NCBI GenBank assembly: GCA_021731085.1
Contig: JAKFYB010000015.1
Span: forward strand, 1 to 64,000
From: Dehalococcoidia bacterium
Lineage (GTDB): Bacteria > Chloroflexota > Dehalococcoidia > DSTF01 > JACRBR01
Length of the DNA stretch: 64,000 bases
Direction of reading: 5' to 3'
Both the position numbers and the translations under genes were made by a program. This document shows, piece after piece, positions 1-64,000 of the stretch (positions within the stretch are counted from its first letter, which is position 1; every line of letters begins with the position of its first letter). Below the pieces are notes generated by a model. It was not told the origin of the DNA. It saw only the letters and a program-made list of their open reading frames with translations, and ran no database searches.

Positions 1-2106
1 AGACGCTGCCGAGCCATCGGTTTCGCCTGCGAGTACGGCGCGCCGGGAGAGGTTGATGCGCCCCATCGAGTCGATTTCGATGACCATCACTTCGATCTCT
101 TCGCCGACCGAAAGCGCTTCCTCGACGGAGGGCACGCGCTCGGTCGAGATTTCCGAGATCGGCACGAGGCCGTCCTTGCCGGGCGCGATCTCGACGAAGG
201 CACCGAAGTTCATCAGGCGGGCGACGCGGCCGTTGTAGATCTTGCCGACCTCCACGTCCTTCGTCATCGCCTCGATGATGGAGATGGCGCGCTGCGCCGC
301 CTCGCCATCGGGGCCACCGATGAACACGGAGCCGTCGTCCTCGATGTCGATCGTGCAGCCGGTCTCCTCGATGATCGATCGGATGACCTTGCCACCCGGG
401 CCGATGACCGTGCCGATCTTCTGCGGGTCGATCTGGATGCGGTGCATGCGCGGCGCGAAGGGCGACATCTCCTCGCGTGGCTTGTCGAGCACCTTCAGCA
501 TCTCGCCGAGGATGTGCATGCGGCCGTCGCGCGCCTGGCGGACGGCGGCCTTCATGACCTCCATCGGGATGCCCTGGATCTTGATGTCCATCTGGAGGGC
601 CGTGATGCCCTCTTCCGTGCCGGCGACCTTGAAGTCCATGTCGCCCATCCCGTCTTCGAGACCAGCGATGTCGGTGAGCACCTTGTAGTTGCCGTCTTCA
701 CCCATGATGAGGCCCATCGCCACACCGGAGACCGGCGCCTTGATCGGCACACCGGCGTCCATCAGCGAGAGCGTGCTGCCACACGCGGAGCCCATGGACG
801 TGCTGCCATTGCTGGAGAGCGCGTCGGAGACCACGCGGATGGTGTAGGGGAAGTCATCGGAATCCGGCAGCACCGGTGTGATGGCGCGCTCGGCGAGGGC
901 GCCGTGGCCGATCTCGCGGCGACCGGCGCCACCCATGCGTCCCGTCTCACCTACGGAGTACGGGGGCATGCTGTAGTGGTGGAGGTAGCGCTTGCTTTCG
1001 ATCGGTGAGAGCGAGTCAATGCGCTGCGCGTCGCCAACGCCACCGAGCGTTGTCACGGAGAGAACCTGCGTCTGCCCGCGCGTGAAGATTGCGCTGCCGT
1101 GCGTGCGGGGAAGGATGCCCGTCTGGCACCAGATCGGACGCACTTCCGTCGATTTGCGACCATCGGGGCGCTTGTCGTGCTTCAGGATCGATTCGCGGAC
1201 CGTCGTCTTGAGGAAGGAATCCATCGCCTCGCCGACGGCCTTCTCGCCGTACTCCTCGCCGTACTTTTCGATGAGGGTGTTCTTGTGGCCATCGAGGCCG
1301 CCCTGGCGCTCGTCCTTCGCCAGCGCGAGGAACTCCTCGACGTTGCCGGCGAGATCCTTGTAGACGTTCTTCTTGAGCGTCTCGTCGAGGACGGGCGGGT
1401 TGAACTCCATCTTCGTCGGTTTGAAGTGCGCGATCATCTCCTCCTGCAGTTCGATGAGGATCTGGTTCTGCGCCTGGCCGTACTCGAGCGCGCCGAGAAT
1501 GATTTCCTCCGACGCCTCGTCCGCGCCGGCCTCGACCATCATGATCGCGTTCTTAGTGCCCGCGACGACGATGTCGATGAGGCTGTCCTCGAGCTGGTCG
1601 TACGTCGGGTTCGTGACGTACTCGCCGTCGATGTAGCCGACACGCACGCTGCTGACGGGGCCACCGAACGGAATGTCGCTGATGACGAGGCACGCCGATG
1701 CGCCGACGGTGCCGAGCACGTCGGGCTGGTTCTCGCGGTCAGCGGACAGCGGCTGGATGACGCACTGCACTTCGTTGCGCATCGTCTTCGGGAAGAGCGG
1801 GCGCAGCGGGCGGTCGGTCAGGCGGCAGGCGAGAATCGCGTCCGTCGAGGGGCGACCTTCGCGGCGGAAGAAGCTGCCGGGGATTTTGCCGATCGCGTAC
1901 ATCCGCTCTTCGAAGTCGATCGTCAGCGGAAAGAAATCGGTGCCGGGCCGCGGGTTGCGGGCCATCGTCGCCGTGCAGAGCAGGACGAGATCGCCGTACT
2001 TCACGAGGCAGCTGCCGTTGGCGAGACCGGCGACGCGGCCGACCTCGATGGATAGTTCCTTGCCGCCGATTTCGCGGCTGAATGTCTTGATTTCAGGTAC
2101 TGGCAT
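1..2106 (-). CDS. pnp: Polyribonucleotide nucleotidyltransferase (PNPase), 3' end outside window
   Basis: PNPase degrades RNA 3' to 5' by phosphorolysis and is a core enzyme of mRNA turnover. The reverse strand reads without a stop from ATG at 2106 to the window edge, giving 702 codons. The start MPVPEIKTF leads into two RNase PH-type domains; the first contains FFRREGRPS and the second SYSVGE-type and GSACGS stretches. A KH domain follows with GPGGKVIRS, then an S1 domain whose last part is cut off. Only the C-terminal tail is missing, since the family is usually about 700-750 residues. It lies downstream of rpsO in the same direction, the classic rpsO-pnp order, so some read-through of the rpsO terminator is likely. 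Identification is very secure. Confidence 0.97.
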   Translation of the reverse strand, partial: MPVPEIKTFSREIGGKELSIEVGRVAGLANGSCLVKYGDLVLLCTATMARNPRPGTDFFPLTIDFEERMYAIGKIPGSFFRREGRPSTDAILACRLTDRPLRPLFPKTMRNEVQCVIQPLSADRENQPDVLGTVGASACLVISDIPFGGPVSSVRVGYIDGEYVTNPTYDQLEDSLIDIVVAGTKNAIMMVEAGADEASEEIILGALEYGQAQNQILIELQEEMIAHFKPTKMEFNPPVLDETLKKNVYKDLAGNVEEFLALAKDERQGGLDGHKNTLIEKYGEEYGEKAVGEAMDSFLKTTVRESILKHDKRPDGRKSTEVRPIWCQTGILPRTHGSAIFTRGQTQVLSVTTLGGVGDAQRIDSLSPIESKRYLHHYSMPPYSVGETGRMGGAGRREIGHGALAERAITPVLPDSDDFPYTIRVVSDALSSNGSTSMGSACGSTLSLMDAGVPIKAPVSGVAMGLIMGEDGNYKVLTDIAGLEDGMGDMDFKVAGTEEGITALQMDIKIQGIPMEVMKAAVRQARDGRMHILGEMLKVLDKPREEMSPFAPRMHRIQIDPQKIGTVIGPGGKVIRSIIEETGCTIDIEDDGSVFIGGPDGEAAQRAISIIEAMTKDVEVGKIYNGRVARLMNFGAFVEIAPGKDGLVPISEISTERVPSVEEALSVGEEIEVMVIEIDSMGRINLSRRAVLAGETDGSAAS

Positions 2107-2375
2107 AGTTTGTGGACTCCTTCGTCCCTGTGATGTTGTGCGCTCGCGTCCGGCGGAAGTCAGCGAGAGTCGTGGTGTGTGTTGTGCAGCGACCGGATCT
2201 TGATTCGGGCTTCCGCCGGGCTGCGTCGACTTGGTCGAAAGACGTGATCTCGAATTGTGGAAGGTGTTCGGGGGCTCTCGCCGCAGCGAGTGTTCCGTGC
2301 GCCCGTCAGTCGAGGTCGTCGTGTTTCAAATATTCGGCGCCCATCCCTACGCGGAGGGTTCTCCAAGGGCGCGTG

Positions 2376-2401
2376 AAAAAGCCCCCGCTATTTGCGGAGG
2401 C
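2376..2401 (-). terminator. Intrinsic terminator of rpsO
   Basis: On the minus strand an 8-bp stem (2394-2401 with 2381-2388, one G-U pair) closes a 5-nt loop and is followed by five T residues at 2376-2380. The rpsO stop codon lies at the stem-loop junction. It separates rpsO from pnp and would make pnp depend on read-through or its own promoter. Confidence 0.8.
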
Positions 2402-2657
2402 CCAGCTTTGCGAGGACGGCGCGGTAGCGCGTGACGTCCTTCTTGTTGAGGAAGGCAAGTTGACGCCGACGCTGGCCGACGAGCTTGAGAAGCCCGCGCT
2501 GCGTCGAGTGGTCCTGCCTGTGCTGCTTGAGGTGGTCGGTGAGGTAGTTGATGCGATCCGTGAGGATGGCGATCTGAACTTCTGCCGAGCCTGTATCAGT
2601 CGCGTGGGTCTTGTGCTGGCCGATGATATCGGCCTTGCGCTCTGCTGTCAGCGCCAT
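2388..2657 (-). CDS. rpsO: 30S ribosomal protein S15
   Basis: Primary 16S rRNA-binding protein of the small-subunit platform. The 89-residue product is exactly the family length and starts [12 protein letters not shown]. It contains the signature GSAEVQIA and the LDSQRGLL-like stretch [15 protein letters not shown], and ends LAKLGLRK. It precedes pnp in the same orientation, a widely conserved pair. A purine-rich stretch (GAGAGG on the minus strand) lies ahead of the ATG. Identification is very secure. Confidence 0.98.
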
Positions 2658-2789
2658 ACGTCGTTGTGTTCCTCTCTCTTTTGGTCGGTTTGAAGGTACC
2701 AGAGGTGGGAAGGGCTGGCAACCGGGTTAGCCCTGAAGAACGGCTCTTCGCGGGTTCGCGCGTGCTGTGCCCGGCGCGCGAACCTCGCC

Positions 2790-3533
2790 CTAAGTTCTCC
2801 GTCTAATGGCGACGAGCGACATCCCGCCCGCAGCCACGGCAAGCCCAATGAGGCCCACAACCATCGGCCAAACGCTTGCATCGGAGCCCGACCCGGTCGA
2901 GGGGAGCCCTACGGGAGCACTCGAACCACCGCCCGCGTCAAGAGTGCCAACTGGGATCGGAGCCCCGTCTGTGCCAGAACGCACTGGGAAGGGCACAAGT
3001 CCTTCGGGCTTGGGATTGCCGAGCATCGTCGAAGGAAACACGCCGCGCACGATGCGGTCCTCCGACACGCTAATCGTTGCCACATAAAGGCCGGCGTTCG
3101 TTTCCCACGTCGGAACGCCGATGAATCCTGGACCCCACCAGAACATCAAGAGGTAATCGCCTGCGGGGAGGTTCTTGAAAAGGAACGTGCCGTCTTCGGC
3201 TGTGAACAAGCTGTAGCCACCACCAGTGCGAACCAGTTCAACCAGCGTAGTCGCCGGTTGGTCAGATTCTGATGCACGCCCGTCGCCATCGGTGTCCAGA
3301 ACGAAAGTACCCTGCAGCGACCCATCCGCGGACAGAATGTCGCTCCCAGGCGTCGGCCAGGCGATGGGCGTGGCCGATGGCTCGGGTGCCGAGGTCTCTT
3401 CGATGACGGCGATAGCAACCGCCGTTCCCGTCGTGACAGGATCATTCGGTGACTGGCCGAAGGCAGGTTGCACTGTGCTCACGAACAAAAGGAGGGCGAT
3501 TGCAAAATATGCGGCGAGGATGCACATCTTCAC
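2790..3533 (-). CDS. Secreted LPXTG-type surface protein with a Cna-B-like domain
   Basis: The 247-residue product begins with a hydrophobic signal peptide ending near AFGQ (about residue 27). A Thr/Pro-rich stretch follows, then a domain resembling Cna-B/SdrD-type folds (DTDGDGRAS, FLFKNLPAGDYLL). The C terminus has all three parts of a sortase signal: LPSTG at residues 210-214, a hydrophobic segment, and the tail IRRRT. It should therefore be covalently attached to a surface polymer by a sortase, although no sortase is in the window. The start is GTG at 3533 or ATG at 3527; the first lies only 7 nt from a TATAAT box, so the message may be leaderless. What it binds or supports is unknown. 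Confidence 0.78.
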   Translation of the reverse strand: MKMCILAAYFAIALLLFVSTVQPAFGQSPNDPVTTGTAVAIAVIEETSAPEPSATPIAWPTPGSDILSADGSLQGTFVLDTDGDGRASESDQPATTLVELVRTGGGYSLFTAEDGTFLFKNLPAGDYLLMFWWGPGFIGVPTWETNAGLYVATISVSEDRIVRGVFPSTMLGNPKPEGLVPFPVRSGTDGAPIPVGTLDAGGGSSAPVGLPSTGSGSDASVWPMVVGLIGLAVAAGGMSLVAIRRRT

Positions 3534-3539
3534 GGAACC

Positions 3540-3563
3540 ATTATAGATCGATGCACTGAAAGG
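3540..3563 (-). promoter_or_regulatory. Promoter of the LPXTG gene, possibly leaderless
   Basis: A perfect minus-strand -10 box TATAAT lies at 3540-3545, with the weak -35 candidate GCGACA about 18 bp upstream. A start site 6-7 nt downstream would fall on or just before the GTG at 3533, leaving no room for a Shine-Dalgarno sequence. Confidence 0.5.
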
Positions 3564-3579
3564 TGTCGCGTACGATGCG

Positions 3580-3999
3580 ATGATGGAGCAAGCACGGGAA
3601 ATTCTGCAACGATTCGGGAGGTGGCCGACGGTCGTCGTCTGGGCCTTCGCAATCGTCGCGCTTTCGTCCGTGCCGAACTACTTCCCGGCTCCGAGTCCAG
3701 GCGAGTTGAGCTTCGACAAGGTCGTGCACTTCGTCGAGTACTTCGTTCTCGGCGCGCTGGTCGTCGCCGCGGCGATACGCTCGAACACTTCGCTCCCAAT
3801 CTGGGTCATCGTTGGCGCGTCGATCGTCGGTGTGGCCGCGTTCGGTGTAGGCGATGAGTTGTATCAGCGAATGGTCCCGGGTCGTGATACGAACGTCTAC
3901 GACTGGGCGGCGGATCTCGTCGGCGCGACGCTCGGCGCTTTCGCGGCCGCGTATGTGCTTTCCTACGACTCGCGTTGTTCCGGGCGACAGAGGTCGTAG
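3580..3999 (+). CDS. VanZ-like membrane protein
   Basis: The 139-residue protein has about four hydrophobic segments and the VanZ-family features: FDKVVHFVEYFVLGAL in the middle and the later GVGDELYQRMVPGRDTNVYDW followed by a Gly/Ala-rich membrane segment. VanZ proteins are small integral membrane proteins; the founding member gives low-level teicoplanin resistance, but most members have no known role. It diverges from the LPXTG gene across 46 bp. Its 3' end overlaps the convergent flavoprotein gene by 37 bp. Confidence 0.85.
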   Translation: MMEQAREILQRFGRWPTVVVWAFAIVALSSVPNYFPAPSPGELSFDKVVHFVEYFVLGALVVAAAIRSNTSLPIWVIVGASIVGVAAFGVGDELYQRMVPGRDTNVYDWAADLVGATLGAFAAAYVLSYDSRCSGRQRS

Positions 4000-4928
4000 T
4001 TGGCGGCCTGGGCGGCGGTGGCGCCTTCGTGGGCGGCGGTGACGATCTGGTGGGCATGGGGCTTCGTGACGTCGCCAGCGGCGTAAACGCGCTTGCGGCT
4101 CGTGCGCTGCTCGGTGTTGACGGCGATGAAGCCGCTGCTGTTGCACTTGAGGCGAAGCATCTTCGCGAGCGTGTCGTTGGGCGTCGAGCCCTGCGCGCTG
4201 AACATCATGTCGAGCGGTATGCGTTCGCCCTTCTTGGTGAGCGCCGCGTCCATCCGGCCGTGATTGCCTTCGACGCTTGCGAGCACGTCGCGGTGGATAG
4301 CGATGCCCGCCTGTTCGAGGTAGCGCACCTTCTTCGGCGAGAAGCTGTGGCGCTCGCTGTTCGTGAGAATGCTGACATCGTCGGTGAACTCGAGGAACTG
4401 GAGGGCGGTGGTTGCCGCTTCGTCGTCGTGGCCGACGAGCAGGATGCGCTTGCCGCGTGTCTTCCAGCCATCGCAGGTAATGCACCAGAACAGCGACTTC
4501 CCCACGTACTGCTCGACATCCGCGATCTTCGGGAAGTCGTCGGTGACGCCGGTCGCGAGAATGATGGCGCGCGCGTGGACGACCTTGCGCCCGCAGGGCA
4601 GTGCGAAACCATCGCCGTCCTTGCGAACGGACGTGACGCGCGCCTCCATGAACGTCGCGCCGAACCGCGCGGCCTGGATGGCGCCCTTCTTGCGGAGGTC
4701 GCGCGCACGGATGCCGTGCGGAAAGCCGAGGTAGTTCTCGTTCACCTGGTGTGCGGTCGAGCGGCCCTCGCCCGCGTCGATGACGATGACGCTGCGGTTG
4801 AAGCGCGCCAGGTAGATAGCGGCGGAGAGTCCGGCCGGCCCGCCTCCGATAATCGCGACGTCGTAACTCGCGCTCTTCGGCTTGCGGGCCTTGGGAACGC
4901 GCTGCTTCGGGTACGGTGTGTCGGCCAT
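3963..4928 (-). CDS. Thioredoxin reductase-like FAD/NAD(P) oxidoreductase
   Basis: The 321-residue flavoprotein has the FAD-binding GGGPAGLSAA near residue 29, a second nucleotide-binding region (ILLVGHDDEA) and the C-terminal FAD motif YAAGDVT. The redox CxxC is present as CITCDG, matching the CATCDG of thioredoxin reductases. The NADPH site reads GHDDEA instead of the usual GGGDSA, so the cofactor or substrate may differ from classical TrxB. About 20 basic residues precede the FAD motif. No thioredoxin gene is adjacent. It overlaps vanZ convergently. A general disulfide reductase role is likely; the partner is unknown. Confidence 0.85.
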   Translation of the reverse strand: MADTPYPKQRVPKARKPKSASYDVAIIGGGPAGLSAAIYLARFNRSVIVIDAGEGRSTAHQVNENYLGFPHGIRARDLRKKGAIQAARFGATFMEARVTSVRKDGDGFALPCGRKVVHARAIILATGVTDDFPKIADVEQYVGKSLFWCITCDGWKTRGKRILLVGHDDEAATTALQFLEFTDDVSILTNSERHSFSPKKVRYLEQAGIAIHRDVLASVEGNHGRMDAALTKKGERIPLDMMFSAQGSTPNDTLAKMLRLKCNSSGFIAVNTEQRTSRKRVYAAGDVTKPHAHQIVTAAHEGATAAQAANYDLCRPEQRES

Positions 4929-5026
4929 GCTCCATCGTCACATGCCCTTGTGCTAGACATTCGAACGGAAGCCCCTCACACGTTGCGATTGCGTGCCAAC
5001 CGGCGGTCGGCGTCTATGATTTGCTC

Positions 5027-5920
5027 ATGGGCGAACGACCAACCGTCGCGATCGTCACCGATAGCACCGCCTGCATTCCGGGGGAGGTCGCCGCGCACTA
5101 CGGCATCGAGATCGTGCCTGTGCACCTCATCGTCGGTGGGCGGACGTACGCCGACTCGCTGACTGCGGATACGTCGGAGTTCTACGAGCGGCTGCGGACG
5201 TCGAGCGAGCGGCCGACGACGGCGGCGCCTTCGCCGGGCATGTATGTCGAGGCGATCGGGCGGGCGGCACGGCGTGCGGAGTCGGTGCTAGTGATCACGG
5301 TGTCGGCGCAGTTCAGTGCGATGCATGACAGCGCGCGGGCGGCGATCGACCTCGTACGCGCGGAGTCAGCGCCCGGCTCGGGCGGGCTGGATGTGCGGCT
5401 GCTGGACTCGCGCAACGCGGCGATGGCGCAGGGGTTCGTCGTGCTGGAGGCTGCGCGTGTCGCGGCGGCGGGTGCGTCGATCGACGAGGTGGTGGCGCGG
5501 GCGGAGGCGATGACGAGCGATGTAACGCTGCTGGCGATGCTCGACACGCTGTCATTTCTGGCGAAGAGCGGGCGTGTGCCGCGCGTTGCCGCGTGGTTTG
5601 TGGGCGTGCTGCAGGTGAAGCCGATCGTGCGGTTCGGTGCGACTAAGATCAAGCTTGCGGCGCGCACACGCTCGCGCGAGCGTGCGCTCGACAAGATGGC
5701 GGCGCTATTCGCGGAAGCGACGGCTGGACGCCCGGTGCACGTCGCGGTACACCACGCGAACGCATCAGCGGACGCCGATCGTCTGCTGGCTGCCGCGCAG
5801 GGGTCGACGCACGTCGTCGAGTCGTACGTCACGGAGTTCACGCAGGTGATGGGCGCGCACACCGGGCCGGGGCTCGTCGGACTGGCATGGTGGTGTGAGG
5901 GCGGAGAACCTAACCCCTAG
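5027..5920 (+). CDS. DegV family fatty-acid-binding protein
   Basis: The 297-residue protein starts at ATG 5027 with MGERPTVAIVTDSTACIP, the typical DegV opening (VTDSTxxxP). It continues with SQPTTAAPSPG-like RPTTAAPSPGMYVE, the region FSAMHDSA, and the late motif TGPGLVGLAW. DegV/FakB proteins hold a fatty acid for presentation to the FakA kinase; no fakA is seen here. An upstream in-frame start at 4916 would add 37 residues lacking family resemblance, so the later ATG is preferred. Its stop lies 3 bp from the stop of the convergent lipoprotein gene. Confidence 0.92.
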   Translation: MGERPTVAIVTDSTACIPGEVAAHYGIEIVPVHLIVGGRTYADSLTADTSEFYERLRTSSERPTTAAPSPGMYVEAIGRAARRAESVLVITVSAQFSAMHDSARAAIDLVRAESAPGSGGLDVRLLDSRNAAMAQGFVVLEAARVAAAGASIDEVVARAEAMTSDVTLLAMLDTLSFLAKSGRVPRVAAWFVGVLQVKPIVRFGATKIKLAARTRSRERALDKMAALFAEATAGRPVHVAVHHANASADADRLLAAAQGSTHVVESYVTEFTQVMGAHTGPGLVGLAWWCEGGEPNP

Positions 5921-5923
5921 AAT

Positions 5924-7201
5924 CTAGTTCGCGGGGATCAGTGATTCCACAACGTCGAGTATCGCTTCGCGGCTGTTGAAGGCTTCGGGTTCGGGTGCGG
6001 CGATGCGAATGACGGACGAGGCTGTGGTGACGAGCGCAACGTAGCGGTCGGGGGGCGCGGTGGGGCAGACGCCGCTGGCGAGGTTGCGGCGGCGGTCGCT
6101 GTAGGCGTGGTAGAGGACGACGGCCATACCCTCGACCTCTAGCTCTTCCTTCACAACACAGACATCGGGCGGCCAGGCGCGCAGGCCGTCGGCTTCAGCG
6201 ATGCGCCAGTCGTCCAGACGCCACTGCTTGAGTTCGAGCAGCGTCGGACCGAACTCGTTGGCGACGGGGCGGTAGCTGACGATCGCACGGTAGCGTTCGG
6301 TCGGACGGCTGTTTCCTTCCGCAAGGAGCGCGCCGCGAAGCGCGACTGGCGGCGCGCCTTTGATCGCAGCGTCGGCGCCGATCCAGTACAGCGTCACGTC
6401 CGGACGCGGCTTCGTGATCGCGGCAACGGGATCGTCGTCAACGAATCCGATGCTTGCGGGATCGAAGTGATACGCCGCGTACGAATCGGCTGGCTTGAAG
6501 TTGTGTTCGTACAGGATGAGCCTTCCCGTCTCGCCAGAGCCCGTGACGTTGCCGTCGGCGTCGAGTGACTCGATGCGGCCGCTGCCCTCCTGCGCGATGG
6601 GCAAGTAGGTCTCCGGATCGAGGAAGAGCGTGTCGGTAAACGAACTGCGGCTCGTCGGACTGCTGACGCCACCCAGCGTGAGCATCGCGATCGCGGGCTG
6701 GCCGTGATAGTCGGCGTCCATGAGCGTCGTCGTTACGCCCTGCTCGTTTTCACCGCGGCAGGCGATCAGGATGCTGACCAGCGGATCGCTCGCGCCGCGG
6801 CACGTCGTCGCTTCGCGCAGAAATGTCGGGTCGTACTCAAGCGTCTGGTGGTAGCGGCGTCCGGTGATAATCCACGTCGTGCGCTTCACGTTCTCGGGCG
6901 AGAACACCGCCTCCATCTCGCCGCGCGCGCTGCTGTTGGCGACGTTGATGCTGGCGCGCACGCGCGTCGTGAACGTGAACTCACCCTGCGTCTCGATGAT
7001 GGAGATAGTCGGCTGATAGATCTCGCCCGGGCGCGACATAGACGTCGCCATGCGCGCATAGACGCCGGCGAGCGCGGGCTGCCAGCCGAGTTCCTGCGCG
7101 GGCGTACGGATACGCGCGTCGCTACGAGCGGTAGCACAGCCGGTAAGCAAGATTGTGAGCACGAACAGGGCCGCGCACACGCGCAGCCTCGAAATAACCA
7201 T
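5924..7201 (-). CDS. Predicted lipoprotein, function unknown
   Basis: The 425-residue protein starts at ATG 7201 with MVISRLRV, then a hydrophobic stretch and the lipobox LLTGC around residue 22, so it should be lipid-anchored outside the cell. The body contains beta-rich segments (FTFTTRVRASINVANSS, TTWIITGRRYHQTLEYD) and no motif I recognise. It weakly recalls LolA/LppX-type lipoprotein folds that measure or carry lipids, but this is only an impression. The reading frame extends upstream to 7639, but that part overlaps the low-complexity tail of the next gene and lacks a credible signal peptide. Confidence 0.75.
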   Translation of the reverse strand: MVISRLRVCAALFVLTILLTGCATARSDARIRTPAQELGWQPALAGVYARMATSMSRPGEIYQPTISIIETQGEFTFTTRVRASINVANSSARGEMEAVFSPENVKRTTWIITGRRYHQTLEYDPTFLREATTCRGASDPLVSILIACRGENEQGVTTTLMDADYHGQPAIAMLTLGGVSSPTSRSSFTDTLFLDPETYLPIAQEGSGRIESLDADGNVTGSGETGRLILYEHNFKPADSYAAYHFDPASIGFVDDDPVAAITKPRPDVTLYWIGADAAIKGAPPVALRGALLAEGNSRPTERYRAIVSYRPVANEFGPTLLELKQWRLDDWRIAEADGLRAWPPDVCVVKEELEVEGMAVVLYHAYSDRRRNLASGVCPTAPPDRYVALVTTASSVIRIAAPEPEAFNSREAILDVVESLIPAN

Positions 7202-7311
7202 GAACCCTCCGGCCCGCCAGCCAGAATGCACAGTATGCGCGATCATTCGCGCGACCAACACCCTTAGCGGTCGTAAGGGACGTAGGGACGGTGGCATGTA
7301 CGAGTGCCCGG

Positions 7312-7959
7312 CTACGGTGTCGCTGTTTCCGTCGGTGTCGAAGTCTCCGTCGGCGTGGACGTCTCCGTGGGTGTTGGCGTCTCTGTTGGCGTTGGCGTCA
7401 CGGTGGGAGTTGAGCTTGGCGTGAAGGTGTTGGTCGGAGTTGACGTCGGCCCAGGGGTCAGGCCGCCTTCGTAGAGGAAGCTGGTGTTCGCCTGGTGCTG
7501 GCCGATCGTGATCGCCTGGATGACGTAGCGCTGCCCGCGGACAAGCGGCGTCGCGAGATTGAGTCGAAGGCCCACCGTCGCGGACGGCACCCACGGGTCG
7601 TCGCTGCCTGGCGACATCTCCCAGCACGGCGCAACGCATCCGGTGTCACGGTAATTGAAGCGAGACTGATCTCCCTGTGGCCCGAACAGTGTGTAGAGCT
7701 GCGTCGGCTCGCGGATCGTTGCACCGCCGATGTTCTTGATCCAGGCGTCGACTTGCGAGTCGCCGTTGGTCGTGACCTCGACCACTTCGATCGCAGACGA
7801 GATCGAGTCTCCGAATGCCTGCTCACGGCTATTGATTGCCGCGATCGACAGATTCAGGCCGGGCATGACGCCGCCAATGATCGAGACGATAATCGCGATC
7901 GTCGCGATCGTCATGAAGCAGGCGGCGATGACCTTGTCGATGATGCGCTCCCAGCCCAC
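7312..7959 (-). CDS. Archaeal-type pilin/flagellin-like protein with a Thr/Pro-rich tail
   Basis: The 215-residue protein has one hydrophobic N-terminal helix (residues about 8-33) after a short basic start MGWERIIDK. A beta-rich domain includes VDAWIKNIGGATI, which resembles the 'KN-G-T' stretch of archaeal FlaF/FlaG and pilin-like proteins. The last 50 residues are almost only Thr, Pro, Glu and Ser (repeated TPTET units), a likely disordered or glycosylated tail. No other filament genes are adjacent. It may be a pilin, an envelope stator-like protein or a surface stalk. It ends 110 bp before the lipoprotein gene in the same direction. Confidence 0.6.
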   Translation of the reverse strand: MGWERIIDKVIAACFMTIATIAIIVSIIGGVMPGLNLSIAAINSREQAFGDSISSAIEVVEVTTNGDSQVDAWIKNIGGATIREPTQLYTLFGPQGDQSRFNYRDTGCVAPCWEMSPGSDDPWVPSATVGLRLNLATPLVRGQRYVIQAITIGQHQANTSFLYEGGLTPGPTSTPTNTFTPSSTPTVTPTPTETPTPTETSTPTETSTPTETATP

Positions 7960-8055
7960 TGCTGCGCGTGCGGCGGCTAATGGCTGGAGGCATCATCCGT
8001 GTTCAGAGACGCGCACGTCATCGGGGTTCGCCCCAAGGCGCGCTCGACATACTCC

Positions 8056-9330
8056 TTATGCGGACGTGTAGGTGACAGGCAAGTGCTTGATGCCGCCGAT
8101 GAACGTCGAACGCAAGCGCTGCACGTCGCCATCGACGTGGATGTCGGGGAAGCGGCGGAACAGCTCCTCGAAGATGACCTTCAGTTCGAGGCGCGCGAAC
8201 CCGGCGCCCAGGCAGAAGTGCTCTCCGATACCGAACGCCAGGTGGTCATTGGGCGCGCGCGTCACATCGAACCTGTACGGGTCGGCGAAGACGTCCTCGT
8301 CGCGGTTCACAGAGCCGTACCACATGACGACGCGCTGGCCCTCCTTGATCTGCTGGCCACGGAGTTCCGTGTCGCGTGTGGCGACGCGTGCCATGTGGGC
8401 GACGGGCGACGTCCAGCGGAGGATCTCCTCGACAGCCGTGGAACTGAGCAGCGCGGGGTTGTCGAGCACCTTCTGCTTCTCAGCCGGATTCTCGTGCAGC
8501 GCGAGCATGCCTCCGGAAATCGCGTTTCGCGTCGTCTCGTTTCCGGCGACGATCAGGAGGAAGGCGAACCAGAGGATGTCTTCGTCGTTGAGCTTGTCGC
8601 CATCCAACTCCGCTTCGATCAGCAGGCCAACGAGGTCGTCCTTCCAGTCCTTGCGGTGGGCCTGGATGAAGTTCGCCCAGTACTGGAACATCTGCATAGA
8701 GCCGCTGGTGATCGTTTGACGCGCGGCCTCGACCGTGCCGCGCTCGGCCTCGGGCACGTCGGTCTGGTACTCCGGGTCGCCGCCGCCGAGCACCTTGTTC
8801 GTGAGGTCGAACATAAGGTTCCAGTCGGAGCGCGGGCAGCCCATCATCTCGCAGATGACGGCGAGCGGCAGCAGGGCTGCGACCTCGGTTACGAAGTCGA
8901 CGCCGGGCTTCTTCTCGATGTCATCGAGGATGCGCGTGACGATGTCGCGGATGTGGATCTCCATCGCGCCGACCGCGCGCGGCGTGAAACCCTTGTTCAC
9001 GAGACGGCGCAGGCGGACATGACGCGGCGGGTCGGTGGTGATCAGCATCTTGCCGAAGCCCTGCATCACCTCGTCCATCGGGTTCTTAATGACGGGTTCC
9101 ATCTGCGTGATTCCGTGGCTGGAGATGTACAGCTCAGGATTCCGCGAGATCGCGATGACATCGGCGTATTTCGTGACGTTCCAGAAGCCTCGCATCACTT
9201 CGTTCTCGGCGTTCCAGTGCACGGGCGCTTCGCGGCGCAACATGCGGAAGACCTCGTGCGCCTGGTTCGTCTCGAAGATTTCGGGGTCGGTCAGGTCGAT
9301 GTCGTTCGGGCTGAGGGAGAGCTGTGTCAT
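8056..9330 (-). CDS. Cytochrome P450
   Basis: The 424-residue soluble P450 shows the I-helix AGNETTR (262-268), the K-helix EILR (302-305) and the heme loop FGIGEHFCLG with Cys373. It resembles bacterial steroid/lipid-side-chain P450s of the CYP125/CYP142 type (NVTKYADV, AFGIGEHFCLGA), but the substrate cannot be fixed from sequence. The start at 9330 has AGGA eight bases upstream and begins MTQLSLSP; 12 further in-frame codons upstream look non-native. A ferredoxin gene ends 68 bp upstream in the same direction and is the likely electron donor, followed further upstream by a CoA transferase. This points to oxidation of a CoA-linked or sterol-like lipid. Confidence 0.93.
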   Translation of the reverse strand: MTQLSLSPNDIDLTDPEIFETNQAHEVFRMLRREAPVHWNAENEVMRGFWNVTKYADVIAISRNPELYISSHGITQMEPVIKNPMDEVMQGFGKMLITTDPPRHVRLRRLVNKGFTPRAVGAMEIHIRDIVTRILDDIEKKPGVDFVTEVAALLPLAVICEMMGCPRSDWNLMFDLTNKVLGGGDPEYQTDVPEAERGTVEAARQTITSGSMQMFQYWANFIQAHRKDWKDDLVGLLIEAELDGDKLNDEDILWFAFLLIVAGNETTRNAISGGMLALHENPAEKQKVLDNPALLSSTAVEEILRWTSPVAHMARVATRDTELRGQQIKEGQRVVMWYGSVNRDEDVFADPYRFDVTRAPNDHLAFGIGEHFCLGAGFARLELKVIFEELFRRFPDIHVDGDVQRLRSTFIGGIKHLPVTYTSA

Positions 9331-9398
9331 CGAAGTTCCTGTTCTGCTGGTCCGTCTCGCACTCAAGGTCGGCTATGCCGACGGCGGAGAGTAGGCGC

Positions 9399-9599
9399 CT
9401 ACTTCTGTTCTTTCTGCCAGCGCACGGCTTGCCGCGGGCACAAGCGCACGGCGTTCTCGACGTTCGTGCGCAGTTCGTCGGGCACTTCATCGACGAGCAC
9501 GTACGCAAGGTCGTCGTCGCGCACCTCGAAAACCTCAGGCGCGGCGGCCTGGCACTTCATGTTGCCTTCACAAAGGTCGTGGTCGACCGTCACCTTCAT
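9399..9599 (-). CDS. [3Fe-4S] ferredoxin, P450 partner
   Basis: The 66-residue protein MKVTVDHDLCEGNMKC has the single-cluster pattern of P450-linked ferredoxins: Cys10, Cys16 and Cys54-Pro. The middle cluster position that would be the fourth cysteine is not Cys (CEGNMKCQAAAP), which indicates a 3Fe-4S rather than a 4Fe-4S cluster. It lies directly upstream of the P450 gene and is co-directional with it, so it very likely passes electrons to that enzyme. An in-frame extension upstream to 9842 is antisense-like and rejected. Confidence 0.9.
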   Translation of the reverse strand: MKVTVDHDLCEGNMKCQAAAPEVFEVRDDDLAYVLVDEVPDELRTNVENAVRLCPRQAVRWQKEQK

Positions 9600-9663
9600 C
9601 GCGTGCCTCCAAGAACGGGGCTGGCTGGCGATTGGAGTATACGGAGGGAACGCGTCTGAGGGA

Positions 9664-10845
9664 TCAGATGACTTTCTTGTCGCGGAGGGCTGTGATGTCC
9701 TCCCACGTGTACCCGAGGTCGAGCAGGATCTCCTCCGTATGCTGGCCCAGTTCGGGCGCGGAGGCGGCGATGATTGCGGGTGTGTCCGAGAACTTCCATG
9801 GCTGGCCAACGACCTTCGTCGGGCCCGCGATCGGATGGTCAACGGTGAGCAGATAGTCGTTGTCCGCCGCCTGCTGGTCGGAGAGAAGGGCGTCGTAGTC
9901 CTGCACCGGCGCGCAAATCATGTCGTGTGCTTCCAGCACGGCGATCCAGTCGGCAGTGGTCTTCACAAGAAACTTGTCGTCGAGCAGCTTGTAGAGCTCG
10001 AGGATGTTGACGGCGCGAGAGAGTCCGTTCGCGAAGCGCTCGTCGTGTTCGAGTTCGGGCATCGCGACGGCGGCGCAGAACGCGGGCCAGCGGTCATCGC
10101 CGACGCCGCCGACTACGGCCCAGCCGTCCGCAGTCTGGAACGTGCGCCAGATCGTCGGGAGGTAGGCGTGGCCGCGGCCGCTGCGCCGCTTGCGTCCGCC
10201 AAGGATGTACGTCTGCAGCTCCCACGCCTGCGAGGCGATCGCCGAACCAAACAGCGACGTGTCGATGCGCTGACCGCGGCCCGTGTGCTCGCGCGCGTAC
10301 AGCGCGGCGATGACGGACATCGCGAGATTCATGGCGCCGATGTAGTCGACGATGGCGACGCCGACGGGCAGCGGCCCGCCCTCGTCCTCACCCGTCATCG
10401 ACATCAGGCCGCTGCGGGCCTGGGCGGCGATGTCGAACGCCGGGTGCTTCGCCTTGTAACCATTGTCGCCCCAGCCGGACGCGTGGGCGTAGATCAGGCG
10501 ATCGTTGAGTGGGCTGAGATCGTCGTAGCCAACGCCGAGGCGTTCCATGACGCCGGGGCGAAAGTTGTGCACGACGACATCGAGCTGGGGCGTCATGCGC
10601 TTCACGATCTCGACGGCTTCAGGCGACTTGAGATTGAGCGTGATGCTGCGCTTGCCGCGGCTGTGCGCGAGGTGATACGCGCTCACACCGTTGTGCACCT
10701 GCAGGAGGCGGCCGAAGTCACCGAAGACGAGCGCCTCGGCCTTGATCACGTCCGCGCCCATGTCGGCCATGACGAGCGTCGCCTGCGGCCCCTGCTGGAA
10801 CACAGTGAAGTCGAGCACGCGCACGCCATCGAGGGGACCGGGCAT
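9664..10845 (-). CDS. CaiB/BaiF family (type III) CoA transferase
   Basis: The 393-residue protein starts MPGPLDGVRVLDFT and carries family III motifs: ADMGADVIKAE near residue 28, a central YAHASGWGDNG and FDIAAQARSGLMSMTG with the catalytic-Asp region. Family III enzymes move CoA between carboxylic acids, as in carnitine, bile-acid and aromatic acid pathways. It sits upstream of the ferredoxin-P450 pair in the same direction, suggesting that the CoA ester it makes enters the same oxidative pathway. The acid substrate is not evident. Confidence 0.92.
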   Translation of the reverse strand: MPGPLDGVRVLDFTVFQQGPQATLVMADMGADVIKAEALVFGDFGRLLQVHNGVSAYHLAHSRGKRSITLNLKSPEAVEIVKRMTPQLDVVVHNFRPGVMERLGVGYDDLSPLNDRLIYAHASGWGDNGYKAKHPAFDIAAQARSGLMSMTGEDEGGPLPVGVAIVDYIGAMNLAMSVIAALYAREHTGRGQRIDTSLFGSAIASQAWELQTYILGGRKRRSGRGHAYLPTIWRTFQTADGWAVVGGVGDDRWPAFCAAVAMPELEHDERFANGLSRAVNILELYKLLDDKFLVKTTADWIAVLEAHDMICAPVQDYDALLSDQQAADNDYLLTVDHPIAGPTKVVGQPWKFSDTPAIIAASAPELGQHTEEILLDLGYTWEDITALRDKKVI

Positions 10846-10892
10846 GGGGAGAACCTCCGAGATGGCATCGTATCAGCAGCGAAAGACGGGGA

Positions 10893-12053
10893 CTATCCGC
10901 GATAGACGCGCTCGCCAGAAACCCAAACCTCCGTGACCGACAGCGAATCATCAAGCAGAACGAAATCCGCCGACAGCCCGGGCGCAAGCGAGCCGACGCG
11001 ATCCGCGACACGCATCGCTCGCGCGGGAACGGTGGACGCCATCGCCCAGGCTTCGTGCAGTGGAACATCCATGTGCGCTACGGCATTGCGCACCGTCTGG
11101 TCGAGCGTGATGACGCCGCCGATGATCGTGTTGTCGGCGACGCGGACCGCCTTCCCGCCTTCGACGCGGATGGGCTGGCCCTCCCACTCGCCATCGCCGT
11201 CAGCGGTGCCAGCGAGCGGCATCGCGTCCGTGATCAGCGCCACGTGTTCGTGGCCCTTGGCGCGCATGAGCACGCGGGCGACGGCGTAGTCGACGTGAGC
11301 GCCGTCGCCAATCAGCTCCGCCGTGACCGCATCCGACGTCATCACCGCGCCGAGCACGCCGGGGTCGCGGTGGACGAGCGGGCGCATCGCGTTGAAGCAG
11401 TGCGTGACGTGCGTGACGCCGCGCTCGATCGCGTGCATCGCCTGCTCGTACGACGCGTCCGTGTGCCCCATCGCGGCGACACCGCCGGACGCGACGACGG
11501 CATCGATCAGTGCATCCGCGCCCGGAAGTTCGGGCGCGATGGTCATCTGCGTGATGTTGTGGCCGGATGCGTCGTCGAGTTCACCGTACTCATCGGCACT
11601 CGGCGCGCGGAGCCAACGCGGGGGGAAGGCGCCTTTTCGCACAGGGTTGATGTACGGCCCTTCGAGGTGAAATCCGAGCGCGCGCGCCGAGCCCGGCGCC
11701 TGACCGATAGCCGGCGCGACTGCGCGCAGCCGCCGCACGATATCGTCATGGTTGCTGCCGGACGTGCTGACGAGGAACGAGGTCACGCCGCGCCGGACGA
11801 CCCAGGCGGCATAGCGTCGTATCTCCTCCGGATCGTCCGACATGAGGCTGAACCCACCGCCGCCGTGGACGTGAACATCGATAAGGCCCGGGCCGAGGTA
11901 TCGCCCGCCTACGTCGACAACGGTCGCATCGTCAGGCGGCGTTTGCGCGGGCGAAAGCACTCCCTCGATCCGATCGCCGGAGACTAGCAGCCCGCCTTCT
12001 TCGATGCCGTACTCGCGGATGAGGCGGGCGTTGATGATTGCTGTTCGGGGCAT
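10893..12053 (-). CDS. nagA: N-acetylglucosamine-6-phosphate deacetylase
   Basis: NagA removes acetate from GlcNAc-6-phosphate in amino-sugar recycling. The 386-residue protein has the amidohydrolase opening GPGLIDVHVHGGGG (metal HxH), HLEGPYINPVRKGAF with the metal Glu, then GHTDASYEQ and HCFNAMRPLVHRDPG. The late ALITDAMPLAG carries the catalytic Asp. Length and motif order match NagA throughout. No nagB or transporter is adjacent, so the gene stands alone between a CoA transferase and a DNA glycosylase. Confidence 0.94.
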   Translation of the reverse strand: MPRTAIINARLIREYGIEEGGLLVSGDRIEGVLSPAQTPPDDATVVDVGGRYLGPGLIDVHVHGGGGFSLMSDDPEEIRRYAAWVVRRGVTSFLVSTSGSNHDDIVRRLRAVAPAIGQAPGSARALGFHLEGPYINPVRKGAFPPRWLRAPSADEYGELDDASGHNITQMTIAPELPGADALIDAVVASGGVAAMGHTDASYEQAMHAIERGVTHVTHCFNAMRPLVHRDPGVLGAVMTSDAVTAELIGDGAHVDYAVARVLMRAKGHEHVALITDAMPLAGTADGDGEWEGQPIRVEGGKAVRVADNTIIGGVITLDQTVRNAVAHMDVPLHEAWAMASTVPARAMRVADRVGSLAPGLSADFVLLDDSLSVTEVWVSGERVYRG

Positions 12054-12065
12054 AGCGCCTCACGC

Positions 12066-12092
12066 GGGCGGCCACGTAGGGCCGCCCCTACG
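12066..12092. repeat. Interspersed palindromic repeat, copy A1
   Basis: Between nagA and the glycosylase lies a GC-rich palindromic element. Positions 12066-12086 are identical, as reverse complement, to 59604-59624. It can fold on its own (GGCGGCC with GGCCGCC). Confidence 0.6.
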
Positions 12093-12094
12093 TC

Positions 12095-12922
12095 TTACTT
12101 CTGGCAGTTGCGGCACCAGCTTGTGATGCGCTGGTTCGGCGAGATCTCGCTGATGTGCAGGCCGCAGCGTGGACAGCGGCCCTCATCCTTGGCGGCCCCC
12201 GGCGGCGCGCCCTTACGGTGAATCTTCAAGTGCTCACGCCACTCCTGATAGTCGAGTTCGTCCCGGAAGTGATCGCGCAGGATGGGAATGCTGCGATCGA
12301 AGACCTTGTGGATCGCCGCATACAGCCGGCCGATGTCGTCGTCGTTCATCGTCGAGCGCTTGCGGAACGGATCGAGCCGCGCCTCGAAGAGGATCTCGTC
12401 GGAGTACGCGTTGCCGAGGCCGGCGAGGAACTTTTGATTTGTGAGAACGTTTTTGATCTGGCCGGGATGCTTCTTGATGCGTGCGCGGAACTCCTCTTCG
12501 GAGACAGCGAGCGCGTCCGGGCCCATCTCGCCAAAGACGGGTAACGTCGCCAATTGCTCCGGCGCGACGACGTAGATCTTGCCCATGAGGAGCGCGTCGC
12601 TGTAGCGCAGCTGCTTGCCGTTCTCGAACGTCAGGACGAAGCACGTCTTAGCGTACTTTTTCTGCTTTGGTTCGACGTACTGGAAGCGCCCGGTGAGCAT
12701 CGGGTTGACGACGAGAATGCGCTCATCGGCGAGCGGCATGAGGAGAAACTTGCCCTGCCGAAGCGTCGTGCCGAAGCGATTGCCGGTGAGCGTCGCCGCG
12801 AAGTCAGCCGCGCCGGTGCGGATCACGTGCGGGATGAGTCCCTCCGCCTGCGTGATCTCGACGCCGACGATGCGCTCGTTGAAGTACTCGCGAATGGCTT
12901 CGAGATCGGGAATCTCTGGCAT
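12095..12922 (-). CDS. Formamidopyrimidine-DNA glycosylase family protein (Fpg/MutM/Nei)
   Basis: This base-excision repair glycosylase/AP lyase has 275 residues. The mature N terminus is Pro2-Glu3 (MPEIPDLE), the catalytic pair of the family. Middle features are LRYSDALLMGK and the helix-two-turn-helix region with GLGNAYSDEILFEA. The C-terminal zinc finger is present as CPRCG near residue 250 and CRNCQ at the end. The opening MPEIPDLE and the YSDALLMGK stretch differ a little from classic MutM, so the preferred lesion could be Nei-like. It is preceded by an unrelated VOC gene. Confidence 0.9.
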   Translation of the reverse strand: MPEIPDLEAIREYFNERIVGVEITQAEGLIPHVIRTGAADFAATLTGNRFGTTLRQGKFLLMPLADERILVVNPMLTGRFQYVEPKQKKYAKTCFVLTFENGKQLRYSDALLMGKIYVVAPEQLATLPVFGEMGPDALAVSEEEFRARIKKHPGQIKNVLTNQKFLAGLGNAYSDEILFEARLDPFRKRSTMNDDDIGRLYAAIHKVFDRSIPILRDHFRDELDYQEWREHLKIHRKGAPPGAAKDEGRCPRCGLHISEISPNQRITSWCRNCQK

Positions 12923-12974
12923 GCGTGTAGGTTACCGGGGACTGGTTACGGGTTACAGGCGCGCCTGGCGAGAT

Positions 12975-13442
12975 CTACGCGCCTTCCTTTGGTGGTGGGC
13001 CGCCGAGGAAGCCGGGCACGTCGAGCTGCTGGTAGAGCTGGAAGAGGACGCCGCCCGACTTCTTCGGGTGGATGAACATCTCCTTCCAGTCGTACGAGAC
13101 GCGCGGGCCGCCGAACGGCTCGATGCCGCATTCGCGCAGGCCGCTCGCCGCCTTGTCGGCGTCCTCGACCTCGAGCGTGACGTGATGCAGGCCGGGGCCG
13201 CGCTCGCGGAGGAACTTGGCGACGAAGCTCTCCTCGCCGATAGGCTCGAGGATCTCCCATTGCATCTGGCGTTGGCCGTCGGCGCCGGGCACATCGACGA
13301 CGACGCCGGCGAAGCCTTCCTTCTCGTTGCGAAAGCGACCGGCTTCCTTCCAACCGAAGACGTTGGTGAAGAAGGCGAGTTGCTCCTCCAGGTTCCAGAC
13401 GGCCATGCTGACGTGATCAACGCGCTTGAGTCCCAGTGCCAC
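12975..13442 (-). CDS. VOC superfamily protein, methylmalonyl-CoA epimerase-like
   Basis: The 155-residue protein has two beta-alpha-beta-beta-beta modules. The first opens LKRVDHVSMAVWNLE with His10 as likely metal ligand; the second has GPGLHHVTLEVEDAD. This is the layout of glyoxalase/methylmalonyl-CoA epimerase proteins, with metal ligands expected to be His, Glu/Gln, His and Glu. The start is GTG 13442 with GGAGG at good spacing. No mutase or carboxylase genes are adjacent, so the epimerase function is tentative. Confidence 0.75.
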   Translation of the reverse strand: MALGLKRVDHVSMAVWNLEEQLAFFTNVFGWKEAGRFRNEKEGFAGVVVDVPGADGQRQMQWEILEPIGEESFVAKFLRERGPGLHHVTLEVEDADKAASGLRECGIEPFGGPRVSYDWKEMFIHPKKSGGVLFQLYQQLDVPGFLGGPPPKEGA

Positions 13443-13609
13443 AAATCCTCCGAGTCGCTGTGTGGCGGGCGGGTGCCCGTGCGGTGCTGCGCTGGAGCGC
13501 TGCGTAGAGACATTGAATCAGGTTTGCGGCCGGAGATCACGTTGACGCGCAGTTCGCCGCTCCGTTGGAGGCGCGACCTGGCGTGCATCCTCCACCATCC
13601 CGGCACACG

Positions 13610-13632
13610 GAAAACGCGGGCTGAAAGCCCGC
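13610..13632. repeat. Interspersed hairpin repeat, copy B1
   Basis: A 7-bp stem (13616-13622 with 13626-13632) closed by GAA. The 23 bases 13610-13632 are identical to 40683-40705. It lies downstream of the secreted protein gene 13664-14941, so it could also end that transcript. Confidence 0.65.
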
Positions 13633-13663
13633 CCTCCGTCTTCTGTACATGGGCGATTGGCCC

Positions 13664-14941
13664 CTACGGGCACTGGCCGGCGGGCGAGATCAGGCTCGCC
13701 AGCGTGCCCATATCGGCCGGATTGATGGTGCCGTCCTTCGTGATATCGAACTCCACGAGGTATTGCGGCGTCATCGACGTGCCGAAGGCGCTCGCCAACG
13801 CACCCTGGTCGGCCACGTTTACGATTCGGTCGGCGTTCAATGACGCGATTTCGCATCCATCACGCGCGCCCGCGCCGCCCGCATCGCCGTCTGTGTCGTT
13901 AGATGCGGGATTGCTGTTGTAGAAGCAGGTCTCGATCCGCGTGGCGATCTTGTCGGCGTCGCCATCGCCCGTCGGGCCGCATGCTGTGACGGCGGGCTTG
14001 CTCAGGACATCGCTCGGGTTCGTTCCGAGCGTGCACTCGATCGCATCGAGGAATCGGTCACCGTCGGTGTCGCGGCGCAGCGGGTTGGTCGCGGCCGTCG
14101 CGGGCGGGCAAGCAGGGCCGGGCAGCGAGAGTTCGTCTGCGTCGGAGAGTCCGTCGTTGTCGTCGTCCGTGTCGCCGCAGCCGTCGCCAAGCAGGTCCGA
14201 GTTCACGTGCGTGAGGTCATCGAACGGCCGTGCGGGCGGCAGGTTGATGTGGTTGTCGTGGTTGAAGCCGATGGCCTTCGTGTTCACTTCAGGCGATGGG
14301 CACGCCAGAACAAAGTCGACGGACGCGTTGTCTGTGTCCGACACCCGGGTGAGGCTGCTGGTGCCATCGCCAACGCCGAATGGCGACGCAGGTCCACCCT
14401 TGATCGGCGGCCCGAGATAGCCACCGTACGGGACACAGTCCACCCAGTTGCTCATGGTTGTGCGCGTCCAAGTCGGTGGATTCAGCGGGAACGCGCCCCC
14501 GCCACCGCCGTGGCAGATCATGCCGGCGGATGGCAGCGTCACCGGCGTGAATGTGAAGTCCGGCGTGACACCGGACGCCGTGGCGAACGCTGGGGTTCCC
14601 ATCAACCACCGGCCGTTCGCGACGCCGGTGGCCACGTTAGTCGGAATCTCCAGGATGTCGCCGCCATAGGAGCCGTCGGAGTTGAAGTACCCGAGGATCG
14701 AGTGAGCGGTGATGTTCTGGCCGCCCGCGAGCATCCGCATCTCGACGTACTGAACGTCGGGATCGCCCGCGCGGCCGAACATCACCTCGTCGATGACCTC
14801 GAAGTGAAAGGCACCTTCCGCCTTTTCCGGGCGGGGCGCAGTGATCGTGAGCACCGTGAACACCAGTGCGGCGGCGATGGCGGCGAACCGCAGGACGTGC
14901 GGCGCGTGTGAGGAGTGGGTTGAGGACTGGAGCAGTCTCAT
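13664..14941 (-). CDS. Secreted protein with calcium-binding and dockerin-like C-terminal repeats
   Basis: The 425-residue protein has a signal peptide (hydrophobic stretch around residues 18-35, cleaved near AEGA). A domain of unknown function with CHGGGGG and WVDCVPYGGY follows. From about residue 255 come thrombospondin type-3-like Ca repeats (GDTDDDNDGLSDADE, DTDGDRFLDAIE). The end is dockerin-like: two halves with LNADRIVNVADQ and DITKDGTINPADMGTLA. The same C-terminal module ends the giant subtilase at 23225, so the two products share an anchoring or calcium-dependent assembly mode. No cohesin is in the window. The catalytic role, if any, is unknown. Confidence 0.75.
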   Translation of the reverse strand: MRLLQSSTHSSHAPHVLRFAAIAAALVFTVLTITAPRPEKAEGAFHFEVIDEVMFGRAGDPDVQYVEMRMLAGGQNITAHSILGYFNSDGSYGGDILEIPTNVATGVANGRWLMGTPAFATASGVTPDFTFTPVTLPSAGMICHGGGGGAFPLNPPTWTRTTMSNWVDCVPYGGYLGPPIKGGPASPFGVGDGTSSLTRVSDTDNASVDFVLACPSPEVNTKAIGFNHDNHINLPPARPFDDLTHVNSDLLGDGCGDTDDDNDGLSDADELSLPGPACPPATAATNPLRRDTDGDRFLDAIECTLGTNPSDVLSKPAVTACGPTGDGDADKIATRIETCFYNSNPASNDTDGDAGGAGARDGCEIASLNADRIVNVADQGALASAFGTSMTPQYLVEFDITKDGTINPADMGTLASLISPAGQCP

Positions 14942-15060
14942 GCCTGATTCCTTCCTGGCGGGGTGAAGACGCTAATCCTACTACGTCAGCACATGCTCCG
15001 GGGATGTCCATTCGCATTGCAGTCTTCATTCGTATTCTGAGCGCCCACGGATCAGGCAAA

Positions 15061-15096
15061 GGAAAGGGGCAGGTCGCGCGCAACCTGCCCCTTTCC
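15061..15096 (-). terminator. Terminator of the heat-shock operon
   Basis: A perfect 14-bp stem (15061-15074 with 15083-15096) has an 8-nt loop. On the minus strand it follows the clpC stop at 15114 by 17 bp and runs into TTTG. It should end the dnaJ-hspR-TA-clpC transcript. Confidence 0.8.
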
Positions 15097-15113
15097 GTCT
15101 CGATATGACCTTC

Positions 15114-17579
15114 CTATGCCGGAACTGCCTCGCGTTCCGGTTCGGCCACGGGCGCTTCCGCCCGTCCGAAGGTGAACTCCTCGCCGTCGTAGTCCACGCG
15201 GACGACGTCGCCTTCCGCGAAGTCGCCGCCAAGGATGCGCTTGGCGAGCGGGTTCTCGATGCGGCGCTGGACGGTCCGGCGCAGGGGACGGGCGCCGTAC
15301 ACCGGGTCGTACCCCTCCTTGACGAGTTCGGCGCGGGCTGCCTCCGTCACTTCGAACTGCACCTGGCGGTCTCCAAGCCGCTTGCCGACTTCCGCCAGCA
15401 TGAGGTCGACGATCGGGCTCAGCTCCTTCACCGTCAGCGGCTCGAAGATGATGATCTCGTCGATGCGGTTGATGAATTCCGGCCGGAACGCCTCGCGCAG
15501 CGCCTTCTCCATCACGTCCTGCCGCTGGTCACGCTGGCTCTCGTCGGCGGCGCGGCTGGACACAAACCCGAACTTGCCCTTCGTATCGGACGTTGTGCCA
15601 AGGTTCGACGTCATGATGATGATCGTGTTCCGGAAGTCCACCGTCCGGCCCTGGCCGTCCGTCAACCGTCCGTCCTCGAGGATCTGGAGCAGCAGGTTGA
15701 ACAAGTCCGGGTGCGCCTTCTCGATCTCGTCGAACAGGATCACGCGGTACGGGCGGCGGCGAACGGCCTCCGTCAGCGACCCGCCATCGTCGTAGCCGAC
15801 GTACCCAGGCGGAGCGCCGACGACACGCGAGACTGTGTGCCTCTCCTGGTATTCGGACATGTCGAGCCGTATCATCGCCTCTTCGTCGTCGAACAGGTAG
15901 CCCGCCAAGGCGCGCGCCAATTCCGTCTTACCAACACCAGTCGGCCCGAGGAAAATGAAGCTTCCGATCGGCCGCTTCGGATCCTTGAGCCCGGCTCGCG
16001 CACGTCGCAACGCTTCGGCGACTGCTTCGACGGCCTTGTCCTGGCCGATAACGCGCTCGTGCAGCACTTCTTCGATGTGCAAGAGCTTTTCTGCCTCGCC
16101 CTCCATCATCTTCTGCACCGGGATGCCGGTGATGGATGCGATGAGATCGGCGATGTCGTGCTCTGTTACCGTCATGTCGGCCGTATGCGTCGCCTCCCAC
16201 TCGGCCTTCGCGGCGTCGTAGTCCGACTGCAACTTGAGCACGTCCTGCTTCAGGCGCGCGGACTCTTCAAAGTCCTCGCGAGTCGAGGAAGCATCAACTT
16301 CTAACTGCAGCTCTTCGAGCCGCTTCAGTAGGTCGCGCAGGTCCGGCGACAACGACTGCTGTTCGATGACGTGCTTGCTCGCCGCCTCGTCGATGAGGTC
16401 GATGGCCTTGTCCGGCAGGAAGCGCTCCGTCATGTAGCGATCGCTCAGGCGCGCTGCCGCTTCGAGCGCTTCGTCGGTGATCTTCACCTTGTGGTGCGCT
16501 TCGTACCGCGGACGCAGACCCTTGAGGATCTCGATCGCGTCCTCCACCGATGGCTCGTCGAGGAACACGGGCGAGAATCGCCGTTCGAGCGCGGGATCCT
16601 TTTCGATGTGCTTGCGATATTCATCGAGCGTGGTCGCGCCGATAACGCGCAGTTCGCCACGAGCCAGCGCGGGCTTCATCATCGTACTGGCATCGATCGC
16701 GCCTTCCGCCGCGCCGGCGCCCATCACCTGGTGCAGCTCGTCGATGAAGATGATGACTTCACCCTCGGCGCGGCGGATTTCGTCCATCACGGACTTCAGG
16801 CGCTCCTCGAACTCGCCCCGGAACTTCGAGCCCGCGACCATCGCGCCGATGTCGAGCGCGAGCAGGCGCTTTCCCTGGACGTTCTCCGGCACGTCGTCCG
16901 CGACGATCTTCTGCGCGAGGCCTTCGGCGATGGCCGTCTTACCAACGCCTGCCTCGCCGATGATGACGGGGTTGTTCTTCGTGCGGCGGTTCAGGATCTG
17001 CATGACGCGCTTGATCTCAAGCTCCCGCCCGATGACCGGATCGAGCTTGCCTTCGCGCGCCGCGGCGGTGAGGTCGACGCTGTACTTCTCCAGCGCGCCG
17101 TATCGGTTCTCCGCCGTAGGAGAATCCACGCGCGCGCTGCCACGCACCTCCTGCAGCGAACGGTATATGCGCTCCTTGTCGATGTTGAACGAGCGCAGGA
17201 TCTCGGCCGACTGACCGTCGCGCTCGTCGGCGATCGCGATGAGGATGTGCTCGACGCCCACGTATTCGTCCTTGAGCCGCTCAGACTCCGCGTTAGCCGT
17301 CTCGAGCATCTTGACGATGCGCGGCGTCGTGTACACCTGCACCACGTCGTAGCCCAACTTCGGCGAGCGGGCGAGTGTGTCCGCGACGCGTGCCGTCAGC
17401 GCAGACATATCGACCTGCATGTGGTCAAGGATCCGGCCGGCGAGCCCATCCTTATGCTGGAGCAGTGCGAGCAGCACGTGCTCGACGTCCCACTGCGAGT
17501 GGCGCTGCGTCCGCACCATCTCCTGCGAGGCCGCGAGCACCTCCTGCGCCTGCTGTGTGAATCTGTCTTGTCTCATCAT
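15114..17579 (-). CDS. clpC: ClpC-type AAA+ unfoldase (ATP-dependent Clp protease subunit)
   Basis: The 821-residue Hsp100 protein has two N-terminal Clp_N repeats ([26 protein letters not shown]). The first AAA module has GEAGVGKTA and [13 protein letters not shown] short middle region carries an UVR-like stretch ([18 protein letters not shown]), and the second AAA module has GPTGVGKTE. The tripeptide FGF in KGKFGFVSS sits where ClpC/ClpA carry the ClpP-docking loop, so it is more ClpC than ClpB. It has no long ClpB coiled-coil. The start at 17579 has AGGAAG upstream; the frame upstream overlaps vapC and is excluded. It is the last gene of the heat-shock operon, 16 bp after the toxin gene. 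Confidence 0.93.
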
Positions 17580-17595
17580 GTCGGTCTTCCTATCT

Positions 17596-17985
17596 CTACC
17601 AAAGTGTTTCGACGACGCCTTCAAATGCAGGATCGGTGGTGACTAGTAAGCCCCCATACAGCTGGGCCGTTGCTGCGATGATCCTGTCGTGCATCTCCAG
17701 CCGCGAACTGATTGCACGCACGGCAGCAAATACGTCGAGGTCGATTGGAGCGACGTGCAAGTTCGGCCTGAGACTTAGCTGATCAAGGATCAAGTCCATA
17801 GTCAGCGGAGTCTTCTGCTTCTCGACCAATCGCAACGCCTCAACGAGCACGATCAAGGGTACGACGATCGGTGTTCTCGTTGAAAAAGCCTCGCGGAGCG
17901 CCAGCCTTGCCCGTTCGGAGAGACGCTTGTCTCTCGCAAGAAACCAAAGAAGGCTGTGAGTGTCTGGAACGAGCGTGTTACTCAT
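17596..17985 (-). CDS. PIN-domain toxin (VapC-like ribonuclease)
   Basis: The 129-residue PIN protein carries the acidic residues of the nuclease: Asp8 in VPDTHSLLWFL, Glu49 in VLVEALRL, Asp99 or nearby in EMHDRIIAATA and Asp117 in VTTDPAF. VapC toxins cleave tRNA or rRNA when not held by their antitoxin. It overlaps the upstream antitoxin gene by 8 bp, so the two are translationally coupled. The pair sits inside the heat-shock operon between hspR and clpC, which is unusual; see findings. Confidence 0.85.
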   Translation of the reverse strand: MSNTLVPDTHSLLWFLARDKRLSERARLALREAFSTRTPIVVPLIVLVEALRLVEKQKTPLTMDLILDQLSLRPNLHVAPIDLDVFAAVRAISSRLEMHDRIIAATAQLYGGLLVTTDPAFEGVVETLW

Positions 17986-18178
17986 TGTCTTGCTTGAGCC
18001 ACGACGTCTTTGCCTCGTTGATCTCGCTCTCCGAAAAGTCCATCCCTTCTAGCAAACCTTCAAGTGGTTTGCTCTCGATTTGCCGCTTGCCCAACAAGCG
18101 CGCACGGAGCGACAGTAGCTCGCGCTCCACTTCATCGAGGCGCTGCAAGGCCGACTTGAGTTCCGTGTCCGTAACCAT
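17978..18178 (-). CDS. Antitoxin of the PIN-toxin pair
   Basis: The 66-residue protein MVTDTELKSALQRLDEVERE is mostly helical and charged, with a likely coiled-coil N-terminal half (DEVERELLSLRARLL) and an acidic C-terminal part (GMDFSESEINEAKTSWL) that fits the toxin-wrapping tail of VapB-type antitoxins. It has no evident DNA-binding fold, so autoregulation may be left to HspR, whose gene lies 12 bp upstream. The call rests on size, position and overlap with the PIN gene. Confidence 0.7.
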   Translation of the reverse strand: MVTDTELKSALQRLDEVERELLSLRARLLGKRQIESKPLEGLLEGMDFSESEINEAKTSWLKQDNE

Positions 18179-18190
18179 GGCTTCTCCCTT

Positions 18191-18529
18191 CTATCCCCGT
18201 GGCGCCGGCAGGCGGCGGTCGCGCTGGCGCTGCAATTCGTCCCGCAGGCGATCCAGTTCTTGCTCTAGCACCTGGATCTTCTCGTTCATGCGCACGATGA
18301 CTTCCGCGCCCGCGAGATTCACGCCGAGATCGGCGACGAGCCGCTGGATCTGCTGCACGCGCTCGATGTCTCGCCGCGAGTAGAGGCGGCGGTTTGCGGC
18401 GCGCTTCGGCTGCACCAGGCCCTGGCGCTCGTACATGCGCAACGTCTGTTGATGGACGCCGACGATGCGCGCCGCGATCGAGATCACGTACACGGGCTCG
18501 TCGGCGTCTGTCATGTGTTCGTTCGTCAT
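18191..18529 (-). CDS. hspR: MerR-family heat-shock repressor HspR
   Basis: The 112-residue protein has a MerR helix-turn-helix: PVYVISIAARIVGVHQQTLRMYERQGL, then RRLYSRRDIERVQQI, which is the HspR form (Q-Q-T-LRxYERxGL). A coiled coil runs through NEKIQVLEQELDRL. HspR represses dnaK/dnaJ/clpB genes, usually with DnaK as co-repressor, by binding HAIR-type inverted repeats. It lies after dnaJ in one operon and should control that operon through the dyad at 19641-19662. GAGGGACC precedes the ATG. grpE and dnaK are not in the window. Confidence 0.92.
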   Translation of the reverse strand: MTNEHMTDADEPVYVISIAARIVGVHQQTLRMYERQGLVQPKRAANRRLYSRRDIERVQQIQRLVADLGVNLAGAEVIVRMNEKIQVLEQELDRLRDELQRQRDRRLPAPRG

Positions 18530-18546
18530 GGTCCCTCACCCCCAAA

Positions 18547-18568
18547 CCCTCTCCCAGACGGGAGAGGG
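18547..18568. repeat. Palindrome between dnaJ and hspR
   Basis: A perfect 9-bp inverted repeat (CCCTCTCCC, 4-nt loop, GGGAGAGGG) lies in the 51-bp dnaJ-hspR gap. In the transcript it makes a stable hairpin without a T-run on the hspR side, so it may reduce rather than stop expression of the downstream genes. Confidence 0.7.
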
Positions 18569-18580
18569 GAATAGATGTCC

Positions 18581-19585
18581 TTACACTCCAGCCGCGCTCA
18601 GCTCCTCGAACAGTTGCTTTTGCTTGTCGTCGAGCTGGTCCGGGAGGCGGACCTTCACGCGCGCGTACAGATCGCCCTTGCCGCCACCCTTCACGCGCGG
18701 CATGCCGAGGCCGCCGAGCTTGAAGAGCTTGCCGTTCTGTGTCAGCGCCGGAATCTTGAGCATCACTTTCGCCGTCACCGTCGGCACTTCAACTTCGCCG
18801 CCAAGCACTGCTGTTGTCACCGGAGCATCGACGTCGACGTACAGGTCATCGCCCTTCCGCTCGAAGCGCGGGTGAGGCCGCACATTCACGACGAGCAGCA
18901 GGTCGCCCTTCTTACCACCGCCCATGCCCGGTTGACCTTCGCCCGCGACCTTCACCTTCGCGCCGGTAGCGACGCCGGCTGGAATCTTCACTTCGAGCCT
19001 TCGTGGCTTGCGGATGGCACCGTGACCGCCGCATACATGGCATGTCGCGCCGGCGACCTCGCCCGTCCCGCCACATGTGTCGCACGCCTCCTGCGACACA
19101 AGTTCGAGCGTGCGCGTGGTGCCGTGATAGGCCTCCTCGAAGGTGACGTCCGTTGGTTGCTGCACGTCCTGGCCCCGCCGTGACATCGCACGCTGCTGGA
19201 ACCCGCCGCCCCCGCGCCCGAAGAACGAACCGAAGACACTGCCGAGGTCGCCCATATCGTCCATACCGTTGAGGTCGTATTGGACGCCGCCGTTCCCACC
19301 CTGAAACCCGCCGTTCCCGTAGCGCGCACCGCGGTTGCGCTGCATCTCCTCGATCTGGTCAGCGTGTTCCCAGCGGTCGCCGTACTTGTCGTACTTCTTC
19401 CGCTTGTCGGCGTCGGACAGCACTTCGTACGCAGCCGTTATGTCCTTGAACTTGGCCTCCGCAGCCTTGTCTCCCGGATTCACGTCCGGGTGGTGCTTGC
19501 GGGCGAGCTTCCGGTACGCCGAGCGGACTTCCTTGTCGGAGGCCGTCTTGGGGACACCCAGAGCGGTGTAGAGATCCTTTGCCAT
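18581..19585 (-). CDS. dnaJ: DnaJ/CbpA-type Hsp40 co-chaperone with half zinc finger
   Basis: The 334-residue Hsp40 has a J domain ([21 protein letters not shown] with the HPD signature). A Gly-rich stretch follows ([11 protein letters not shown]), then the C-terminal substrate-binding domains. The zinc region keeps only two CxxCxGxG modules (CDTCGGTG and CHVCGGHG) instead of the usual four. It therefore lies between DnaJ and CbpA in type and could bind one zinc at most. It is the first gene of the minus-strand operon dnaJ-hspR-TA-clpC and diverges from hsp20 across the operator dyad. Confidence 0.93.
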
Positions 19586-19640
19586 GCAATCAGTCTAGCC
19601 AGCCAGATCGCAAACTTTCAAGGCCATTCGTACTATTATT

Positions 19641-19662
19641 GAGTCTTTACCACTAAAGACTC
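19641..19662. promoter_or_regulatory. Operator-like dyad between dnaJ and hsp20 (HAIR-like)
   Basis: A perfect 9-bp inverted repeat, GAGTCTTTA-CCAC-TAAAGACTC, lies between the divergent heat-shock genes and directly abuts the hsp20 -35 box. With flanks it reads TTGAGT...ACTCTTG, close to the half-sites of the HspR element HAIR (CTTGAGT/ACTCAAG), but with a longer spacer. HspR is encoded in the adjacent operon, so this is its most likely site. Confidence 0.7.
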
Positions 19663-19691
19663 TTGATTTCTTCCTTTAGGGTCGATATAAC
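19663..19691 (+). promoter_or_regulatory. Sigma-70-type promoter of hsp20
   Basis: TTGATT at 19663-19668 and TATAAC at 19686-19691 are separated by exactly 17 bp. The dyad ends one base before the -35 box, so a bound repressor would block RNA polymerase. The hsp20 leader then carries GGAGG at 19740-19744. Confidence 0.75.
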
Positions 19692-19750
19692 GATCCCGAA
19701 AGGGCTGAGGCGGTCTCAGCTACAGATAGACCCAGATATGGAGGATTGTC

Positions 19751-20254
19751 ATGGCAGATATCACACGATGGGATCCATTCGCAGAGATGTCGGACCTGCG
19801 GCGCGCATTCGACCGCATGTTTGACGACGTGCGGCCTGTGCGGTTCGTCGCTGGCCCGCAGGCGGCAGCCCTGGCAGCCGCACAAGCGCAGGAAAGCTAC
19901 TTCCCCGTCGACCTGTTCGAGACCGATGGCGAAGTCGTCTTGAAGGCGTCGCTGCCGGGTGTGAAGGCGGACGACATCGACATCTCGGTGACCGGCGACC
20001 ACCTCACGCTAACGGCGGAAACAAAGGATGAAACCGAGGAGAAGGGCCAGAACTGGTACCGGCGTGAGCGCCGAAGCGGCACCTTCGTCCGCCAGTTCCA
20101 GCTCCCGACCGAGGTCGACTCGGCGAAAGCCGCGGCGGACTTCGAGGATGGCGTCCTGCGCCTGACGCTCCCGAAGGCGGAGACGGTGAAGCCCAAGACC
20201 ATCAAGGTCGAGGCGAAGGCGGCGCAGCCGACCCTTGAGGCTGCGAAGAGCTAG
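19751..20254 (+). CDS. Small heat-shock protein, Hsp20/alpha-crystallin family
   Basis: The 167-residue ATP-independent holdase has a variable N-terminal arm (ITRWDPFAEMSDLRRAF) and the alpha-crystallin domain from about residue 55. That domain contains KASLPGVKADDIDISVTGDHLTLTAE-type strands and the late GVLRLTLPKAE signature. A basic/Ala tail ends the protein. It is expressed from its own promoter next to the HspR-like dyad, so it belongs to the same regulon as the divergent dnaJ operon. It ends 130 bp before the convergent Fe-S oxidoreductase gene. Confidence 0.95.
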   Translation: MADITRWDPFAEMSDLRRAFDRMFDDVRPVRFVAGPQAAALAAAQAQESYFPVDLFETDGEVVLKASLPGVKADDIDISVTGDHLTLTAETKDETEEKGQNWYRRERRSGTFVRQFQLPTEVDSAKAAADFEDGVLRLTLPKAETVKPKTIKVEAKAAQPTLEAAKS

Positions 20255-20291
20255 CGCGGGCTACCGCACACGAGCCGTCGCATGAGCCAAC

Positions 20292-20307
20292 CGTTCCGGC
20301 CGGAACG
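20292..20307. repeat. 16-bp perfect palindrome
   Basis: CGTTCCGGCCGGAACG is fully self-complementary and lies just downstream of hsp20, before the shared terminator. It may strengthen the 3' end of the transcript or bind a dimeric protein. Confidence 0.5.
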
Positions 20308-20330
20308 ATGCTCGCCAGCGACGGCGACAC

Positions 20331-20371
20331 AAAAAGAATGGGGCGTCCACGCGAACGCCCCTCTAGTTTTG
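20331..20371. terminator. Bidirectional terminator between hsp20 and the Fe-S oxidoreductase
   Basis: A 7-bp GC stem (20340-20346 with 20355-20361) has an A-rich left flank and a T-rich right flank (AAAAAG... and ...TAGTTTT). It can therefore end transcripts arriving from both convergent genes. Confidence 0.75.
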
Positions 20372-20384
20372 ACCAGCCCATCGG

Positions 20385-22622
20385 CTACTCGCTCGGCGCA
20401 GGCTCGGCCGCGACAGCCTCCGGCTCGGAAATGCCCATCGCATCCGCCGCGGGCGAACCGCCGGACGGACGGCCGATGACGGTCAGCTCCAGCAGCTCCG
20501 CGACGTCGAACGTCTTCATCCGCTTGTCCTCGTCCGGCTGCACGGTCGGGATGCCATCCTCGAACATCTGGATGCAGAACGGGCAGGCGGTCGCGATGAT
20601 CTGCGCGCCGGTCTCGTAAGCCTCTTCCGTGCGGGCGACATTGATGCGCTTGCCCTTCGACTCCTCCACCCACATGTGCGCGCCGCCCGCTCCACAGCAG
20701 AAGCTCCACTCGCGGTTGCGTGGCATCTCGACGCGAGCGCCGCCGGGCAGCTTGTCGATGATGTCGCGAGGGCTGTCGTAGTTGCCGTTGTGGCGGCCGA
20801 GGTAGCACGAGTCGTGGTACGTGATCGCCAGCGGCAAATCGTTCTTCGGGACAAGCGCGCCATCGCCGAGCAGCTTGTTGAGGAAGGTCGTGTGGTGGAT
20901 GACCTCGAACTTGCCGTCGAAGTCCGGGTACTCGTTCTGCATCGTATTGAAGCAGTGGGGGCAGTTGGTAATGATCTTCTCGACGCCCTTCGCGTTCAGC
21001 ACTTCGATCAGCGACTTCGCCTGTTCCTGGAACAGGTATTCGTTGCCGAGCCGCCGGGCCGGGTCTCCAGTACACAACTCTTCCTCGCCGAGGCAGCCGT
21101 AGCTCACGCCGGCCTCTGTCAGCAGACGGGCGACGGCGCGCGTGATCGGGACGTTGCGGTCGACCATCGCACCGGAGCAGCCGACCCAATAGAGGTACTT
21201 CTGCGAGCCGTCGAACGTCGGGATGTCGAGCCCCTCCATCCACGACGAGCGTGTGTACTGCGTGCCGCGCCACGGGTGGCCGCGCTGCTCGATTTGCATC
21301 AGCGTCGCGGAAGCCGTCTCCGGCATGTTGGCTTCGTTCATCGTCAGGAAGCGGCGCATGTCCTGCAGGAACGGGATGTGCTCGATGAAGACGGGACACT
21401 GGTACTGGCAGGCGCCACAGGTCACGCAGTCCCAGATGGGATTGAAGCCCACAGCATCGATCAGCGTCAGGTTGCCGTCCGGGCCGGTCCCGACGACGTC
21501 AGCATGTCCATTCTCACCGTGACCGTTCTCGCCATGGCCGTTCGCCGCATGCCCGTTACCGTTGGCGCCGCCATTGGCGGCGGAGCCATTCGTTGCGGGC
21601 GGTTTCAGCGCGTCCCACACGAATAGGGGCGACTGTATCTTCCGCACCTCCTGCTCGATGACGCCGCGCATGTCGTGCATGATCTTCTTCGGCGAAAGCT
21701 CCTTGCCGGTGAGGAACGCCGGACAGTTGATCTCACAGCGGCCGCACTCCGTGCACGTATACGCATCGAGCATCTGCTTCCACGTCAGGTCCTCGAGCAG
21801 CTGCGCGCCGAAGCGTTCGAGATTCTCGAAGTCCTTGATCGGCTGCAGCTTGCCGGTTGGCTCGATGCGCCGCGTGGCGACGTTCGGGACGACACTGAGC
21901 ACGTGCGAGTGCTTGCTGTACGGCAGGTAGCACAGGAACGTCAGGAAGTCGTAGAGGTGGGCGTACCACCAGAAGACCAACATCCCTTCGAGGAATGCCT
22001 GCGAGAATCCAGCGTTCAACCAGAACTGCGACAACGGATAGGCGATGAAGCTGAACCGCTCGCCATCGCGCTCCGGATGCAGGGCGATCTCCAGGCTGTT
22101 CGTCATGATGTCGGAGAACATCAGGAATGAAATGAAGAACAGGATGAGCCAGGCGTCCGTGTTGAACGTCATCCGCGCCGGCTTCCAGAACCGACGCTGC
22201 CACGCCGCCATCCCGCAGCCGATCAGGACGAGGATGTTGAACAGGTCCATCGGCGGCCGCAGGAAGATGTCGTACGCGTCCTGCAGGACCTCGATGCCAC
22301 CGGCGTGCTCGATCGATATCTCGTTGCTGAAGCCCTTGAGGATGAAGTTGATCGTGCGGATCTGGAGGACGATGAAGCCCCAGTAGATCAGCGAGTGCAG
22401 CAGGCCGCTGTACCAGTACTGCTTCCGAGCCACGCGCGCGTTGCCCAGCAGGTACGGCACCAGCGACGTGATGCGCTCGACGAGGTGGTCGAAGCGCCAG
22501 TCACCCCGCCCGCGCGAGAACACGGACACCTTGATGCCGATTGAATACGCGGCGAAGCCAAGAAAGATGACGAGCGAGGCCCAATAGATGTAGTTGCCCG
22601 GTGGCAATTGGCTTGGGAGCAC
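20385..22622 (-). CDS. HdrD/DsrK-like membrane (Fe-S) oxidoreductase
   Basis: The 745-residue protein fuses a membrane part to Fe-S domains. About five hydrophobic segments lie in residues 12-235, resembling NarI/HdrE-type cytochrome b subunits. Two 4Fe-4S sites follow, CTECGRCEINCP (Cys290-300) and CVTCGACQYQCP (Cys399-409). The C-terminal half has two CCG-type cysteine domains ending in SFCCGAGGAHMW. The two ferredoxin sites are split by a linker of about 30 residues made of Asn/Gly/His/Glu repeats. Such proteins pass electrons between quinones and soluble redox partners, often beside fatty-acid oxidation. The start is GTG 22622, with GAGGAGG eight bases upstream; the longer frame to 22862 has no membrane-like N terminus. 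Confidence 0.87.
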   Translation of the reverse strand: MLPSQLPPGNYIYWASLVIFLGFAAYSIGIKVSVFSRGRGDWRFDHLVERITSLVPYLLGNARVARKQYWYSGLLHSLIYWGFIVLQIRTINFILKGFSNEISIEHAGGIEVLQDAYDIFLRPPMDLFNILVLIGCGMAAWQRRFWKPARMTFNTDAWLILFFISFLMFSDIMTNSLEIALHPERDGERFSFIAYPLSQFWLNAGFSQAFLEGMLVFWWYAHLYDFLTFLCYLPYSKHSHVLSVVPNVATRRIEPTGKLQPIKDFENLERFGAQLLEDLTWKQMLDAYTCTECGRCEINCPAFLTGKELSPKKIMHDMRGVIEQEVRKIQSPLFVWDALKPPATNGSAANGGANGNGHAANGHGENGHGENGHADVVGTGPDGNLTLIDAVGFNPIWDCVTCGACQYQCPVFIEHIPFLQDMRRFLTMNEANMPETASATLMQIEQRGHPWRGTQYTRSSWMEGLDIPTFDGSQKYLYWVGCSGAMVDRNVPITRAVARLLTEAGVSYGCLGEEELCTGDPARRLGNEYLFQEQAKSLIEVLNAKGVEKIITNCPHCFNTMQNEYPDFDGKFEVIHHTTFLNKLLGDGALVPKNDLPLAITYHDSCYLGRHNGNYDSPRDIIDKLPGGARVEMPRNREWSFCCGAGGAHMWVEESKGKRINVARTEEAYETGAQIIATACPFCIQMFEDGIPTVQPDEDKRMKTFDVAELLELTVIGRPSGGSPAADAMGISEPEAVAAEPAPSE

Positions 22623-23090
22623 AGTCTCGGCCTCCTCTGGACACGCGCGCCTCAGGCGCACGCTCCGGTGCAATTCGTCGGCGGGATCATATCGCGGGCG
22701 GCGGCTTCGGAATAGCGTCTCTTGCCGATCTCTGGCCGGCGATCCGACGGCCCTTCGAAATCGAGGCTCCCAATCCGGCGCGCCGCGCTTTGGTCGCAGC
22801 GAAGGCGCTCCGTGATCTGGTGGGAAGGAGGTACACGCAGCGCAGGGAACGAAGGCGCGCAAACGGCAATGGGCTACAAACCGTATCCCTCCGGGGGTTG
22901 ACGGTATGACGCGCGGGACGGATGATCGCGGTCAATCGGTTGGACACGCATCGCCGTGCCGGTGCTTCGTTCGCTGCTGCTTGCGAAGAGTTTCTGAGAA
23001 CGCCAACGCACCGCGGCAAGGGCGGCAAATTGACTCAAAAAGCAGAGACGCCAGACGTCAATTCTCCAGACACGCTGTCTAAGTATCCCC

Positions 23091-23119
23091 TTGACGGCAT
23101 GCTCTGTTGGGCGTACGAT
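23091..23119 (+). promoter_or_regulatory. Promoter of the subtilase gene
   Basis: TTGACG at 23091-23096 and TACGAT at 23114-23119 are separated by 17 bp. The predicted start lies about 95 bp ahead of the ATG at 23225. Confidence 0.6.
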
Positions 23120-23133
23120 CGCGCCCAACAGAG
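23102..23133. promoter_or_regulatory. 12-bp inverted repeat covering the -10 box of the subtilase promoter
   Basis: CTCTGTTGGGCG (23102-23113) and its exact complement (23122-23133) flank 8 bases that contain the -10 hexamer. A dimeric regulator bound here would cover the promoter. A self-folding role at the 5' end of the message is less likely, because half lies upstream of the start site. Confidence 0.65.
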
Positions 23134-23224
23134 TCACGGAGACGAACTCCTTTCATACTTCGCCATGCGAATCACTCTCGTTAAGCTCGGGACGTTTCTG
23201 CAGATTCCTTAGCTAGGGGGCACA

Positions 23225-26200
23225 ATGCAATACCGTTGGGTTGGACGGATGGCCGTCGCGTTCGCGGCCACGTCCGCGGCAATTCTGGCATCCTTCGGGA
23301 CGGCCGACACCGAGCCTCAGGACAGCGACAGCGCGAAGGCCGCCGCGAGCCAGAACAGCGGCGTAGCCTATGTCGATCCAGAAGTCGCGGGACAGGTTCG
23401 CGAGGACGGGTCGGCCCGCGTGGTCGTGTCCTTCTTCGAGTCCGGCAAGCCGCCGGAGACCGATGCCGCCGTTGCCGCCGAATCGGCCCGGGTCGCCGGA
23501 GCGCGTCAGCGGACGCTCTCCGCCGTAGACACAAACGAGTTCGAAGTAAGGCACACATTCAAGGTTGTGCCCGCAGTCAGCGGTGTAGTCACCGAGGAGG
23601 GCCTCGAAGTCCTCGCATCTCAGCCCGACGTCGCTCGCATCTCCCTGGACCGCGAAACGCGCGCCTCGCTGACCGAAGCCGTCGCACTGGTCAATGGCGA
23701 CGACACGCATGCACTCGGTGTCACTGGCGCCGGTGTTGTCGTGGCCGTGCTCGACACCGGCATCGACACCGACCACCCGAATCTCTCCGACGATCTCATT
23801 TTGCAGCGGTGCTACCTCTTCGACGGCACCTGTCCCGGCGGCGGCACAACGGGCACCTCGGCGGAAGACGGCCACGGCCACGGCACTCACGTGAGCGGCA
23901 TCATCACGTCCAGCAACGCCGACGCACGCGGCATCGCGCCCGATGCGCAGATCGCGGCGTACAAGATCCTCGCTGACTCCGGCAACGGCTACTTCAGCGA
24001 CGTCGTTGCGGCGATGGACGACATCATCGTCAACCAACCGAGCGTCGACATCATCAACATGAGCCTCGGATCCTTCGGCACGTACGCGCCGGGCTCCTGC
24101 GAGGCCGTCGATCCAGCGCTGACCAGCGCGATCGCAACGCTGAAAGCGCAAGGTGTCACAGTCTTCGCGGCCAGTGGCAATTCATTCGACGCGGGCGGCA
24201 CATCGCTGCCCGCCTGCATCAACAACGTGATCTCAGTTGGCGCGACGTACGACGCAAACGTCGGCGCGGGCTATTGCGGTGAGCCAACTGTCCCGGATCT
24301 CATCGTGTGCTTCAGCAACTCCGATCCATCACTGGATCTGGTGGCGCCGGGCTCCCTCATCACATCCACCGTCACGGGAGGCGGCCTGGCCACTTTTCAG
24401 GGCACATCGATGGCCTCACCGATGGCCGCCGGCGTCGCCGCGCTCCTCAAGAGCGACGAACCCTTGCTCGCACCATCCGCGATCGAGGCGCGTCTGAAGG
24501 CGACGGGGGTGCCCGTGCTGGATGCGCGCAACAACGTCACGGCCTGCCGCGTCAACGCGCTTGCTGCGGTGCAAAACACCGTTCCAGCCCCACCCTGTGC
24601 CACCGCCGTTGTCGGGCCGCCAAATGACAACGCGATCGATGCGTTGCCGTTCGCGCCGCCGAATCCCCGATCACAGAGCAACTTCGGCGCGACGCGACAG
24701 GCCGGTGAACCACAGGCGTGCGGCGGCATCGGTTCGACCGTCTGGTTCCAGTACACCGCGCCCGCGACTGCAACCGTGACGTTGCACACCGCCGGAAGCA
24801 CGTTCGACACCGCCCTCGCGATGTACGTGAAGACCGGGCCCGGAACACTGGGCACGTTCCTCGGCTGCAACGACGATACCGGCGGCACGCTCCAGTCCAA
24901 ACTCACCCTCGGCGTGACAGTGGGGACGACGTACTACATCCAAGCCGGCGGCTTCAACGGCAACCAGGGCCTCCTAACGCTATCGATGCCGCCTTCAAAC
25001 GACGACTTCGCCGGACGCCGCACGCTGCTGCCACCGCCGACACCCTGGAATCAGTCGACGGCGGGGGCATCCACCGAAATAAACGAACCGCTGCCTTGCA
25101 ACATGGGCGGCGCCACCGTCTGGTTCAGCTTCGTCGCACCAATGACGGGATTCGCGACCGCGCAGACGGCCGGCAGCAGCTTCGACACGGTCATCGGCGC
25201 GTACGACACGGCGTCGTCACCGTCAGGCCAGCTGAACCTTCTGAACTGCAACGACGACGCGGGGGGCACGCTCCAATCGGCCGTCGACCTCCCGGTGACG
25301 TCCGGCACGACGTACTACGTGCAGGCCGGCGGCTACGTCGGCCAGTCCGGCGACCTCACGCTCGAGCTGTCATTCGGGTCGAGCTGCTTCGTGCCGAATG
25401 ACAATTTCTTCAGCGCGACGTTCCTCATTGCGCCGACAAGCACATCGCAGTGCACGACGGGCGCATCGATCGAGGGCGGTGAGCCGCTTCCTTGCGGGAT
25501 GGTCGGAAAAACGGCGTGGTTCACGTTCTTCGCAGACGAGGACGCAGTCGCGATAATCAGCACGTTTGGTAGCGATTATGACACCGTTGTCGCTGCGTAC
25601 GACGCAGCGGATTCACCGCCAGGTCAACTAGGTACCCTTCTCGCCTGCAACGATGACGCTGGCGGCGCCAGCCAGTCCGAAGTCCTCGCGCAACTCGTTG
25701 AAGGGCGCCAGTACTTCGTTCAGGCAGGCAGCCGCGGCGCGCTCGGCGGATCGCTCTCCCTCAATGTCTCCACCGCATCTCTCTGCCTGCCACCAAATGA
25801 CCACGTCGGCAACGCGTCAACGCTCGTCTCCGGAGGCTTCGACACGCAATGCACGGGCGGTGCTGGTGTCGAAGCGGGCGAGAATCTGCCATGCGGCATC
25901 GGTAGCACAGTGTGGTATCGCTACGACGCAACAGCCGATGGCGTGCTCGAGGTGAACGTCAACGCTGACTTCAACACGGTGCTGGCGGCCTACGAGGGCA
26001 TGGTGTCCCCGCCGGGAGTGCTCGGCTACATCGCCTGCAATGACGACGTGCAACCAGGCGATTCGTCGTCCGGCGTCGCGATCGGGGTTCAAGCTGGACG
26101 CAGCTATTACTTCCAGGTCGGCGGACTCGGCGGCGCCACGGGCGAACTGAGCATCTATGCTTCTCTCCGCCCCGGGTGTGTCGAACCCCAGAACCAGCAG

Positions 26201-27310
26201 GCAGCTGCGCGTGTCGCTCTCGGCAATGAGTACAACCTCGTCTGCACTATCGACGCCACGCTACAAGCAGGCGAATCGCAGCCATGCGGCGCCATCGGTG
26301 CGTCGCTGTGGTACCGCATCACGCCAAACATCAGCGGCACGATGAACGTCGCCGTCGAATACGCAACGTTCGACACCGTGCTGGCCGCGTACCAGGGGCT
26401 CCCTGCGCCCGGCGGTGGCGGTCCACTCCTTACATGCAACGACAACGGCGGCGCGTTCGCCGGCGCTTCGGCCATCTCGTTCAACGCGACGGCGGGCGTC
26501 CAGTACTACCTGCAGGTTGGCGGCGCGAGCGGCGCTGCCGGCATGGTCAGCTTCCGCGCGACGTGCGTTGCTGATACCGACTGCGACGGCGTGCTTGCAA
26601 CCGACAACTGCGGAATCCAGAACCAGTCGCAGGTGAACACCGACAACGGGCCGTTGCTAACGCCGGGCCGCCCGAATGATGTCACCGTCGCCCACGGCGA
26701 ACAGAACAACGTACCACTAGGCGCTCCGTGCGACATCGACAGCGACAACGACAACCTGCTGGACTTCGAGGAGCCGCAGCTTGTATCGCCACCAGGTTGG
26801 CCGCGCCCGTGCGCGCCTAGTGTCGGTTCTCTGAATGTGTTGAACGCCGACACCGACGGCGACAGAGTCATCGACTTCGCTGAGTGCCGCCTTGGTTCCA
26901 ATCCACTGAGCGCGGCATCGAAGCCACCGGTTCTATCCGTCGCCCTCGATCCCGACCGTGACCGGCTCTCGACGGCGTTCGAGGAATCCATCGGCAGCGA
27001 TCCGAATGACCTCGACACCGACGACGATGGGTTCAGTGACCTGATCGAGTACTTCGGCTACGGTACCGCCCTCTGGTCGGTCGATACCGACAACGACAAC
27101 TGCTCCGACGGCATCGAGATCGCGTCTGTGGACACGAACACGGCGGTCAATTCGAACGACTTGCTCATCGTCGCGCTGCAGTTCGGCACCCCGGCGCTGG
27201 TGCCGGACATCAATAAGGACGGGACGGTCAATCCCGCGGATCTGGGGCTCGTCGCGAGGAACTACGGCAATGCGCCGGTCATTAGATGTGGAGATCCGCT
27301 GCCCGGCTAG
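23225..27310 (+). CDS. Giant secreted subtilisin-like protease with five repeat domains and dockerin-like end
   Basis: The 1361-residue exported S8 protease has a signal peptide to about residue 27 and an I9-like propeptide to about 145. The catalytic domain has Asp177 (VAVLDTGID), His219 (HGHGTHVSG), Asn319 (AASGN) and Ser395 (GTSMASP), all in place. From about 465 to 1120 there are five repeats of about 115 residues. Each starts PPND-like, carries a ...CG..G.tvWf.y core and ends with CNDD...YY.QaGG, typical of PPC-like beta domains. The end has calcium repeats (DSDNDNLLDFEE, DTDDDGFSDLIE) and a dockerin-like pair (NSNDLLIVALQFG, DINKDGTVNPADLGLVA). It probably digests extracellular protein while anchored or assembled through the C terminus. 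Confidence 0.9.
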   Translation: MQYRWVGRMAVAFAATSAAILASFGTADTEPQDSDSAKAAASQNSGVAYVDPEVAGQVREDGSARVVVSFFESGKPPETDAAVAAESARVAGARQRTLSAVDTNEFEVRHTFKVVPAVSGVVTEEGLEVLASQPDVARISLDRETRASLTEAVALVNGDDTHALGVTGAGVVVAVLDTGIDTDHPNLSDDLILQRCYLFDGTCPGGGTTGTSAEDGHGHGTHVSGIITSSNADARGIAPDAQIAAYKILADSGNGYFSDVVAAMDDIIVNQPSVDIINMSLGSFGTYAPGSCEAVDPALTSAIATLKAQGVTVFAASGNSFDAGGTSLPACINNVISVGATYDANVGAGYCGEPTVPDLIVCFSNSDPSLDLVAPGSLITSTVTGGGLATFQGTSMASPMAAGVAALLKSDEPLLAPSAIEARLKATGVPVLDARNNVTACRVNALAAVQNTVPAPPCATAVVGPPNDNAIDALPFAPPNPRSQSNFGATRQAGEPQACGGIGSTVWFQYTAPATATVTLHTAGSTFDTALAMYVKTGPGTLGTFLGCNDDTGGTLQSKLTLGVTVGTTYYIQAGGFNGNQGLLTLSMPPSNDDFAGRRTLLPPPTPWNQSTAGASTEINEPLPCNMGGATVWFSFVAPMTGFATAQTAGSSFDTVIGAYDTASSPSGQLNLLNCNDDAGGTLQSAVDLPVTSGTTYYVQAGGYVGQSGDLTLELSFGSSCFVPNDNFFSATFLIAPTSTSQCTTGASIEGGEPLPCGMVGKTAWFTFFADEDAVAIISTFGSDYDTVVAAYDAADSPPGQLGTLLACNDDAGGASQSEVLAQLVEGRQYFVQAGSRGALGGSLSLNVSTASLCLPPNDHVGNASTLVSGGFDTQCTGGAGVEAGENLPCGIGSTVWYRYDATADGVLEVNVNADFNTVLAAYEGMVSPPGVLGYIACNDDVQPGDSSSGVAIGVQAGRSYYFQVGGLGGATGELSIYASLRPGCVEPQNQQAAARVALGNEYNLVCTIDATLQAGESQPCGAIGASLWYRITPNISGTMNVAVEYATFDTVLAAYQGLPAPGGGGPLLTCNDNGGAFAGASAISFNATAGVQYYLQVGGASGAAGMVSFRATCVADTDCDGVLATDNCGIQNQSQVNTDNGPLLTPGRPNDVTVAHGEQNNVPLGAPCDIDSDNDNLLDFEEPQLVSPPGWPRPCAPSVGSLNVLNADTDGDRVIDFAECRLGSNPLSAASKPPVLSVALDPDRDRLSTAFEESIGSDPNDLDTDDDGFSDLIEYFGYGTALWSVDTDNDNCSDGIEIASVDTNTAVNSNDLLIVALQFGTPALVPDINKDGTVNPADLGLVARNYGNAPVIRCGDPLPG

Positions 27311-27367
27311 CGGCAACAATTCGATGCTGCGTGATGATGCACGGTGGTGTTCGATACACTCGCCACC

Positions 27368-28534
27368 GTGCATCTTCGCTCGCTCACGCTGACCAATTTC
27401 CGCAACTACCGCGCCCAGACCATCGAGGCCGGGCCCGGCCCGGTGTTGCTCCTCGGCGAGAATGCGCAGGGCAAAACCAACCTCCTCGAGGCCATATTCC
27501 TGCTCGCGACGGGGAAGGCCGACCGTGCTGACGGTGACGCCGACTACATCGGCTGGTACGCCCGCGATGAAGCGCAGCCCTTCGCCCAGGTCTCCGGCAC
27601 AGCCGTCCGCGGCGACGACGAGGTCACCGTCGAACTAACCGTTGTCGGGAAGGAGGGCGCACGAGGGCTGACTGCGTCCAAGCGGTTCAAAGTGAACGGC
27701 GTCGCGCGCCGGGGAACGGACGCCGCGGGCCAGATCACGGCCGTGCTCTTCACGACCGATGACATGGATCTCGTGCGCGGCGCGCCCGGTGGCCGCCGCC
27801 GCTATCTCGACGCGATGCTGGGGCAGGCGGATCGGCAGTACGGTCGCGCCGTCTCCAAGTACGGGAAGGTTGTGACGCAACGGAACGCCCTGCTCAAGCG
27901 CATTCAGGAGGGCGACGGCGAACGCGACGAACTCGACTTCTGGGACGACGAGATGGCCCGCGAAGCGACGACGATCGCCCAGGCACGCGCGCTCGCGCTG
28001 GCCGAACTCTCGTCGTACGCGGGCGAGGGCCACGCCCGCCTGAGCGGCGAGCGCGAGCAGTTCGAGCTTGCGTACGCGCCGCGCTTCGCAGAGGACTGGA
28101 CGGCGGAGCGCATTGCCACGGCTCCCGCGGAAGAGGCCGAGGCAGCGCTCGCAGAAAAGCTGCGCGCAAACCGCTCGCGTGACATCGCCGCCGGCAACAC
28201 GCTCAGCGGGCCGCACCGCGACGATCTGTCGATGATGCTCGGCGGCGAACCCGCAGCGTCGTTTGCGTCACGCGGCCAGCAGCGCACCGCCGCGCTCGCA
28301 ATGCGTCTCGCCGAAACCCGCCTCTTGCAGTCACGCTCCGGCGAACGCCCCATCCTCCTGCTCGACGACGTGCTTTCAGAGCTGGACGCATCCCGCCGCG
28401 AGACAGTCCTCTCGGCAATCGAAGCAGATCAGGTGTGGATCACATCGCCCGACCCGGATCGCTTCGATGCATCGTTCCGCGCATCAGCGACGATGTACGC
28501 CATTACCGACGGAGTGGCAAAGAAGTCTGCCTAG
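27368..28534 (+). CDS. recF: DNA replication and repair protein RecF
   Basis: RecF is an SMC-like ATPase that loads RecA on gapped DNA with RecO and RecR. The frame from GTG 27368 gives 388 residues: LRSLTLTNFRNYR at the start, Walker A GENAQGKTNLLEA and the central GRRRYLDAMLGQ. The late part has LSGPHRDDL, FASRGQQRTAALAMRLAE (signature) and ILLLDDVLSELD (Walker B). GTG 27344 would add eight residues, but RecF proteins begin a few residues before the first strand. It is not next to dnaA, dnaN or gyrB here. It shares a CTAG stop overlap with the convergent gene. Confidence 0.93.
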   Translation: MHLRSLTLTNFRNYRAQTIEAGPGPVLLLGENAQGKTNLLEAIFLLATGKADRADGDADYIGWYARDEAQPFAQVSGTAVRGDDEVTVELTVVGKEGARGLTASKRFKVNGVARRGTDAAGQITAVLFTTDDMDLVRGAPGGRRRYLDAMLGQADRQYGRAVSKYGKVVTQRNALLKRIQEGDGERDELDFWDDEMAREATTIAQARALALAELSSYAGEGHARLSGEREQFELAYAPRFAEDWTAERIATAPAEEAEAALAEKLRANRSRDIAAGNTLSGPHRDDLSMMLGGEPAASFASRGQQRTAALAMRLAETRLLQSRSGERPILLLDDVLSELDASRRETVLSAIEADQVWITSPDPDRFDASFRASATMYAITDGVAKKSA

Positions 28535-29127
28535 AGAAAGCGCAGCCGCAGGCGCAGCGACTCCGGGCGCGAATCATCAACGATGACCTGCGTGCCGGTC
28601 GCGGCCGTGATCGCCTCGGCGATCGCGTTAGCCGTCATCGGCTGGCTGAGGATGAGCTGGATGGCGGCTTCGTCGTCCTGGTAGCGGCGGACGGCGGCGG
28701 ACTGCACCTGTGCGAGCCGGACGAGCGCGCGCTGCACTTCCATCAGCCCCTGGAAGCCGGGCACGCCAGCGATCGACACATCCACACCCTCGCCGCCGGG
28801 CGCGAATGACGGCTCCATCTCGGGAAGCTGCGGCTTTGCGCCGCCGTTGACCACGGGAGTCGCCGGAGCGCGCGTTTGCGAGAGGTCGTCGATCTTGGCG
28901 CTCAGCTCGTCGATGCGGACGGACAGGTGTTCGCTGTGATCGATGAGGCGCGTGAGGATGTCGCCGAAGCGGCTCAGTGCGTCGATAAGTTCGGGCGTGA
29001 TTTGCGGCGCGCGAGCATCACGCTCGGCGGCGATGATCACCTCCGCCTCGGCGAGCGCCTGTGCGATCAGGCGCGCCGCGCGCTCGCCCGCGGGCTCTTG
29101 GATGTATTCGGAGTTGCCTGTCGCCAT
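28531..29127 (-). CDS. Hypothetical protein with coiled-coil region
   Basis: The 198-residue product is not one I recognise. The first 60 residues are helical and acidic (AARLIAQALAEAEVIIAAERD). A heptad-like stretch follows (LTRLIDHSEHLSVRIDELSAKIDDLSQ), then a Pro-rich hinge. A C-terminal alpha/beta domain (VSIAGVPGFQGLMEVQRALVRL to DDSRPESLRLRLRFL) recalls a small ferredoxin-like or V-type domain. It is probably cytoplasmic. ATG 29127 is chosen; upstream in-frame starts extend to 29214. Its stop overlaps that of recF by 4 bp, so the genes only share their ends. Confidence 0.6.
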   Translation of the reverse strand: MATGNSEYIQEPAGERAARLIAQALAEAEVIIAAERDARAPQITPELIDALSRFGDILTRLIDHSEHLSVRIDELSAKIDDLSQTRAPATPVVNGGAKPQLPEMEPSFAPGGEGVDVSIAGVPGFQGLMEVQRALVRLAQVQSAAVRRYQDDEAAIQLILSQPMTANAIAEAITAATGTQVIVDDSRPESLRLRLRFL

Positions 29128-29475
29128 GCGTTTCTTACCGGCCCTCTGATCCCACTTCCATCTGTCGACGACGGCATCCATGCGCAGGGGTGTCTGGCCC
29201 CGCCGAAGGCTCACGCTTCCCGTCGCGTTCCTGCGGCGATTGCGAGCATCCAGCGTAGAAATATCGGCGGGGGACGGGGTGTGCCGGATAGGAGTATAAC
29301 AGGGGCTTTCCCCGCGATTTCGTCCGACGGGCCTTAGTCCGGACTAGGGGTCTCTCGCGCTCGATCCTAAGCCTCCATCCAACCATAGTGCCCGCACGTC
29401 AAGCACCACAGATGCAAACGCGCGTGAGCCGTGGGTGCATACACCCGTCAAGTTTCGTGCCGAAGGAGTAGAACC
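29128..29475. other. Divergent intergenic region with a 12-bp palindrome
   Basis: No gene is visible in this 348-bp gap. It separates the coiled-coil hypothetical from the crotonase gene and should hold both promoters. The only marked structure is TAGTCCGGACTA at 29336-29347, a perfect palindrome whose flanks (CC, GG) extend the symmetry after one mismatch. It looks like a TetR/FadR-size operator. Confidence 0.5.
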
Positions 29476-30276
29476 ATGCCGAAGTACGAGAACATCATCG
29501 TCACGCGCGACAAGAAACTGCCCGGCCTGATGACGATCACCCTCAACCGGCCGGAGAAGCTCAACGCGCTGAACGTCGCCCTGCACGACGAACTGCAGGA
29601 CGCCTGCCACAAGCTGGAGTCCGATTTCGAGACGCGCGTCTTGATCCTGACCGGCGCCGGCCGCGCGTTCTCCGCCGGCGCGCAGATCGGCGACCGCCGC
29701 GAGAGCACGCCCGCAAATGACGTCGACCGCCGCGCCCGCGCGAGCATCGGCGGTAAGACGAGCGACATGCTCGACCGGCTGGAGCAAGTGACGATCGGCG
29801 CCGTCAACGGATTGGCCGTCGGCGGCGCCGTCGTGTTCCTGAGCTGCCTCGACGTGCGGATCGCCTCGGAGGACGCCTGGTTCTCGATACCGGAGGTCGA
29901 GCTCGACCTGCCGCTGACGTGGCAGGCCCTGCCGCGGCTGATGCGCGAGCTAGGCCCCGCGCGCACGAAGGAGCTTGTGATGGCCTGCGAACGCTTCACG
30001 GCGGAGCAGGCTGAGCGCTGGGGCTTCGTGAACCACGTCTACCCCGCCGACCAGTTGATGCCCGAAGCACGCAAGCTCGCCTCGCGCTTGCTGTCGATGG
30101 ACCCGCTGTCGCTGGCGAGCACAAAGAGCGCCTGCTCCGCGCTGGCCAACATGATGGTGCCCGTCGAGGTGACGTGGAGCGACCGCGAGATGATGCTGCT
30201 TGCGTACCGGCAGGGCGCGCTTCGCGCACAGAGCAGTCAGAAGCCGGAGGTCGGAAGTCGGAGGGCTCTCCCATAA
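29476..30276 (+). CDS. Enoyl-CoA hydratase/isomerase (crotonase) family protein
   Basis: The 266-residue protein has the crotonase layout: LNRPEKLNALN, the oxyanion-hole segment AGRAFSAGAQIGDRRE, and the second oxyanion segment NGLAVGGAVVFLSCLDVRIASEDAWFSIPE. In the active-site region the sequence is IPEVELDLPLTW, so the two catalytic Glu of classic hydratases are only partly matched. An isomerase, hydrolase or decarboxylase of CoA esters is possible. GGAG precedes ATG 29476. It is convergent with another crotonase gene ending 20 bp away, so two unlike family members sit tail to tail. Confidence 0.88.
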   Translation: MPKYENIIVTRDKKLPGLMTITLNRPEKLNALNVALHDELQDACHKLESDFETRVLILTGAGRAFSAGAQIGDRRESTPANDVDRRARASIGGKTSDMLDRLEQVTIGAVNGLAVGGAVVFLSCLDVRIASEDAWFSIPEVELDLPLTWQALPRLMRELGPARTKELVMACERFTAEQAERWGFVNHVYPADQLMPEARKLASRLLSMDPLSLASTKSACSALANMMVPVEVTWSDREMMLLAYRQGALRAQSSQKPEVGSRRALP

Positions 30277-30295
30277 AGAAAGCGGCGAAGAAGGC

Positions 30296-31066
30296 CTAAG
30301 TTCCCTTGCCGCCGCGGCCTTCGCCGCCCGCGAAGCGCATCGCGCCTTTCGCGGCTTCTTCGAGCACGGTGCGCCCGATCTCGGCCTCGATCTGAATGCC
30401 TTCTTCGAGCGGGCGATCCCAGCCTTCGTACAGCGCCTGCCGGTCGGACAGCACGCACGCCTGAGGATACGCGGCGATCTGCTCCGCCAGTTCGAGCGCG
30501 GCCGCAAGCGCCTGCCCCTTCGGCGTGACGCGCGTGACGAGCCCGATGCGTTCCGCTTCCGCGGCGTCGATCACGCGCCCGCTGAGGATGAGGTCGAGCG
30601 CGCGTCCCTGCCCGATGATGCGCGGGAGCCGTTGCGTCCCGCCGTCGATCAGCGGCACACCCCAGCGCCGTTCGAGGCAGCCGAAGCGCGAGATCTCGCT
30701 CGCGACGCGGATGTCGCACCAGCACGCGATCTCGAGCCCGCCTGCGACGCACCAGCCTTCGATCGCCGCAATCGTCGGCTTCGGTGAGTGTGCGCGCGTG
30801 AACCCCATCGGTCCTTCGATCGACGCGCGGTCGCCAGCCGCCCGCGACCCCGTCGGGTTGTTCATCGCCTTGAGATCCGCGCCCGCGACGAACGACTCGC
30901 CACCCGCGCCCGTCACAACGAGCACGCGCGCGTCATCGTCGGCGACGAACTCGCGGAAGCGCGCGTACAGCTCCTCCGCCGTCGCGCGGTCGACGGCGTT
31001 GCGGCGGTCTGGGCGGTCGATAGTAAGGACCGCTGCGGCGCCTGCTCGTTCGTAGTAGACAGCCAT
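30296..31066 (-). CDS. Enoyl-CoA hydratase/isomerase (crotonase) family protein
   Basis: The 256-residue crotonase has IDRPDRRNAVD, the oxyanion segments GAGGESFVAGADLKAM and EGWCVAGGLEIACWCDIRVAS, then FGCLERRWGVPLIDGGTQRLPR, which carries an acidic residue and GGTQRLPR typical of hydratase-like members. The last residues are Gly-rich (GGEGRGGKGT). The partner enzymes of a beta-oxidation set are not adjacent. It is encoded opposite the first crotonase and may act on a different acyl chain. Confidence 0.88.
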   Translation of the reverse strand: MAVYYERAGAAAVLTIDRPDRRNAVDRATAEELYARFREFVADDDARVLVVTGAGGESFVAGADLKAMNNPTGSRAAGDRASIEGPMGFTRAHSPKPTIAAIEGWCVAGGLEIACWCDIRVASEISRFGCLERRWGVPLIDGGTQRLPRIIGQGRALDLILSGRVIDAAEAERIGLVTRVTPKGQALAAALELAEQIAAYPQACVLSDRQALYEGWDRPLEEGIQIEAEIGRTVLEEAAKGAMRFAGGEGRGGKGT

Positions 31067-31124
31067 GGGCCTGAGGTTATATCCACTGGCTGTTAGGTTC
31101 TAGGTCTTCGCCGCATTCGCACTG

Positions 31125-31913
31125 CTAGCAGATGGGCAACGGCTCCGTCATCGCATCGAGGTCGTTGAGACTGTAAATCGGGTCGTACATGGGATCCCCT
31201 GATTCCGCGCTCACCGGCAGGTCGAAAGAGAGCAACCCCATGTACTTCGACACGAACTTGCGGACGCGGCTTCGGAACAGCTCCTCGTCCTCCCGCTCCC
31301 CGTAGACGCGAGGATCCATCCGGAACGTCGAGATGATGCCGCGCGGGTTGCCAGCGTTTCCTTTGATTCCGAACACGAAGCGATAGTCCGTCGTGGAGTC
31401 GTACAGGTCGACCGGCGTGAGCACGATGAGCGTCACGTCTGGATTGTTGTAGTCATCAAGGAAGGAGTTCCCGGCGTAGTCGATCGAAGGCCCTGCGTCG
31501 ACCTGCCCGCGCTGCGTGTTGAAGATGCCGCCCCTAATCGCCAAGGGCTCAAGAACGGAGATCGTAAGCCCGCAGTCCTCCTTATAGAACCGCACGAGGT
31601 GGTTCACCAGTTCCGGCGAGACCTGGCCGAGCAGCACCAGGCACACGCGCTTGCCGAGACCTTCGCACGTGCGCGCGCCGGTAATCGCCGTTTGCGCTTC
31701 GAGGCATGCCGCCTCCTGTTTGATGCACGCGTCGGCGTCGTCGGTCGCACCACCATCTTCGGGTGTGAGCTTGGCCGTTGCTGGTGTGCGCTCTGAGGAT
31801 GTTGATGTCGGACGTGGCGCGGCCTCGGTGAGTGGTTTGTCGCCGGTCTTGCACGCGCCAGCACAGGCGGCCGCGCAAGCCAACAACAAGGAAACCAACA
31901 ACCATTGCGACAT
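31125..31913 (-). CDS. Archaemetzincin-like lipoprotein lacking the zinc-protease motif
   Basis: The 262-residue protein has a lipobox (LLLAC, Cys13) and a Thr/Ser/Pro-rich linker. A domain follows that parallels peptidase family M54: a first strand (CLVLLGQVSPEL), FNTQRGQVDA, then VDLYDSTTDYRFVFG like the 'DLY..g.nFVFG' of archaemetzincins, and FRMDPRVYGERED. Where the zinc motif HExxHxxGxxH should be, the sequence is VSKYMGLLSFDL (SKYMG at 222-226). The Met-turn region survives as DPMYDPIYSLNDLD. It should thus not bind zinc in the usual way. Start ATG 31913 is chosen for the signal peptide. The family assignment is my alignment by eye. Confidence 0.62.
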   Translation of the reverse strand: MSQWLLVSLLLACAAACAGACKTGDKPLTEAAPRPTSTSSERTPATAKLTPEDGGATDDADACIKQEAACLEAQTAITGARTCEGLGKRVCLVLLGQVSPELVNHLVRFYKEDCGLTISVLEPLAIRGGIFNTQRGQVDAGPSIDYAGNSFLDDYNNPDVTLIVLTPVDLYDSTTDYRFVFGIKGNAGNPRGIISTFRMDPRVYGEREDEELFRSRVRKFVSKYMGLLSFDLPVSAESGDPMYDPIYSLNDLDAMTEPLPIC

Positions 31914-31994
31914 GCGTGGGAACCCCCAACCTAGTATCGTCCCACCGCACCCAGCGCCTGAGCGCGCATCCTGCCGTTTGCCCCGGAGGTTCTG

Positions 31995-32891
31995 ATGGAA
32001 CGCACACCGCCGAACCGCGATGAAGCCGCCGCGTACCTGCGCGAGAACAACTGGGGCCGCTGGGGGCCTGACGACGAGCAGGGCGCCATCAACCTGATCA
32101 CGCCCGAGAAGCGCGTGCAGGCGGCCGCGCTCGTGAAATCGGGGCGGGCGGTGTCGCTCAGCCGCGACTATCCGAAGACGCCCGGACGCGGGAATCCCCA
32201 GCCCGCGCAACACTTCATCCGGCTCTATGACGGCGCCGTTGTCGACTTCTACGGCATCTCCTACCACGGCTACGTGACAACGCACGTCGATGCGCTGTGC
32301 CATGTGTGGGACGAGAACGGCATGTGGAACGGCCGCGACCCAAACGTTGAAATCACGACCGAGGGCGCGAACTACGGCGCCATCCACCACTGGCGCGAGG
32401 GCATCACGACGCGCGGCGTCCTGCTCGACGTTCCGCGCTTTCGCGGCGAGCCATCGGTGACCATCGAGAAGCCGGTGCACGGTTGGGAGCTCGAGGCGAT
32501 CTGCGAAGCGCAAGGCGTGACAGTCGAGCCCGGAGACGCGCTCGTCGTGTACAGCGGCCGCGAGGCGTGGCAGTCAGCGAACCCGGCCTGGAGCGGCTAC
32601 AACCCGCCATCACCCGGACTGCACGCATCGTGCCTGCCGTTCGTGCGCGACCACGACGTGTCGGCGCTCGTGTGGGATCTGATGGATGCATCGCCGAACG
32701 AGTACGGCATGCGTTGGTCGATGCACGGCGCGCTCTTCGCGTACGGTGTTGCCCTCGTCGACAACTCGCTGCTCCAGCCCCTCGCGGAGGCGTGTGCAGA
32801 GGAGAAGCGCTATGAATTCATGCTCACCCTCGCCCCGCTGCCCGTAGTCGGCGGCACAGGCTCCCCCGTAAACCCGATCGCGTTGTTCTAG
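31995..32891 (+). CDS. Cyclase family protein (kynurenine formamidase-like metal hydrolase)
   Basis: The 298-residue protein fits the PF04199 cyclase family. The metal site is seen in THVDALCHVWDENGMWNG (the HxGxHxDxPxH-like pattern), with further conserved stretches GVLLDVPRF and the late MHGALFAYGVALVDN. Long members of this type open with NNWGRWGPDDEQGAINLITPEK, exactly as here, and many are annotated in aromatic or isatin hydrolysis. The substrate cannot be assigned. It diverges from the lipoprotein gene. Confidence 0.88.
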   Translation: MERTPPNRDEAAAYLRENNWGRWGPDDEQGAINLITPEKRVQAAALVKSGRAVSLSRDYPKTPGRGNPQPAQHFIRLYDGAVVDFYGISYHGYVTTHVDALCHVWDENGMWNGRDPNVEITTEGANYGAIHHWREGITTRGVLLDVPRFRGEPSVTIEKPVHGWELEAICEAQGVTVEPGDALVVYSGREAWQSANPAWSGYNPPSPGLHASCLPFVRDHDVSALVWDLMDASPNEYGMRWSMHGALFAYGVALVDNSLLQPLAEACAEEKRYEFMLTLAPLPVVGGTGSPVNPIALF

Positions 32892-32916
32892 CGATCAGCA
32901 GGCGGAGACGCGAAGA

Positions 32917-32942
32917 GGCCCGGACGATTGCTCGTCCGGGCC
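32917..32942. terminator. Shared hairpin terminator of the cyclase and DUF2171 genes
   Basis: A perfect 11-bp stem (32917-32927 with 32932-32942) has a 4-nt loop and lies between two convergent genes. T-runs are weak on both sides, so it is a likely but not ideal bidirectional terminator. Confidence 0.65.
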
Positions 32943-32977
32943 CCACATATCGCTCGCGTTATCGCTCGCCTGGCGGG

Positions 32978-33214
32978 TCAGGCCGCGAGCGTTGGAGCCT
33001 CGTCGGACCACTCCTGCATGGCCTGCTGCCCCGGGCGGTCGACGTGAACCTTGTCGTCGACGCTCGTCACCCAGTTCAGCGGGAACCAGTGATGGTTGCC
33101 CTCGTCGTCCTTGGTTACCTTGATGAACACGCCCTCGATGCGGTCCACCTCCGCGAATTGCTTGTTGTCCGAGCAAACAATCGGCATGCCTTCTTTGATG
33201 TCCGTCTTGTTCAT
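32978..33214 (-). CDS. DUF2171-like small protein
   Basis: The 78-residue soluble protein MNKTDIKEGMPIVCSDNKQF resembles PRC-barrel-like DUF2171 proteins: IKEGMPIV, VDRIEG-x-FIKVTKDDEG, HWFPLNWV. Such proteins are common in soil bacteria and are often linked to stress, but have no defined role. AGGAGC precedes the ATG. It is a single gene flanked by a shared terminator. Confidence 0.8.
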   Translation of the reverse strand: MNKTDIKEGMPIVCSDNKQFAEVDRIEGVFIKVTKDDEGNHHWFPLNWVTSVDDKVHVDRPGQQAMQEWSDEAPTLAA

Positions 33215-33336
33215 GATGCTGGTGCTCCTTGGCGCTTCGATGTGACATCCACACCGTAGCCCGCCGTACCTGCACGAACCGCTACAGGCACGCCACCACC
33301 ATCAAGCCCGTATCACGAACCACCCCGCCGCTCGAA

Positions 33337-33690
33337 CTACGCGGCGAGTCCCGCAGGTTCACGCCGCCGTCGCTGCTTGCGCGCGGGCCGAGGACTTGGC
33401 GTCGGCGCGACGAGCCACGCCGGTCGGCCTTCTGGCTCGTCGAACCGCAGCGAATCAACCCGGACCAGAGCTGCACCGACGATCGCTTCCGCAATCACGG
33501 CCGCGGCCACATGATCCTCGCAGCGACTCACCAGCACCGCCGCGCTCTCGCCCGGCTCGTCGGACACGAAGATGATCGAGTGCATCCCCAGCCCCCAAAG
33601 CCGCACCTCGTCCGCATCGATCCGCGCGCGAATCTCCTCCTCACCGGCCATGCTCCGGTGCCACGTCATCATCGAAACGAACGTCGCCAC
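33337..33690 (-). CDS. Small hypothetical protein, alpha/beta sandwich-like
   Basis: The 117-residue product from GTG 33690 begins VATFVSMMTWHRSMAGEEEI and has an alternating beta/alpha pattern (MHSIIFVSDEPG, AAVLVSRCEDHVAAAVIAEA, ALVRVDSLRFDE) that suggests a ferredoxin-like fold near GYD/YCII-type proteins. The end is a very basic Pro/Arg tail (RPARKQRRRRE). AGGGGG precedes the GTG, which supports this start over the longer frame to 34194, whose upstream half overlaps the esterase gene. I cannot name a function. Confidence 0.5.
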   Translation of the reverse strand: MATFVSMMTWHRSMAGEEEIRARIDADEVRLWGLGMHSIIFVSDEPGESAAVLVSRCEDHVAAAVIAEAIVGAALVRVDSLRFDEPEGRPAWLVAPTPSPRPARKQRRRREPAGLAA

Positions 33691-33819
33691 AAGACACCCC
33701 CTGTCCGACTCACGTCGGGCCCCGTCCCCCGTCTCAAGTTCCGGGATCGGTATCGGCGGCTCCGAGCCATAAGGTGTAAACAAAGTACTAACGCTTTCAG
33801 GTTGCAATGCGCCTGCAAT

Positions 33820-35142
33820 ATGAGCCGCCCTTCCTTGTATGACCCCGCCGCGAGCCAGATACTCACTGACATGCCGGACAGCGACCACCCAGAAAGTCCC
33901 CGCATCCACCTGTTGCGGGTGTCCCTCGCCAATGGCGACACTGCGGCTCTCGACGCCTTCTGGACGCGCGCCGAGGCGGAAGGCTCGCCACTCGTTGAGC
34001 CGATCGACGGTGACGAAGTGCACAGACTCGTCACGTTCGTCTACCGCGCAGCTCAACCGCTCGAGAACATCACGATCTTCCCTGGCATCGGCCGCTACGC
34101 GGACACTGCCTTCCATCGCATGGAACAGCTCGACGGCACGGATCTCTGGTATCGCACGTATTGCGTCCGGCGCGATCTTCGAGCCGCGTATCACTTCTCA
34201 CCGAACGACCCCATGCAGCGCGTCAGCGAACTGAGCATCGCGGAGCAGGAGGCGTATTACGTCGAGCGCGCGCGCGCCTGGATCACCGACCCGCTCAACC
34301 CAAACCAGACGGCATTTACACCGGGACAGGCGCCACAGTCATACGTCGAACTCCCCGACGCGCCGCCGCAGCCGTACATCGAGAAGCGCGACGGTGTTCC
34401 CGAAGGCACGATCGAGCGAGAAGACATCGAGCGCGATCCGCTCGCCACGGGACGGCGGATCTGGACATACCTGCCGCCCGGCTACGACCCAGCGTCAGGC
34501 CCGTATCCCGTCGTGCTCCAGTTCGATGGCATCATCAGCCGTAAGCTCGCCCTACACACAACGCTCGACAACATGATCGCCGAAGGCATCATCCCACCCG
34601 TCGTCTGCGTGATGATGCACAACCCCGATCGCATGACGGAACTCGCCTGCAACGACACCTCCACCGACTGGCTCGCCAAAGACTTCATGCCGATGTGGCG
34701 CACGAAGTACGCGATCACCGATGACCCCGCGAGCACGGTCGTCACGGGTATGAGCCTCGGCGGCCTCGCATCCGCCTACTGTGGCCTGCGCCACCCCGAC
34801 GTCTTCGGCAACGTTCTCTCGCAGTCGGGCTCGTACTGGTGGCGTCCGGGCGAAACCAGTGGCAGCAGCGACGGCAGCGACTGGCAGTGGCTCACGCGCG
34901 AGTTCGAAGCCGCACCGCAACTGCCACTCCGCTGGTACATGGATGTCGGCCTGCTCGAAGACGGCACGCGCCCGGCACATCCCACGTACCCATCGATGAC
35001 CGCCGCGAACCGCCGCCTTCGCGATGTGCTAGTCGGCAAAGGCTACGAGGTCACGTACGCGGAGTTCAACGGCGGCCACGACTACGTTAGCTGGCGCGGC
35101 ACCATCGCCGACGGCCTGAAGTCGTTGCTGGGGTCCGTGTAG
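33820..35142 (+). CDS. Enterochelin esterase (Fes) family hydrolase
   Basis: The 440-residue protein has a Fes-like N-terminal beta domain (LVTFVYRAA, NITIFPGIGRYA) and a C-terminal esterase-D alpha/beta hydrolase. The nucleophile Ser lies in GMSLGGLASAY; Asp and His follow near LRWYMDVGLLED and GGHDYVSWRG. ATG 33820 or 33871 could be the start; neither has a strong ribosome site. The family includes ferric-enterobactin hydrolases, but no siderophore gene is near, so the substrate may be another ester. It is followed 8 bp later by a co-directional DUF1697 gene. Confidence 0.87.
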   Translation: MSRPSLYDPAASQILTDMPDSDHPESPRIHLLRVSLANGDTAALDAFWTRAEAEGSPLVEPIDGDEVHRLVTFVYRAAQPLENITIFPGIGRYADTAFHRMEQLDGTDLWYRTYCVRRDLRAAYHFSPNDPMQRVSELSIAEQEAYYVERARAWITDPLNPNQTAFTPGQAPQSYVELPDAPPQPYIEKRDGVPEGTIEREDIERDPLATGRRIWTYLPPGYDPASGPYPVVLQFDGIISRKLALHTTLDNMIAEGIIPPVVCVMMHNPDRMTELACNDTSTDWLAKDFMPMWRTKYAITDDPASTVVTGMSLGGLASAYCGLRHPDVFGNVLSQSGSYWWRPGETSGSSDGSDWQWLTREFEAAPQLPLRWYMDVGLLEDGTRPAHPTYPSMTAANRRLRDVLVGKGYEVTYAEFNGGHDYVSWRGTIADGLKSLLGSV

Positions 35143-35150
35143 GAGTCTGC

Positions 35151-35687
35151 GTGAATACCTACGTCGCACTCCTTCGGGGCATCAATGTCGGCGGCAACAA
35201 CCTCCTACCGATGAAGGCGCTTACAACAATCCTCGAGAGCCTTGGATGCGACAACGTACGCACGTACATCCAGAGCGGAAACGCGGTGTTTGATGTGAAG
35301 CGGGTCCTGCCGAAAGGGTTCGTCGAAACATTCGGTACAGCCGTGCAGAGAGACCACGGGTTCAAACCCCACGTCGTGCTCCTGCGAGCAGCCGAACTTG
35401 CACAGGCCATCAAGAACAATCCGTTTCCGGTGACGGATGGCAAGGCGCTGCACTTCTTCTTCCTTGATTCCTCACCAGAGAATCCGGACCTGGCAAGTCT
35501 GAACGAGTTGAAGGCAGATTCCGAAGACTTTGCGATGAAGGGGCGCGTGTTCTTTCTGTATACGCCAGCTGGACTCGGTCGTTCGAAGTTGGCGGCGAAG
35601 GTCGAGAGAGCGCTCGGCGTTCCGGCAACCGCGAGAAACTGGAACACAGCTAGCAAGCTAGCCGAAATGGCCGGGCACGCCACATGA
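35151..35687 (+). CDS. DUF1697 family protein
   Basis: The 178-residue protein starts at GTG 35151 with MNTYVALLRGINVGGNN, the diagnostic DUF1697 opening, and contains VRTYIQSGNAVFD and the late ARNWNTASKLAEMA. The family is structurally characterised but has no established biochemical role. AGGAG lies upstream. Its ATGA end overlaps the start of the next hydrolase by 4 bp, so the two are probably co-translated. Confidence 0.92.
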   Translation: MNTYVALLRGINVGGNNLLPMKALTTILESLGCDNVRTYIQSGNAVFDVKRVLPKGFVETFGTAVQRDHGFKPHVVLLRAAELAQAIKNNPFPVTDGKALHFFFLDSSPENPDLASLNELKADSEDFAMKGRVFFLYTPAGLGRSKLAAKVERALGVPATARNWNTASKLAEMAGHAT

Positions 35688-36532
35688 GAATCGAAGTCAA
35701 CGGCGTCCGCCTCTTCTTGGACATCGAGGGCCAAAAGCTCGTCCCCGACGGTCCCGTCATGCGCGAGAAGCCGACACTCATCCTCCTGCACGGAGGCCCC
35801 GGCATGGATGGTGCGTACTGGCGGCCGGAGTTCTCCACGCTCGCCGACGTCGCGCAAGTCATCTACCTCGATCAGCGTGGTTGCGGCCGCAGCGATCGCG
35901 GTCCGCAGGACGGCTGGACGCTCGCGCAGTGGGGCGACGACGTGCGCGCCTTCTGCGACGCGCTCGAAATCCAAAGCCCCATCGTTTGCGGATCGTCGTT
36001 CGGCGGCGAGGTCGCGATGTCGTATGCGACGCGTCACCCCGACCATCCGTCGAAACTCATCTTGTTGAGCTGCAACGCACGCCTCAATGTCGACCGCATC
36101 GCCGAAGCGTTCCGTCGCCTCGGCGGCGATGAGATCGCGGACATCGCCCGCTCCTTCTGGTCCGATTTCAACATCGAACGCGGCATGGCCTACATGGAGC
36201 GCTGCATTCCCCTGTACTTCCGATCGCCACCCGACCCCGACCACGACGCGCGCTCCATCGTGAACGGCGATCTCACGCTCGACTACCTCAAAAACGGCGG
36301 CGAAGCCCAGCGCGCCGATTTCCGCGAAGCGCTAGCCCGCATCGAATGTCCCACGCTCGTCATGGGCGGCGAGGACGACCCCGTCGTCCCCATCGAAGAC
36401 ATGGCCGAACTCGCATCACTCATCCCGCCGCATCTCGTCAAATACGAACCCATCCCCAACTGTGGCCACGGCCCCTTCTTCGACGCCCCCGATCGTACAA
36501 TCGAAGCCATCCGCAACTTCATCGCGGCGTGA
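35684..36532 (+). CDS. Alpha/beta hydrolase, proline-iminopeptidase-like (copy 1)
   Basis: The 282-residue hydrolase has HGGPGMDGAYWRPEF near residue 36, the nucleophile region CGSSFGGEVAM, and a late GGEDDPVVP with the Asp, then NCGHGPFFDAP with the His. HGGPG is typical of proline iminopeptidase-like enzymes that act on small amides or esters. It is clearly paralogous to the gene at 37905 (same opening MRIEVNGVR, same WTLAQWGDD). Start and stop overlap the neighbours by 4 bp on both sides. Confidence 0.88.
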   Translation: MRIEVNGVRLFLDIEGQKLVPDGPVMREKPTLILLHGGPGMDGAYWRPEFSTLADVAQVIYLDQRGCGRSDRGPQDGWTLAQWGDDVRAFCDALEIQSPIVCGSSFGGEVAMSYATRHPDHPSKLILLSCNARLNVDRIAEAFRRLGGDEIADIARSFWSDFNIERGMAYMERCIPLYFRSPPDPDHDARSIVNGDLTLDYLKNGGEAQRADFREALARIECPTLVMGGEDDPVVPIEDMAELASLIPPHLVKYEPIPNCGHGPFFDAPDRTIEAIRNFIAA

Positions 36533-36549
36533 AGCCTGAAACAATCGAC

Positions 36550-37908
36550 ATGACAACAACTGTGTTTCGAGATGTCACCGTCGTCTCCATGAATGATGAT
36601 CGGCTCCTCCCGCATCATTCGGTCGTTGTTCGCGGCGACAGAATCGACACCGTGAGTCCTCTGGATGACACAGCTATGCCGCCGGACGCCATCGTCATTG
36701 ATGGCGCCGGACGGTACCTCATGCCCGGTCTCATCGACATGCACGTTCACTATTTTCGGCGGCGGTATGGCATCCTCTTCGTCGCGAACGGCGTAACCAC
36801 AGTCCGCAACATGTTCGGCACGCCGATGCATCTGGAGATGCGCGCTGCGGCCGGATCAGCGTCCCAACCTGGCCCTTCGATATTCACGACAGGTCCACTG
36901 ATGGACGGTAGCCCATCGGCCTGGGCGGATCCTGCAGTGGCGATCATTGACACGCCCGAAGAAGCTGAGGCCTCCGTTGCCCAACAGAAGCGCGATGGAT
37001 ACGACTTCCTCAAGACGTATTCACGGCTCTCACTGCCAGCCTTTGACGCGATCACGGCGGCAGCAAAGCGTCATGACATACGCGTTGTTGGACATTTACC
37101 CGAGCAAGTACCGCTCTCGCACGCGGTCGAACGTGGCCTCGAGTCAGTTGAACATGTTCATTCGTTGCTACCGACTCTTCAGGCTGAGACTTCACCCTTT
37201 AGAGGACAACCGGTCGCCCGGGCCATGTTTGATCACGTCGACACCGAAAAGATCGCCAGGGCCGCAACTACGATGCGGGACGCGGCCGCCTGGTTCTGCC
37301 CGACGATGGTCGTGATCGAGAAGATGGCGCTGGTTCACAGAATCGAAGAAGAACTGGCGCGAGAGGATGTGCACCTTTTGCCAAAGGGCGTGGACGCATA
37401 TTGGCGAGGCTTGAGTTCCGCCTACGGCATCACTCCCGAGTTCATACCGCTGTTGCAGCGTGCCGCAGATGTGCAGCGCACGATTGTTGCTGGCGTACAT
37501 GCGGCTGGTGCCCGTCTCCTGCTTGGTACAGATTCGAACATGCCGCTGGTGGCATGGGGGTTCGCCATCCACGACGAGTTGCGGTTGTTTGTGGAAGCCG
37601 GTCTCACGCCCTACAAAGCGATTCGCGCGGGAACCTGCGATGCGGCAGAGTTCCTCAACTCCAGCAACGAGTTCGGGCGGGTAGCCCCTGGCCTGCGCGC
37701 CGACTTGCTCCTGCTGGAGGGCGATCCGTTTGCAGACGTCGCCAACGTGGCGCGGCGGACAGGCGTGATGCAACGCGGAAGGTGGCTTCCGGAAGCCGAT
37801 CTCAAGCGCATGCTGGAAGAGAACGCGGCTGCGGTTGATTCAAGCTCGGGTCCCGTACCCCGTCGCTCTGAAGTCGACGCAACATCCAGCGAGGTGGGCA
37901 AGAAATGA
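36550..37908 (+). CDS. Amidohydrolase family metal hydrolase
   Basis: The 452-residue protein has the amidohydrolase signature YLMPGLIDMHVH (metal HxH), a lysine-containing region DFLKTYSRLS, VVGHLPEQ with the metal His, VEHVHSLL and the metal Asp in LLLGTDSNMPL. It resembles imidazolonepropionase/prolidase-like members with unknown substrate. ATG 36550 is chosen; GTG 36529 would overlap the preceding stop by GTGA, as the other junctions do. It sits between two similar alpha/beta hydrolases and ends in an ATGA overlap with the second. Confidence 0.88.
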   Translation: MTTTVFRDVTVVSMNDDRLLPHHSVVVRGDRIDTVSPLDDTAMPPDAIVIDGAGRYLMPGLIDMHVHYFRRRYGILFVANGVTTVRNMFGTPMHLEMRAAAGSASQPGPSIFTTGPLMDGSPSAWADPAVAIIDTPEEAEASVAQQKRDGYDFLKTYSRLSLPAFDAITAAAKRHDIRVVGHLPEQVPLSHAVERGLESVEHVHSLLPTLQAETSPFRGQPVARAMFDHVDTEKIARAATTMRDAAAWFCPTMVVIEKMALVHRIEEELAREDVHLLPKGVDAYWRGLSSAYGITPEFIPLLQRAADVQRTIVAGVHAAGARLLLGTDSNMPLVAWGFAIHDELRLFVEAGLTPYKAIRAGTCDAAEFLNSSNEFGRVAPGLRADLLLLEGDPFADVANVARRTGVMQRGRWLPEADLKRMLEENAAAVDSSSGPVPRRSEVDATSSEVGKK

Positions 37909-38765
37909 GAATCGAAGTAAACGGAGTCCGCATCTTCTTCGACGTAGATGGCACGAAGCTCGTGTCCGACGGGGCTGTCATGCGCGAGAAGCGGACGCTC
38001 ATTCTCCTCCACGGCGGGCCGGGCATGGACCACACGTCGTTCCGGCCCGCGTTCTCGCAGTTCGCCGACATCGCGCAGGTCGTCTACATCGACCATCGCG
38101 GCAACGGTCGCAGCGACCGGCAGCCGCAGGACAAGTGGACGCTCGCGCAGTGGGGCGACGACATCTACGACTTCTGCCGCGCCCTCGAGATCGAGAAGCC
38201 GATCGTGATGGGCCAGTCATTCGGCGGCTTCGTGGCGATCGCGTACGGCACGCGACATCCCGAGCATCCCGGCAAACTCATCTTGTCCAGCACCGCCGCG
38301 CAGGGGCAGGCGCACGTCGAACGCAGCATCGAGATCTTCCGCCAAAAGGGCGGCGACCGGATCGCAGAGATGGCGCGCCACGCGCTAACAGTCGGGTACG
38401 ACACGCCGGAGTTCGCGATGACGTGGATGGTTGAGGCGATGCCGTTCTACAACACCACCCCCGCGGCCGATCCCGACGCCCGTGAACGCTCGGTCATGAG
38501 CGGCAAAGTCCTGATGGACTTCCTCGGCCCCGGCGGCGAAGGCCTCGCCTTCGACATGCTGCCCGACCTCGCGAAGATCCAGTGCCCCACCCTGGTCCTC
38601 GGGGGCGAAGAAGACCCCATCACGCCCATCGAGTCGTCGATGGACATAGCAGCCGCCATTCCCGCCCAGCACGTCCAATTCGAGCGCACCCCCAACGCCG
38701 GCCACGGCACCTTCCGCGACGACCCCCGCGTCTACGAAGTCATCCGCAACTTCATCCTGAGTTAG
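37905..38765 (+). CDS. Alpha/beta hydrolase, proline-iminopeptidase-like (copy 2)
   Basis: The 286-residue paralog of 35684 shares MRIEVNGVRIFFDVDG, HGGPGMDHTSFRPAF, the nucleophile segment MGQSFGGFVAIAYG and the Asp/His pair in GGEEDPITPIESS and NAGHGTFRDD. Copies 1 and 2 differ most in the lid domain (around residues 140-200), so they probably cleave related substrates of different size. It follows the amidohydrolase with ATGA overlap and ends the coupled run. Confidence 0.88.
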   Translation: MRIEVNGVRIFFDVDGTKLVSDGAVMREKRTLILLHGGPGMDHTSFRPAFSQFADIAQVVYIDHRGNGRSDRQPQDKWTLAQWGDDIYDFCRALEIEKPIVMGQSFGGFVAIAYGTRHPEHPGKLILSSTAAQGQAHVERSIEIFRQKGGDRIAEMARHALTVGYDTPEFAMTWMVEAMPFYNTTPAADPDARERSVMSGKVLMDFLGPGGEGLAFDMLPDLAKIQCPTLVLGGEEDPITPIESSMDIAAAIPAQHVQFERTPNAGHGTFRDDPRVYEVIRNFILS

Positions 38766-38772
38766 CCCTGAG

Positions 38773-38792
38773 GACGGGCGCCCTCGCCCGTC
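38773..38792. terminator. Hairpin after the second hydrolase
   Basis: A perfect 8-bp stem (GACGGGCG with CGCCCGTC, 4-nt loop) begins 8 bp after the stop at 38765, with a partly T-rich tract a little further on. It is either the operon terminator or one of the scattered GC palindromes. Confidence 0.5.
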
Positions 38793-39044
38793 GCGTGTGT
38801 TACCAATTTTCCGAAGTGCCACCGAAGGATTGGAGATCGCCCCACGAAAGCGGCATGATGCCTCAGAATCGAACCGCACGCACCGGAGCGACGAGCCATG
38901 ACGCCACCAACCGGCAGAATGAGGCATGACCAAGCACAAACAACGCGGCTCCGGCGACTCAACGCCCGGCAATTGATCACTTAACGACTTATTATTCGGA
39001 AACTTTTTCTGACACCTTTTTTTCGCGAGAACCAGGGGAATGAC

Positions 39045-39773
39045 ATGAGACTAAACAACAAAGTCGCACTCATCGCGGGAGCCGGCGGCCGACAGGGCAC
39101 GGCCGTTCCCCTGCTCTTCGCCCGCGAAGGCGCGAAGGTCGTGCTCGCCGGCCTCGACGGCGATGAGGTCGAGAAGCTCGCATCCCTCACCCGCGAGCGT
39201 GGTGGCGAAGCCGTCGCCCGCGCCACCGACCTCACCCGCGAAAGCGACGCCGAAGCCGCCGTGAATCTCGCGCTCGAAGCCTTCGGCCGCATCGACATCC
39301 TCTACAACAACACCGGCATCTACATCGCCGGCGACAAGCGCGGCCACGAAACCACCCTCGGAGACTGGGAGACGATCATCAACGTCGACCTGCGCTCGCA
39401 CTTCTTCTGCGCGAAGCACGCGCTGGCCGCGATGTCGAAGCAGAAGTCCGGCGCCGTCATCAACGTCGCCGCAGCGCGCGCCGCCCGGCTCGGAGGCAAC
39501 GTCGCCTACGCCGCTGCCAAGACTGCCATCATCGGCATGACGAAGAAGCTCGCGAAGGAGTACGCCGCCGACAACATCCGCGTGAACTGCCTCTGCCCGA
39601 CGAACATCCAGGAGTCACCAAACCCCCTCGACCCGCAACTCCCGCAGCAGAAGATCGCCCGCAACGGCACCCCCGAAGACGTAGCCCACGCCGCCCTCTT
39701 CCTAGCCAGCGAAGAAGCCGCATGGGTCACCGGCACTTCGCTAGTAGTAGACGGCGGCGCAGAGGTCCTATAG
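39045..39773 (+). CDS. Short-chain dehydrogenase-like protein, catalytic Ser replaced
   Basis: The 242-residue protein has the SDR fold with NNTGIY, the catalytic YAAAK and the late GTSLVVDGGAEVL. The glycine motif is AGAGGRQG rather than GxxxGxG. The catalytic Ser, normally 13 residues before the Tyr, is Ala here (INVAAARAARLGGNVAYAAAK, read in parts). Activity as a normal ketoreductase is therefore doubtful. A quinone-like or binding role is possible. The gene is alone on the plus strand, 280 bp after the hydrolase run. Confidence 0.85.
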   Translation: MRLNNKVALIAGAGGRQGTAVPLLFAREGAKVVLAGLDGDEVEKLASLTRERGGEAVARATDLTRESDAEAAVNLALEAFGRIDILYNNTGIYIAGDKRGHETTLGDWETIINVDLRSHFFCAKHALAAMSKQKSGAVINVAAARAARLGGNVAYAAAKTAIIGMTKKLAKEYAADNIRVNCLCPTNIQESPNPLDPQLPQQKIARNGTPEDVAHAALFLASEEAAWVTGTSLVVDGGAEVL

Positions 39774-39816
39774 CCGGTCAGCTATTCAGCCGGTCAGCTT
39801 CTCAGTCTGATGCTCA

Positions 39817-40611
39817 CTACCCGGCGCGCTTCAACCCGTACTGCCGCGTGACAGCGATCGCCTGGAACCCCATCGCCGCATACATGTCCTTCGGCGTGTC
39901 CGTCGGGTCGCACACGATGACCACCTGCCCAGCGCCATGCGCGCGAGCATCCGCCACACAGTGATGAATCAGTGATGTCGCAATGCCGCGATGCCGGAAG
40001 TCGGGATGCACATACAGATCTTCGACCTGCCCAACTCCCTCAATGCCTTCCCACGCGTTGAAGAACCCTACCGCCACGCCATCCACGTACGCGAGGAAGT
40101 ACCGCACAGGCGGACACTTCAGCTTGTTCGTCTCCATCAGCCCGTCGGGGATCGCCATGTTCGTTGGGCCTTCGCCGACGCGCGCGGCGGTCTCGCCCCA
40201 TTCGCCGCGCTTCAGCGCGCGCATCGCCTCCCACCCCGCGTCGCCCTCGATCAGGCGGACATCGCACGCCTTCGGCTCGCCGCGCAGCGCACCCTCAAGC
40301 AGCATCACCAGCGAATCGCTGCGCTCGTATCCGTCGAGCGCAAGCCGCGCTTCAAACGCCGGCGCAACGTGCGGGTCAAGCCGGAACGTGATGCGCGACG
40401 CATGCGCGTACTCGCGTTGTGCGCGAAGCAGCAGTCGGTCGATCTCGTCCGGCGAAGATGCAGTGACGTTGAACATGAAATTCGCGTCGTAGATCGACGG
40501 ATGCGCGGTGTTCCGCACAAACGTCGCGCCGTCCGTTTCGAACACCTCGTGACCCAGCGCAAGATTCCGCCAGTTAACCTCGAGGGCTCGCTTAGCGAGA
40601 GCGTCCTTCAT
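39817..40611 (-). CDS. GNAT family N-acetyltransferase
   Basis: The 264-residue protein has a less conserved N-terminal half and a C-terminal GNAT domain with VEDLYVHPDFRHRGIATSLIHHCVADAR, the acetyl-CoA-binding R/Q-x-x-G-x-G/A core as RHRGIAT. The later DPTDTPKDMYAAMGFQ matches strand 5 and helix 4. The acceptor is unknown. ATG 40611 is used; upstream in-frame residues are not GNAT-like. Confidence 0.82.
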   Translation of the reverse strand: MKDALAKRALEVNWRNLALGHEVFETDGATFVRNTAHPSIYDANFMFNVTASSPDEIDRLLLRAQREYAHASRITFRLDPHVAPAFEARLALDGYERSDSLVMLLEGALRGEPKACDVRLIEGDAGWEAMRALKRGEWGETAARVGEGPTNMAIPDGLMETNKLKCPPVRYFLAYVDGVAVGFFNAWEGIEGVGQVEDLYVHPDFRHRGIATSLIHHCVADARAHGAGQVVIVCDPTDTPKDMYAAMGFQAIAVTRQYGLKRAG

Positions 40612-40682
40612 GGCGTGAGGATACGTCGCCTCCGTGCGATGGACAAAGAACCACAGTCCAACGTCAACCACTCGCGGCCAAC

Positions 40683-40705
40683 GAAAACGCGGGCTGAAAG
40701 CCCGC
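40683..40705. repeat. Interspersed hairpin repeat, copy B2
   Basis: The 23 bases are identical to 13610-13632. A related inverted copy (GCGGGCCTTCAGCCCGC type) lies at 56958-56979. It occupies the gap between the GNAT and SCP2-like genes. Confidence 0.65.
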
Positions 40706-40755
40706 GCTACAGAATCTTTGCTGTTTGTTGTCTGCTCTTTGCTGTGCCGTCGCCG

Positions 40756-41193
40756 TCAGGCGACGGCCGCCGCGAACTGGGTATCGATCTTCGCCGATGC
40801 GTCGAAGAAGTCCTGGATCGATTGATTGAAGCGATAGAACGCGTCACGCCGGTACCCGTCGTGCGAGCGGCAGAGACCTTCCCCAGCCTGGCTGAGGTCG
40901 AGTGTGTTCAGCGTGAATGCGAGATCGGCCTTGCCGTGGGTCTTGATGTTCTCGATCATCGCCTTCCAAGTCTCGTCGTCCTGCTCCATCCAGAAGTCCA
41001 TGTCGCGCAGGTCATCTTCGGTCGCCTCACGGACGCGCTCACACTCGAACGCCTCGAACGTAAGCTCGAAGATCTTACCGCCGGCCTTCACGCCGACCAC
41101 GGTGTCGATGGTGCCGTTGTGGCGGAACTCGGGAGAACTGTTGACGATGTTCTTGAGGGCTTCGAACCACTCGACGGACGGGAACACTGGCAT
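40756..41193 (-). CDS. SCP2-like (sterol carrier protein-type) lipid-binding protein
   Basis: The 145-residue soluble protein MPVFPSVEWFEALKNIVN has the SCP2-like pattern of an opening helix, a beta-rich core (GTIDTVVGVKAGGKIFELTFE), acidic stretch (EATEDDLRDMDFWMEQDD), and a helical end (FYRFNQSIQDFF). It follows the ferritin-like gene by 39 bp in the same direction. The pair may form a substrate-binding and oxidising unit, but the assignment rests on fold pattern only. Confidence 0.6.
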   Translation of the reverse strand: MPVFPSVEWFEALKNIVNSSPEFRHNGTIDTVVGVKAGGKIFELTFEAFECERVREATEDDLRDMDFWMEQDDETWKAMIENIKTHGKADLAFTLNTLDLSQAGEGLCRSHDGYRRDAFYRFNQSIQDFFDASAKIDTQFAAAVA

Positions 41194-41232
41194 GGTCGTT
41201 TCTCCTTGCGTGCGACAGGCGCAGAACCCGTC

Positions 41233-42669
41233 CTATGATGCGGCTTCGAGCACGGCCTTGAGGTCTGGATGGAGCCGCTCTGTGCGGTCTAGCGTAGCCC
41301 ACTTGAGGCGCGCGAGGTACTGCCGAAGGGCCCTTCCGCGCATCTCGTCGTAGATTCGCAGCCCTTCGCCGATGTTGTCTTTGCCGCCGCCAAAGTAGAT
41401 GGCGAAGGCAGCGCGCGTCGAGGGATCCTTGCGGTCATCCTGCACGAGCATCGTCTCGCCCTTATCGAGGTAGCGCTGGACCTCCTCGCGGCGTTCCGGC
41501 CGGTTGAGCAGGGCGTACTTCAGGTGCGTGATGCCGTATGCGATGTGGCGTGCCTTGTCCTGGATGCTGTGCGCGAAGATGAACTTCTCGGCGGCGTTCT
41601 TCGCGTACTTCTCGCCGTAAATGTACTGGCCCAGCGTGATGCTGTCGTGCAGCACCATCTGGATCGTCGACATCTCCGTGAAGTTCCGCGCATCCACAAC
41701 CGAACGGAAGCCCCAGCCCGACGACTGCACGCCGAGCCCACCGCCGTTCGAGAGCGCGCGCTTGCGGAACACCTCGACAGCCCGTGCGTTCTCGAAGATC
41801 GTCGTCGCGAGGTAGAGCTTCACTTCGTGGTAGCCGTAGCTGATCTCCGGTTCCCAACGCCCGAGGATGTCGGCCTCGTTCTGTTCTTTCTCGGAGATGT
41901 GCGTACAGATCTGGCAGATCGCGCGCTCGAGGTCATCGGGCAGGGGCTGGATGCTGTCCCACGGCACGTCGGTTGCGGGCCGCCATCGCCGCTGGATGGC
42001 CTCTTCGTAGAGCGGTGCGCAGGCATCGCTCCACACTTCCTGCTTCTCGAAGATCGAGTAGCCCATACCTTCGACGCCCGGTATCGGTACCGCGCCGCGC
42101 GGCATCTCCGTCTGGAACGGCCACACGTCCGGCACATCGCCGTACTTGCCGATGTTGATCGCGTCGAGGGTCAGCCCGTGCTTTGTCGGGCGGGCGCGTG
42201 TGTTCCACTCCGTCGGCACGTTCATCCACGAGAGGTCCGGCTCAAACGGCGAGGCGCCGCCGGCCTGCTGCTGCATGAACTCGCGTGCCTGATCCGCTGT
42301 CACCCCCATGTTCATGTAGTTGAGGAGGTCGGCCTCGGACGCGCCGATCCCCACCGCCTGCTCGACGAGGTCGAGCGGCCAGTTCGCCTTCTCCGCCGCC
42401 GCCCGCAGTTCGTCCGAGATCGTCACCGCCGCAACCACCGCAGCAGTTGCCGCTGGCACGGTTGCTGCAGGCGCGGCTGCCGCGGCCGCCCCCTGCTGGC
42501 CCGCCATCACCTGGCGCGCCTGCTCGGCCGAAATGCCGCGATCCATGTAGCTGATGAGTTGGTCGGGCGATGCGCCCGCCGCCAGCGCCTGCTGCAGCAG
42601 GTCGTCCGGCCAGCCCTTCTCCTGCGCCTTCGCCCGAAGGTTTTCCGGAATCGTCGCCGCGTCGGCCAT
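41233..42669 (-). CDS. Ferritin-like/diiron-oxygenase-like protein with two N-terminal helical repeats and altered metal ligands
   Basis: The 478-residue protein starts with two copies of a 51-residue three-helix repeat (residues 7-57 and 84-134). Shared features are DL-Q-A-G-AS-DL--YM--G---QAR, joined by an Ala/Pro linker. From about residue 250 comes a four-helix diiron-type domain. In the second helix the usual E-x-x-H motif is ENARA (293-297); in the fourth it is DKARH (371-375). One His and one or two Glu ligands are thus missing. Acidic residues E260, E262, E265 and E332 remain. GGAGGG precedes ATG 42669. It may act as an oxygenase with a changed metal site or as a binding protein, together with the SCP2-like gene downstream. 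Confidence 0.72.
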   Translation of the reverse strand: MADAATIPENLRAKAQEKGWPDDLLQQALAAGASPDQLISYMDRGISAEQARQVMAGQQGAAAAAAPAATVPAATAAVVAAVTISDELRAAAEKANWPLDLVEQAVGIGASEADLLNYMNMGVTADQAREFMQQQAGGASPFEPDLSWMNVPTEWNTRARPTKHGLTLDAINIGKYGDVPDVWPFQTEMPRGAVPIPGVEGMGYSIFEKQEVWSDACAPLYEEAIQRRWRPATDVPWDSIQPLPDDLERAICQICTHISEKEQNEADILGRWEPEISYGYHEVKLYLATTIFENARAVEVFRKRALSNGGGLGVQSSGWGFRSVVDARNFTEMSTIQMVLHDSITLGQYIYGEKYAKNAAEKFIFAHSIQDKARHIAYGITHLKYALLNRPERREEVQRYLDKGETMLVQDDRKDPSTRAAFAIYFGGGKDNIGEGLRIYDEMRGRALRQYLARLKWATLDRTERLHPDLKAVLEAAS

Positions 42670-42802
42670 GAAGGCGCCCTCCTGCTTATCTGAGCACTCG
42701 CTAAGTAAAAGCGCGGCCCATTGTGTGATCCAGAGCGATCGGAGATCAAGTGGGAGGATTCTGCACTTTCGTGAGGGCGAGGCCAGCCCACGAAGGCAGG
42801 CG

Positions 42803-43591
42803 CTACGCGAACTCGACGATCTCTTCCGTGACGGTTGCCTGTGCAGAATCACCGTCGTCGTCTTCGACCGCCACGAGGGCGATGTCCGCGAACCGTCCGT
42901 CCTGCTCCGCATCGAGAACGCGCGACTTGATCAGCTCCAGCACCGCCATGAACGAGACGATGATCTCCATCCGGCTCTGGCACTCCAGCATCAGCTCCCG
43001 GAACGAAAGCCGCCGGTGCTCGAGAATGCGGTCTCGGATGTGCGCGACCTTTTCGCGCACCGTGATGCGATGGGGGCGAATGATCGGCTCCGGCGGCGCA
43101 TCCGGCACCCGCGTCAGCGCGTCCTCGACCATCTCGCGCAGCAGGTCGAGCGTGACGCCGTCCAGCCCGAGCGGCGGCGGCATCTCCGGCGGCGGCGCGA
43201 TCCGCGGGTACGAGTGCACGCCCGCCTGCTCGATGCTGCGAAGCTGGCCAGCTGCTTCCTTGAATAGCTTGTATTCACGAAGCTGCCTCGCCAGGTCGTC
43301 CGTCGGATCTTCGTACTCGCTTAGTTCTTCTTCCGGCACCTCAGGACGTGGCAACAGCGCCCGCGACTTCAACAGCAGCAGACGTGCGCCGATGTAGATG
43401 AAGTCGGCCAGCACATCGAGGTTGATGTGGTCCTGAGCGCGGATGAACTCCAGATACTGGTCAGCGACCTGCACCAGCGCGATGTTAGTGATGTCGAGTT
43501 CTTCGCGTTCGATGAGGTGGAGAAGGAGATCGAGGGGGCCCTCGAAGATCGGCAGCGCGAGCTGGAAGCCTTCGGCTTGCTGCGTCGTCAT
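42803..43591 (-). CDS. scpA: Segregation and condensation protein A
   Basis: ScpA is the kleisin of the bacterial SMC complex, which compacts and segregates the chromosome. The 262-residue protein has the kleisin N-terminal FEGPLDLLLHLIEREELDITNI, the SMC-neck-binding FIYIGARLLLLKSRALLP, an acidic linker (EEELSEYEDPTDDL) and a winged-helix C-terminus (RRLSFRELMLECQSRMEIIVSFMAVLELIKSR). ScpB is expected to follow but is not in this region, and SMC is not in the window. Confidence 0.95.
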   Translation of the reverse strand: MTTQQAEGFQLALPIFEGPLDLLLHLIEREELDITNIALVQVADQYLEFIRAQDHINLDVLADFIYIGARLLLLKSRALLPRPEVPEEELSEYEDPTDDLARQLREYKLFKEAAGQLRSIEQAGVHSYPRIAPPPEMPPPLGLDGVTLDLLREMVEDALTRVPDAPPEPIIRPHRITVREKVAHIRDRILEHRRLSFRELMLECQSRMEIIVSFMAVLELIKSRVLDAEQDGRFADIALVAVEDDDGDSAQATVTEEIVEFA

Positions 43592-43631
43592 CGCGTGGAT
43601 GATAGCAGGGTGATCAGATCGGCGCTTGAAA

Positions 43632-44519
43632 TCAGGCGAGCCCGGGATCGGTGAGCAGCCGTGGCTGCCCCGGAGCGAACTCCTCGGCGACCTCTGCTGG
43701 CGCTTCCCCGGCGAGCAGTGCCTTGATCGCGGGCAGCGCTTCCTTCGCGGCGAGAATGCCCGCTTCCAAGCAATCGATCTGGTGCGAGGGCGAGCGCCCG
43801 CGGAAGACGGGCAGCATCGGTCGCAAAATGACCTGCGCTGATCGGCCTTGCTGGAGCGGCGTGGACACCGCGCGAATCGTGAACGGCACACCGGCGAGCG
43901 TCCGCTGAAGGGCGACGCGGTCGAGCACCGACACCGCCCGCACGGCAGCCGTTCGCAGTCGTTCGTTGAGTTGATACGGCCGTGCGATCTGCACGGCAAC
44001 GATGATGTCCGCCCCGAGGTCATGTGCAGCGTCAACCGGCGCGTGATCCCAGAACCCGCCATCGAGCAGGTAGCGGCCCTGGTGCAGCACGGGGCGCGCG
44101 ATAACGGGTATCGCGATGCTCGCTTCGATCGCGTCGATCATCGGGCCGCTCGTGATGGCGACCTGGCGTCGCTCCACCATGTCCGACGCGGTCGCGGCGT
44201 ACGGGATCGGCAGGTCTTCGATGTAGTGACCGGCAAGGTTGCTGTAGAACAGCCGGGCGAGTGGATTGTTGGCGCGCAGCTTCAGCCGGTCGCGGAAGAG
44301 GGCGTAGACCTCACGGTCGGGGCGGGTGCGGATGCCTTCCTCGAGTTCGTGAGGTTCATGGCCCACAGCGATCAGCCCGCCGTACAGCGAACCGATGCTC
44401 GTGCCTGCGATGACGTCCGGCTTGATGCCCTCATCGGCGAGCACGCGCATGACACCGACGTGCGCGGCGCCCCTCGTGCCACCGGCCCCAAGCGCGAGGC
44501 CAAGCTTCAACGTCCTCAT
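43632..44519 (-). CDS. Patatin-like phospholipase (RssA/NTE type)
   Basis: The 295-residue patatin has the GAGGTRGAAHVGVM oxyanion loop, the nucleophile region GTSIGSLYGG and the catalytic Asp in LLDGGFWDHAP. The family hydrolyses phospholipids or thioesters in the cytoplasm or on the inner membrane. It is encoded just upstream of scpA on the same strand. The end has a Pro/Ala-rich extension (GEAPAEVAEEFAPG). The lipid substrate is unknown. Confidence 0.92.
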   Translation of the reverse strand: MRTLKLGLALGAGGTRGAAHVGVMRVLADEGIKPDVIAGTSIGSLYGGLIAVGHEPHELEEGIRTRPDREVYALFRDRLKLRANNPLARLFYSNLAGHYIEDLPIPYAATASDMVERRQVAITSGPMIDAIEASIAIPVIARPVLHQGRYLLDGGFWDHAPVDAAHDLGADIIVAVQIARPYQLNERLRTAAVRAVSVLDRVALQRTLAGVPFTIRAVSTPLQQGRSAQVILRPMLPVFRGRSPSHQIDCLEAGILAAKEALPAIKALLAGEAPAEVAEEFAPGQPRLLTDPGLA

Positions 44520-44752
44520 GTTCCGTGCCCCTCTCGCGGGGTCCCCTCTCGCGATCGTCCCTCGCAGAGAGGGCCGTCGTCTACATAAAGAATCGTGCGC
44601 GGATTGTCGGACATGACAGTAAGCCGCGTCAACGTTTCGGCTTCTGTGCTTGTCAATATCCACCAACTGCACGTCTGGATCGGGTTCAGCGTAGCAAAAC
44701 GAGGCAGATCCACAGCCAAATTCGTATCTGAGAGGGTCGTGCAGCGAACCGC

Positions 44753-44780
44753 TTGACGCTGGGCGCGATCGGCGTATGAT
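44753..44780 (+). promoter_or_regulatory. Promoter of the GYD-domain gene
   Basis: TTGACG at 44753-44758 and TATGAT at 44775-44780 are spaced 16 bp apart, close to consensus. The start site should be near 44787, giving a leader of about 100 nt. Confidence 0.7.
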
Positions 44781-44800
44781 TGCGCCACACCCATCACTCT

Positions 44801-44841
44801 GTGTGATGCCCCTGCCCGCAGCCTCGGCAGGGGCATCACAC
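44801..44841 (+). promoter_or_regulatory. 16-bp perfect hairpin in the 5' leader
   Basis: A 16-bp stem (44801-44816 with 44826-44841) closes a 9-nt loop about 14 nt after the predicted start site. It has no following T-run, so it is unlikely to be an intrinsic terminator. It may protect the message, bind a regulator or be a DNA operator. Confidence 0.75.
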
Positions 44842-44889
44842 GCCCCAAGCCAACAATCGCGCCCCGGCGGGCGCGCCAGGGAGGGACCC

Positions 44890-45249
44890 ATGGCCACCTA
44901 CGTCGTGCTGTACAGATTCACCCCCGAAGGCGCGAAGGACATTCGCGACAGCATCAAGCGCGCCGCCCAGACGCGGCAGGCGAACGCCCGCGTCGGCTTT
45001 AAGATCCAGAGTGTGTACTGGCTGCAGGGTGACTACGACATGGTCGCCATCGTCGATGCGCCTTCCGAAGAAGCGATGATGGGCGCGATGCTCAACGTCG
45101 TCGGTGCCGGCAATGTCACCAGCACCACCATGCGCGCCTTCGACTCCACAGAAATGTCGCGCATCCTCGCCCAGACCGTCGGCCTCAACGAAAACGACGA
45201 TCGCACGACGTCGAAGCCGGTGAAGAAGACGGCGACCAAGAAGCGATAG
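44890..45249 (+). CDS. GYD domain-containing protein
   Basis: The 119-residue protein MATYVVLYRFTPEGAKDI has the GYD-domain pattern: an opening strand, VGFKIQSVYWLQGDYDMVAIVDAP with the name-giving GDYD, then a helix and VTSTTMRAF. It ends in a Lys/Thr-rich tail (KKTATKKR). These ferredoxin-like proteins occur widely, and no function is known. Expression is probably high, given the near-consensus promoter and the stable leader hairpin. GAGGGACCC lies ahead of the ATG. Confidence 0.85.
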   Translation: MATYVVLYRFTPEGAKDIRDSIKRAAQTRQANARVGFKIQSVYWLQGDYDMVAIVDAPSEEAMMGAMLNVVGAGNVTSTTMRAFDSTEMSRILAQTVGLNENDDRTTSKPVKKTATKKR

Positions 45250-45312
45250 CGTGGGCGCCGCCTGCATCTGTCGCCGAACCGGCGCGGGCGAAGCAAACTC
45301 AGTGTCGAGCCC

Positions 45313-46059
45313 TTATGCACCGGTTGACGACTGCCCAGCGTCCGGCGGCGCCATCTCCGGTGGTATCAGGTTGTTGCCCTCGCGTCGCCAGCCAGGCGGG
45401 AGTTTCTTCGCGACGAACGACGTGCGCGCGATCGGCGGGTAGAGCCAGGGACGCAAATGCGCAGGCTCGGCGATGTCGAAGCCGCTGCGTTCCGCCAGCG
45501 CCAGCCACGACTTGTCGGAGGAGATGCGAGGGGCATCGCTGTAGGCGCGCAGCCAGAACCGCTGCCACCACGACCAGCGTCCGTCGGCCGGTGCGAGATC
45601 CCACGCGAGGCACATCGCGCCCGGCTTGAGGACGCGGCTGATCTCGCGGAGGGCGGACTGCGCGCTGCGGACATCGAGAAAGCGGAGCATGTCGCTGCAG
45701 AACGCGACGTCGAAAGCGCCATCGGCGAACGGCAGCGACTGCGGGTCGGCGACGACGGCGGCCAGCGGGCGTCCCGCGTCGGTGAACGCGCGCTGCGAGC
45801 GTCGCCCGAGATCGGCGAGCGGTTCGACACCGAGAGCGTTGTACTCGCGGAACTTGATCTGCTGGTCGAAAAGCAGCAGCCGGCTGCCCATCGCCGACCC
45901 TACTTCGAGCACACGCCAGTCTGCCTGGACGAGCATCTCCTCGGCGACGTTGTACGCGCCCGTGTTCGAGAGCAGTTGGCCGGGCAACGAGAGCAGGCGC
46001 CGGCGCCACCATGAGCCTGCAAGCTGGCGGCGGCGGGTCTGGAGTTGTTCGGGGGTCAT
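45313..46059 (-). CDS. SAM-dependent methyltransferase, class I
   Basis: The 248-residue enzyme has motif I VLEVGSAMGSRLLLFD, the acidic end of strand 2 at GVEPLADL, motif II VADPQSLPFADGAFDVAFCSDMLRF and motif III LREISRVLKPGAMCLAWD, the set of UbiE/BioC-like small-molecule or lipid methyltransferases. The N-terminal part is basic and Trp-rich (SWWRRRLLSLPGQLL). The substrate is not evident. It diverges from the aldo/keto reductase. Confidence 0.88.
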   Translation of the reverse strand: MTPEQLQTRRRQLAGSWWRRRLLSLPGQLLSNTGAYNVAEEMLVQADWRVLEVGSAMGSRLLLFDQQIKFREYNALGVEPLADLGRRSQRAFTDAGRPLAAVVADPQSLPFADGAFDVAFCSDMLRFLDVRSAQSALREISRVLKPGAMCLAWDLAPADGRWSWWQRFWLRAYSDAPRISSDKSWLALAERSGFDIAEPAHLRPWLYPPIARTSFVAKKLPPGWRREGNNLIPPEMAPPDAGQSSTGA

Positions 46060-46168
46060 CGGAAGTAAATGTAGATGGCGCGAGTCACAACCGATAGCTG
46101 CGTGGCACCACGACGGAACGTAAGCCGACGCGCTGCTACAATCGCACCTCACCAAAGGAGCACTAGGT

Positions 46169-47116
46169 ATGGAATACAGGAATCTCGGGAAGTCGGGGCT
46201 GATGGTCTCGGCGGTGGGGCTGGGGTGCAACAACTTCGGCATGCGGATCGATGCGGCGCAGACGAAGGCCGTCGTCGATAAGGCCGTCGAGCTTGGGATC
46301 AATTTCTTCGACACCGCGGACGTCTACGGCGGGCGCGGGAAGTCGGAGGAGTTCCTGGGCCAGGCGATCAAGGAGCACCGGCGCAACATCGTGCTGGCGA
46401 CGAAGTTTCGCTCGCCGATGGGCGAGGGGCCGCTGTGGGGCGGCGGCTCGCGGAAGTACATCTTCGATGCGGTCGACGCCTCGCTGAAGCGGCTGGGCAC
46501 GGACTACATCGACCTGTACCAGATGCACGCGCCCGATCCCGTGACGCCGATCGAGGAGACGATGCGCGCGCTCGACGACGTCGTGAAGTCGGGACGCGTG
46601 CGGTACATCGGCAACAGCAACTACACCGGCTGGATGGTCGTCGAGTCGCAGTGGGTCGCCAAGAGCGAGCGCCTGACGCCATTCATCAGCGCGCAGAACC
46701 AGTACAACCTGCTCGACCGGCGCATCGAGCGCGACCTGGGGCAGGTCGCAGAGAAGTACGGTGTCGGCGTGCTGCCGTACTTCCCTCTCGCGAACGGCTT
46801 TCTCACCGGCAAGTACCGCCCGGGCGAGGCGCCTCCGGAGGGCACACGCATCGCTGCGATGGGCCAGCGCGCGGAGGGCGTGCTGACGGACAAGAACTTC
46901 GAAGTGCTGACAGCGCTCGAGGACTTCGCGCAGCAGCGCGGCCACACGATGCTCGACCTCGCCATCGGCTGGCTGGCGAGCCATTCGTGGGTGTCGAGCG
47001 TGATCGCCGGCGCGACGAAGCCTGAGCAGCTCGAACAGAATGCGCGCGCGGGCGAGTGGAAGCTGACGCCGGAAGAGATGGCGGAGGTCGGGCGGATTAC
47101 GCGACGGCCTGAGTAA
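46169..47116 (+). CDS. Aldo/keto reductase
   Basis: The 315-residue NADPH-dependent oxidoreductase has the tetrad Asp48 (FFDTADVYG), Tyr53, Lys79 (VLATKF) and a His in DLYQMHAPDP. The late IAGATKPEQLEQN forms part of the cofactor site. It is closest to the AKR11/12-type, YhdN/YajO-like group (LGKSGLMVSAVGLGCNNFG). The gene is first of a plus-strand run with DinB-like and hydrolase genes; AAGGAG lies ahead of the ATG. Confidence 0.93.
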   Translation: MEYRNLGKSGLMVSAVGLGCNNFGMRIDAAQTKAVVDKAVELGINFFDTADVYGGRGKSEEFLGQAIKEHRRNIVLATKFRSPMGEGPLWGGGSRKYIFDAVDASLKRLGTDYIDLYQMHAPDPVTPIEETMRALDDVVKSGRVRYIGNSNYTGWMVVESQWVAKSERLTPFISAQNQYNLLDRRIERDLGQVAEKYGVGVLPYFPLANGFLTGKYRPGEAPPEGTRIAAMGQRAEGVLTDKNFEVLTALEDFAQQRGHTMLDLAIGWLASHSWVSSVIAGATKPEQLEQNARAGEWKLTPEEMAEVGRITRRPE

Positions 47117-47143
47117 GTGTGTCAGTAACCCAGGAGCAAGACA

Positions 47144-47596
47144 GTGGCTGAGAATCGAGACTCGTTGCTCGCGATGTTCCGGGAAACGCGAGCGGACTTC
47201 CTCGCTGCCGTCGCGGGCTTGCCGGAAGAGAAGATGGTCGAGCGGTCGCTCGAGGGGTGGTCGTTGGCGGACCACATGAACCACGTCGCCGTCTGGGACG
47301 AACTGCGTGCGGCCGACGTCGAGCGCATCTCGGCCGGTTTCGCGTCTGCGTGGAAATTGTCGAGCGAGCAGGACGACGTGTACAACGAGCTGACGTACGC
47401 CAAGAGAAAAGATTTCTCGCTGGCGCAGGTGCGGTGGGAGTTCGAGACATCGCGGCGGAAGCTGCTCGACGCGATCGCGTCGGCGACGGAAATGGGGATG
47501 GATGCGTCGCGCTACGGCGAGCCGGGGTTGGTGAGCCGGCACGAGGTTGAGCACGCGGGGTGGATCCGGGCGTGGCGTTTGAAGGCAGGGCTCTGA
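47144..47596 (+). CDS. DinB-like four-helix protein
   Basis: The 150-residue protein from GTG 47144 has the DinB/mycothiol-dependent pattern: an opening helix MFRETRADFLAAVAGL, then GWSLADHMNHVAVWDE with metal-binding His candidates, and a third His in RHEVEHAGWIRAW. Three His residues in these places are the usual nickel/zinc site. The family covers thiol-dependent isomerases and transferases. AGGAG precedes the start. The thiol and substrate are unknown. Confidence 0.8.
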   Translation: MAENRDSLLAMFRETRADFLAAVAGLPEEKMVERSLEGWSLADHMNHVAVWDELRAADVERISAGFASAWKLSSEQDDVYNELTYAKRKDFSLAQVRWEFETSRRKLLDAIASATEMGMDASRYGEPGLVSRHEVEHAGWIRAWRLKAGL

Positions 47597-47621
47597 CACA
47601 CGCCTACTTGTGAGGGCGGGC

Positions 47622-48418
47622 ATGGAACACGTACGGATCGAGGGCCTCGATATCGCGTTCGACCGTTACGGCGCGGGCCCTGTGCTCTTGCTACTTCACG
47701 GCTTCATCGCCGACAGTCGGATCTTCCATCGACAACTGATTGACCTTGCGGAGGACTTCGAGGTCATTGCGCTGGACCTGCCGGCTGCGGCCAGTCGGAC
47801 GATCCGCCGGATTCGTTCCACATGGCAGACTTCGCGCGCTGCCTCGCCGGGTTTCTCGACGCCATCAGCATTGAGCAGGCGCACGTTCTCGGACAGTCGT
47901 GGGGCGGCGTGCTGGCCCAGGAGTTCTATCGGCTGTTCCCGGAGTGCGTGGAGTCGCTAATCCTCGTCGACACGTATGCCGGCTGGACGGGATCGTTTGG
48001 AGTGGAAATCGTGCTGGCGCGGCTCGAGTCCTGTCTTCAGCAGTCGCGATTGTCTGCTGAAGAGTGGATTCCCGACTGGATGCCCGACCTGTTTGCCGAT
48101 GATGCTCCGCCCGCCCTGCGTGACGAGATGATCGGCATCATGTCGGACTTTCACGCCGGTGGGTTTCGGACGATGACACGCGCGCTGGCCGAGGTCGAGA
48201 AACGGGATCTCCTGCCGAACATTCGCGTGCCCACGCTGCTCATCTGGGGCAAAAGCGATCAACGCTCGCCGGTGCACGTTGTCGCGCAACCGATTGCGGC
48301 CGCGATCCCTGGTGCGAACCTCACCGTGATCCCCGGGGCGGGACACATGAGCGTGCTCGAGCAGCCGGCGCTGGTGAACGCCGCGGTACGCTCGTTCCTG
48401 CAGGAACTACATGACTGA
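47622..48418 (+). pseudogene. Alpha/beta hydrolase, interrupted by a single-base frameshift
   Basis: Two frames together make one hydrolase. Frame 1 from ATG 47622 gives MEHVRIEGLDIAFDRYG, the oxyanion segment LLLLHGFIAD and VIALDLP. Near 47783 it slips, and the next frame continues AGFLDAISIEQAHVLGQSWGGVLAQEF (nucleophile Ser), LLIWGKSDQRSP (Asp) and IPGAGHMSVLEQP (His). Adding one G in the CCGG at 47781-47784 restores LPGCGQSDDPPDS, exactly the family sequence. It is either a recent pseudogene or a sequencing or assembly error. The 3' end overlaps the next methyltransferase gene by 8 bp. Confidence 0.85.
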
Positions 48419-49064
48419 CGACACAAAACTCGACTGGGAAGCGTGGCACCGGCCGTACGACGAGCCGGGGTCGAACCTGGCGCGCCGGCTGGCTGTTGTG
48501 CAGCAGCGTTTGCTCGAGGCGATCGACGCGCTCGACTCCCACGACAGGCCGATACGACTGGTGAGCATGTGCGCGGGGCAGGGGCGCGATGTGATCCCGG
48601 TGCTGGCAGAGCATGCGCGCGGCCGCGAGGTGGAGGCGCTGCTGGTCGAGCTTGATCCCCGGAACGCTGCGGCGGCGGAGGCTGGCGTCCGGGCGGCAAA
48701 GCTTTCGAAGGCGAAGGTGCTGTGCGGCGATGCGGCGCTTACGGACAGCTACATGGGCGCGGCGCCGGCGGAGATCGTGCTGGCGTGCGGGATCTTCGGG
48801 AACATCACGCCGGAACACATCAAGCGCACCGTCGAGCATCTGCCGATGTTCTGCGCCCCCAACGCGACGGTGCTCTGGACGCGCGGGCGCTGGAAGGACA
48901 ACGATCCCACGGCCGACATCCGCCGCTGGTTCGACGACGCCGGCTTCGAGGAGCTCTCGTTCGATGCGCCGGACGACACGCCGTACAGCGTCGGCGCGAA
49001 CCGCTACGCCGGCCCGCCGCGCGCGCTTGAGGGCGGGATCACGTTGTTCGAGTTCTTCCGCTGA
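48411..49064 (+). CDS. SAM-dependent methyltransferase-like protein
   Basis: The 217-residue class I methyltransferase-like protein has motif I LVSMCAGQGRDVIPVL, an acidic strand-2 end (ALLVELDPRNAAAA), GDAALTDSYMG and a strand-4 segment IVLACGIFGNITPEHIK. The substrate is unknown. It follows the frameshifted hydrolase with an 8-bp overlap and precedes the GNAT gene by 14 bp, so these three genes are likely one unit. Confidence 0.8.
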   Translation: MTDDTKLDWEAWHRPYDEPGSNLARRLAVVQQRLLEAIDALDSHDRPIRLVSMCAGQGRDVIPVLAEHARGREVEALLVELDPRNAAAAEAGVRAAKLSKAKVLCGDAALTDSYMGAAPAEIVLACGIFGNITPEHIKRTVEHLPMFCAPNATVLWTRGRWKDNDPTADIRRWFDDAGFEELSFDAPDDTPYSVGANRYAGPPRALEGGITLFEFFR

Positions 49065-49078
49065 CGTACGGTGCCGTC

Positions 49079-49579
49079 GTGACTGACACGACCATCCGGC
49101 CCGCGACGATCGACGACCTGCCGCGCATCGTCGAGATCTACAACCACTACATCGTCCACACGCCGATCACGTTCGACCTGGAGCCGCACACCGTCAACGA
49201 GCGGCGGCCGTGGTTTGAGCAGTTCGCCGAGACGCGGCGGCACCGCCTGCTCGTGGCCGTCGGTGGCGGCGCAACTGTGGGCTATGCGGGCACGCACCAG
49301 TTCCGCACGAAGGCCGCGTACGACTCGACGGTCGAGACCAGCATCTACTGTGCGCACGATGCTGTCGGCAAGGGCATCGGGACGGCGCTGTACACCGCGC
49401 TGTTCGAGGCGATCAAGGGCGAGGACATCCACATGCTCGTCGCGGGCATCACGCTGCCGAACGAGGGCTCGATCGCGCTCCACGAACGGTTCGCGTTCCG
49501 GGCGACGGGCGTGTTCCATGCCGTCGGGCGGAAGTTCGGGGAGTACTGGGACGTCGGCTGGTATGAGCGCGAGCTGTGA
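49079..49579 (+). CDS. GNAT acetyltransferase, phosphinothricin/methionine-sulfoximine-like
   Basis: The 166-residue protein opens TIRPATIDDLPRIVEIYNHYIVHTPITFDLEP, typical for the Pat/MddA group. The acetyl-CoA site is GKGIGTAL and the end has the characteristic EYWDVGWYEREL. Such enzymes acetylate glutamate analogues or amino acids. The start is GTG 49079. No resistance context is visible, so a housekeeping acetylation of amino-acid-like compounds is likely. Confidence 0.9.
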   Translation: MTDTTIRPATIDDLPRIVEIYNHYIVHTPITFDLEPHTVNERRPWFEQFAETRRHRLLVAVGGGATVGYAGTHQFRTKAAYDSTVETSIYCAHDAVGKGIGTALYTALFEAIKGEDIHMLVAGITLPNEGSIALHERFAFRATGVFHAVGRKFGEYWDVGWYEREL

Positions 49580-49588
49580 TCGTCGGGC

Positions 49589-49831
49589 TCAGCTCTTTGG
49601 GTCGTGTTTGCCGGACATGTAGTCGCGGAAGTTTTGGATGTGCCATCTAACCTTGTCGCCGCGTTCCTCCGACGGAATTCTCCATATCCGGTAGGCACTC
49701 GCACACAATCCGAAACCTGCAGCACCGACACAAAACACAATCCAGATCCAGATCCGGTCGCTCTTAAGGCTGAAGTACATCACGACTAGACCCAGAATGG
49801 AGAGGCTAAGGGCCGGTACGTACTTCGTCAC
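49589..49831 (-). CDS. Small two-helix membrane protein
   Basis: The 80-residue product from GTG 49831 has two hydrophobic segments (LSLSILGLVVMYFSL and IWIWIVFCVGAAGFGL) and a charged C-terminal tail (RIPSEERGDKVRWHIQ). Its GTG overlaps the TGA of the upstream frameshifted membrane gene, a typical coupling. Function is unknown. Confidence 0.6.
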   Translation of the reverse strand: MTKYVPALSLSILGLVVMYFSLKSDRIWIWIVFCVGAAGFGLCASAYRIWRIPSEERGDKVRWHIQNFRDYMSGKHDPKS

Positions 49832-50072
49832 AGCAGGTAGTCCACCAATGCCCACACAAAGCAGACGGTTGCCCCCACCGCACCAATCCCAAGGACCGCC
49901 GTGAACCACAAGCGATCGCGGTCAAGCTCCTCCTCGGTCCGCGACACATTGCCGGTCGATAGGATCCAGTCGTAGTACCTCCACAAGAATCGCCTGAAGA
50001 TGAAGAGTAACGCCAGACCGCAGCCATCGCCGCGAACCACAGCACTGGAGTCAGCGGCGTGTCATCACTCAC
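49828..50072 (-). pseudogene. Small membrane protein interrupted by a single-base frameshift
   Basis: From GTG 50072 the frame reads MSDDTPLTPVLWFAAMAA, then becomes low-quality sequence. One base away, the other frame gives GLALLFIFRRFLWRYYDWIL and, after NVSRTEEELDRDRLWF, a second membrane segment ending ALVDYLL at 49828. Inserting one base near 50015-50025 gives one 81-residue two-helix protein. As in 47622-48418, one base is missing beside a G run, so a read or assembly error is possible. The gene overlaps yjbQ by 8 bp. Confidence 0.6.
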
Positions 50073-50481
50073 CTAACACCGCCACATCGACCTGGCGCGT
50101 GCGCGGTTCGTACATCTCGACGAGGTAGACGTGTTGCCATGTGCCGAGGTCGAGGCGGCCTTTGCGCACGGGCAGCCATGTCGACTCGCCAAACAGCATC
50201 GCCGTCGCGAGATGGGCGACGGCGTTCTCGGGGCCTTCTTCGATGTGGCGATAGCGCCGCTCGACGGGGAACGTGGCGTAGACGGCGTCCTTCATGTCTT
50301 CGTGCAGGCGGGTGTCCGGTTCGTTGCAGGTGATCGCGGCCGTCGTGTGGCGGCTGCGCACGAGCGCGATGCCCTCGGTGAAGGCGGCGCGCTGGACGGC
50401 GGCGTCGATGTCGCGCGTGATCTCGGCGAAGTGGCCAATGCCGTTGGTGCGAACGGTGATCTGTTCGAGCGCGACGATCAT
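50065..50481 (-). CDS. YjbQ family protein (UPF0047)
   Basis: The 138-residue protein contains the family features ALVRSRHTTAAITCNEPD, HLATAMLFGESTWLPVRKGRLDLGTWQHVYLVEMYEPR (read in parts) with conserved His, Glu and Asp residues. YjbQ proteins show weak thiamine-phosphate synthase activity in vitro and are otherwise uncharacterised. The length is normal. It lies between recG and the small membrane genes. Confidence 0.94.
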   Translation of the reverse strand: MIVALEQITVRTNGIGHFAEITRDIDAAVQRAAFTEGIALVRSRHTTAAITCNEPDTRLHEDMKDAVYATFPVERRYRHIEEGPENAVAHLATAMLFGESTWLPVRKGRLDLGTWQHVYLVEMYEPRTRQVDVAVLGE

Positions 50482-50498
50482 GGTGGGGACAGAATAGA

Positions 50499-53102
50499 TC
50501 AGTGCTCTTCGTCGATGATGCTCCCCACCATCGCATCTACCCTTACCTTCAGGTCCTGGTGGTCGGGGCGGGAGAGGGTGGGATCTTCGTCGAGGAGACG
50601 CTCGGCTTCCTTGCGTGTGAGTTCGATGAGCTTGACGTCGGTGAGGCGCGCGACCTTTAGGCCGGGCATGCCGGACTGCTTCGTGCCGAAGAACTGGCCG
50701 GGGCCGCGCATCTGCATGTCGGCCTCGGCTAGCTTGAAGCCGTCGGTCGTGTCCTCCATCAGCGTCAGCCGCTTCTGCGCTTCCTCCGATGGCTCGTCGC
50801 TGAGCAGGAGGCAGTACGACTGGGCGTCGCCACGTCCGACGCGCCCGCGGAACTGGTGCAACTGCGCGAGCCCGAAGCGGTCCGCACCCTCGATCATCAT
50901 CACCGTGGCGTTGGGGATGTCGATGCCGACTTCGATGACGGCGGTCGAGACGAGGATGTCGGCCTGCCGGTCGCGGAAACGGCGCATCGTCTCTTCCTTC
51001 ACCTTGCCGGACATGCGGCCGTGCAGCAGTTCGAGCCGCAGATCGGGGTAGACCGTCGTGCGAAGGCGGTCGTACTCAACCGTCGCTGCCTTCACGTCGA
51101 GCGTCTCCGACTCTTCGACGAGCGGGCAGATGACGAACGCCTGGTGGCCCTTGTCGATCTCGCCGCGCAGGAAGCGTTCGGCGTCGCCGCGCTCGTCGGG
51201 TCCGACCCACGTCGTCTTGATCTGCTGGCGGCCCGGCGGCATTTCATCGACGACGGAGATGTCGAGATCGCCGTACAGCGTCAGAGCCAGCGTGCGCGGG
51301 ATGGGCGTCGCCGTCATCACGAGCATGTGCGGTGTGTGAGCGGCCTCGGCGCCCTTCTCGCGCAATGCGGCGCGCTGCATGACGCCGAAGCGGTGCTGCT
51401 CATCGACGACGGCCACGCCGAGGTCGTTGAACTTCACGCCTCCCTGGATCAGCGCGTGCGTGCCGCAGGCGATGTCGATCTCGCCGTCCTCGATCATCTG
51501 GTAGAGGTCGCGCTTCTCCTTCGCCTTCAAGCTGCCCGTCAGCAGCGCGATACGGATCTCCCCCGGGCGCGCGCGATGCTCGAACAGCAGCGGCGACTTC
51601 GTCGGATCGAGGAACGCCGGCCGAGATGTTGCGAGCGGACCCTCACTTCCGTTGGCCCCGAAGATCTGCTTCAGCGTGCGGAAGTGCTGCTCGGCGAGAA
51701 TCTCGGTCGGTGCCATCATCACCGCCTGGCGGCCGTTCTCGATCGCGGCGATCAGGGCGCCGGCTGCGATCACCGTCTTACCGCTGCCGACATCGCCTTG
51801 CACGAGCCGCGACATCGGCACCGGCTTGCGCATGTCGTTCAGCACGTCGAAGAGCACGCGCTGCTGCGCGCCCGTCAGCGCAAACGGCAGACCTTCAATG
51901 TATGCCTGCTCCGTCGCCCCTGAGATCGGTGCGGGCTCCGCCGGTGCAGATCGCTGGAAGTGGCGGCGGCGCACTTGCATCGTGAGCTGGATCGGCAGCA
52001 GCTCCTCGAATGCCAGCCGCCGTCGCGCCCACTCGAGCGACGGATAGCTCGTCGGGGAGTGCATCTGCGCGACGGCATCCGTGATGGGCGCGAGTTCGAG
52101 GCGGTTGCGCATGTCCTCCGGCAGCGTCTCCGGCAGCCGCGTGCCGAAGCGTTCGAGCGCCTCCTGCATGACGCGGCGAATCGTGCGGTTCTGAAGGCCC
52201 TGCGTGAGCGGGTAGATGGGCACGAGGCGTCCCGTGTGGAGAAGGTCGTCGGACCACACCTCCCACTCGGGGTTGTCCATCTTCGGCCGGCCCTGGTACT
52301 CGCTTACGCGCCCTGAAAGCACAATCTCGGCGTTCACGGGTAGCTGCTTCGCGATCCACGGCTGGTTGAACCAGACCGCCTGCATCATCCCCGACGAGTC
52401 GCCAATCGTCGCCTCCGTGGAGCGCATCTTGAATCCCATCTTGCGTTCGCGTGCCGACCACACGCGCACACGCACCGTCTGCTCCGCGCCCAGCTTGAGC
52501 ATCGCGACGGGCAGGGGATCGCCGTAGTCGACGTGACGGCGCGGGAACAGGAGCAGCAGATCGCGCACCGTGTAGACGCCGAGCTTCTCGAACTTCTGCA
52601 GCAGCGACGCGCCAACCCGCTTTAGAGCCTGTAGCTCGCACTCGACGCCGATCTCGCGGATCTCCTCCTGCGTGTAGGGGCGGAGGCGGGTCATGGGCGT
52701 TGGTGGTCTCGATGGGGCTTTCTTCGTGATTGGAGCTGGTCGGCTGGATGGGGCTGATGGTGGACGTTGGATGTTGGATGTTGGATCGCCCTCGACCGCT
52801 ACGTCGGGACGAATCGGTACGGGCCGCTTGTCGCTCCCGCCCCCGCCCGACTTGAGTTCGGTGAGAAGGCCTTCGAGCCACGCCTTCCGCTTGAGCGGCG
52901 TAAGCGACCGATACCCGCCGTCCGGGAGCGCGTGCACCTGTGCGACGACGCCGGAGCCAACGTCAGGCGCGTCGTTGCGGAGGAGGTTCTGCAGGAAGCT
53001 GTCGAGGCCGGTTGCGACGCCGCGGTCGGTGCAGCCCTTTTGGCGCTCGAATTCGAGCACCTTCCGCAGGCGTTCCTCGGCAGGGGTAAGGGTGGTGGGC
53101 AC
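50499..53102 (-). CDS. recG: ATP-dependent DNA helicase RecG
   Basis: RecG reverses stalled replication forks. The 867-residue protein has a long N-terminal extension of about 145 residues with a Ser/Pro/Lys-rich linker (DPTSNIQRPPSAPSS), a wedge domain from about residue 150 and the helicase motor: QGDVGSGKTVIAAGAL, AVVDEQHRFGVMQR, VMTATPIPRTLA, STAVIEVGIDIPNATVMMIEGADRFGLAQLHQFRGRVGRG (read in parts). The end is the MRGPGQFFGTKQSG motif. Part of the linker is encoded by a tandem 7-bp repeat at 52767-52786. The start is GTG 53102. Confidence 0.95.
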   Translation of the reverse strand: MPTTLTPAEERLRKVLEFERQKGCTDRGVATGLDSFLQNLLRNDAPDVGSGVVAQVHALPDGGYRSLTPLKRKAWLEGLLTELKSGGGGSDKRPVPIRPDVAVEGDPTSNIQRPPSAPSSRPAPITKKAPSRPPTPMTRLRPYTQEEIREIGVECELQALKRVGASLLQKFEKLGVYTVRDLLLLFPRRHVDYGDPLPVAMLKLGAEQTVRVRVWSARERKMGFKMRSTEATIGDSSGMMQAVWFNQPWIAKQLPVNAEIVLSGRVSEYQGRPKMDNPEWEVWSDDLLHTGRLVPIYPLTQGLQNRTIRRVMQEALERFGTRLPETLPEDMRNRLELAPITDAVAQMHSPTSYPSLEWARRRLAFEELLPIQLTMQVRRRHFQRSAPAEPAPISGATEQAYIEGLPFALTGAQQRVLFDVLNDMRKPVPMSRLVQGDVGSGKTVIAAGALIAAIENGRQAVMMAPTEILAEQHFRTLKQIFGANGSEGPLATSRPAFLDPTKSPLLFEHRARPGEIRIALLTGSLKAKEKRDLYQMIEDGEIDIACGTHALIQGGVKFNDLGVAVVDEQHRFGVMQRAALREKGAEAAHTPHMLVMTATPIPRTLALTLYGDLDISVVDEMPPGRQQIKTTWVGPDERGDAERFLRGEIDKGHQAFVICPLVEESETLDVKAATVEYDRLRTTVYPDLRLELLHGRMSGKVKEETMRRFRDRQADILVSTAVIEVGIDIPNATVMMIEGADRFGLAQLHQFRGRVGRGDAQSYCLLLSDEPSEEAQKRLTLMEDTTDGFKLAEADMQMRGPGQFFGTKQSGMPGLKVARLTDVKLIELTRKEAERLLDEDPTLSRPDHQDLKVRVDAMVGSIIDEEH
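52767..52786. repeat. Tandem heptamer repeat inside recG linker
   Basis: Nearly three copies of TTGGATG (plus strand). The same heptamer occurs in more copies, in the opposite orientation, at 54161-54194. Confidence 0.7.
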
Positions 53103-53278
53103 GGGGCGCCTGTCTCGAATTAGGTCAGATGTTCGAGATCAGGGTAGGAAGGCGACCGGAGGGGGTCAAGGCGGTCGCTTCAGATTCGCCACGAAGCTCG
53201 TTGTAAGAAATCCGAACGCCACCGGTCTAACTCCTGAAACCGGAAAGCAATCCATTCAGTATCAGGAGGAACAAGACC

Positions 53279-54007
53279 ATGGAGACGACGAACAGCAACC
53301 AGAACCGCAAGTCCCGCCGCAACGCCTTCATCATCGCATCCGTCGCCGCAGTGAGCATCGCCGGCGCACTCGGCCTCGGCATCATGTATGGCAGCAGTGG
53401 CTCGGACGCCACGGACGACCGCCCGCAGGCTGTCCGCCCGACATCGACGGCCACCCAGGCCAACGGCGACTCGACCGAACAACAGCCCCAACTCATCGGT
53501 CAGGTCGAAGGCAGCGTCTCGCAGCCGCAGCAGCCCGCCGACAGCAACAGCGGCGACGCTGGCGAGCCCGCGCCGCCGACGAACACGCCGGAGCCGCCCG
53601 CGCCGACGATGACGCCGGAGCCGGCCGTCGAAGAGCCCACGGACGAACCGGAGCCGACGGACACGCCCGAGCCCTCGCCGACGCCCGATGATGGCTTCGA
53701 GTGCGTGGTCTGCGACGAGATCGTCGAGCTGGTCGACATCTGGGCGCCGGAGTTCCTCACAGGCGGCCGCACGCACTGCGACGAAGGCACCATCGTCGTC
53801 GTCACGCTGGACGAGGAAGCCGACATCTGGGTGACGTACACGATGTACGGCGTGGCCCAGGTCAGCGAAGTCGACCACGGCACGTTCGGCTACTTCAACC
53901 TCGGCGGTGGCCCCGTCATCTTCCCGGCGATGAACATCATGGTCCACGCCGAGGACGCGAGCGGTAACCAGTCGTCCGTGAACCCCGGCCTGTACGACTG
54001 CCCGTAG
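53279..54007 (+). CDS. Membrane-anchored or secreted protein with Pro/Glu/Thr-rich stalk
   Basis: The 242-residue protein has a basic start (NQNRKSRRNAF), one membrane segment (residues about 17-37), then about 100 residues rich in Pro, Glu, Thr and Gln (TPEPPAPTMTPEP). It ends in a compact beta-rich domain with four Cys (CVVCDE, HCDEG, YDCP). The pattern suggests a stalked, disulfide-stabilised extracellular domain of Ig-like type (DASGNQSSVNPG). AGGAGG lies six bases ahead of the ATG. The function is unknown. Confidence 0.65.
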   Translation: METTNSNQNRKSRRNAFIIASVAAVSIAGALGLGIMYGSSGSDATDDRPQAVRPTSTATQANGDSTEQQPQLIGQVEGSVSQPQQPADSNSGDAGEPAPPTNTPEPPAPTMTPEPAVEEPTDEPEPTDTPEPSPTPDDGFECVVCDEIVELVDIWAPEFLTGGRTHCDEGTIVVVTLDEEADIWVTYTMYGVAQVSEVDHGTFGYFNLGGGPVIFPAMNIMVHAEDASGNQSSVNPGLYDCP

Positions 54008-54037
54008 TCTTCAAAGCGACAAGCGACTCCATCCATT

Positions 54038-54068
54038 AAGAGAGCGTCCCGACATGGGGCGCTCTCTT
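54038..54068 (+). terminator. Hairpin terminator after the stalk protein
   Basis: A 13-bp stem with one G-U pair (54038-54050 with 54056-54068) and a 5-nt loop starts 31 bp after the stop. The T-run is short (TCTCTT), which makes it a moderately strong terminator. Confidence 0.65.
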
Positions 54069-54160
54069 CGCGCACGGCGTGATCGTAGGGTCAGGCTCGG
54101 ATACCATCGGCAGGCAACAATGGCGCCGGCAGATTGAAGCCAAAGGCTGTACGGCGCCGT

Positions 54161-54194
54161 CCAACATCCAACATCCAACATCTAACATCCAACC
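54161..54194. repeat. Tandem heptamer repeat upstream of mannosidase gene
   Basis: Four copies of CCAACAT (one with a C-to-T change) plus a partial copy, the complement of the heptamer in recG. It lies in the 5' region of the mannosidase gene, 41 bp ahead of its ATG. Confidence 0.75.
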
Positions 54195-54234
54195 TCGCAC
54201 CACAATCGCAGCAATTCCCCTGGAGCGACCACTC

Positions 54235-56946
54235 ATGGCCCTGATCGAGCCGAAGAAGAAGGAACGGCGGCAGATGCTCGTCGTCTCCCACACGCACTGG
54301 GACCGCGAGTGGTACCTGCCCTACCAGTCGTTCCGCGTTCGGCTTGTCGGCCTCTTCGACCAGCTCATCGACCTGTTCGACAGCGACCCCGACTACAAGC
54401 ACTTCCTCCTCGACGGCCACGCCCTCCCGATCGAGGACTACCTCGAGATCCGCCCCGACCGTTTCGACGACATCCAGCGCCTCGTGACGACGGGCAAGCT
54501 CCAGGTCGGTCCCTGGTACATCATCCCCGACGAAGCGCTACCCGGCGGCGAATCGCACGTCCGCAACTTCCTGCGCGGCCACCGCGTGGCCAAGATGTTC
54601 GGCGAGGTGATGAAGGTCGGCTACATTCCCGACCCCTTCGGCCAGATCGCGCACATGCCGGCAATCCTCAACGGGTTCGGCATCACCGATGCGACGATGT
54701 GGCGCGGCACCGACGACTCGCTGAAGACGACGGAATTCTTCTGGCGCTCGCCGGACGGCAGCGAAGTGCTCGCCATCCACAAGCCGTACGGCTACGGCAA
54801 CGCCGCGACGCTCCCACGCAGCCGGCGCGCGCTCGTCGCCCGCTTCCAGACCGTCCGCGATCAGCTCGAACCGCTGGCGACGACTCCATATCTTCTCGTG
54901 ATGAACGGCAGCGACCACCTGCCGCCGCAGCCGGAACTGTCATCGATGCTGCGCGATATTAACGAAGAGATGTCGGACGCCGACACGGAGCACGTCTCGC
55001 TGCCCGAGGTCTTCCGCCGCGTGCGCGAGTACATCGGCGACCGCAAGATTGAGTGGCCCACGCACACCGGCGAGTTCCGCAGCGGTCAGCGCGCGCACCT
55101 GCTGCCGGGCGTGCTCTCGGCGCGCATGTGGATCAAGCAGTCAAATCAGACGTGCGAGGACCTGCTCGCGCACTGGGCCGAACCGTTCAGCGCGTGGGCA
55201 GACATCCTGCGCAAACAGGTGCCGCCGGAGTGGCGAGAGCCCTTCCCGCCGACGACCGGCCACATGCCCTTCCCGACATCGGAGGAGTCGATCGCCGCGC
55301 TCGTCGACCGCGCGTGGCGGCACTTGCTCGAGAACCAGCCGCATGACTCGATCTGCGGCTGCAGCGTCGATTCCGTGCACGATGAAATGCGCCAGCGCTA
55401 CCTCTGGGTGAACCAGGTCGGCGAAGAGATCGTCCGCCAGTCCCTGCGCGCGATCGGCGCCCTCGCGCCCGGCGACCCGCTCGGCACGATCGCCGTCTTC
55501 AATCCGACGCCGCAGCCTGCGACGGGCATGGTTACGGCTACAGTGCCATGGTCGGAAGCACAGCCGTTCACGGCGGTCACCGACCCCGACGGCACGCAGA
55601 TCCCTGCATCACGCGTCGGCGCCGTCCAGCAATTCCAGATCCCGGACGGCGCACCCGCCGGCTACGACAACGCACGCGCCGAGATCGCCTTCGTCGCCCG
55701 CGATGTCCCCGGCTACGGCTATAAGGTTTACAAGCTCACTAACGATACCGTCGGTGGGGCGTCGTCTTCAGGTACCACGATCGGCGATCAGATCCTCATT
55801 CAGAACGCCCACATGGGAGTCGTCGCCGACCTTGCGGACGGAAGCCTGACCATCACCGACAAGATGAACGGTCGCACCTACACAGGCCTGAACCGATTTG
55901 TTTCGGGTGGCGACAAAGGTGACGAGTACAACTACTGCATCCCTGAACACGAACAACTCGTCGACCAGCCGTCATCGCCGCCGAACATCCGGGTCGAACA
56001 ACCCGCGCCTGGCGTGCAGCACCTCACAATCGAATCCTCGTACACGCTCCCGGCAAGCATCTCCGACGACCGCATGTCGCGCTCGACCGAGACGGTCGAG
56101 AACCGCATCACGTGCACCGTCACGCTGACAGACGGCGTGCCGCGCGTCGATATACACACCGTCGTCGATAACAACGCGAAGGACCACCGCCTGCGCGTGC
56201 ACTTCCCGTCCGGCATCCACACCGACGTCTCGAAGGCGGACCAGCACTTCGGCGTTGTGCAGCGGCCCATCGCGCTGCCTGAATGGGATCCGGCGACGTG
56301 GATGGAGGAACCCATCGGCACGCTTCCGCAGAAGGCCTTCGTCTCCGTCGATGACGGGGAGCACGGCCTGACGATCGCGAACCGCGGTCTCGCCGAGTAC
56401 GAAGTCATCGACACGCCGGACGGAACCGAGATCGCTATCACGTTGCTGCGGTGCGTGGGCTGGCTGTCGCGCGCCGACATCTCGTCGCGGCGAGGCGGCG
56501 CCGGCCCGCAGCTTCAGTCGCCCGGCGCCCAGGAGATCGGCCGCCACGACTTCTACTACAGCATCATTCTTCACGCCGGAGACTGGGCCGCAGGAGAGGC
56601 GCATGTCGCCGCGATCCAGCATCTGCGGCCGATGCGCGCGCGCTGGAACCGTCACGGGCTCGGCCACATCGACTGGGAGGGCGCGCTTGTCGAAGTGTCA
56701 TCGACCGCGTTCGCCGTCAGCGCGATCAAGCGCGCGGAGGACGGCGACGGCATCATCGTCCGTCTCTACAACACGCTCGACGAGTCCGCCGAAACCAACG
56801 TCGATCTGCCGCTCGCGACGGGCCACGTCTCGCGCGTGAACCTCAACGAAGAGCACCTCGAGCACGTCCGCCGCGACGCGATCGACGGCGTCACAATCGA
56901 GGCGCGCCCAAACGAGATCGTCACGCTGCGGTTCCGGAAGGAATAG
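54235..56946 (+). CDS. Alpha-mannosidase, glycoside hydrolase family 38
   Basis: The 903-residue enzyme cleaves alpha-mannosides with a zinc-dependent retaining mechanism. The GH38 core has HTHWDREW (zinc ligands His21 and Asp23), the nucleophile Asp133 in IPDPFGQIAHMP and the fourth ligand His370 in NQPHDSICGCSVDSVHDEM. The C-terminal beta domains fill residues about 520-900. There is no signal peptide, so it should be cytoplasmic, as in sugar recycling. The start ATG 54235 has GGAG upstream. It is the only glycosidase in the window. Confidence 0.93.
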   Translation: MALIEPKKKERRQMLVVSHTHWDREWYLPYQSFRVRLVGLFDQLIDLFDSDPDYKHFLLDGHALPIEDYLEIRPDRFDDIQRLVTTGKLQVGPWYIIPDEALPGGESHVRNFLRGHRVAKMFGEVMKVGYIPDPFGQIAHMPAILNGFGITDATMWRGTDDSLKTTEFFWRSPDGSEVLAIHKPYGYGNAATLPRSRRALVARFQTVRDQLEPLATTPYLLVMNGSDHLPPQPELSSMLRDINEEMSDADTEHVSLPEVFRRVREYIGDRKIEWPTHTGEFRSGQRAHLLPGVLSARMWIKQSNQTCEDLLAHWAEPFSAWADILRKQVPPEWREPFPPTTGHMPFPTSEESIAALVDRAWRHLLENQPHDSICGCSVDSVHDEMRQRYLWVNQVGEEIVRQSLRAIGALAPGDPLGTIAVFNPTPQPATGMVTATVPWSEAQPFTAVTDPDGTQIPASRVGAVQQFQIPDGAPAGYDNARAEIAFVARDVPGYGYKVYKLTNDTVGGASSSGTTIGDQILIQNAHMGVVADLADGSLTITDKMNGRTYTGLNRFVSGGDKGDEYNYCIPEHEQLVDQPSSPPNIRVEQPAPGVQHLTIESSYTLPASISDDRMSRSTETVENRITCTVTLTDGVPRVDIHTVVDNNAKDHRLRVHFPSGIHTDVSKADQHFGVVQRPIALPEWDPATWMEEPIGTLPQKAFVSVDDGEHGLTIANRGLAEYEVIDTPDGTEIAITLLRCVGWLSRADISSRRGGAGPQLQSPGAQEIGRHDFYYSIILHAGDWAAGEAHVAAIQHLRPMRARWNRHGLGHIDWEGALVEVSSTAFAVSAIKRAEDGDGIIVRLYNTLDESAETNVDLPLATGHVSRVNLNEEHLEHVRRDAIDGVTIEARPNEIVTLRFRKE

Positions 56947-56957
56947 CCCAACACACG

Positions 56958-57016
56958 TAGCGCGGGCCTTCAGCCCGCCGGATCTCAAGCCGTAGCGCGG
57001 GAACCTATCCCGCGGG
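56958..57016. repeat. Two tandem palindromic repeats of the GTAGCGCGGG family
   Basis: Two elements start with GTAGCGCGGG: 56958-56979 (GCGGGC-CTTCA-GCCCGC type) and 56992-57016 (with CCCGCGGG). The first is related to the copies B1 and B2 in reverse orientation. They fill the gap between mannosidase and SDR genes. Confidence 0.6.
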
Positions 57017-57028
57017 AAAATCGAACAC

Positions 57029-57784
57029 ATGGATCTCGAACTCAAGGGCAAGGTCGCGCTCATCACCGGCGCCTCGCGCGGCATCGGCAAGGCGATCGCG
57101 CTCGCTCTCGCCAAGGAGGGTGCAGACATCGCACTCATCGCCCGCGGCGAAGAAACGCTGCGCGTCGCTGAAGCGGAAGTCGCAGCAACCGGCGTCCGCA
57201 CCGCAGCGATCACCGCAGACATCACGAAGGCCGCCGATGTCGAGCGCATGGTCGCGGAGACGGCGCAGAAGCTCGGCCGCATCGACATCCTCGTGAACAA
57301 CGCCGGCGGCTCCTTCCCCGACGACGACGAGGGCTGGACGAACGCATTCCGCGCGAATATCGAGGCCGCCGTGCGGGCGACGCGGGCCGTCGTACCGCAC
57401 ATGCAGTCGGCCGGCGGCGGAGCGATTGTGCACGTGGCGTCGATCTGGGGGCGTGAAGCGGGGGGTGGGCTGCCGTACAACGCGATGAAGGCGGCCATGA
57501 TCAGCCACGCCAAGAACAGCGCGCTCACGCTCGCGAAGGACAACATCCGCGTGAACAGCGTCGCCCCCGGCTCGATCCGGCACCCCGGCGGCTCCTGGGA
57601 CAAGCGCGCGATAGAAAATCCGGAGCTGATGGCGAAGTTCGTTGAGGACAACATTGCGCTCGGCCGCTTCGGCACGGCGCAGGAAGTCGCGAACGTCGTC
57701 GCCTTCCTCTGCTCGCCACGCGCGTCGTGGGTGACGGGCGCCTGCATCAACATCGACGGCGGCCAGACCAAGAGCAACATCTAG
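57029..57784 (+). CDS. Short-chain dehydrogenase/reductase (FabG-like)
   Basis: The 251-residue SDR has the cofactor motif TGASRGIGKA, NNAG, a catalytic Ser in HVASIWGRE, YNAMK with Tyr and Lys, and the late GACINIDGG. It has the full catalytic set, in contrast to the SDR at 39045. The substrate is a ketone or alcohol of unknown kind. It is preceded by palindromic repeats and stands alone on the plus strand. Confidence 0.9.
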   Translation: MDLELKGKVALITGASRGIGKAIALALAKEGADIALIARGEETLRVAEAEVAATGVRTAAITADITKAADVERMVAETAQKLGRIDILVNNAGGSFPDDDEGWTNAFRANIEAAVRATRAVVPHMQSAGGGAIVHVASIWGREAGGGLPYNAMKAAMISHAKNSALTLAKDNIRVNSVAPGSIRHPGGSWDKRAIENPELMAKFVEDNIALGRFGTAQEVANVVAFLCSPRASWVTGACINIDGGQTKSNI

Positions 57785-57842
57785 GTGCCTAGTAGCTGCG
57801 TAGCCTTAGCTGCGCCCGAGAGCGGATCAAGCGAAAGTACCC

Positions 57843-57860
57843 GCGGAGCTTCAGCTCCGC
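57843..57860. repeat. 8-bp hairpin repeat
   Basis: GCGGAGCT-TC-AGCTCCGC lies between the SDR and a hypothetical gene. It has a shape like the other interspersed palindromes, with different arms. Confidence 0.5.
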
Positions 57861-57903
57861 CGCAGTCGTCGCCACAACGACAGTCGTGATATTGAGGACC
57901 AAC

Positions 57904-58842
57904 ATGCCGGACAGACTCCACACATACGCCGCCGCGATTCTCGCCGACTGGTTCGGCGAGCGTAGCGAGCGCGCATACAAGCTCGTCCGCATCGTCGATG
58001 ACGGTGCTATGCCTGTGTACGTCGCATCGTCTGACGCGGGCACGTTGGCGCTCGCGGTCACGCACCTGTGGGAGCCGGAAAGCGACCCGGCGGCCGAGGA
58101 TGCGCGCCAGATGATGGAAGAGCGGCTTTCCGGCGGCAACGTGCGCGGGCCGCACATCGTCTGGGTGCCGCCGCGCGGTTTCGTTCCGCCGTCAGAGCCT
58201 GAAGCGTCAGACTTCGTGATGCGGTTGCAGCTCGCCGCCGCGCCGATGCAGCCGGGCACGCGTAACGAAGTCGACCTGCCGGTCAAGGTGCAGCTCGCGA
58301 AGGTGCGAGAAGAGGGCGGCTACGCGTCCGTCATCGGCGGCCTCTCCCGCTTCTGGACGAACATCACCGACCGCGTCAGCGGCACCGTGCACGTCAACAG
58401 CATGGAGATCCGTCGCGTCTCGCAGATCGAAAGCACGCGCGAGGCCCTCTACGAACGAATCGGCGAGATCGCGAAGACCCTCACCCTGAAGGACGCCGTC
58501 GAGTTCGAGACGGTGGAGTCATGGACGGTGCAGCGGCTGTCCGGCGAGCCGCTTGGTGAGACCGGCTTCGCAATCGCACAGTCGCCACCAAAGGTCGACC
58601 CGGCGGACGGCACCCTCATGCGCCGCCTCGTCCGCAAGCGCCTCAAGGACGCGAACGAAGCGCTCGCCGCCGTGGACGCGGACGTCAAAGGCGTCGGTCT
58701 CATCGCGATCTACGAGTACGCCGAGCACGAAAACGTCGGCTCGTTCGTGAAGTCGCTGGATCCGGGGTTGTACGCGAAGCTCTCTGTCGTCGCCGCCGTC
58801 GTCGACGGCGAAGTTCGCCCCATTTTCACGCCACGAGCTTAG
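57904..58842 (+). CDS. Hypothetical soluble protein
   Basis: The 312-residue product MPDRLHTYAAAILADWFGE is not one I recognise. It alternates strand- and helix-like segments (AYKLVRIVDDGAMPVYVASSD, VDLPVKVQLAKVREE, LLGLIAIYEYAEHEN-type end) and has no signal, metal motif or membrane segment. GAGGACC at good spacing supports ATG 57904. It ends 2 bp before the convergent HAD gene. Confidence 0.6.
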   Translation: MPDRLHTYAAAILADWFGERSERAYKLVRIVDDGAMPVYVASSDAGTLALAVTHLWEPESDPAAEDARQMMEERLSGGNVRGPHIVWVPPRGFVPPSEPEASDFVMRLQLAAAPMQPGTRNEVDLPVKVQLAKVREEGGYASVIGGLSRFWTNITDRVSGTVHVNSMEIRRVSQIESTREALYERIGEIAKTLTLKDAVEFETVESWTVQRLSGEPLGETGFAIAQSPPKVDPADGTLMRRLVRKRLKDANEALAAVDADVKGVGLIAIYEYAEHENVGSFVKSLDPGLYAKLSVVAAVVDGEVRPIFTPRA

Positions 58843-58844
58843 GG

Positions 58845-59573
58845 CTACTTCACACCAAGGTCGTTGATTGAATCGACAACCCCGAGCACATCCAACAGTG
58901 ATCGCACGACGGGTGCGTCGATCTTCGGCGCGACACCGTCGCGGTCGATGAGAATCGGATGCAGGCCGGCCGATCGCGAGCCAAGCACGTCCGCGAGATA
59001 ACTATCGCCCACGTACACCGTCTCCTCCGCCCGCACGTCCGCACGGCCGAGCGCGTACAAGAAGATGTCGCGGTGCGGCTTCGACGCGCCTACGACGGCC
59101 GACGCCACGACGAAGTCCATCAGGTGCGTGATCTCGTGTGCGTGCAGGATCGGCAGCAGGTCCGTCCCCCAGTCCGACACGACGCCCTGGATCAGGCCGC
59201 GATCCCGGCCTCGTTCGAGCGTTTCGATGACTTCCGGGAACGGCTGCCACTGCGCTGGCTCGGCGTACCAGTCGTACAGCGCCCCACCGGCCGACTCGAT
59301 CTCCGCCTTCGGGTGGTCGGGCGCGATGTCCTTCAGCGCGAAGCTGTAGTACTCCGTCCAAAAACTCCGCGCACGGGCGTTCGACGAGTAGTTGCCAAGC
59401 CCGTCCTCGCCGAGCCGCGTGTAGAAGAACGCATGCACATCCGGAAATGGCCCGCGATGCTCCGCCTCAATCGGAATGCCAAGCTGATGCGCGAGAAAGT
59501 CCCAGACCTCGTCGATCTCAGCCCGCGGCTTCACGAGGGTGTGCCCAGCGTCGTAGAAAATCGCGCGAATCAT
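58845..59573 (-). CDS. HAD superfamily hydrolase
   Basis: The 242-residue HAD protein has motif I FYDAGHTLVKP with Asp8, motif II at VVSDWGTD, a Lys in ASAVVGASKPHRDIF and motif IV GDSYLADVLGSRSAG. The cap domain lies between motifs I and II. In motif I the second acidic residue (position 10) is Gly, as in many dehalogenase- or sialidase-type HADs (HDHD3-like). The substrate is unknown. Confidence 0.87.
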   Translation of the reverse strand: MIRAIFYDAGHTLVKPRAEIDEVWDFLAHQLGIPIEAEHRGPFPDVHAFFYTRLGEDGLGNYSSNARARSFWTEYYSFALKDIAPDHPKAEIESAGGALYDWYAEPAQWQPFPEVIETLERGRDRGLIQGVVSDWGTDLLPILHAHEITHLMDFVVASAVVGASKPHRDIFLYALGRADVRAEETVYVGDSYLADVLGSRSAGLHPILIDRDGVAPKIDAPVVRSLLDVLGVVDSINDLGVK

Positions 59574-59603
59574 GGCCTAAGGGTACGAGACGCGGATCGT
59601 AGA

Positions 59604-59624
59604 GGCGGCCCTACGTGGCCGCCC
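59604..59624. repeat. Interspersed palindromic repeat, copy A2
   Basis: The 21 bases match 12066-12086 exactly in reverse complement. The element lies in the 55-bp gap between the HAD gene and the double GrpB gene. Confidence 0.6.
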
Positions 59625-59628
59625 ACTA

Positions 59629-60747
59629 TCAAGGCTTTGGCGCCGTCCAAGACTCGATGTACCTCGGCGCACCGGCCAGTCGATAAATCTCCAAGACAAA
59701 CTCTGTCTTCGCGAATGTGTACCCCACCTGATCGTCCGCGTACTCCACCGCCAGCGCGCGTTTGAGCGCTGCGTAGCGGTCACGGGCGTCGTCATGCGCG
59801 CGCAGGTAGTCTCGAAACAGGATGTATCGCTGCCACCGCCAGCCGCCGTGTGGGACCATGTGCAGGTGTGCGAGATCAACGCCATTCACTTCGTGCACGA
59901 AGATCGTCCAATCAGGAATCTCCGCATTGGTCAGCGCAAACCCCTTCGCCGCGAGCGCGTCCACGATCGTGCGACCCTCATCCATCGTCCGCACGCCGAT
60001 GGCGAGATCGACGTGGGGCTTCGCGGCCAGCCCCGGCACGGAGGTGCTCCCGATGTGCTGGATATCGATGGCCACATCCCCTGCTGCCGCTGCGACGCGC
60101 TCGTGCAGTTCCGCGAATCGCTCCGACCACGAAGGGTCGTATTCAACCACGACGGGCCGTGTTCGTCCGGCCATGTTCGCGCGCGCTTTCGCCTTGATGC
60201 GCTCGACGAACTCCGTCTTGTTGTCGGTGTAACCGATGTTTACGTTGCTCGTCGCCGTCAGATTCGCGTTGTATCGCGCCGCCACTTCGCGCTTGAGCCG
60301 CGCGTAGGCATCGCGGTCTTCGTTGTTGATCGTGAGGTGATTACGGAACAGCAGGTGATCGCGCCAGAACGGGCTCCCGTGCTCGACCATATGCATGTGA
60401 AACGCTCGCGCACCGTCGCGATCCTTCCGCAGATAGCGCCGGAACGGCATCCCCTCGTCGATCTCGGTCGGCCGCTCGAACTCCGGCATATATACGTACC
60501 CAATCGCCTGCAGCTTCTCGATGATCGGCGGCGCATCATCCAGCGACCGCAGCCCAGGCATCATGTCGACGATCGGCTTCGCCGCCAGCCCGGGCACCGC
60601 CGTGCTGCCCACATGCTCAATCGTCGTGAACGCGTCGCGGCCGCACGTCGCATAAACCAGCGCGCGTTCCTCATCGAAGATGCGTTGCCAATCCGGATCA
60701 TAGTCCGCAATCCAAATCGGTTTGCCGATGTTGGATGAGCCCATCAC
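59629..60747 (-). CDS. Tandem GrpB (UPF0157) protein
   Basis: The 372-residue protein carries two complete GrpB nucleotidyltransferase-like domains. Domain 1 has EHVGSTAVPGLAAKPIVDMMPG, and domain 2 has QHIGSTSVPGLAAKPHVDLAIG; each also has its own HMHMV or HLHMVPHG and LLFRNHL or ILFRDYL region. Most members have only one domain of about 170 residues. The biochemical role of GrpB is unknown; the fold resembles polymerase-beta-like nucleotidyltransferases. It lies downstream of gyrB in the same direction. Confidence 0.92.
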   Translation of the reverse strand: MMGSSNIGKPIWIADYDPDWQRIFDEERALVYATCGRDAFTTIEHVGSTAVPGLAAKPIVDMMPGLRSLDDAPPIIEKLQAIGYVYMPEFERPTEIDEGMPFRRYLRKDRDGARAFHMHMVEHGSPFWRDHLLFRNHLTINNEDRDAYARLKREVAARYNANLTATSNVNIGYTDNKTEFVERIKAKARANMAGRTRPVVVEYDPSWSERFAELHERVAAAAGDVAIDIQHIGSTSVPGLAAKPHVDLAIGVRTMDEGRTIVDALAAKGFALTNAEIPDWTIFVHEVNGVDLAHLHMVPHGGWRWQRYILFRDYLRAHDDARDRYAALKRALAVEYADDQVGYTFAKTEFVLEIYRLAGAPRYIESWTAPKP

Positions 60748-60810
60748 GTCCTCGACAAGAAGGGCAGGCCCGCAGACCTGCCCCTAGCACCAGTCCCTAA
60801 CACCTAAACC

Positions 60811-63092
<2,282 letters not shown>

Positions 63093-63167
63093 GGGCCCGT
63101 AGCTCAGCGGCAGAGCACCCGGCTCATAACCGGAGGCGCGCAGGTTCGATCCCTGCCGGGCCCACCA
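63093..63167 (+). tRNA. tRNA with CAU anticodon (elongator Met or lysidine-type Ile)
   Basis: A complete 75-nt cloverleaf has the acceptor GGGCCCG/CGGGCCC, the D arm GCTC/GAGC, the anticodon loop CTCATAA, the T arm GCAGG/CCTGC with TTCGATC and an encoded ACCA end. The first acceptor pair is G-C, so it is not the bacterial initiator, which has a mismatch there. Whether it is Met or lysidine-modified Ile cannot be told by sight. The top pair of the anticodon stem is C-A. Confidence 0.93.
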
Positions 63168-63172
63168 CCCAC

Positions 63173-63673
63173 CTACAGCGCGCACATGTATCGCAAGGTC
63201 GGCTCATTCGCATCGCCGTGCGTCGCTAGGCCCGTCTCGCCGTCCGCAACCCACCCGCAGCGCGCGTAAAAGTGACGCGCGCGCTGGTTCGCGTCCAGCA
63301 CCCACAATCGCGCCGTCTTGTAGCCCAGTTCTCGTAGCGCGATCAGACTGCCGTCCATGAGCGGCCGCGCTGCGCCTTTACCCCAGAACGCGGGGTCCAC
63401 ATACATCAGCCACAGCAAGCCAAAGCCAGCGTCGTCGTCCGAACCGACGACCGCAAATCCCGCGACCCGACCCTCCGCCTCAACGACCAGTGTGCGCTTA
63501 CCCTTCCCCGCGTCGCGCTCGATGCCCCGCCGCCAGCCATCGGCCTTCTGCCCGACATTCAGGCCCGCCAGATACGCCGCGGGCATAACGCCCTCGTACG
63601 CCGCCCGCCAGCTCGCAACATCGACGGTCGCAATGGCCGGCGCATCCTCCGGTACGGCATGTCGAACCTGCAT
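63173..63673 (-). CDS. GNAT family N-acetyltransferase (RimI-like)
   Basis: The 166-residue GNAT begins MQVRHAVPEDAPAIATVDVASWRAAYEG and has the acetyl-CoA site in YVDPAFWGKGAARPLMDGSL and the last part LWVLDANQRARHFYARCGW, the usual 'N..A..fYek.GF' end. Small-molecule or protein N-terminal acetylation is possible. It ends 5 bp before the tRNA gene on the other strand. ATG 63673 is used, since earlier residues do not match the family. Confidence 0.87.
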   Translation of the reverse strand: MQVRHAVPEDAPAIATVDVASWRAAYEGVMPAAYLAGLNVGQKADGWRRGIERDAGKGKRTLVVEAEGRVAGFAVVGSDDDAGFGLLWLMYVDPAFWGKGAARPLMDGSLIALRELGYKTARLWVLDANQRARHFYARCGWVADGETGLATHGDANEPTLRYMCAL

Positions 63674-63846
63674 GCCCAAGTTTAGCTTCCATCCTTCAGC
63701 CTTCACCCTCCAGCCAGCTAGGTGCCTGCGCCCCAACATGGCCGGGCGGCTGCGCCGGGCGACAGGCTCAGTGGCCTGCGGCCGATATTTGACGTGAAGG
63801 CGCACATTAAGCGGCAGGGTGGCCGCTCGCAGCCGCCGAAGCAGGA

Positions 63847-63876
63847 ATCCGCCGGAAGCGGATCCGCAGGGAGGAA
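63847..63876 (+). promoter_or_regulatory. GGA-loop hairpin and GGA-rich ribosome site of csrA
   Basis: A 6-bp stem (63847-63852 with 63858-63863) closes the loop CGGAA, which shows GGA, the CsrA core target. The Shine-Dalgarno region at 63869-63875 (GGGAGGA) adds two more GGA triplets before ATG 63880. This two-site layout is the usual CsrA translational operator. Confidence 0.7.
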
Positions 63877-63879
63877 GCG

Positions 63880-64000
63880 ATGCTGATTCTGACCAGGAAG
63901 GTCGACCAGGGCATCATCATTTCAGGCAACATTCTCGTCCGCGTGCTGGGCGTCGAGCGCGATCGCGTGAAAATCGGCATCAGTGCCCCGGGCGAGGTCA
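63880..64000 (+). CDS. csrA: Translational regulator CsrA, 3' end outside window
   Basis: CsrA is a small dimeric RNA-binding protein that blocks or protects mRNAs at GGA motifs. The visible 40 residues MLILTRKVDQGIIISGNI contain the strand pattern and conserved residues Arg6 and the later VRVLGVERDRVKIGISAP, matching CsrA. Full proteins have 60-70 residues. In many bacteria the gene lies next to fliW and flagellar genes; the right flank is not available. It likely controls its own translation through the leader hairpin described above. Confidence 0.95.
   Translation, partial: MLILTRKVDQGIIISGNILVRVLGVERDRVKIGISAPGEV

What the first reader, a model, noticed from the sequence alone, without database searches (positions are those of the whole stretch)
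17596..18529. PIN toxin-antitoxin pair embedded in an HspR/ClpC heat-shock operon
The order dnaJ-hspR-antitoxin-toxin-clpC is tight (51, 12, -8 and 16 bp), so all five should share one transcript under HspR. Antitoxins are normally removed by Lon or Clp proteases, and here the unfoldase gene directly follows the toxin. Heat shock would raise the toxin, antitoxin and the unfoldase that could free the toxin. A stress-response circuit joining protein damage to RNA cleavage is plausible and, to my knowledge, not an established arrangement. The coupling is inference; the gene order is seen.
Basis: partly seen in the sequence, partly recalled or inferred. Interest (0 to 1): 0.72.

Follow-up and report, generated by a model that had tools for sequence, protein, structure and literature searches.

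The report
Toxin pair in variable heat-shock slot
A small RNA-cutting toxin gene and its likely antidote gene sit inside a bacterial heat-shock operon, but they look like recent arrivals in a spot between two conserved genes where related bacteria carry many different unrelated genes, so this is more a recurrent landing slot than a built-in stress circuit.

Summary
The gene order is real: dnaJ-hspR-antitoxin-PIN toxin-clp on the minus strand, with spacings 51, 12, -8 and 16 bp. The toxin has an intact PIN active site and a VapC fold. The 66-aa antitoxin belongs to a small unannotated family that precedes PIN genes in three other phyla. A HAIR-like HspR operator lies upstream of dnaJ, and no internal promoter or terminator was seen, so co-transcription under HspR is likely but unmeasured. 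The dedicated stress circuit is not supported: the pair is absent at this junction in three of eight family members, is the lowest-GC stretch of the window, and its antitoxin family occurs in 2 of 400 phylum genomes. One other genus (G006) has a PIN pair here, with an antitoxin alike only at its C-terminus. The stronger finding is the junction itself. In 28 of 128 junctions read across the class, same-strand genes of unrelated families (PIN, HEPN pairs, HNH, PLD, nuclease-like, 23S IVP, YtfJ, methyltransferases) sit between hspR and clp, whereas the adjacent dnaJ-hspR junction gains essentially only HtrA. Some junctions carry duplicated clp 5' ends. So this is a VapBC-like module in a recurrent cargo slot inside a heat-shock operon.

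The parts
17596..17985 (-). PIN-domain toxin gene (VapC-like, 129 aa)
   Evidence: PF01850 E=8e-15; D8, E49, D100, D118 invariant in 16 homologues; AlphaFold2 model pLDDT 95.6, Foldseek to VapC structures E=2e-6, TM about 0.75
17978..18178 (-). candidate antitoxin gene (66 aa), overlaps toxin by 8 bp
   Evidence: no Pfam/NCBIfam family; relatives lie directly upstream of PIN genes in L074, L075, L079; conserved C-terminal motif resembling a toxin-binding tail; no DNA-binding domain found
18191..18529 (-). hspR, MerR-type heat-shock repressor (112 aa)
   Evidence: MerR_1 1.8e-17; NCBIfam HeatShock_HspR 103.8 bits vs cut-off 105; conserved next to dnaJ across the class
15114..17579 (-). clp, ClpC-type AAA+ unfoldase (821 aa)
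   Evidence: best PDB match ClpC in one stretch 5-809, ClpB in two; ClpP-loop-length segment KGKFGF aligned with ClpC
18581..19585 (-). dnaJ (334 aa), first gene of the operon
   Evidence: DnaJ and DnaJ_C Pfam
19638..19658 (.). HAIR-like inverted repeat, candidate HspR operator in the dnaJ/hsp20 intergenic region
   Evidence: CTTGAGT-N7-ACTCAAG with 2 mismatches, the only such site in 64 kb; HAIR matches enriched upstream of dnaJ in relatives
17580..18190 (-). hspR-clp junction: variable cargo slot, here filled by the antitoxin-toxin pair
   Evidence: 28 of 128 junctions occupied by unrelated co-directional genes; lowest-GC 583 bp of the window
18547..18568 (.). palindromic repeat (CCCTCTCCC/GGGAGAGGG) in the dnaJ-hspR gap
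   Evidence: inverted repeat I7, 9 bp perfect arms
19751..20254 (+). divergent hsp20, shares the promoter region
   Evidence: HSP20 Pfam 4.5e-23

Best explanation
A VapBC-like (PIN) toxin-antitoxin module was acquired horizontally and settled between hspR and clpC in an otherwise conserved dnaJ-hspR-clpC heat-shock operon. It is read from the HspR-controlled dnaJ promoter together with the chaperone genes. The antitoxin binds and blocks the PIN RNase through its C-terminal tail, and the toxin acts if the antitoxin is lost. The junction is a recurrent landing and retention site for small co-directional genes in this bacterial class, several of them RNase, nuclease or defence-type, so the position next to clpC is more likely a property of the slot than of an antitoxin-ClpC circuit. 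Shown: gene order, domain and active-site integrity, low GC, absence in relatives, varied occupants of the slot. Inferred: co-transcription, HspR control, toxicity and neutralisation, horizontal origin.
For: Order and spacings. Intact PIN site and VapC fold. Antitoxin relatives paired with PIN genes in other phyla. HAIR-like operator. Pair absent from the junction in family members G002, G004, G005, where hspR-clp gaps are 60-140 bp. Antitoxin family in 2 of 400 phylum genomes. Antitoxin plus toxin GC 55% against 64% for the operon, the lowest of all 590-bp windows. The junction is occupied in 28 of 128 cases by unrelated same-strand genes, against essentially only HtrA at dnaJ-hspR. A second PIN pair at the same junction in G006.
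Against: The G006 pair at the same place could mean an old, selected association with repeated loss; the PIN tree does not resolve G000 against G006. No transcript data. Short tight spacing could reflect selection for heat-shock co-expression rather than neutral parking. Low GC is common for toxin-antitoxin genes and does not date the insertion.
Confidence: 0.72

Rival explanations
1. Dedicated stress circuit: heat relieves HspR, which raises toxin, antitoxin and ClpC together, and ClpC-ClpP degrades the antitoxin to release the RNase, so protein damage triggers RNA cleavage.
For: Tight operon with a HAIR-like operator. ClpC-type unfoldase with a ClpP-loop-length insert and ClpP in the genome. 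ClpC1P1P2 degrades VapB20 in M. tuberculosis (PMC8165232). PIN pairs at the same junction in two genera.
Against: Absent from the junction in G002, G004 and G005. The same slot holds many genes with no such logic. The antitoxins in G000 and G006 differ except at the C-terminus.
Confidence: 0.12
2. The hspR-clp junction is a defence landing site under positive selection: phage infection or stress induces the HspR operon, so RNase or nuclease defence genes placed there gain useful inducible expression. (This is an extension of the best explanation, so its confidence overlaps with it.)
For: PIN twice, HEPN pairs three times, HNH, PLD matching PADLOC candidate PDC-S05 (4.5e-23), nuclease-like ECK-motif proteins three times. 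All are co-directional.
Against: Other occupants are not defence-like (YtfJ, methyltransferases, DoxX-like). PADLOC has no hit for the pair itself. Co-directionality is also expected simply because opposed genes would disturb clp. No comparison with other operon junctions was made beyond dnaJ-hspR.
Confidence: 0.3
3. Chance insertion with no functional link: the pair is a selfish addiction module whose place in the operon means nothing.
For: Rare antitoxin family, low GC, patchy presence.
Against: The junction is far more often occupied than its neighbour (28/128 vs 1/124 non-HtrA, Fisher p=2.6e-8), and G006 has a PIN pair in exactly the same place, so the site is not random.
Confidence: 0.2

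Closest known systems
VapBC type II toxin-antitoxin systems
   Same: PIN toxin with four conserved acidic residues, short overlapping upstream antitoxin gene, VapC fold
   Different: antitoxin has no recognisable DNA-binding domain and no Pfam/NCBIfam family; sits in a chaperone operon instead of behind its own promoter
mazEF-sigB of Staphylococcus aureus and Listeria monocytogenes
   Same: toxin-antitoxin pair co-transcribed with a stress regulator operon (PMC5308263)
   Different: conserved head-of-operon position and MazF toxin; here internal, PIN-type and lineage-specific
Core defence hotspots such as cDHS1 and cDHS2 of Pseudomonas aeruginosa (PMC10250203)
   Same: fixed flanking core genes with highly varied small cargo
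   Different: those are kb-scale islands; here one to three genes inside an operon, all co-directional
HspR-HAIR heat-shock operons of Streptomyces and Helicobacter (PMC6102357)
   Same: HspR repressor gene linked to chaperone genes, HAIR-like operator
   Different: variable foreign genes between hspR and clp

Membership tests
VapBC toxin-antitoxin | PIN-domain toxin with conserved acidic active site | tested here: met
   PF01850 and D8/E49/D100/D118 invariant in 16 sequences; VapC structural matches
VapBC toxin-antitoxin | antitoxin gene directly upstream, often overlapping, and recurring as a pair | tested here: met
   8-bp overlap; same antitoxin family upstream of PIN in L074, L075, L079
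VapBC toxin-antitoxin | antitoxin with a DNA-binding domain that autoregulates (definition in the abstract of PMC3834315) | tested here: inconclusive
   no DNA-binding family detected by Pfam, NCBIfam or PDB profile search; a short unknown fold is not excluded
VapBC toxin-antitoxin | toxin inhibits growth and antitoxin neutralises it | not testable with these tools
   needs expression assays
HspR regulon | HspR-family repressor | tested here: inconclusive
   NCBIfam HspR 103.8 bits, just under the 105 cut-off; orthologous and dnaJ-linked in most relatives
HspR regulon | HAIR operator upstream of the operon | tested here: met
   2-mismatch HAIR at 19638-19658; one exact and several near-exact sites upstream of dnaJ in relatives; binding itself untested
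ClpC | short middle domain and ClpP-binding loop, unlike ClpB | tested here: met
   single-stretch alignment to ClpC, split alignment to ClpB; KGKFGF segment aligned with the ClpC loop region. ClpP binding itself untested
defence hotspot | diverse non-homologous cargo between fixed core genes | tested here: met
   nine homologous cargo groups plus singletons in 28 of 128 junctions
defence hotspot | cargo proven or predicted to be anti-phage | tested here: inconclusive
   PLD cargo matches PDC-S05, HEPN marginal to PDC-M05B, others none

The most novel reading that the evidence does not exclude
In this class the hspR-clp junction of the heat-shock operon is a dedicated landing slot into which RNase, nuclease and other small defence or toxin genes are repeatedly inserted and kept because HspR control gives them stress-inducible expression; insertion happens at the clp start by a process that duplicates the clp 5' end and so spares the gene.
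Probability: 0.25. Interest if true: 0.72.

Novelty: new variant of a known kind. Interest (0 to 1): 0.5.

Why it matters
A fixed, easily found junction inside a heat-shock operon that repeatedly collects toxin, RNase and nuclease genes would be a compact place to find new defence or toxin-antitoxin families. It would also test whether bacteria recruit foreign toxic genes under chaperone control. It corrects the simpler idea that one toxin beside one protease means an evolved circuit.

Tried and rejected
Single-sequence PDB search with the toxin gave only chance hits; the profile and fold searches were needed. Antitoxin PDB searches gave no real hit. The toxin tree could not decide whether the G000 and G006 pairs share an origin at this site. 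PADLOC gave nothing for the pair. The G034 antitoxin-like hit is not followed by a PIN gene. The partial ORF after hspR in G001 has no Pfam hit and no relative in 301 phylum genomes, but that search had no positive control. Literature searches combining HspR, ClpB, VapBC and toxin-antitoxin terms found no report of this arrangement; the library is open-access only.

Full report
OBSERVATION. On the minus strand the order is dnaJ 19585-18581, hspR 18529-18191, a 66-aa ORF 18178-17978, a PIN protein 17985-17596, and clp 17579-15114, with gaps of 51, 12, -8 and 16 bp. A divergent hsp20 starts at 19751. The genome is a 3.58-Mb draft in 52 contigs, and the window is the start of contig 7.

THE PAIR. 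The 129-aa protein matches Pfam PIN at 8e-15. Across 16 homologues the four acidic positions D8, E49, D100 and D118 are invariant. The AlphaFold2 model is confident (pLDDT 95.6), and its nearest solved structures are VapC toxins, led by Shigella VapC (E=2.2e-6, TM about 0.75). The 66-aa protein has no Pfam or NCBIfam family. Relatives lie immediately upstream of PIN genes in a Bacteroidetes MAG, an Ignavibacteria MAG and a Lindowbacteria MAG (L074, L075, L079). They share a short N-terminal segment that reads as a helix and a conserved C-terminal motif. That is how a toxin-antitoxin pair behaves. No DNA-binding domain was found, so the pair may not regulate itself in the usual VapB way (inference). 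The antitoxin family is rare: 2 of 400 phylum genomes, the second of them without a PIN gene next to it.

THE OPERON. Clp is of the ClpC type: solved ClpC chains align in one stretch (residues 5-809), ClpB in two, and the segment KGKFGF falls at the ClpC ClpP-loop. ClpP genes are present, and so is a second Clp paralogue at C2:92469-94934, 51% identical. The published HAIR consensus CTTGAGT-N7-ACTCAAG (PMC6102357) occurs with 2 mismatches at 19638-19658, the only site that good in 64 kb. Sites upstream of dnaJ with 3 or fewer mismatches are seen in 12 of 113 relatives, including one exact match, against 4 of 565 shuffles. The scan found no promoter-like or terminator-like site on the minus strand between hspR and clp, but it expects only about one promoter by chance and would miss many. 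A 9-bp perfect hairpin lies between dnaJ and hspR. Co-transcription is therefore likely, not shown.

RELATIVES. The order has 18 held genomes. In the family, G002, G004 and G005 have hspR followed by clp after 60-140 bp with nothing between. G001, of the same genus, has a different ORF beginning right after hspR, but its contig ends there. G003 and G007 cannot be read across. G006 carries a coiled-coil-like antitoxin and a PIN gene (37% identical to the window's) directly before clp (83% identical), and a second, about 80% identical copy directly after hspR, on two contigs. Two tandem pairs in one junction is the simplest reading, but this is unresolved. The PIN tree leaves open whether the G000 and G006 pairs are one old insertion or two.

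THE SLOT. I read 126 hspR-clp junctions across the class, plus G000 and G006. 96 of the 126 have gaps under 200 bp (median of all 86). 28 of 128 hold at least one ORF of 80 aa or more on the operon strand, and no clear opposed cargo gene was seen; one (L208) is doubtful. The cargo is unrelated from genome to genome. Seen were HEPN plus an unknown partner three times, PLD-like twice (PADLOC PDC-S05 at 4.5e-23), HNH, 23S rRNA intervening-sequence protein twice, Spore_YtfJ four times, two kinds of methyltransferase, a 255-285-aa family with a PD...ECK nuclease-like motif three times (my reading; no Pfam hit), a family starting with a likely membrane helix, a 95-aa family four times, and DoxX-like proteins (my reading, not tested). 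Within one genus (g91) the occupants differ: G265 methyltransferase, G106 nuclease-like, G243 none. The adjacent dnaJ-hspR junction is a built-in control: of 124 read, 8 exceed 300 bp, and where a clear gene is there it is one family, which reads as an HtrA-type protease. 28/128 against 1/124 non-HtrA gives Fisher p=2.6e-8; against all 8, p=5e-4. Two limits apply. Genomes are not independent, and about 13 junctions whose hspR and clp fell in one match were not fetched, which would lower 28/128 to about 20%.

TRACES OF INSERTION. In G017, G092, G288 and G251 the slot contains extra copies of the clp start region, with matches of 45-63 bases at 93-100% identity beginning at or just before the clp start codon; repeat-like or palindromic sequence often lies between such a copy and the gene. 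In G288 this has happened twice. So DNA has entered at the clp start while an intact start was kept. G000 has no such copy. The mechanism is unknown. The window pair has GC 55% against 64% for its neighbours, the lowest of any 590-bp window, which fits recent acquisition, and the filled gaps are lower in GC than hspR in 22 of 25 junctions, non-coding bases included.

INTERPRETATION. The simplest account is a VapBC-like module that entered a recurrent cargo slot and is read from the HspR promoter. The antitoxin-ClpC coupling is biochemically possible, since ClpC1P1P2 degrades VapB20 in M. tuberculosis (PMC8165232), and a pair joined to a stress operon has a precedent in mazEF-sigB (PMC5308263). 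But the presence of many other genes in the same place means the neighbourhood alone is weak evidence for it. What remains surprising is the slot: repeated, co-directional, often RNase or nuclease genes between hspR and clp. I found no published description in the held library.

Noticed in passing
L096, L113, L118, L119 (hspR-clp gaps): Extra copies of the clp start region (45-63 bases, 93-100% identical) sit in the gap, some next to palindromic repeat elements; in L118 this occurs twice. Suggests insertions at the clp start that keep an intact gene.
   Followed up: partly
L093 1-808 and L094 1-520: G006 has two about 80% identical antitoxin-PIN copies, one after hspR and one before clp, on two contigs: likely tandem pairs.
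   Followed up: partly
L097, L101, L106, L109, L113, L114, L120 (dnaJ-hspR gap): A gene that reads as an HtrA/Deg-type serine protease lies between dnaJ and hspR in several lineages.
   Followed up: partly
L113, L179, L186: A HEPN gene followed by a 140-162-aa unknown partner gene recurs in the hspR-clp slot in three distant genomes; may be an undescribed two-gene RNase system.
   Followed up: no
L159, L166, L175: A 255-285-aa family with a PD...ECK nuclease-like motif and no Pfam hit recurs in the slot in three genomes.
   Followed up: no
window 23225-27310: A 1361-aa ORF that reads as a subtilisin-like secreted protease with repeats and a C-terminal dockerin-like stretch; a shorter ORF at 13664-14941 has a similar end.
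   Followed up: no
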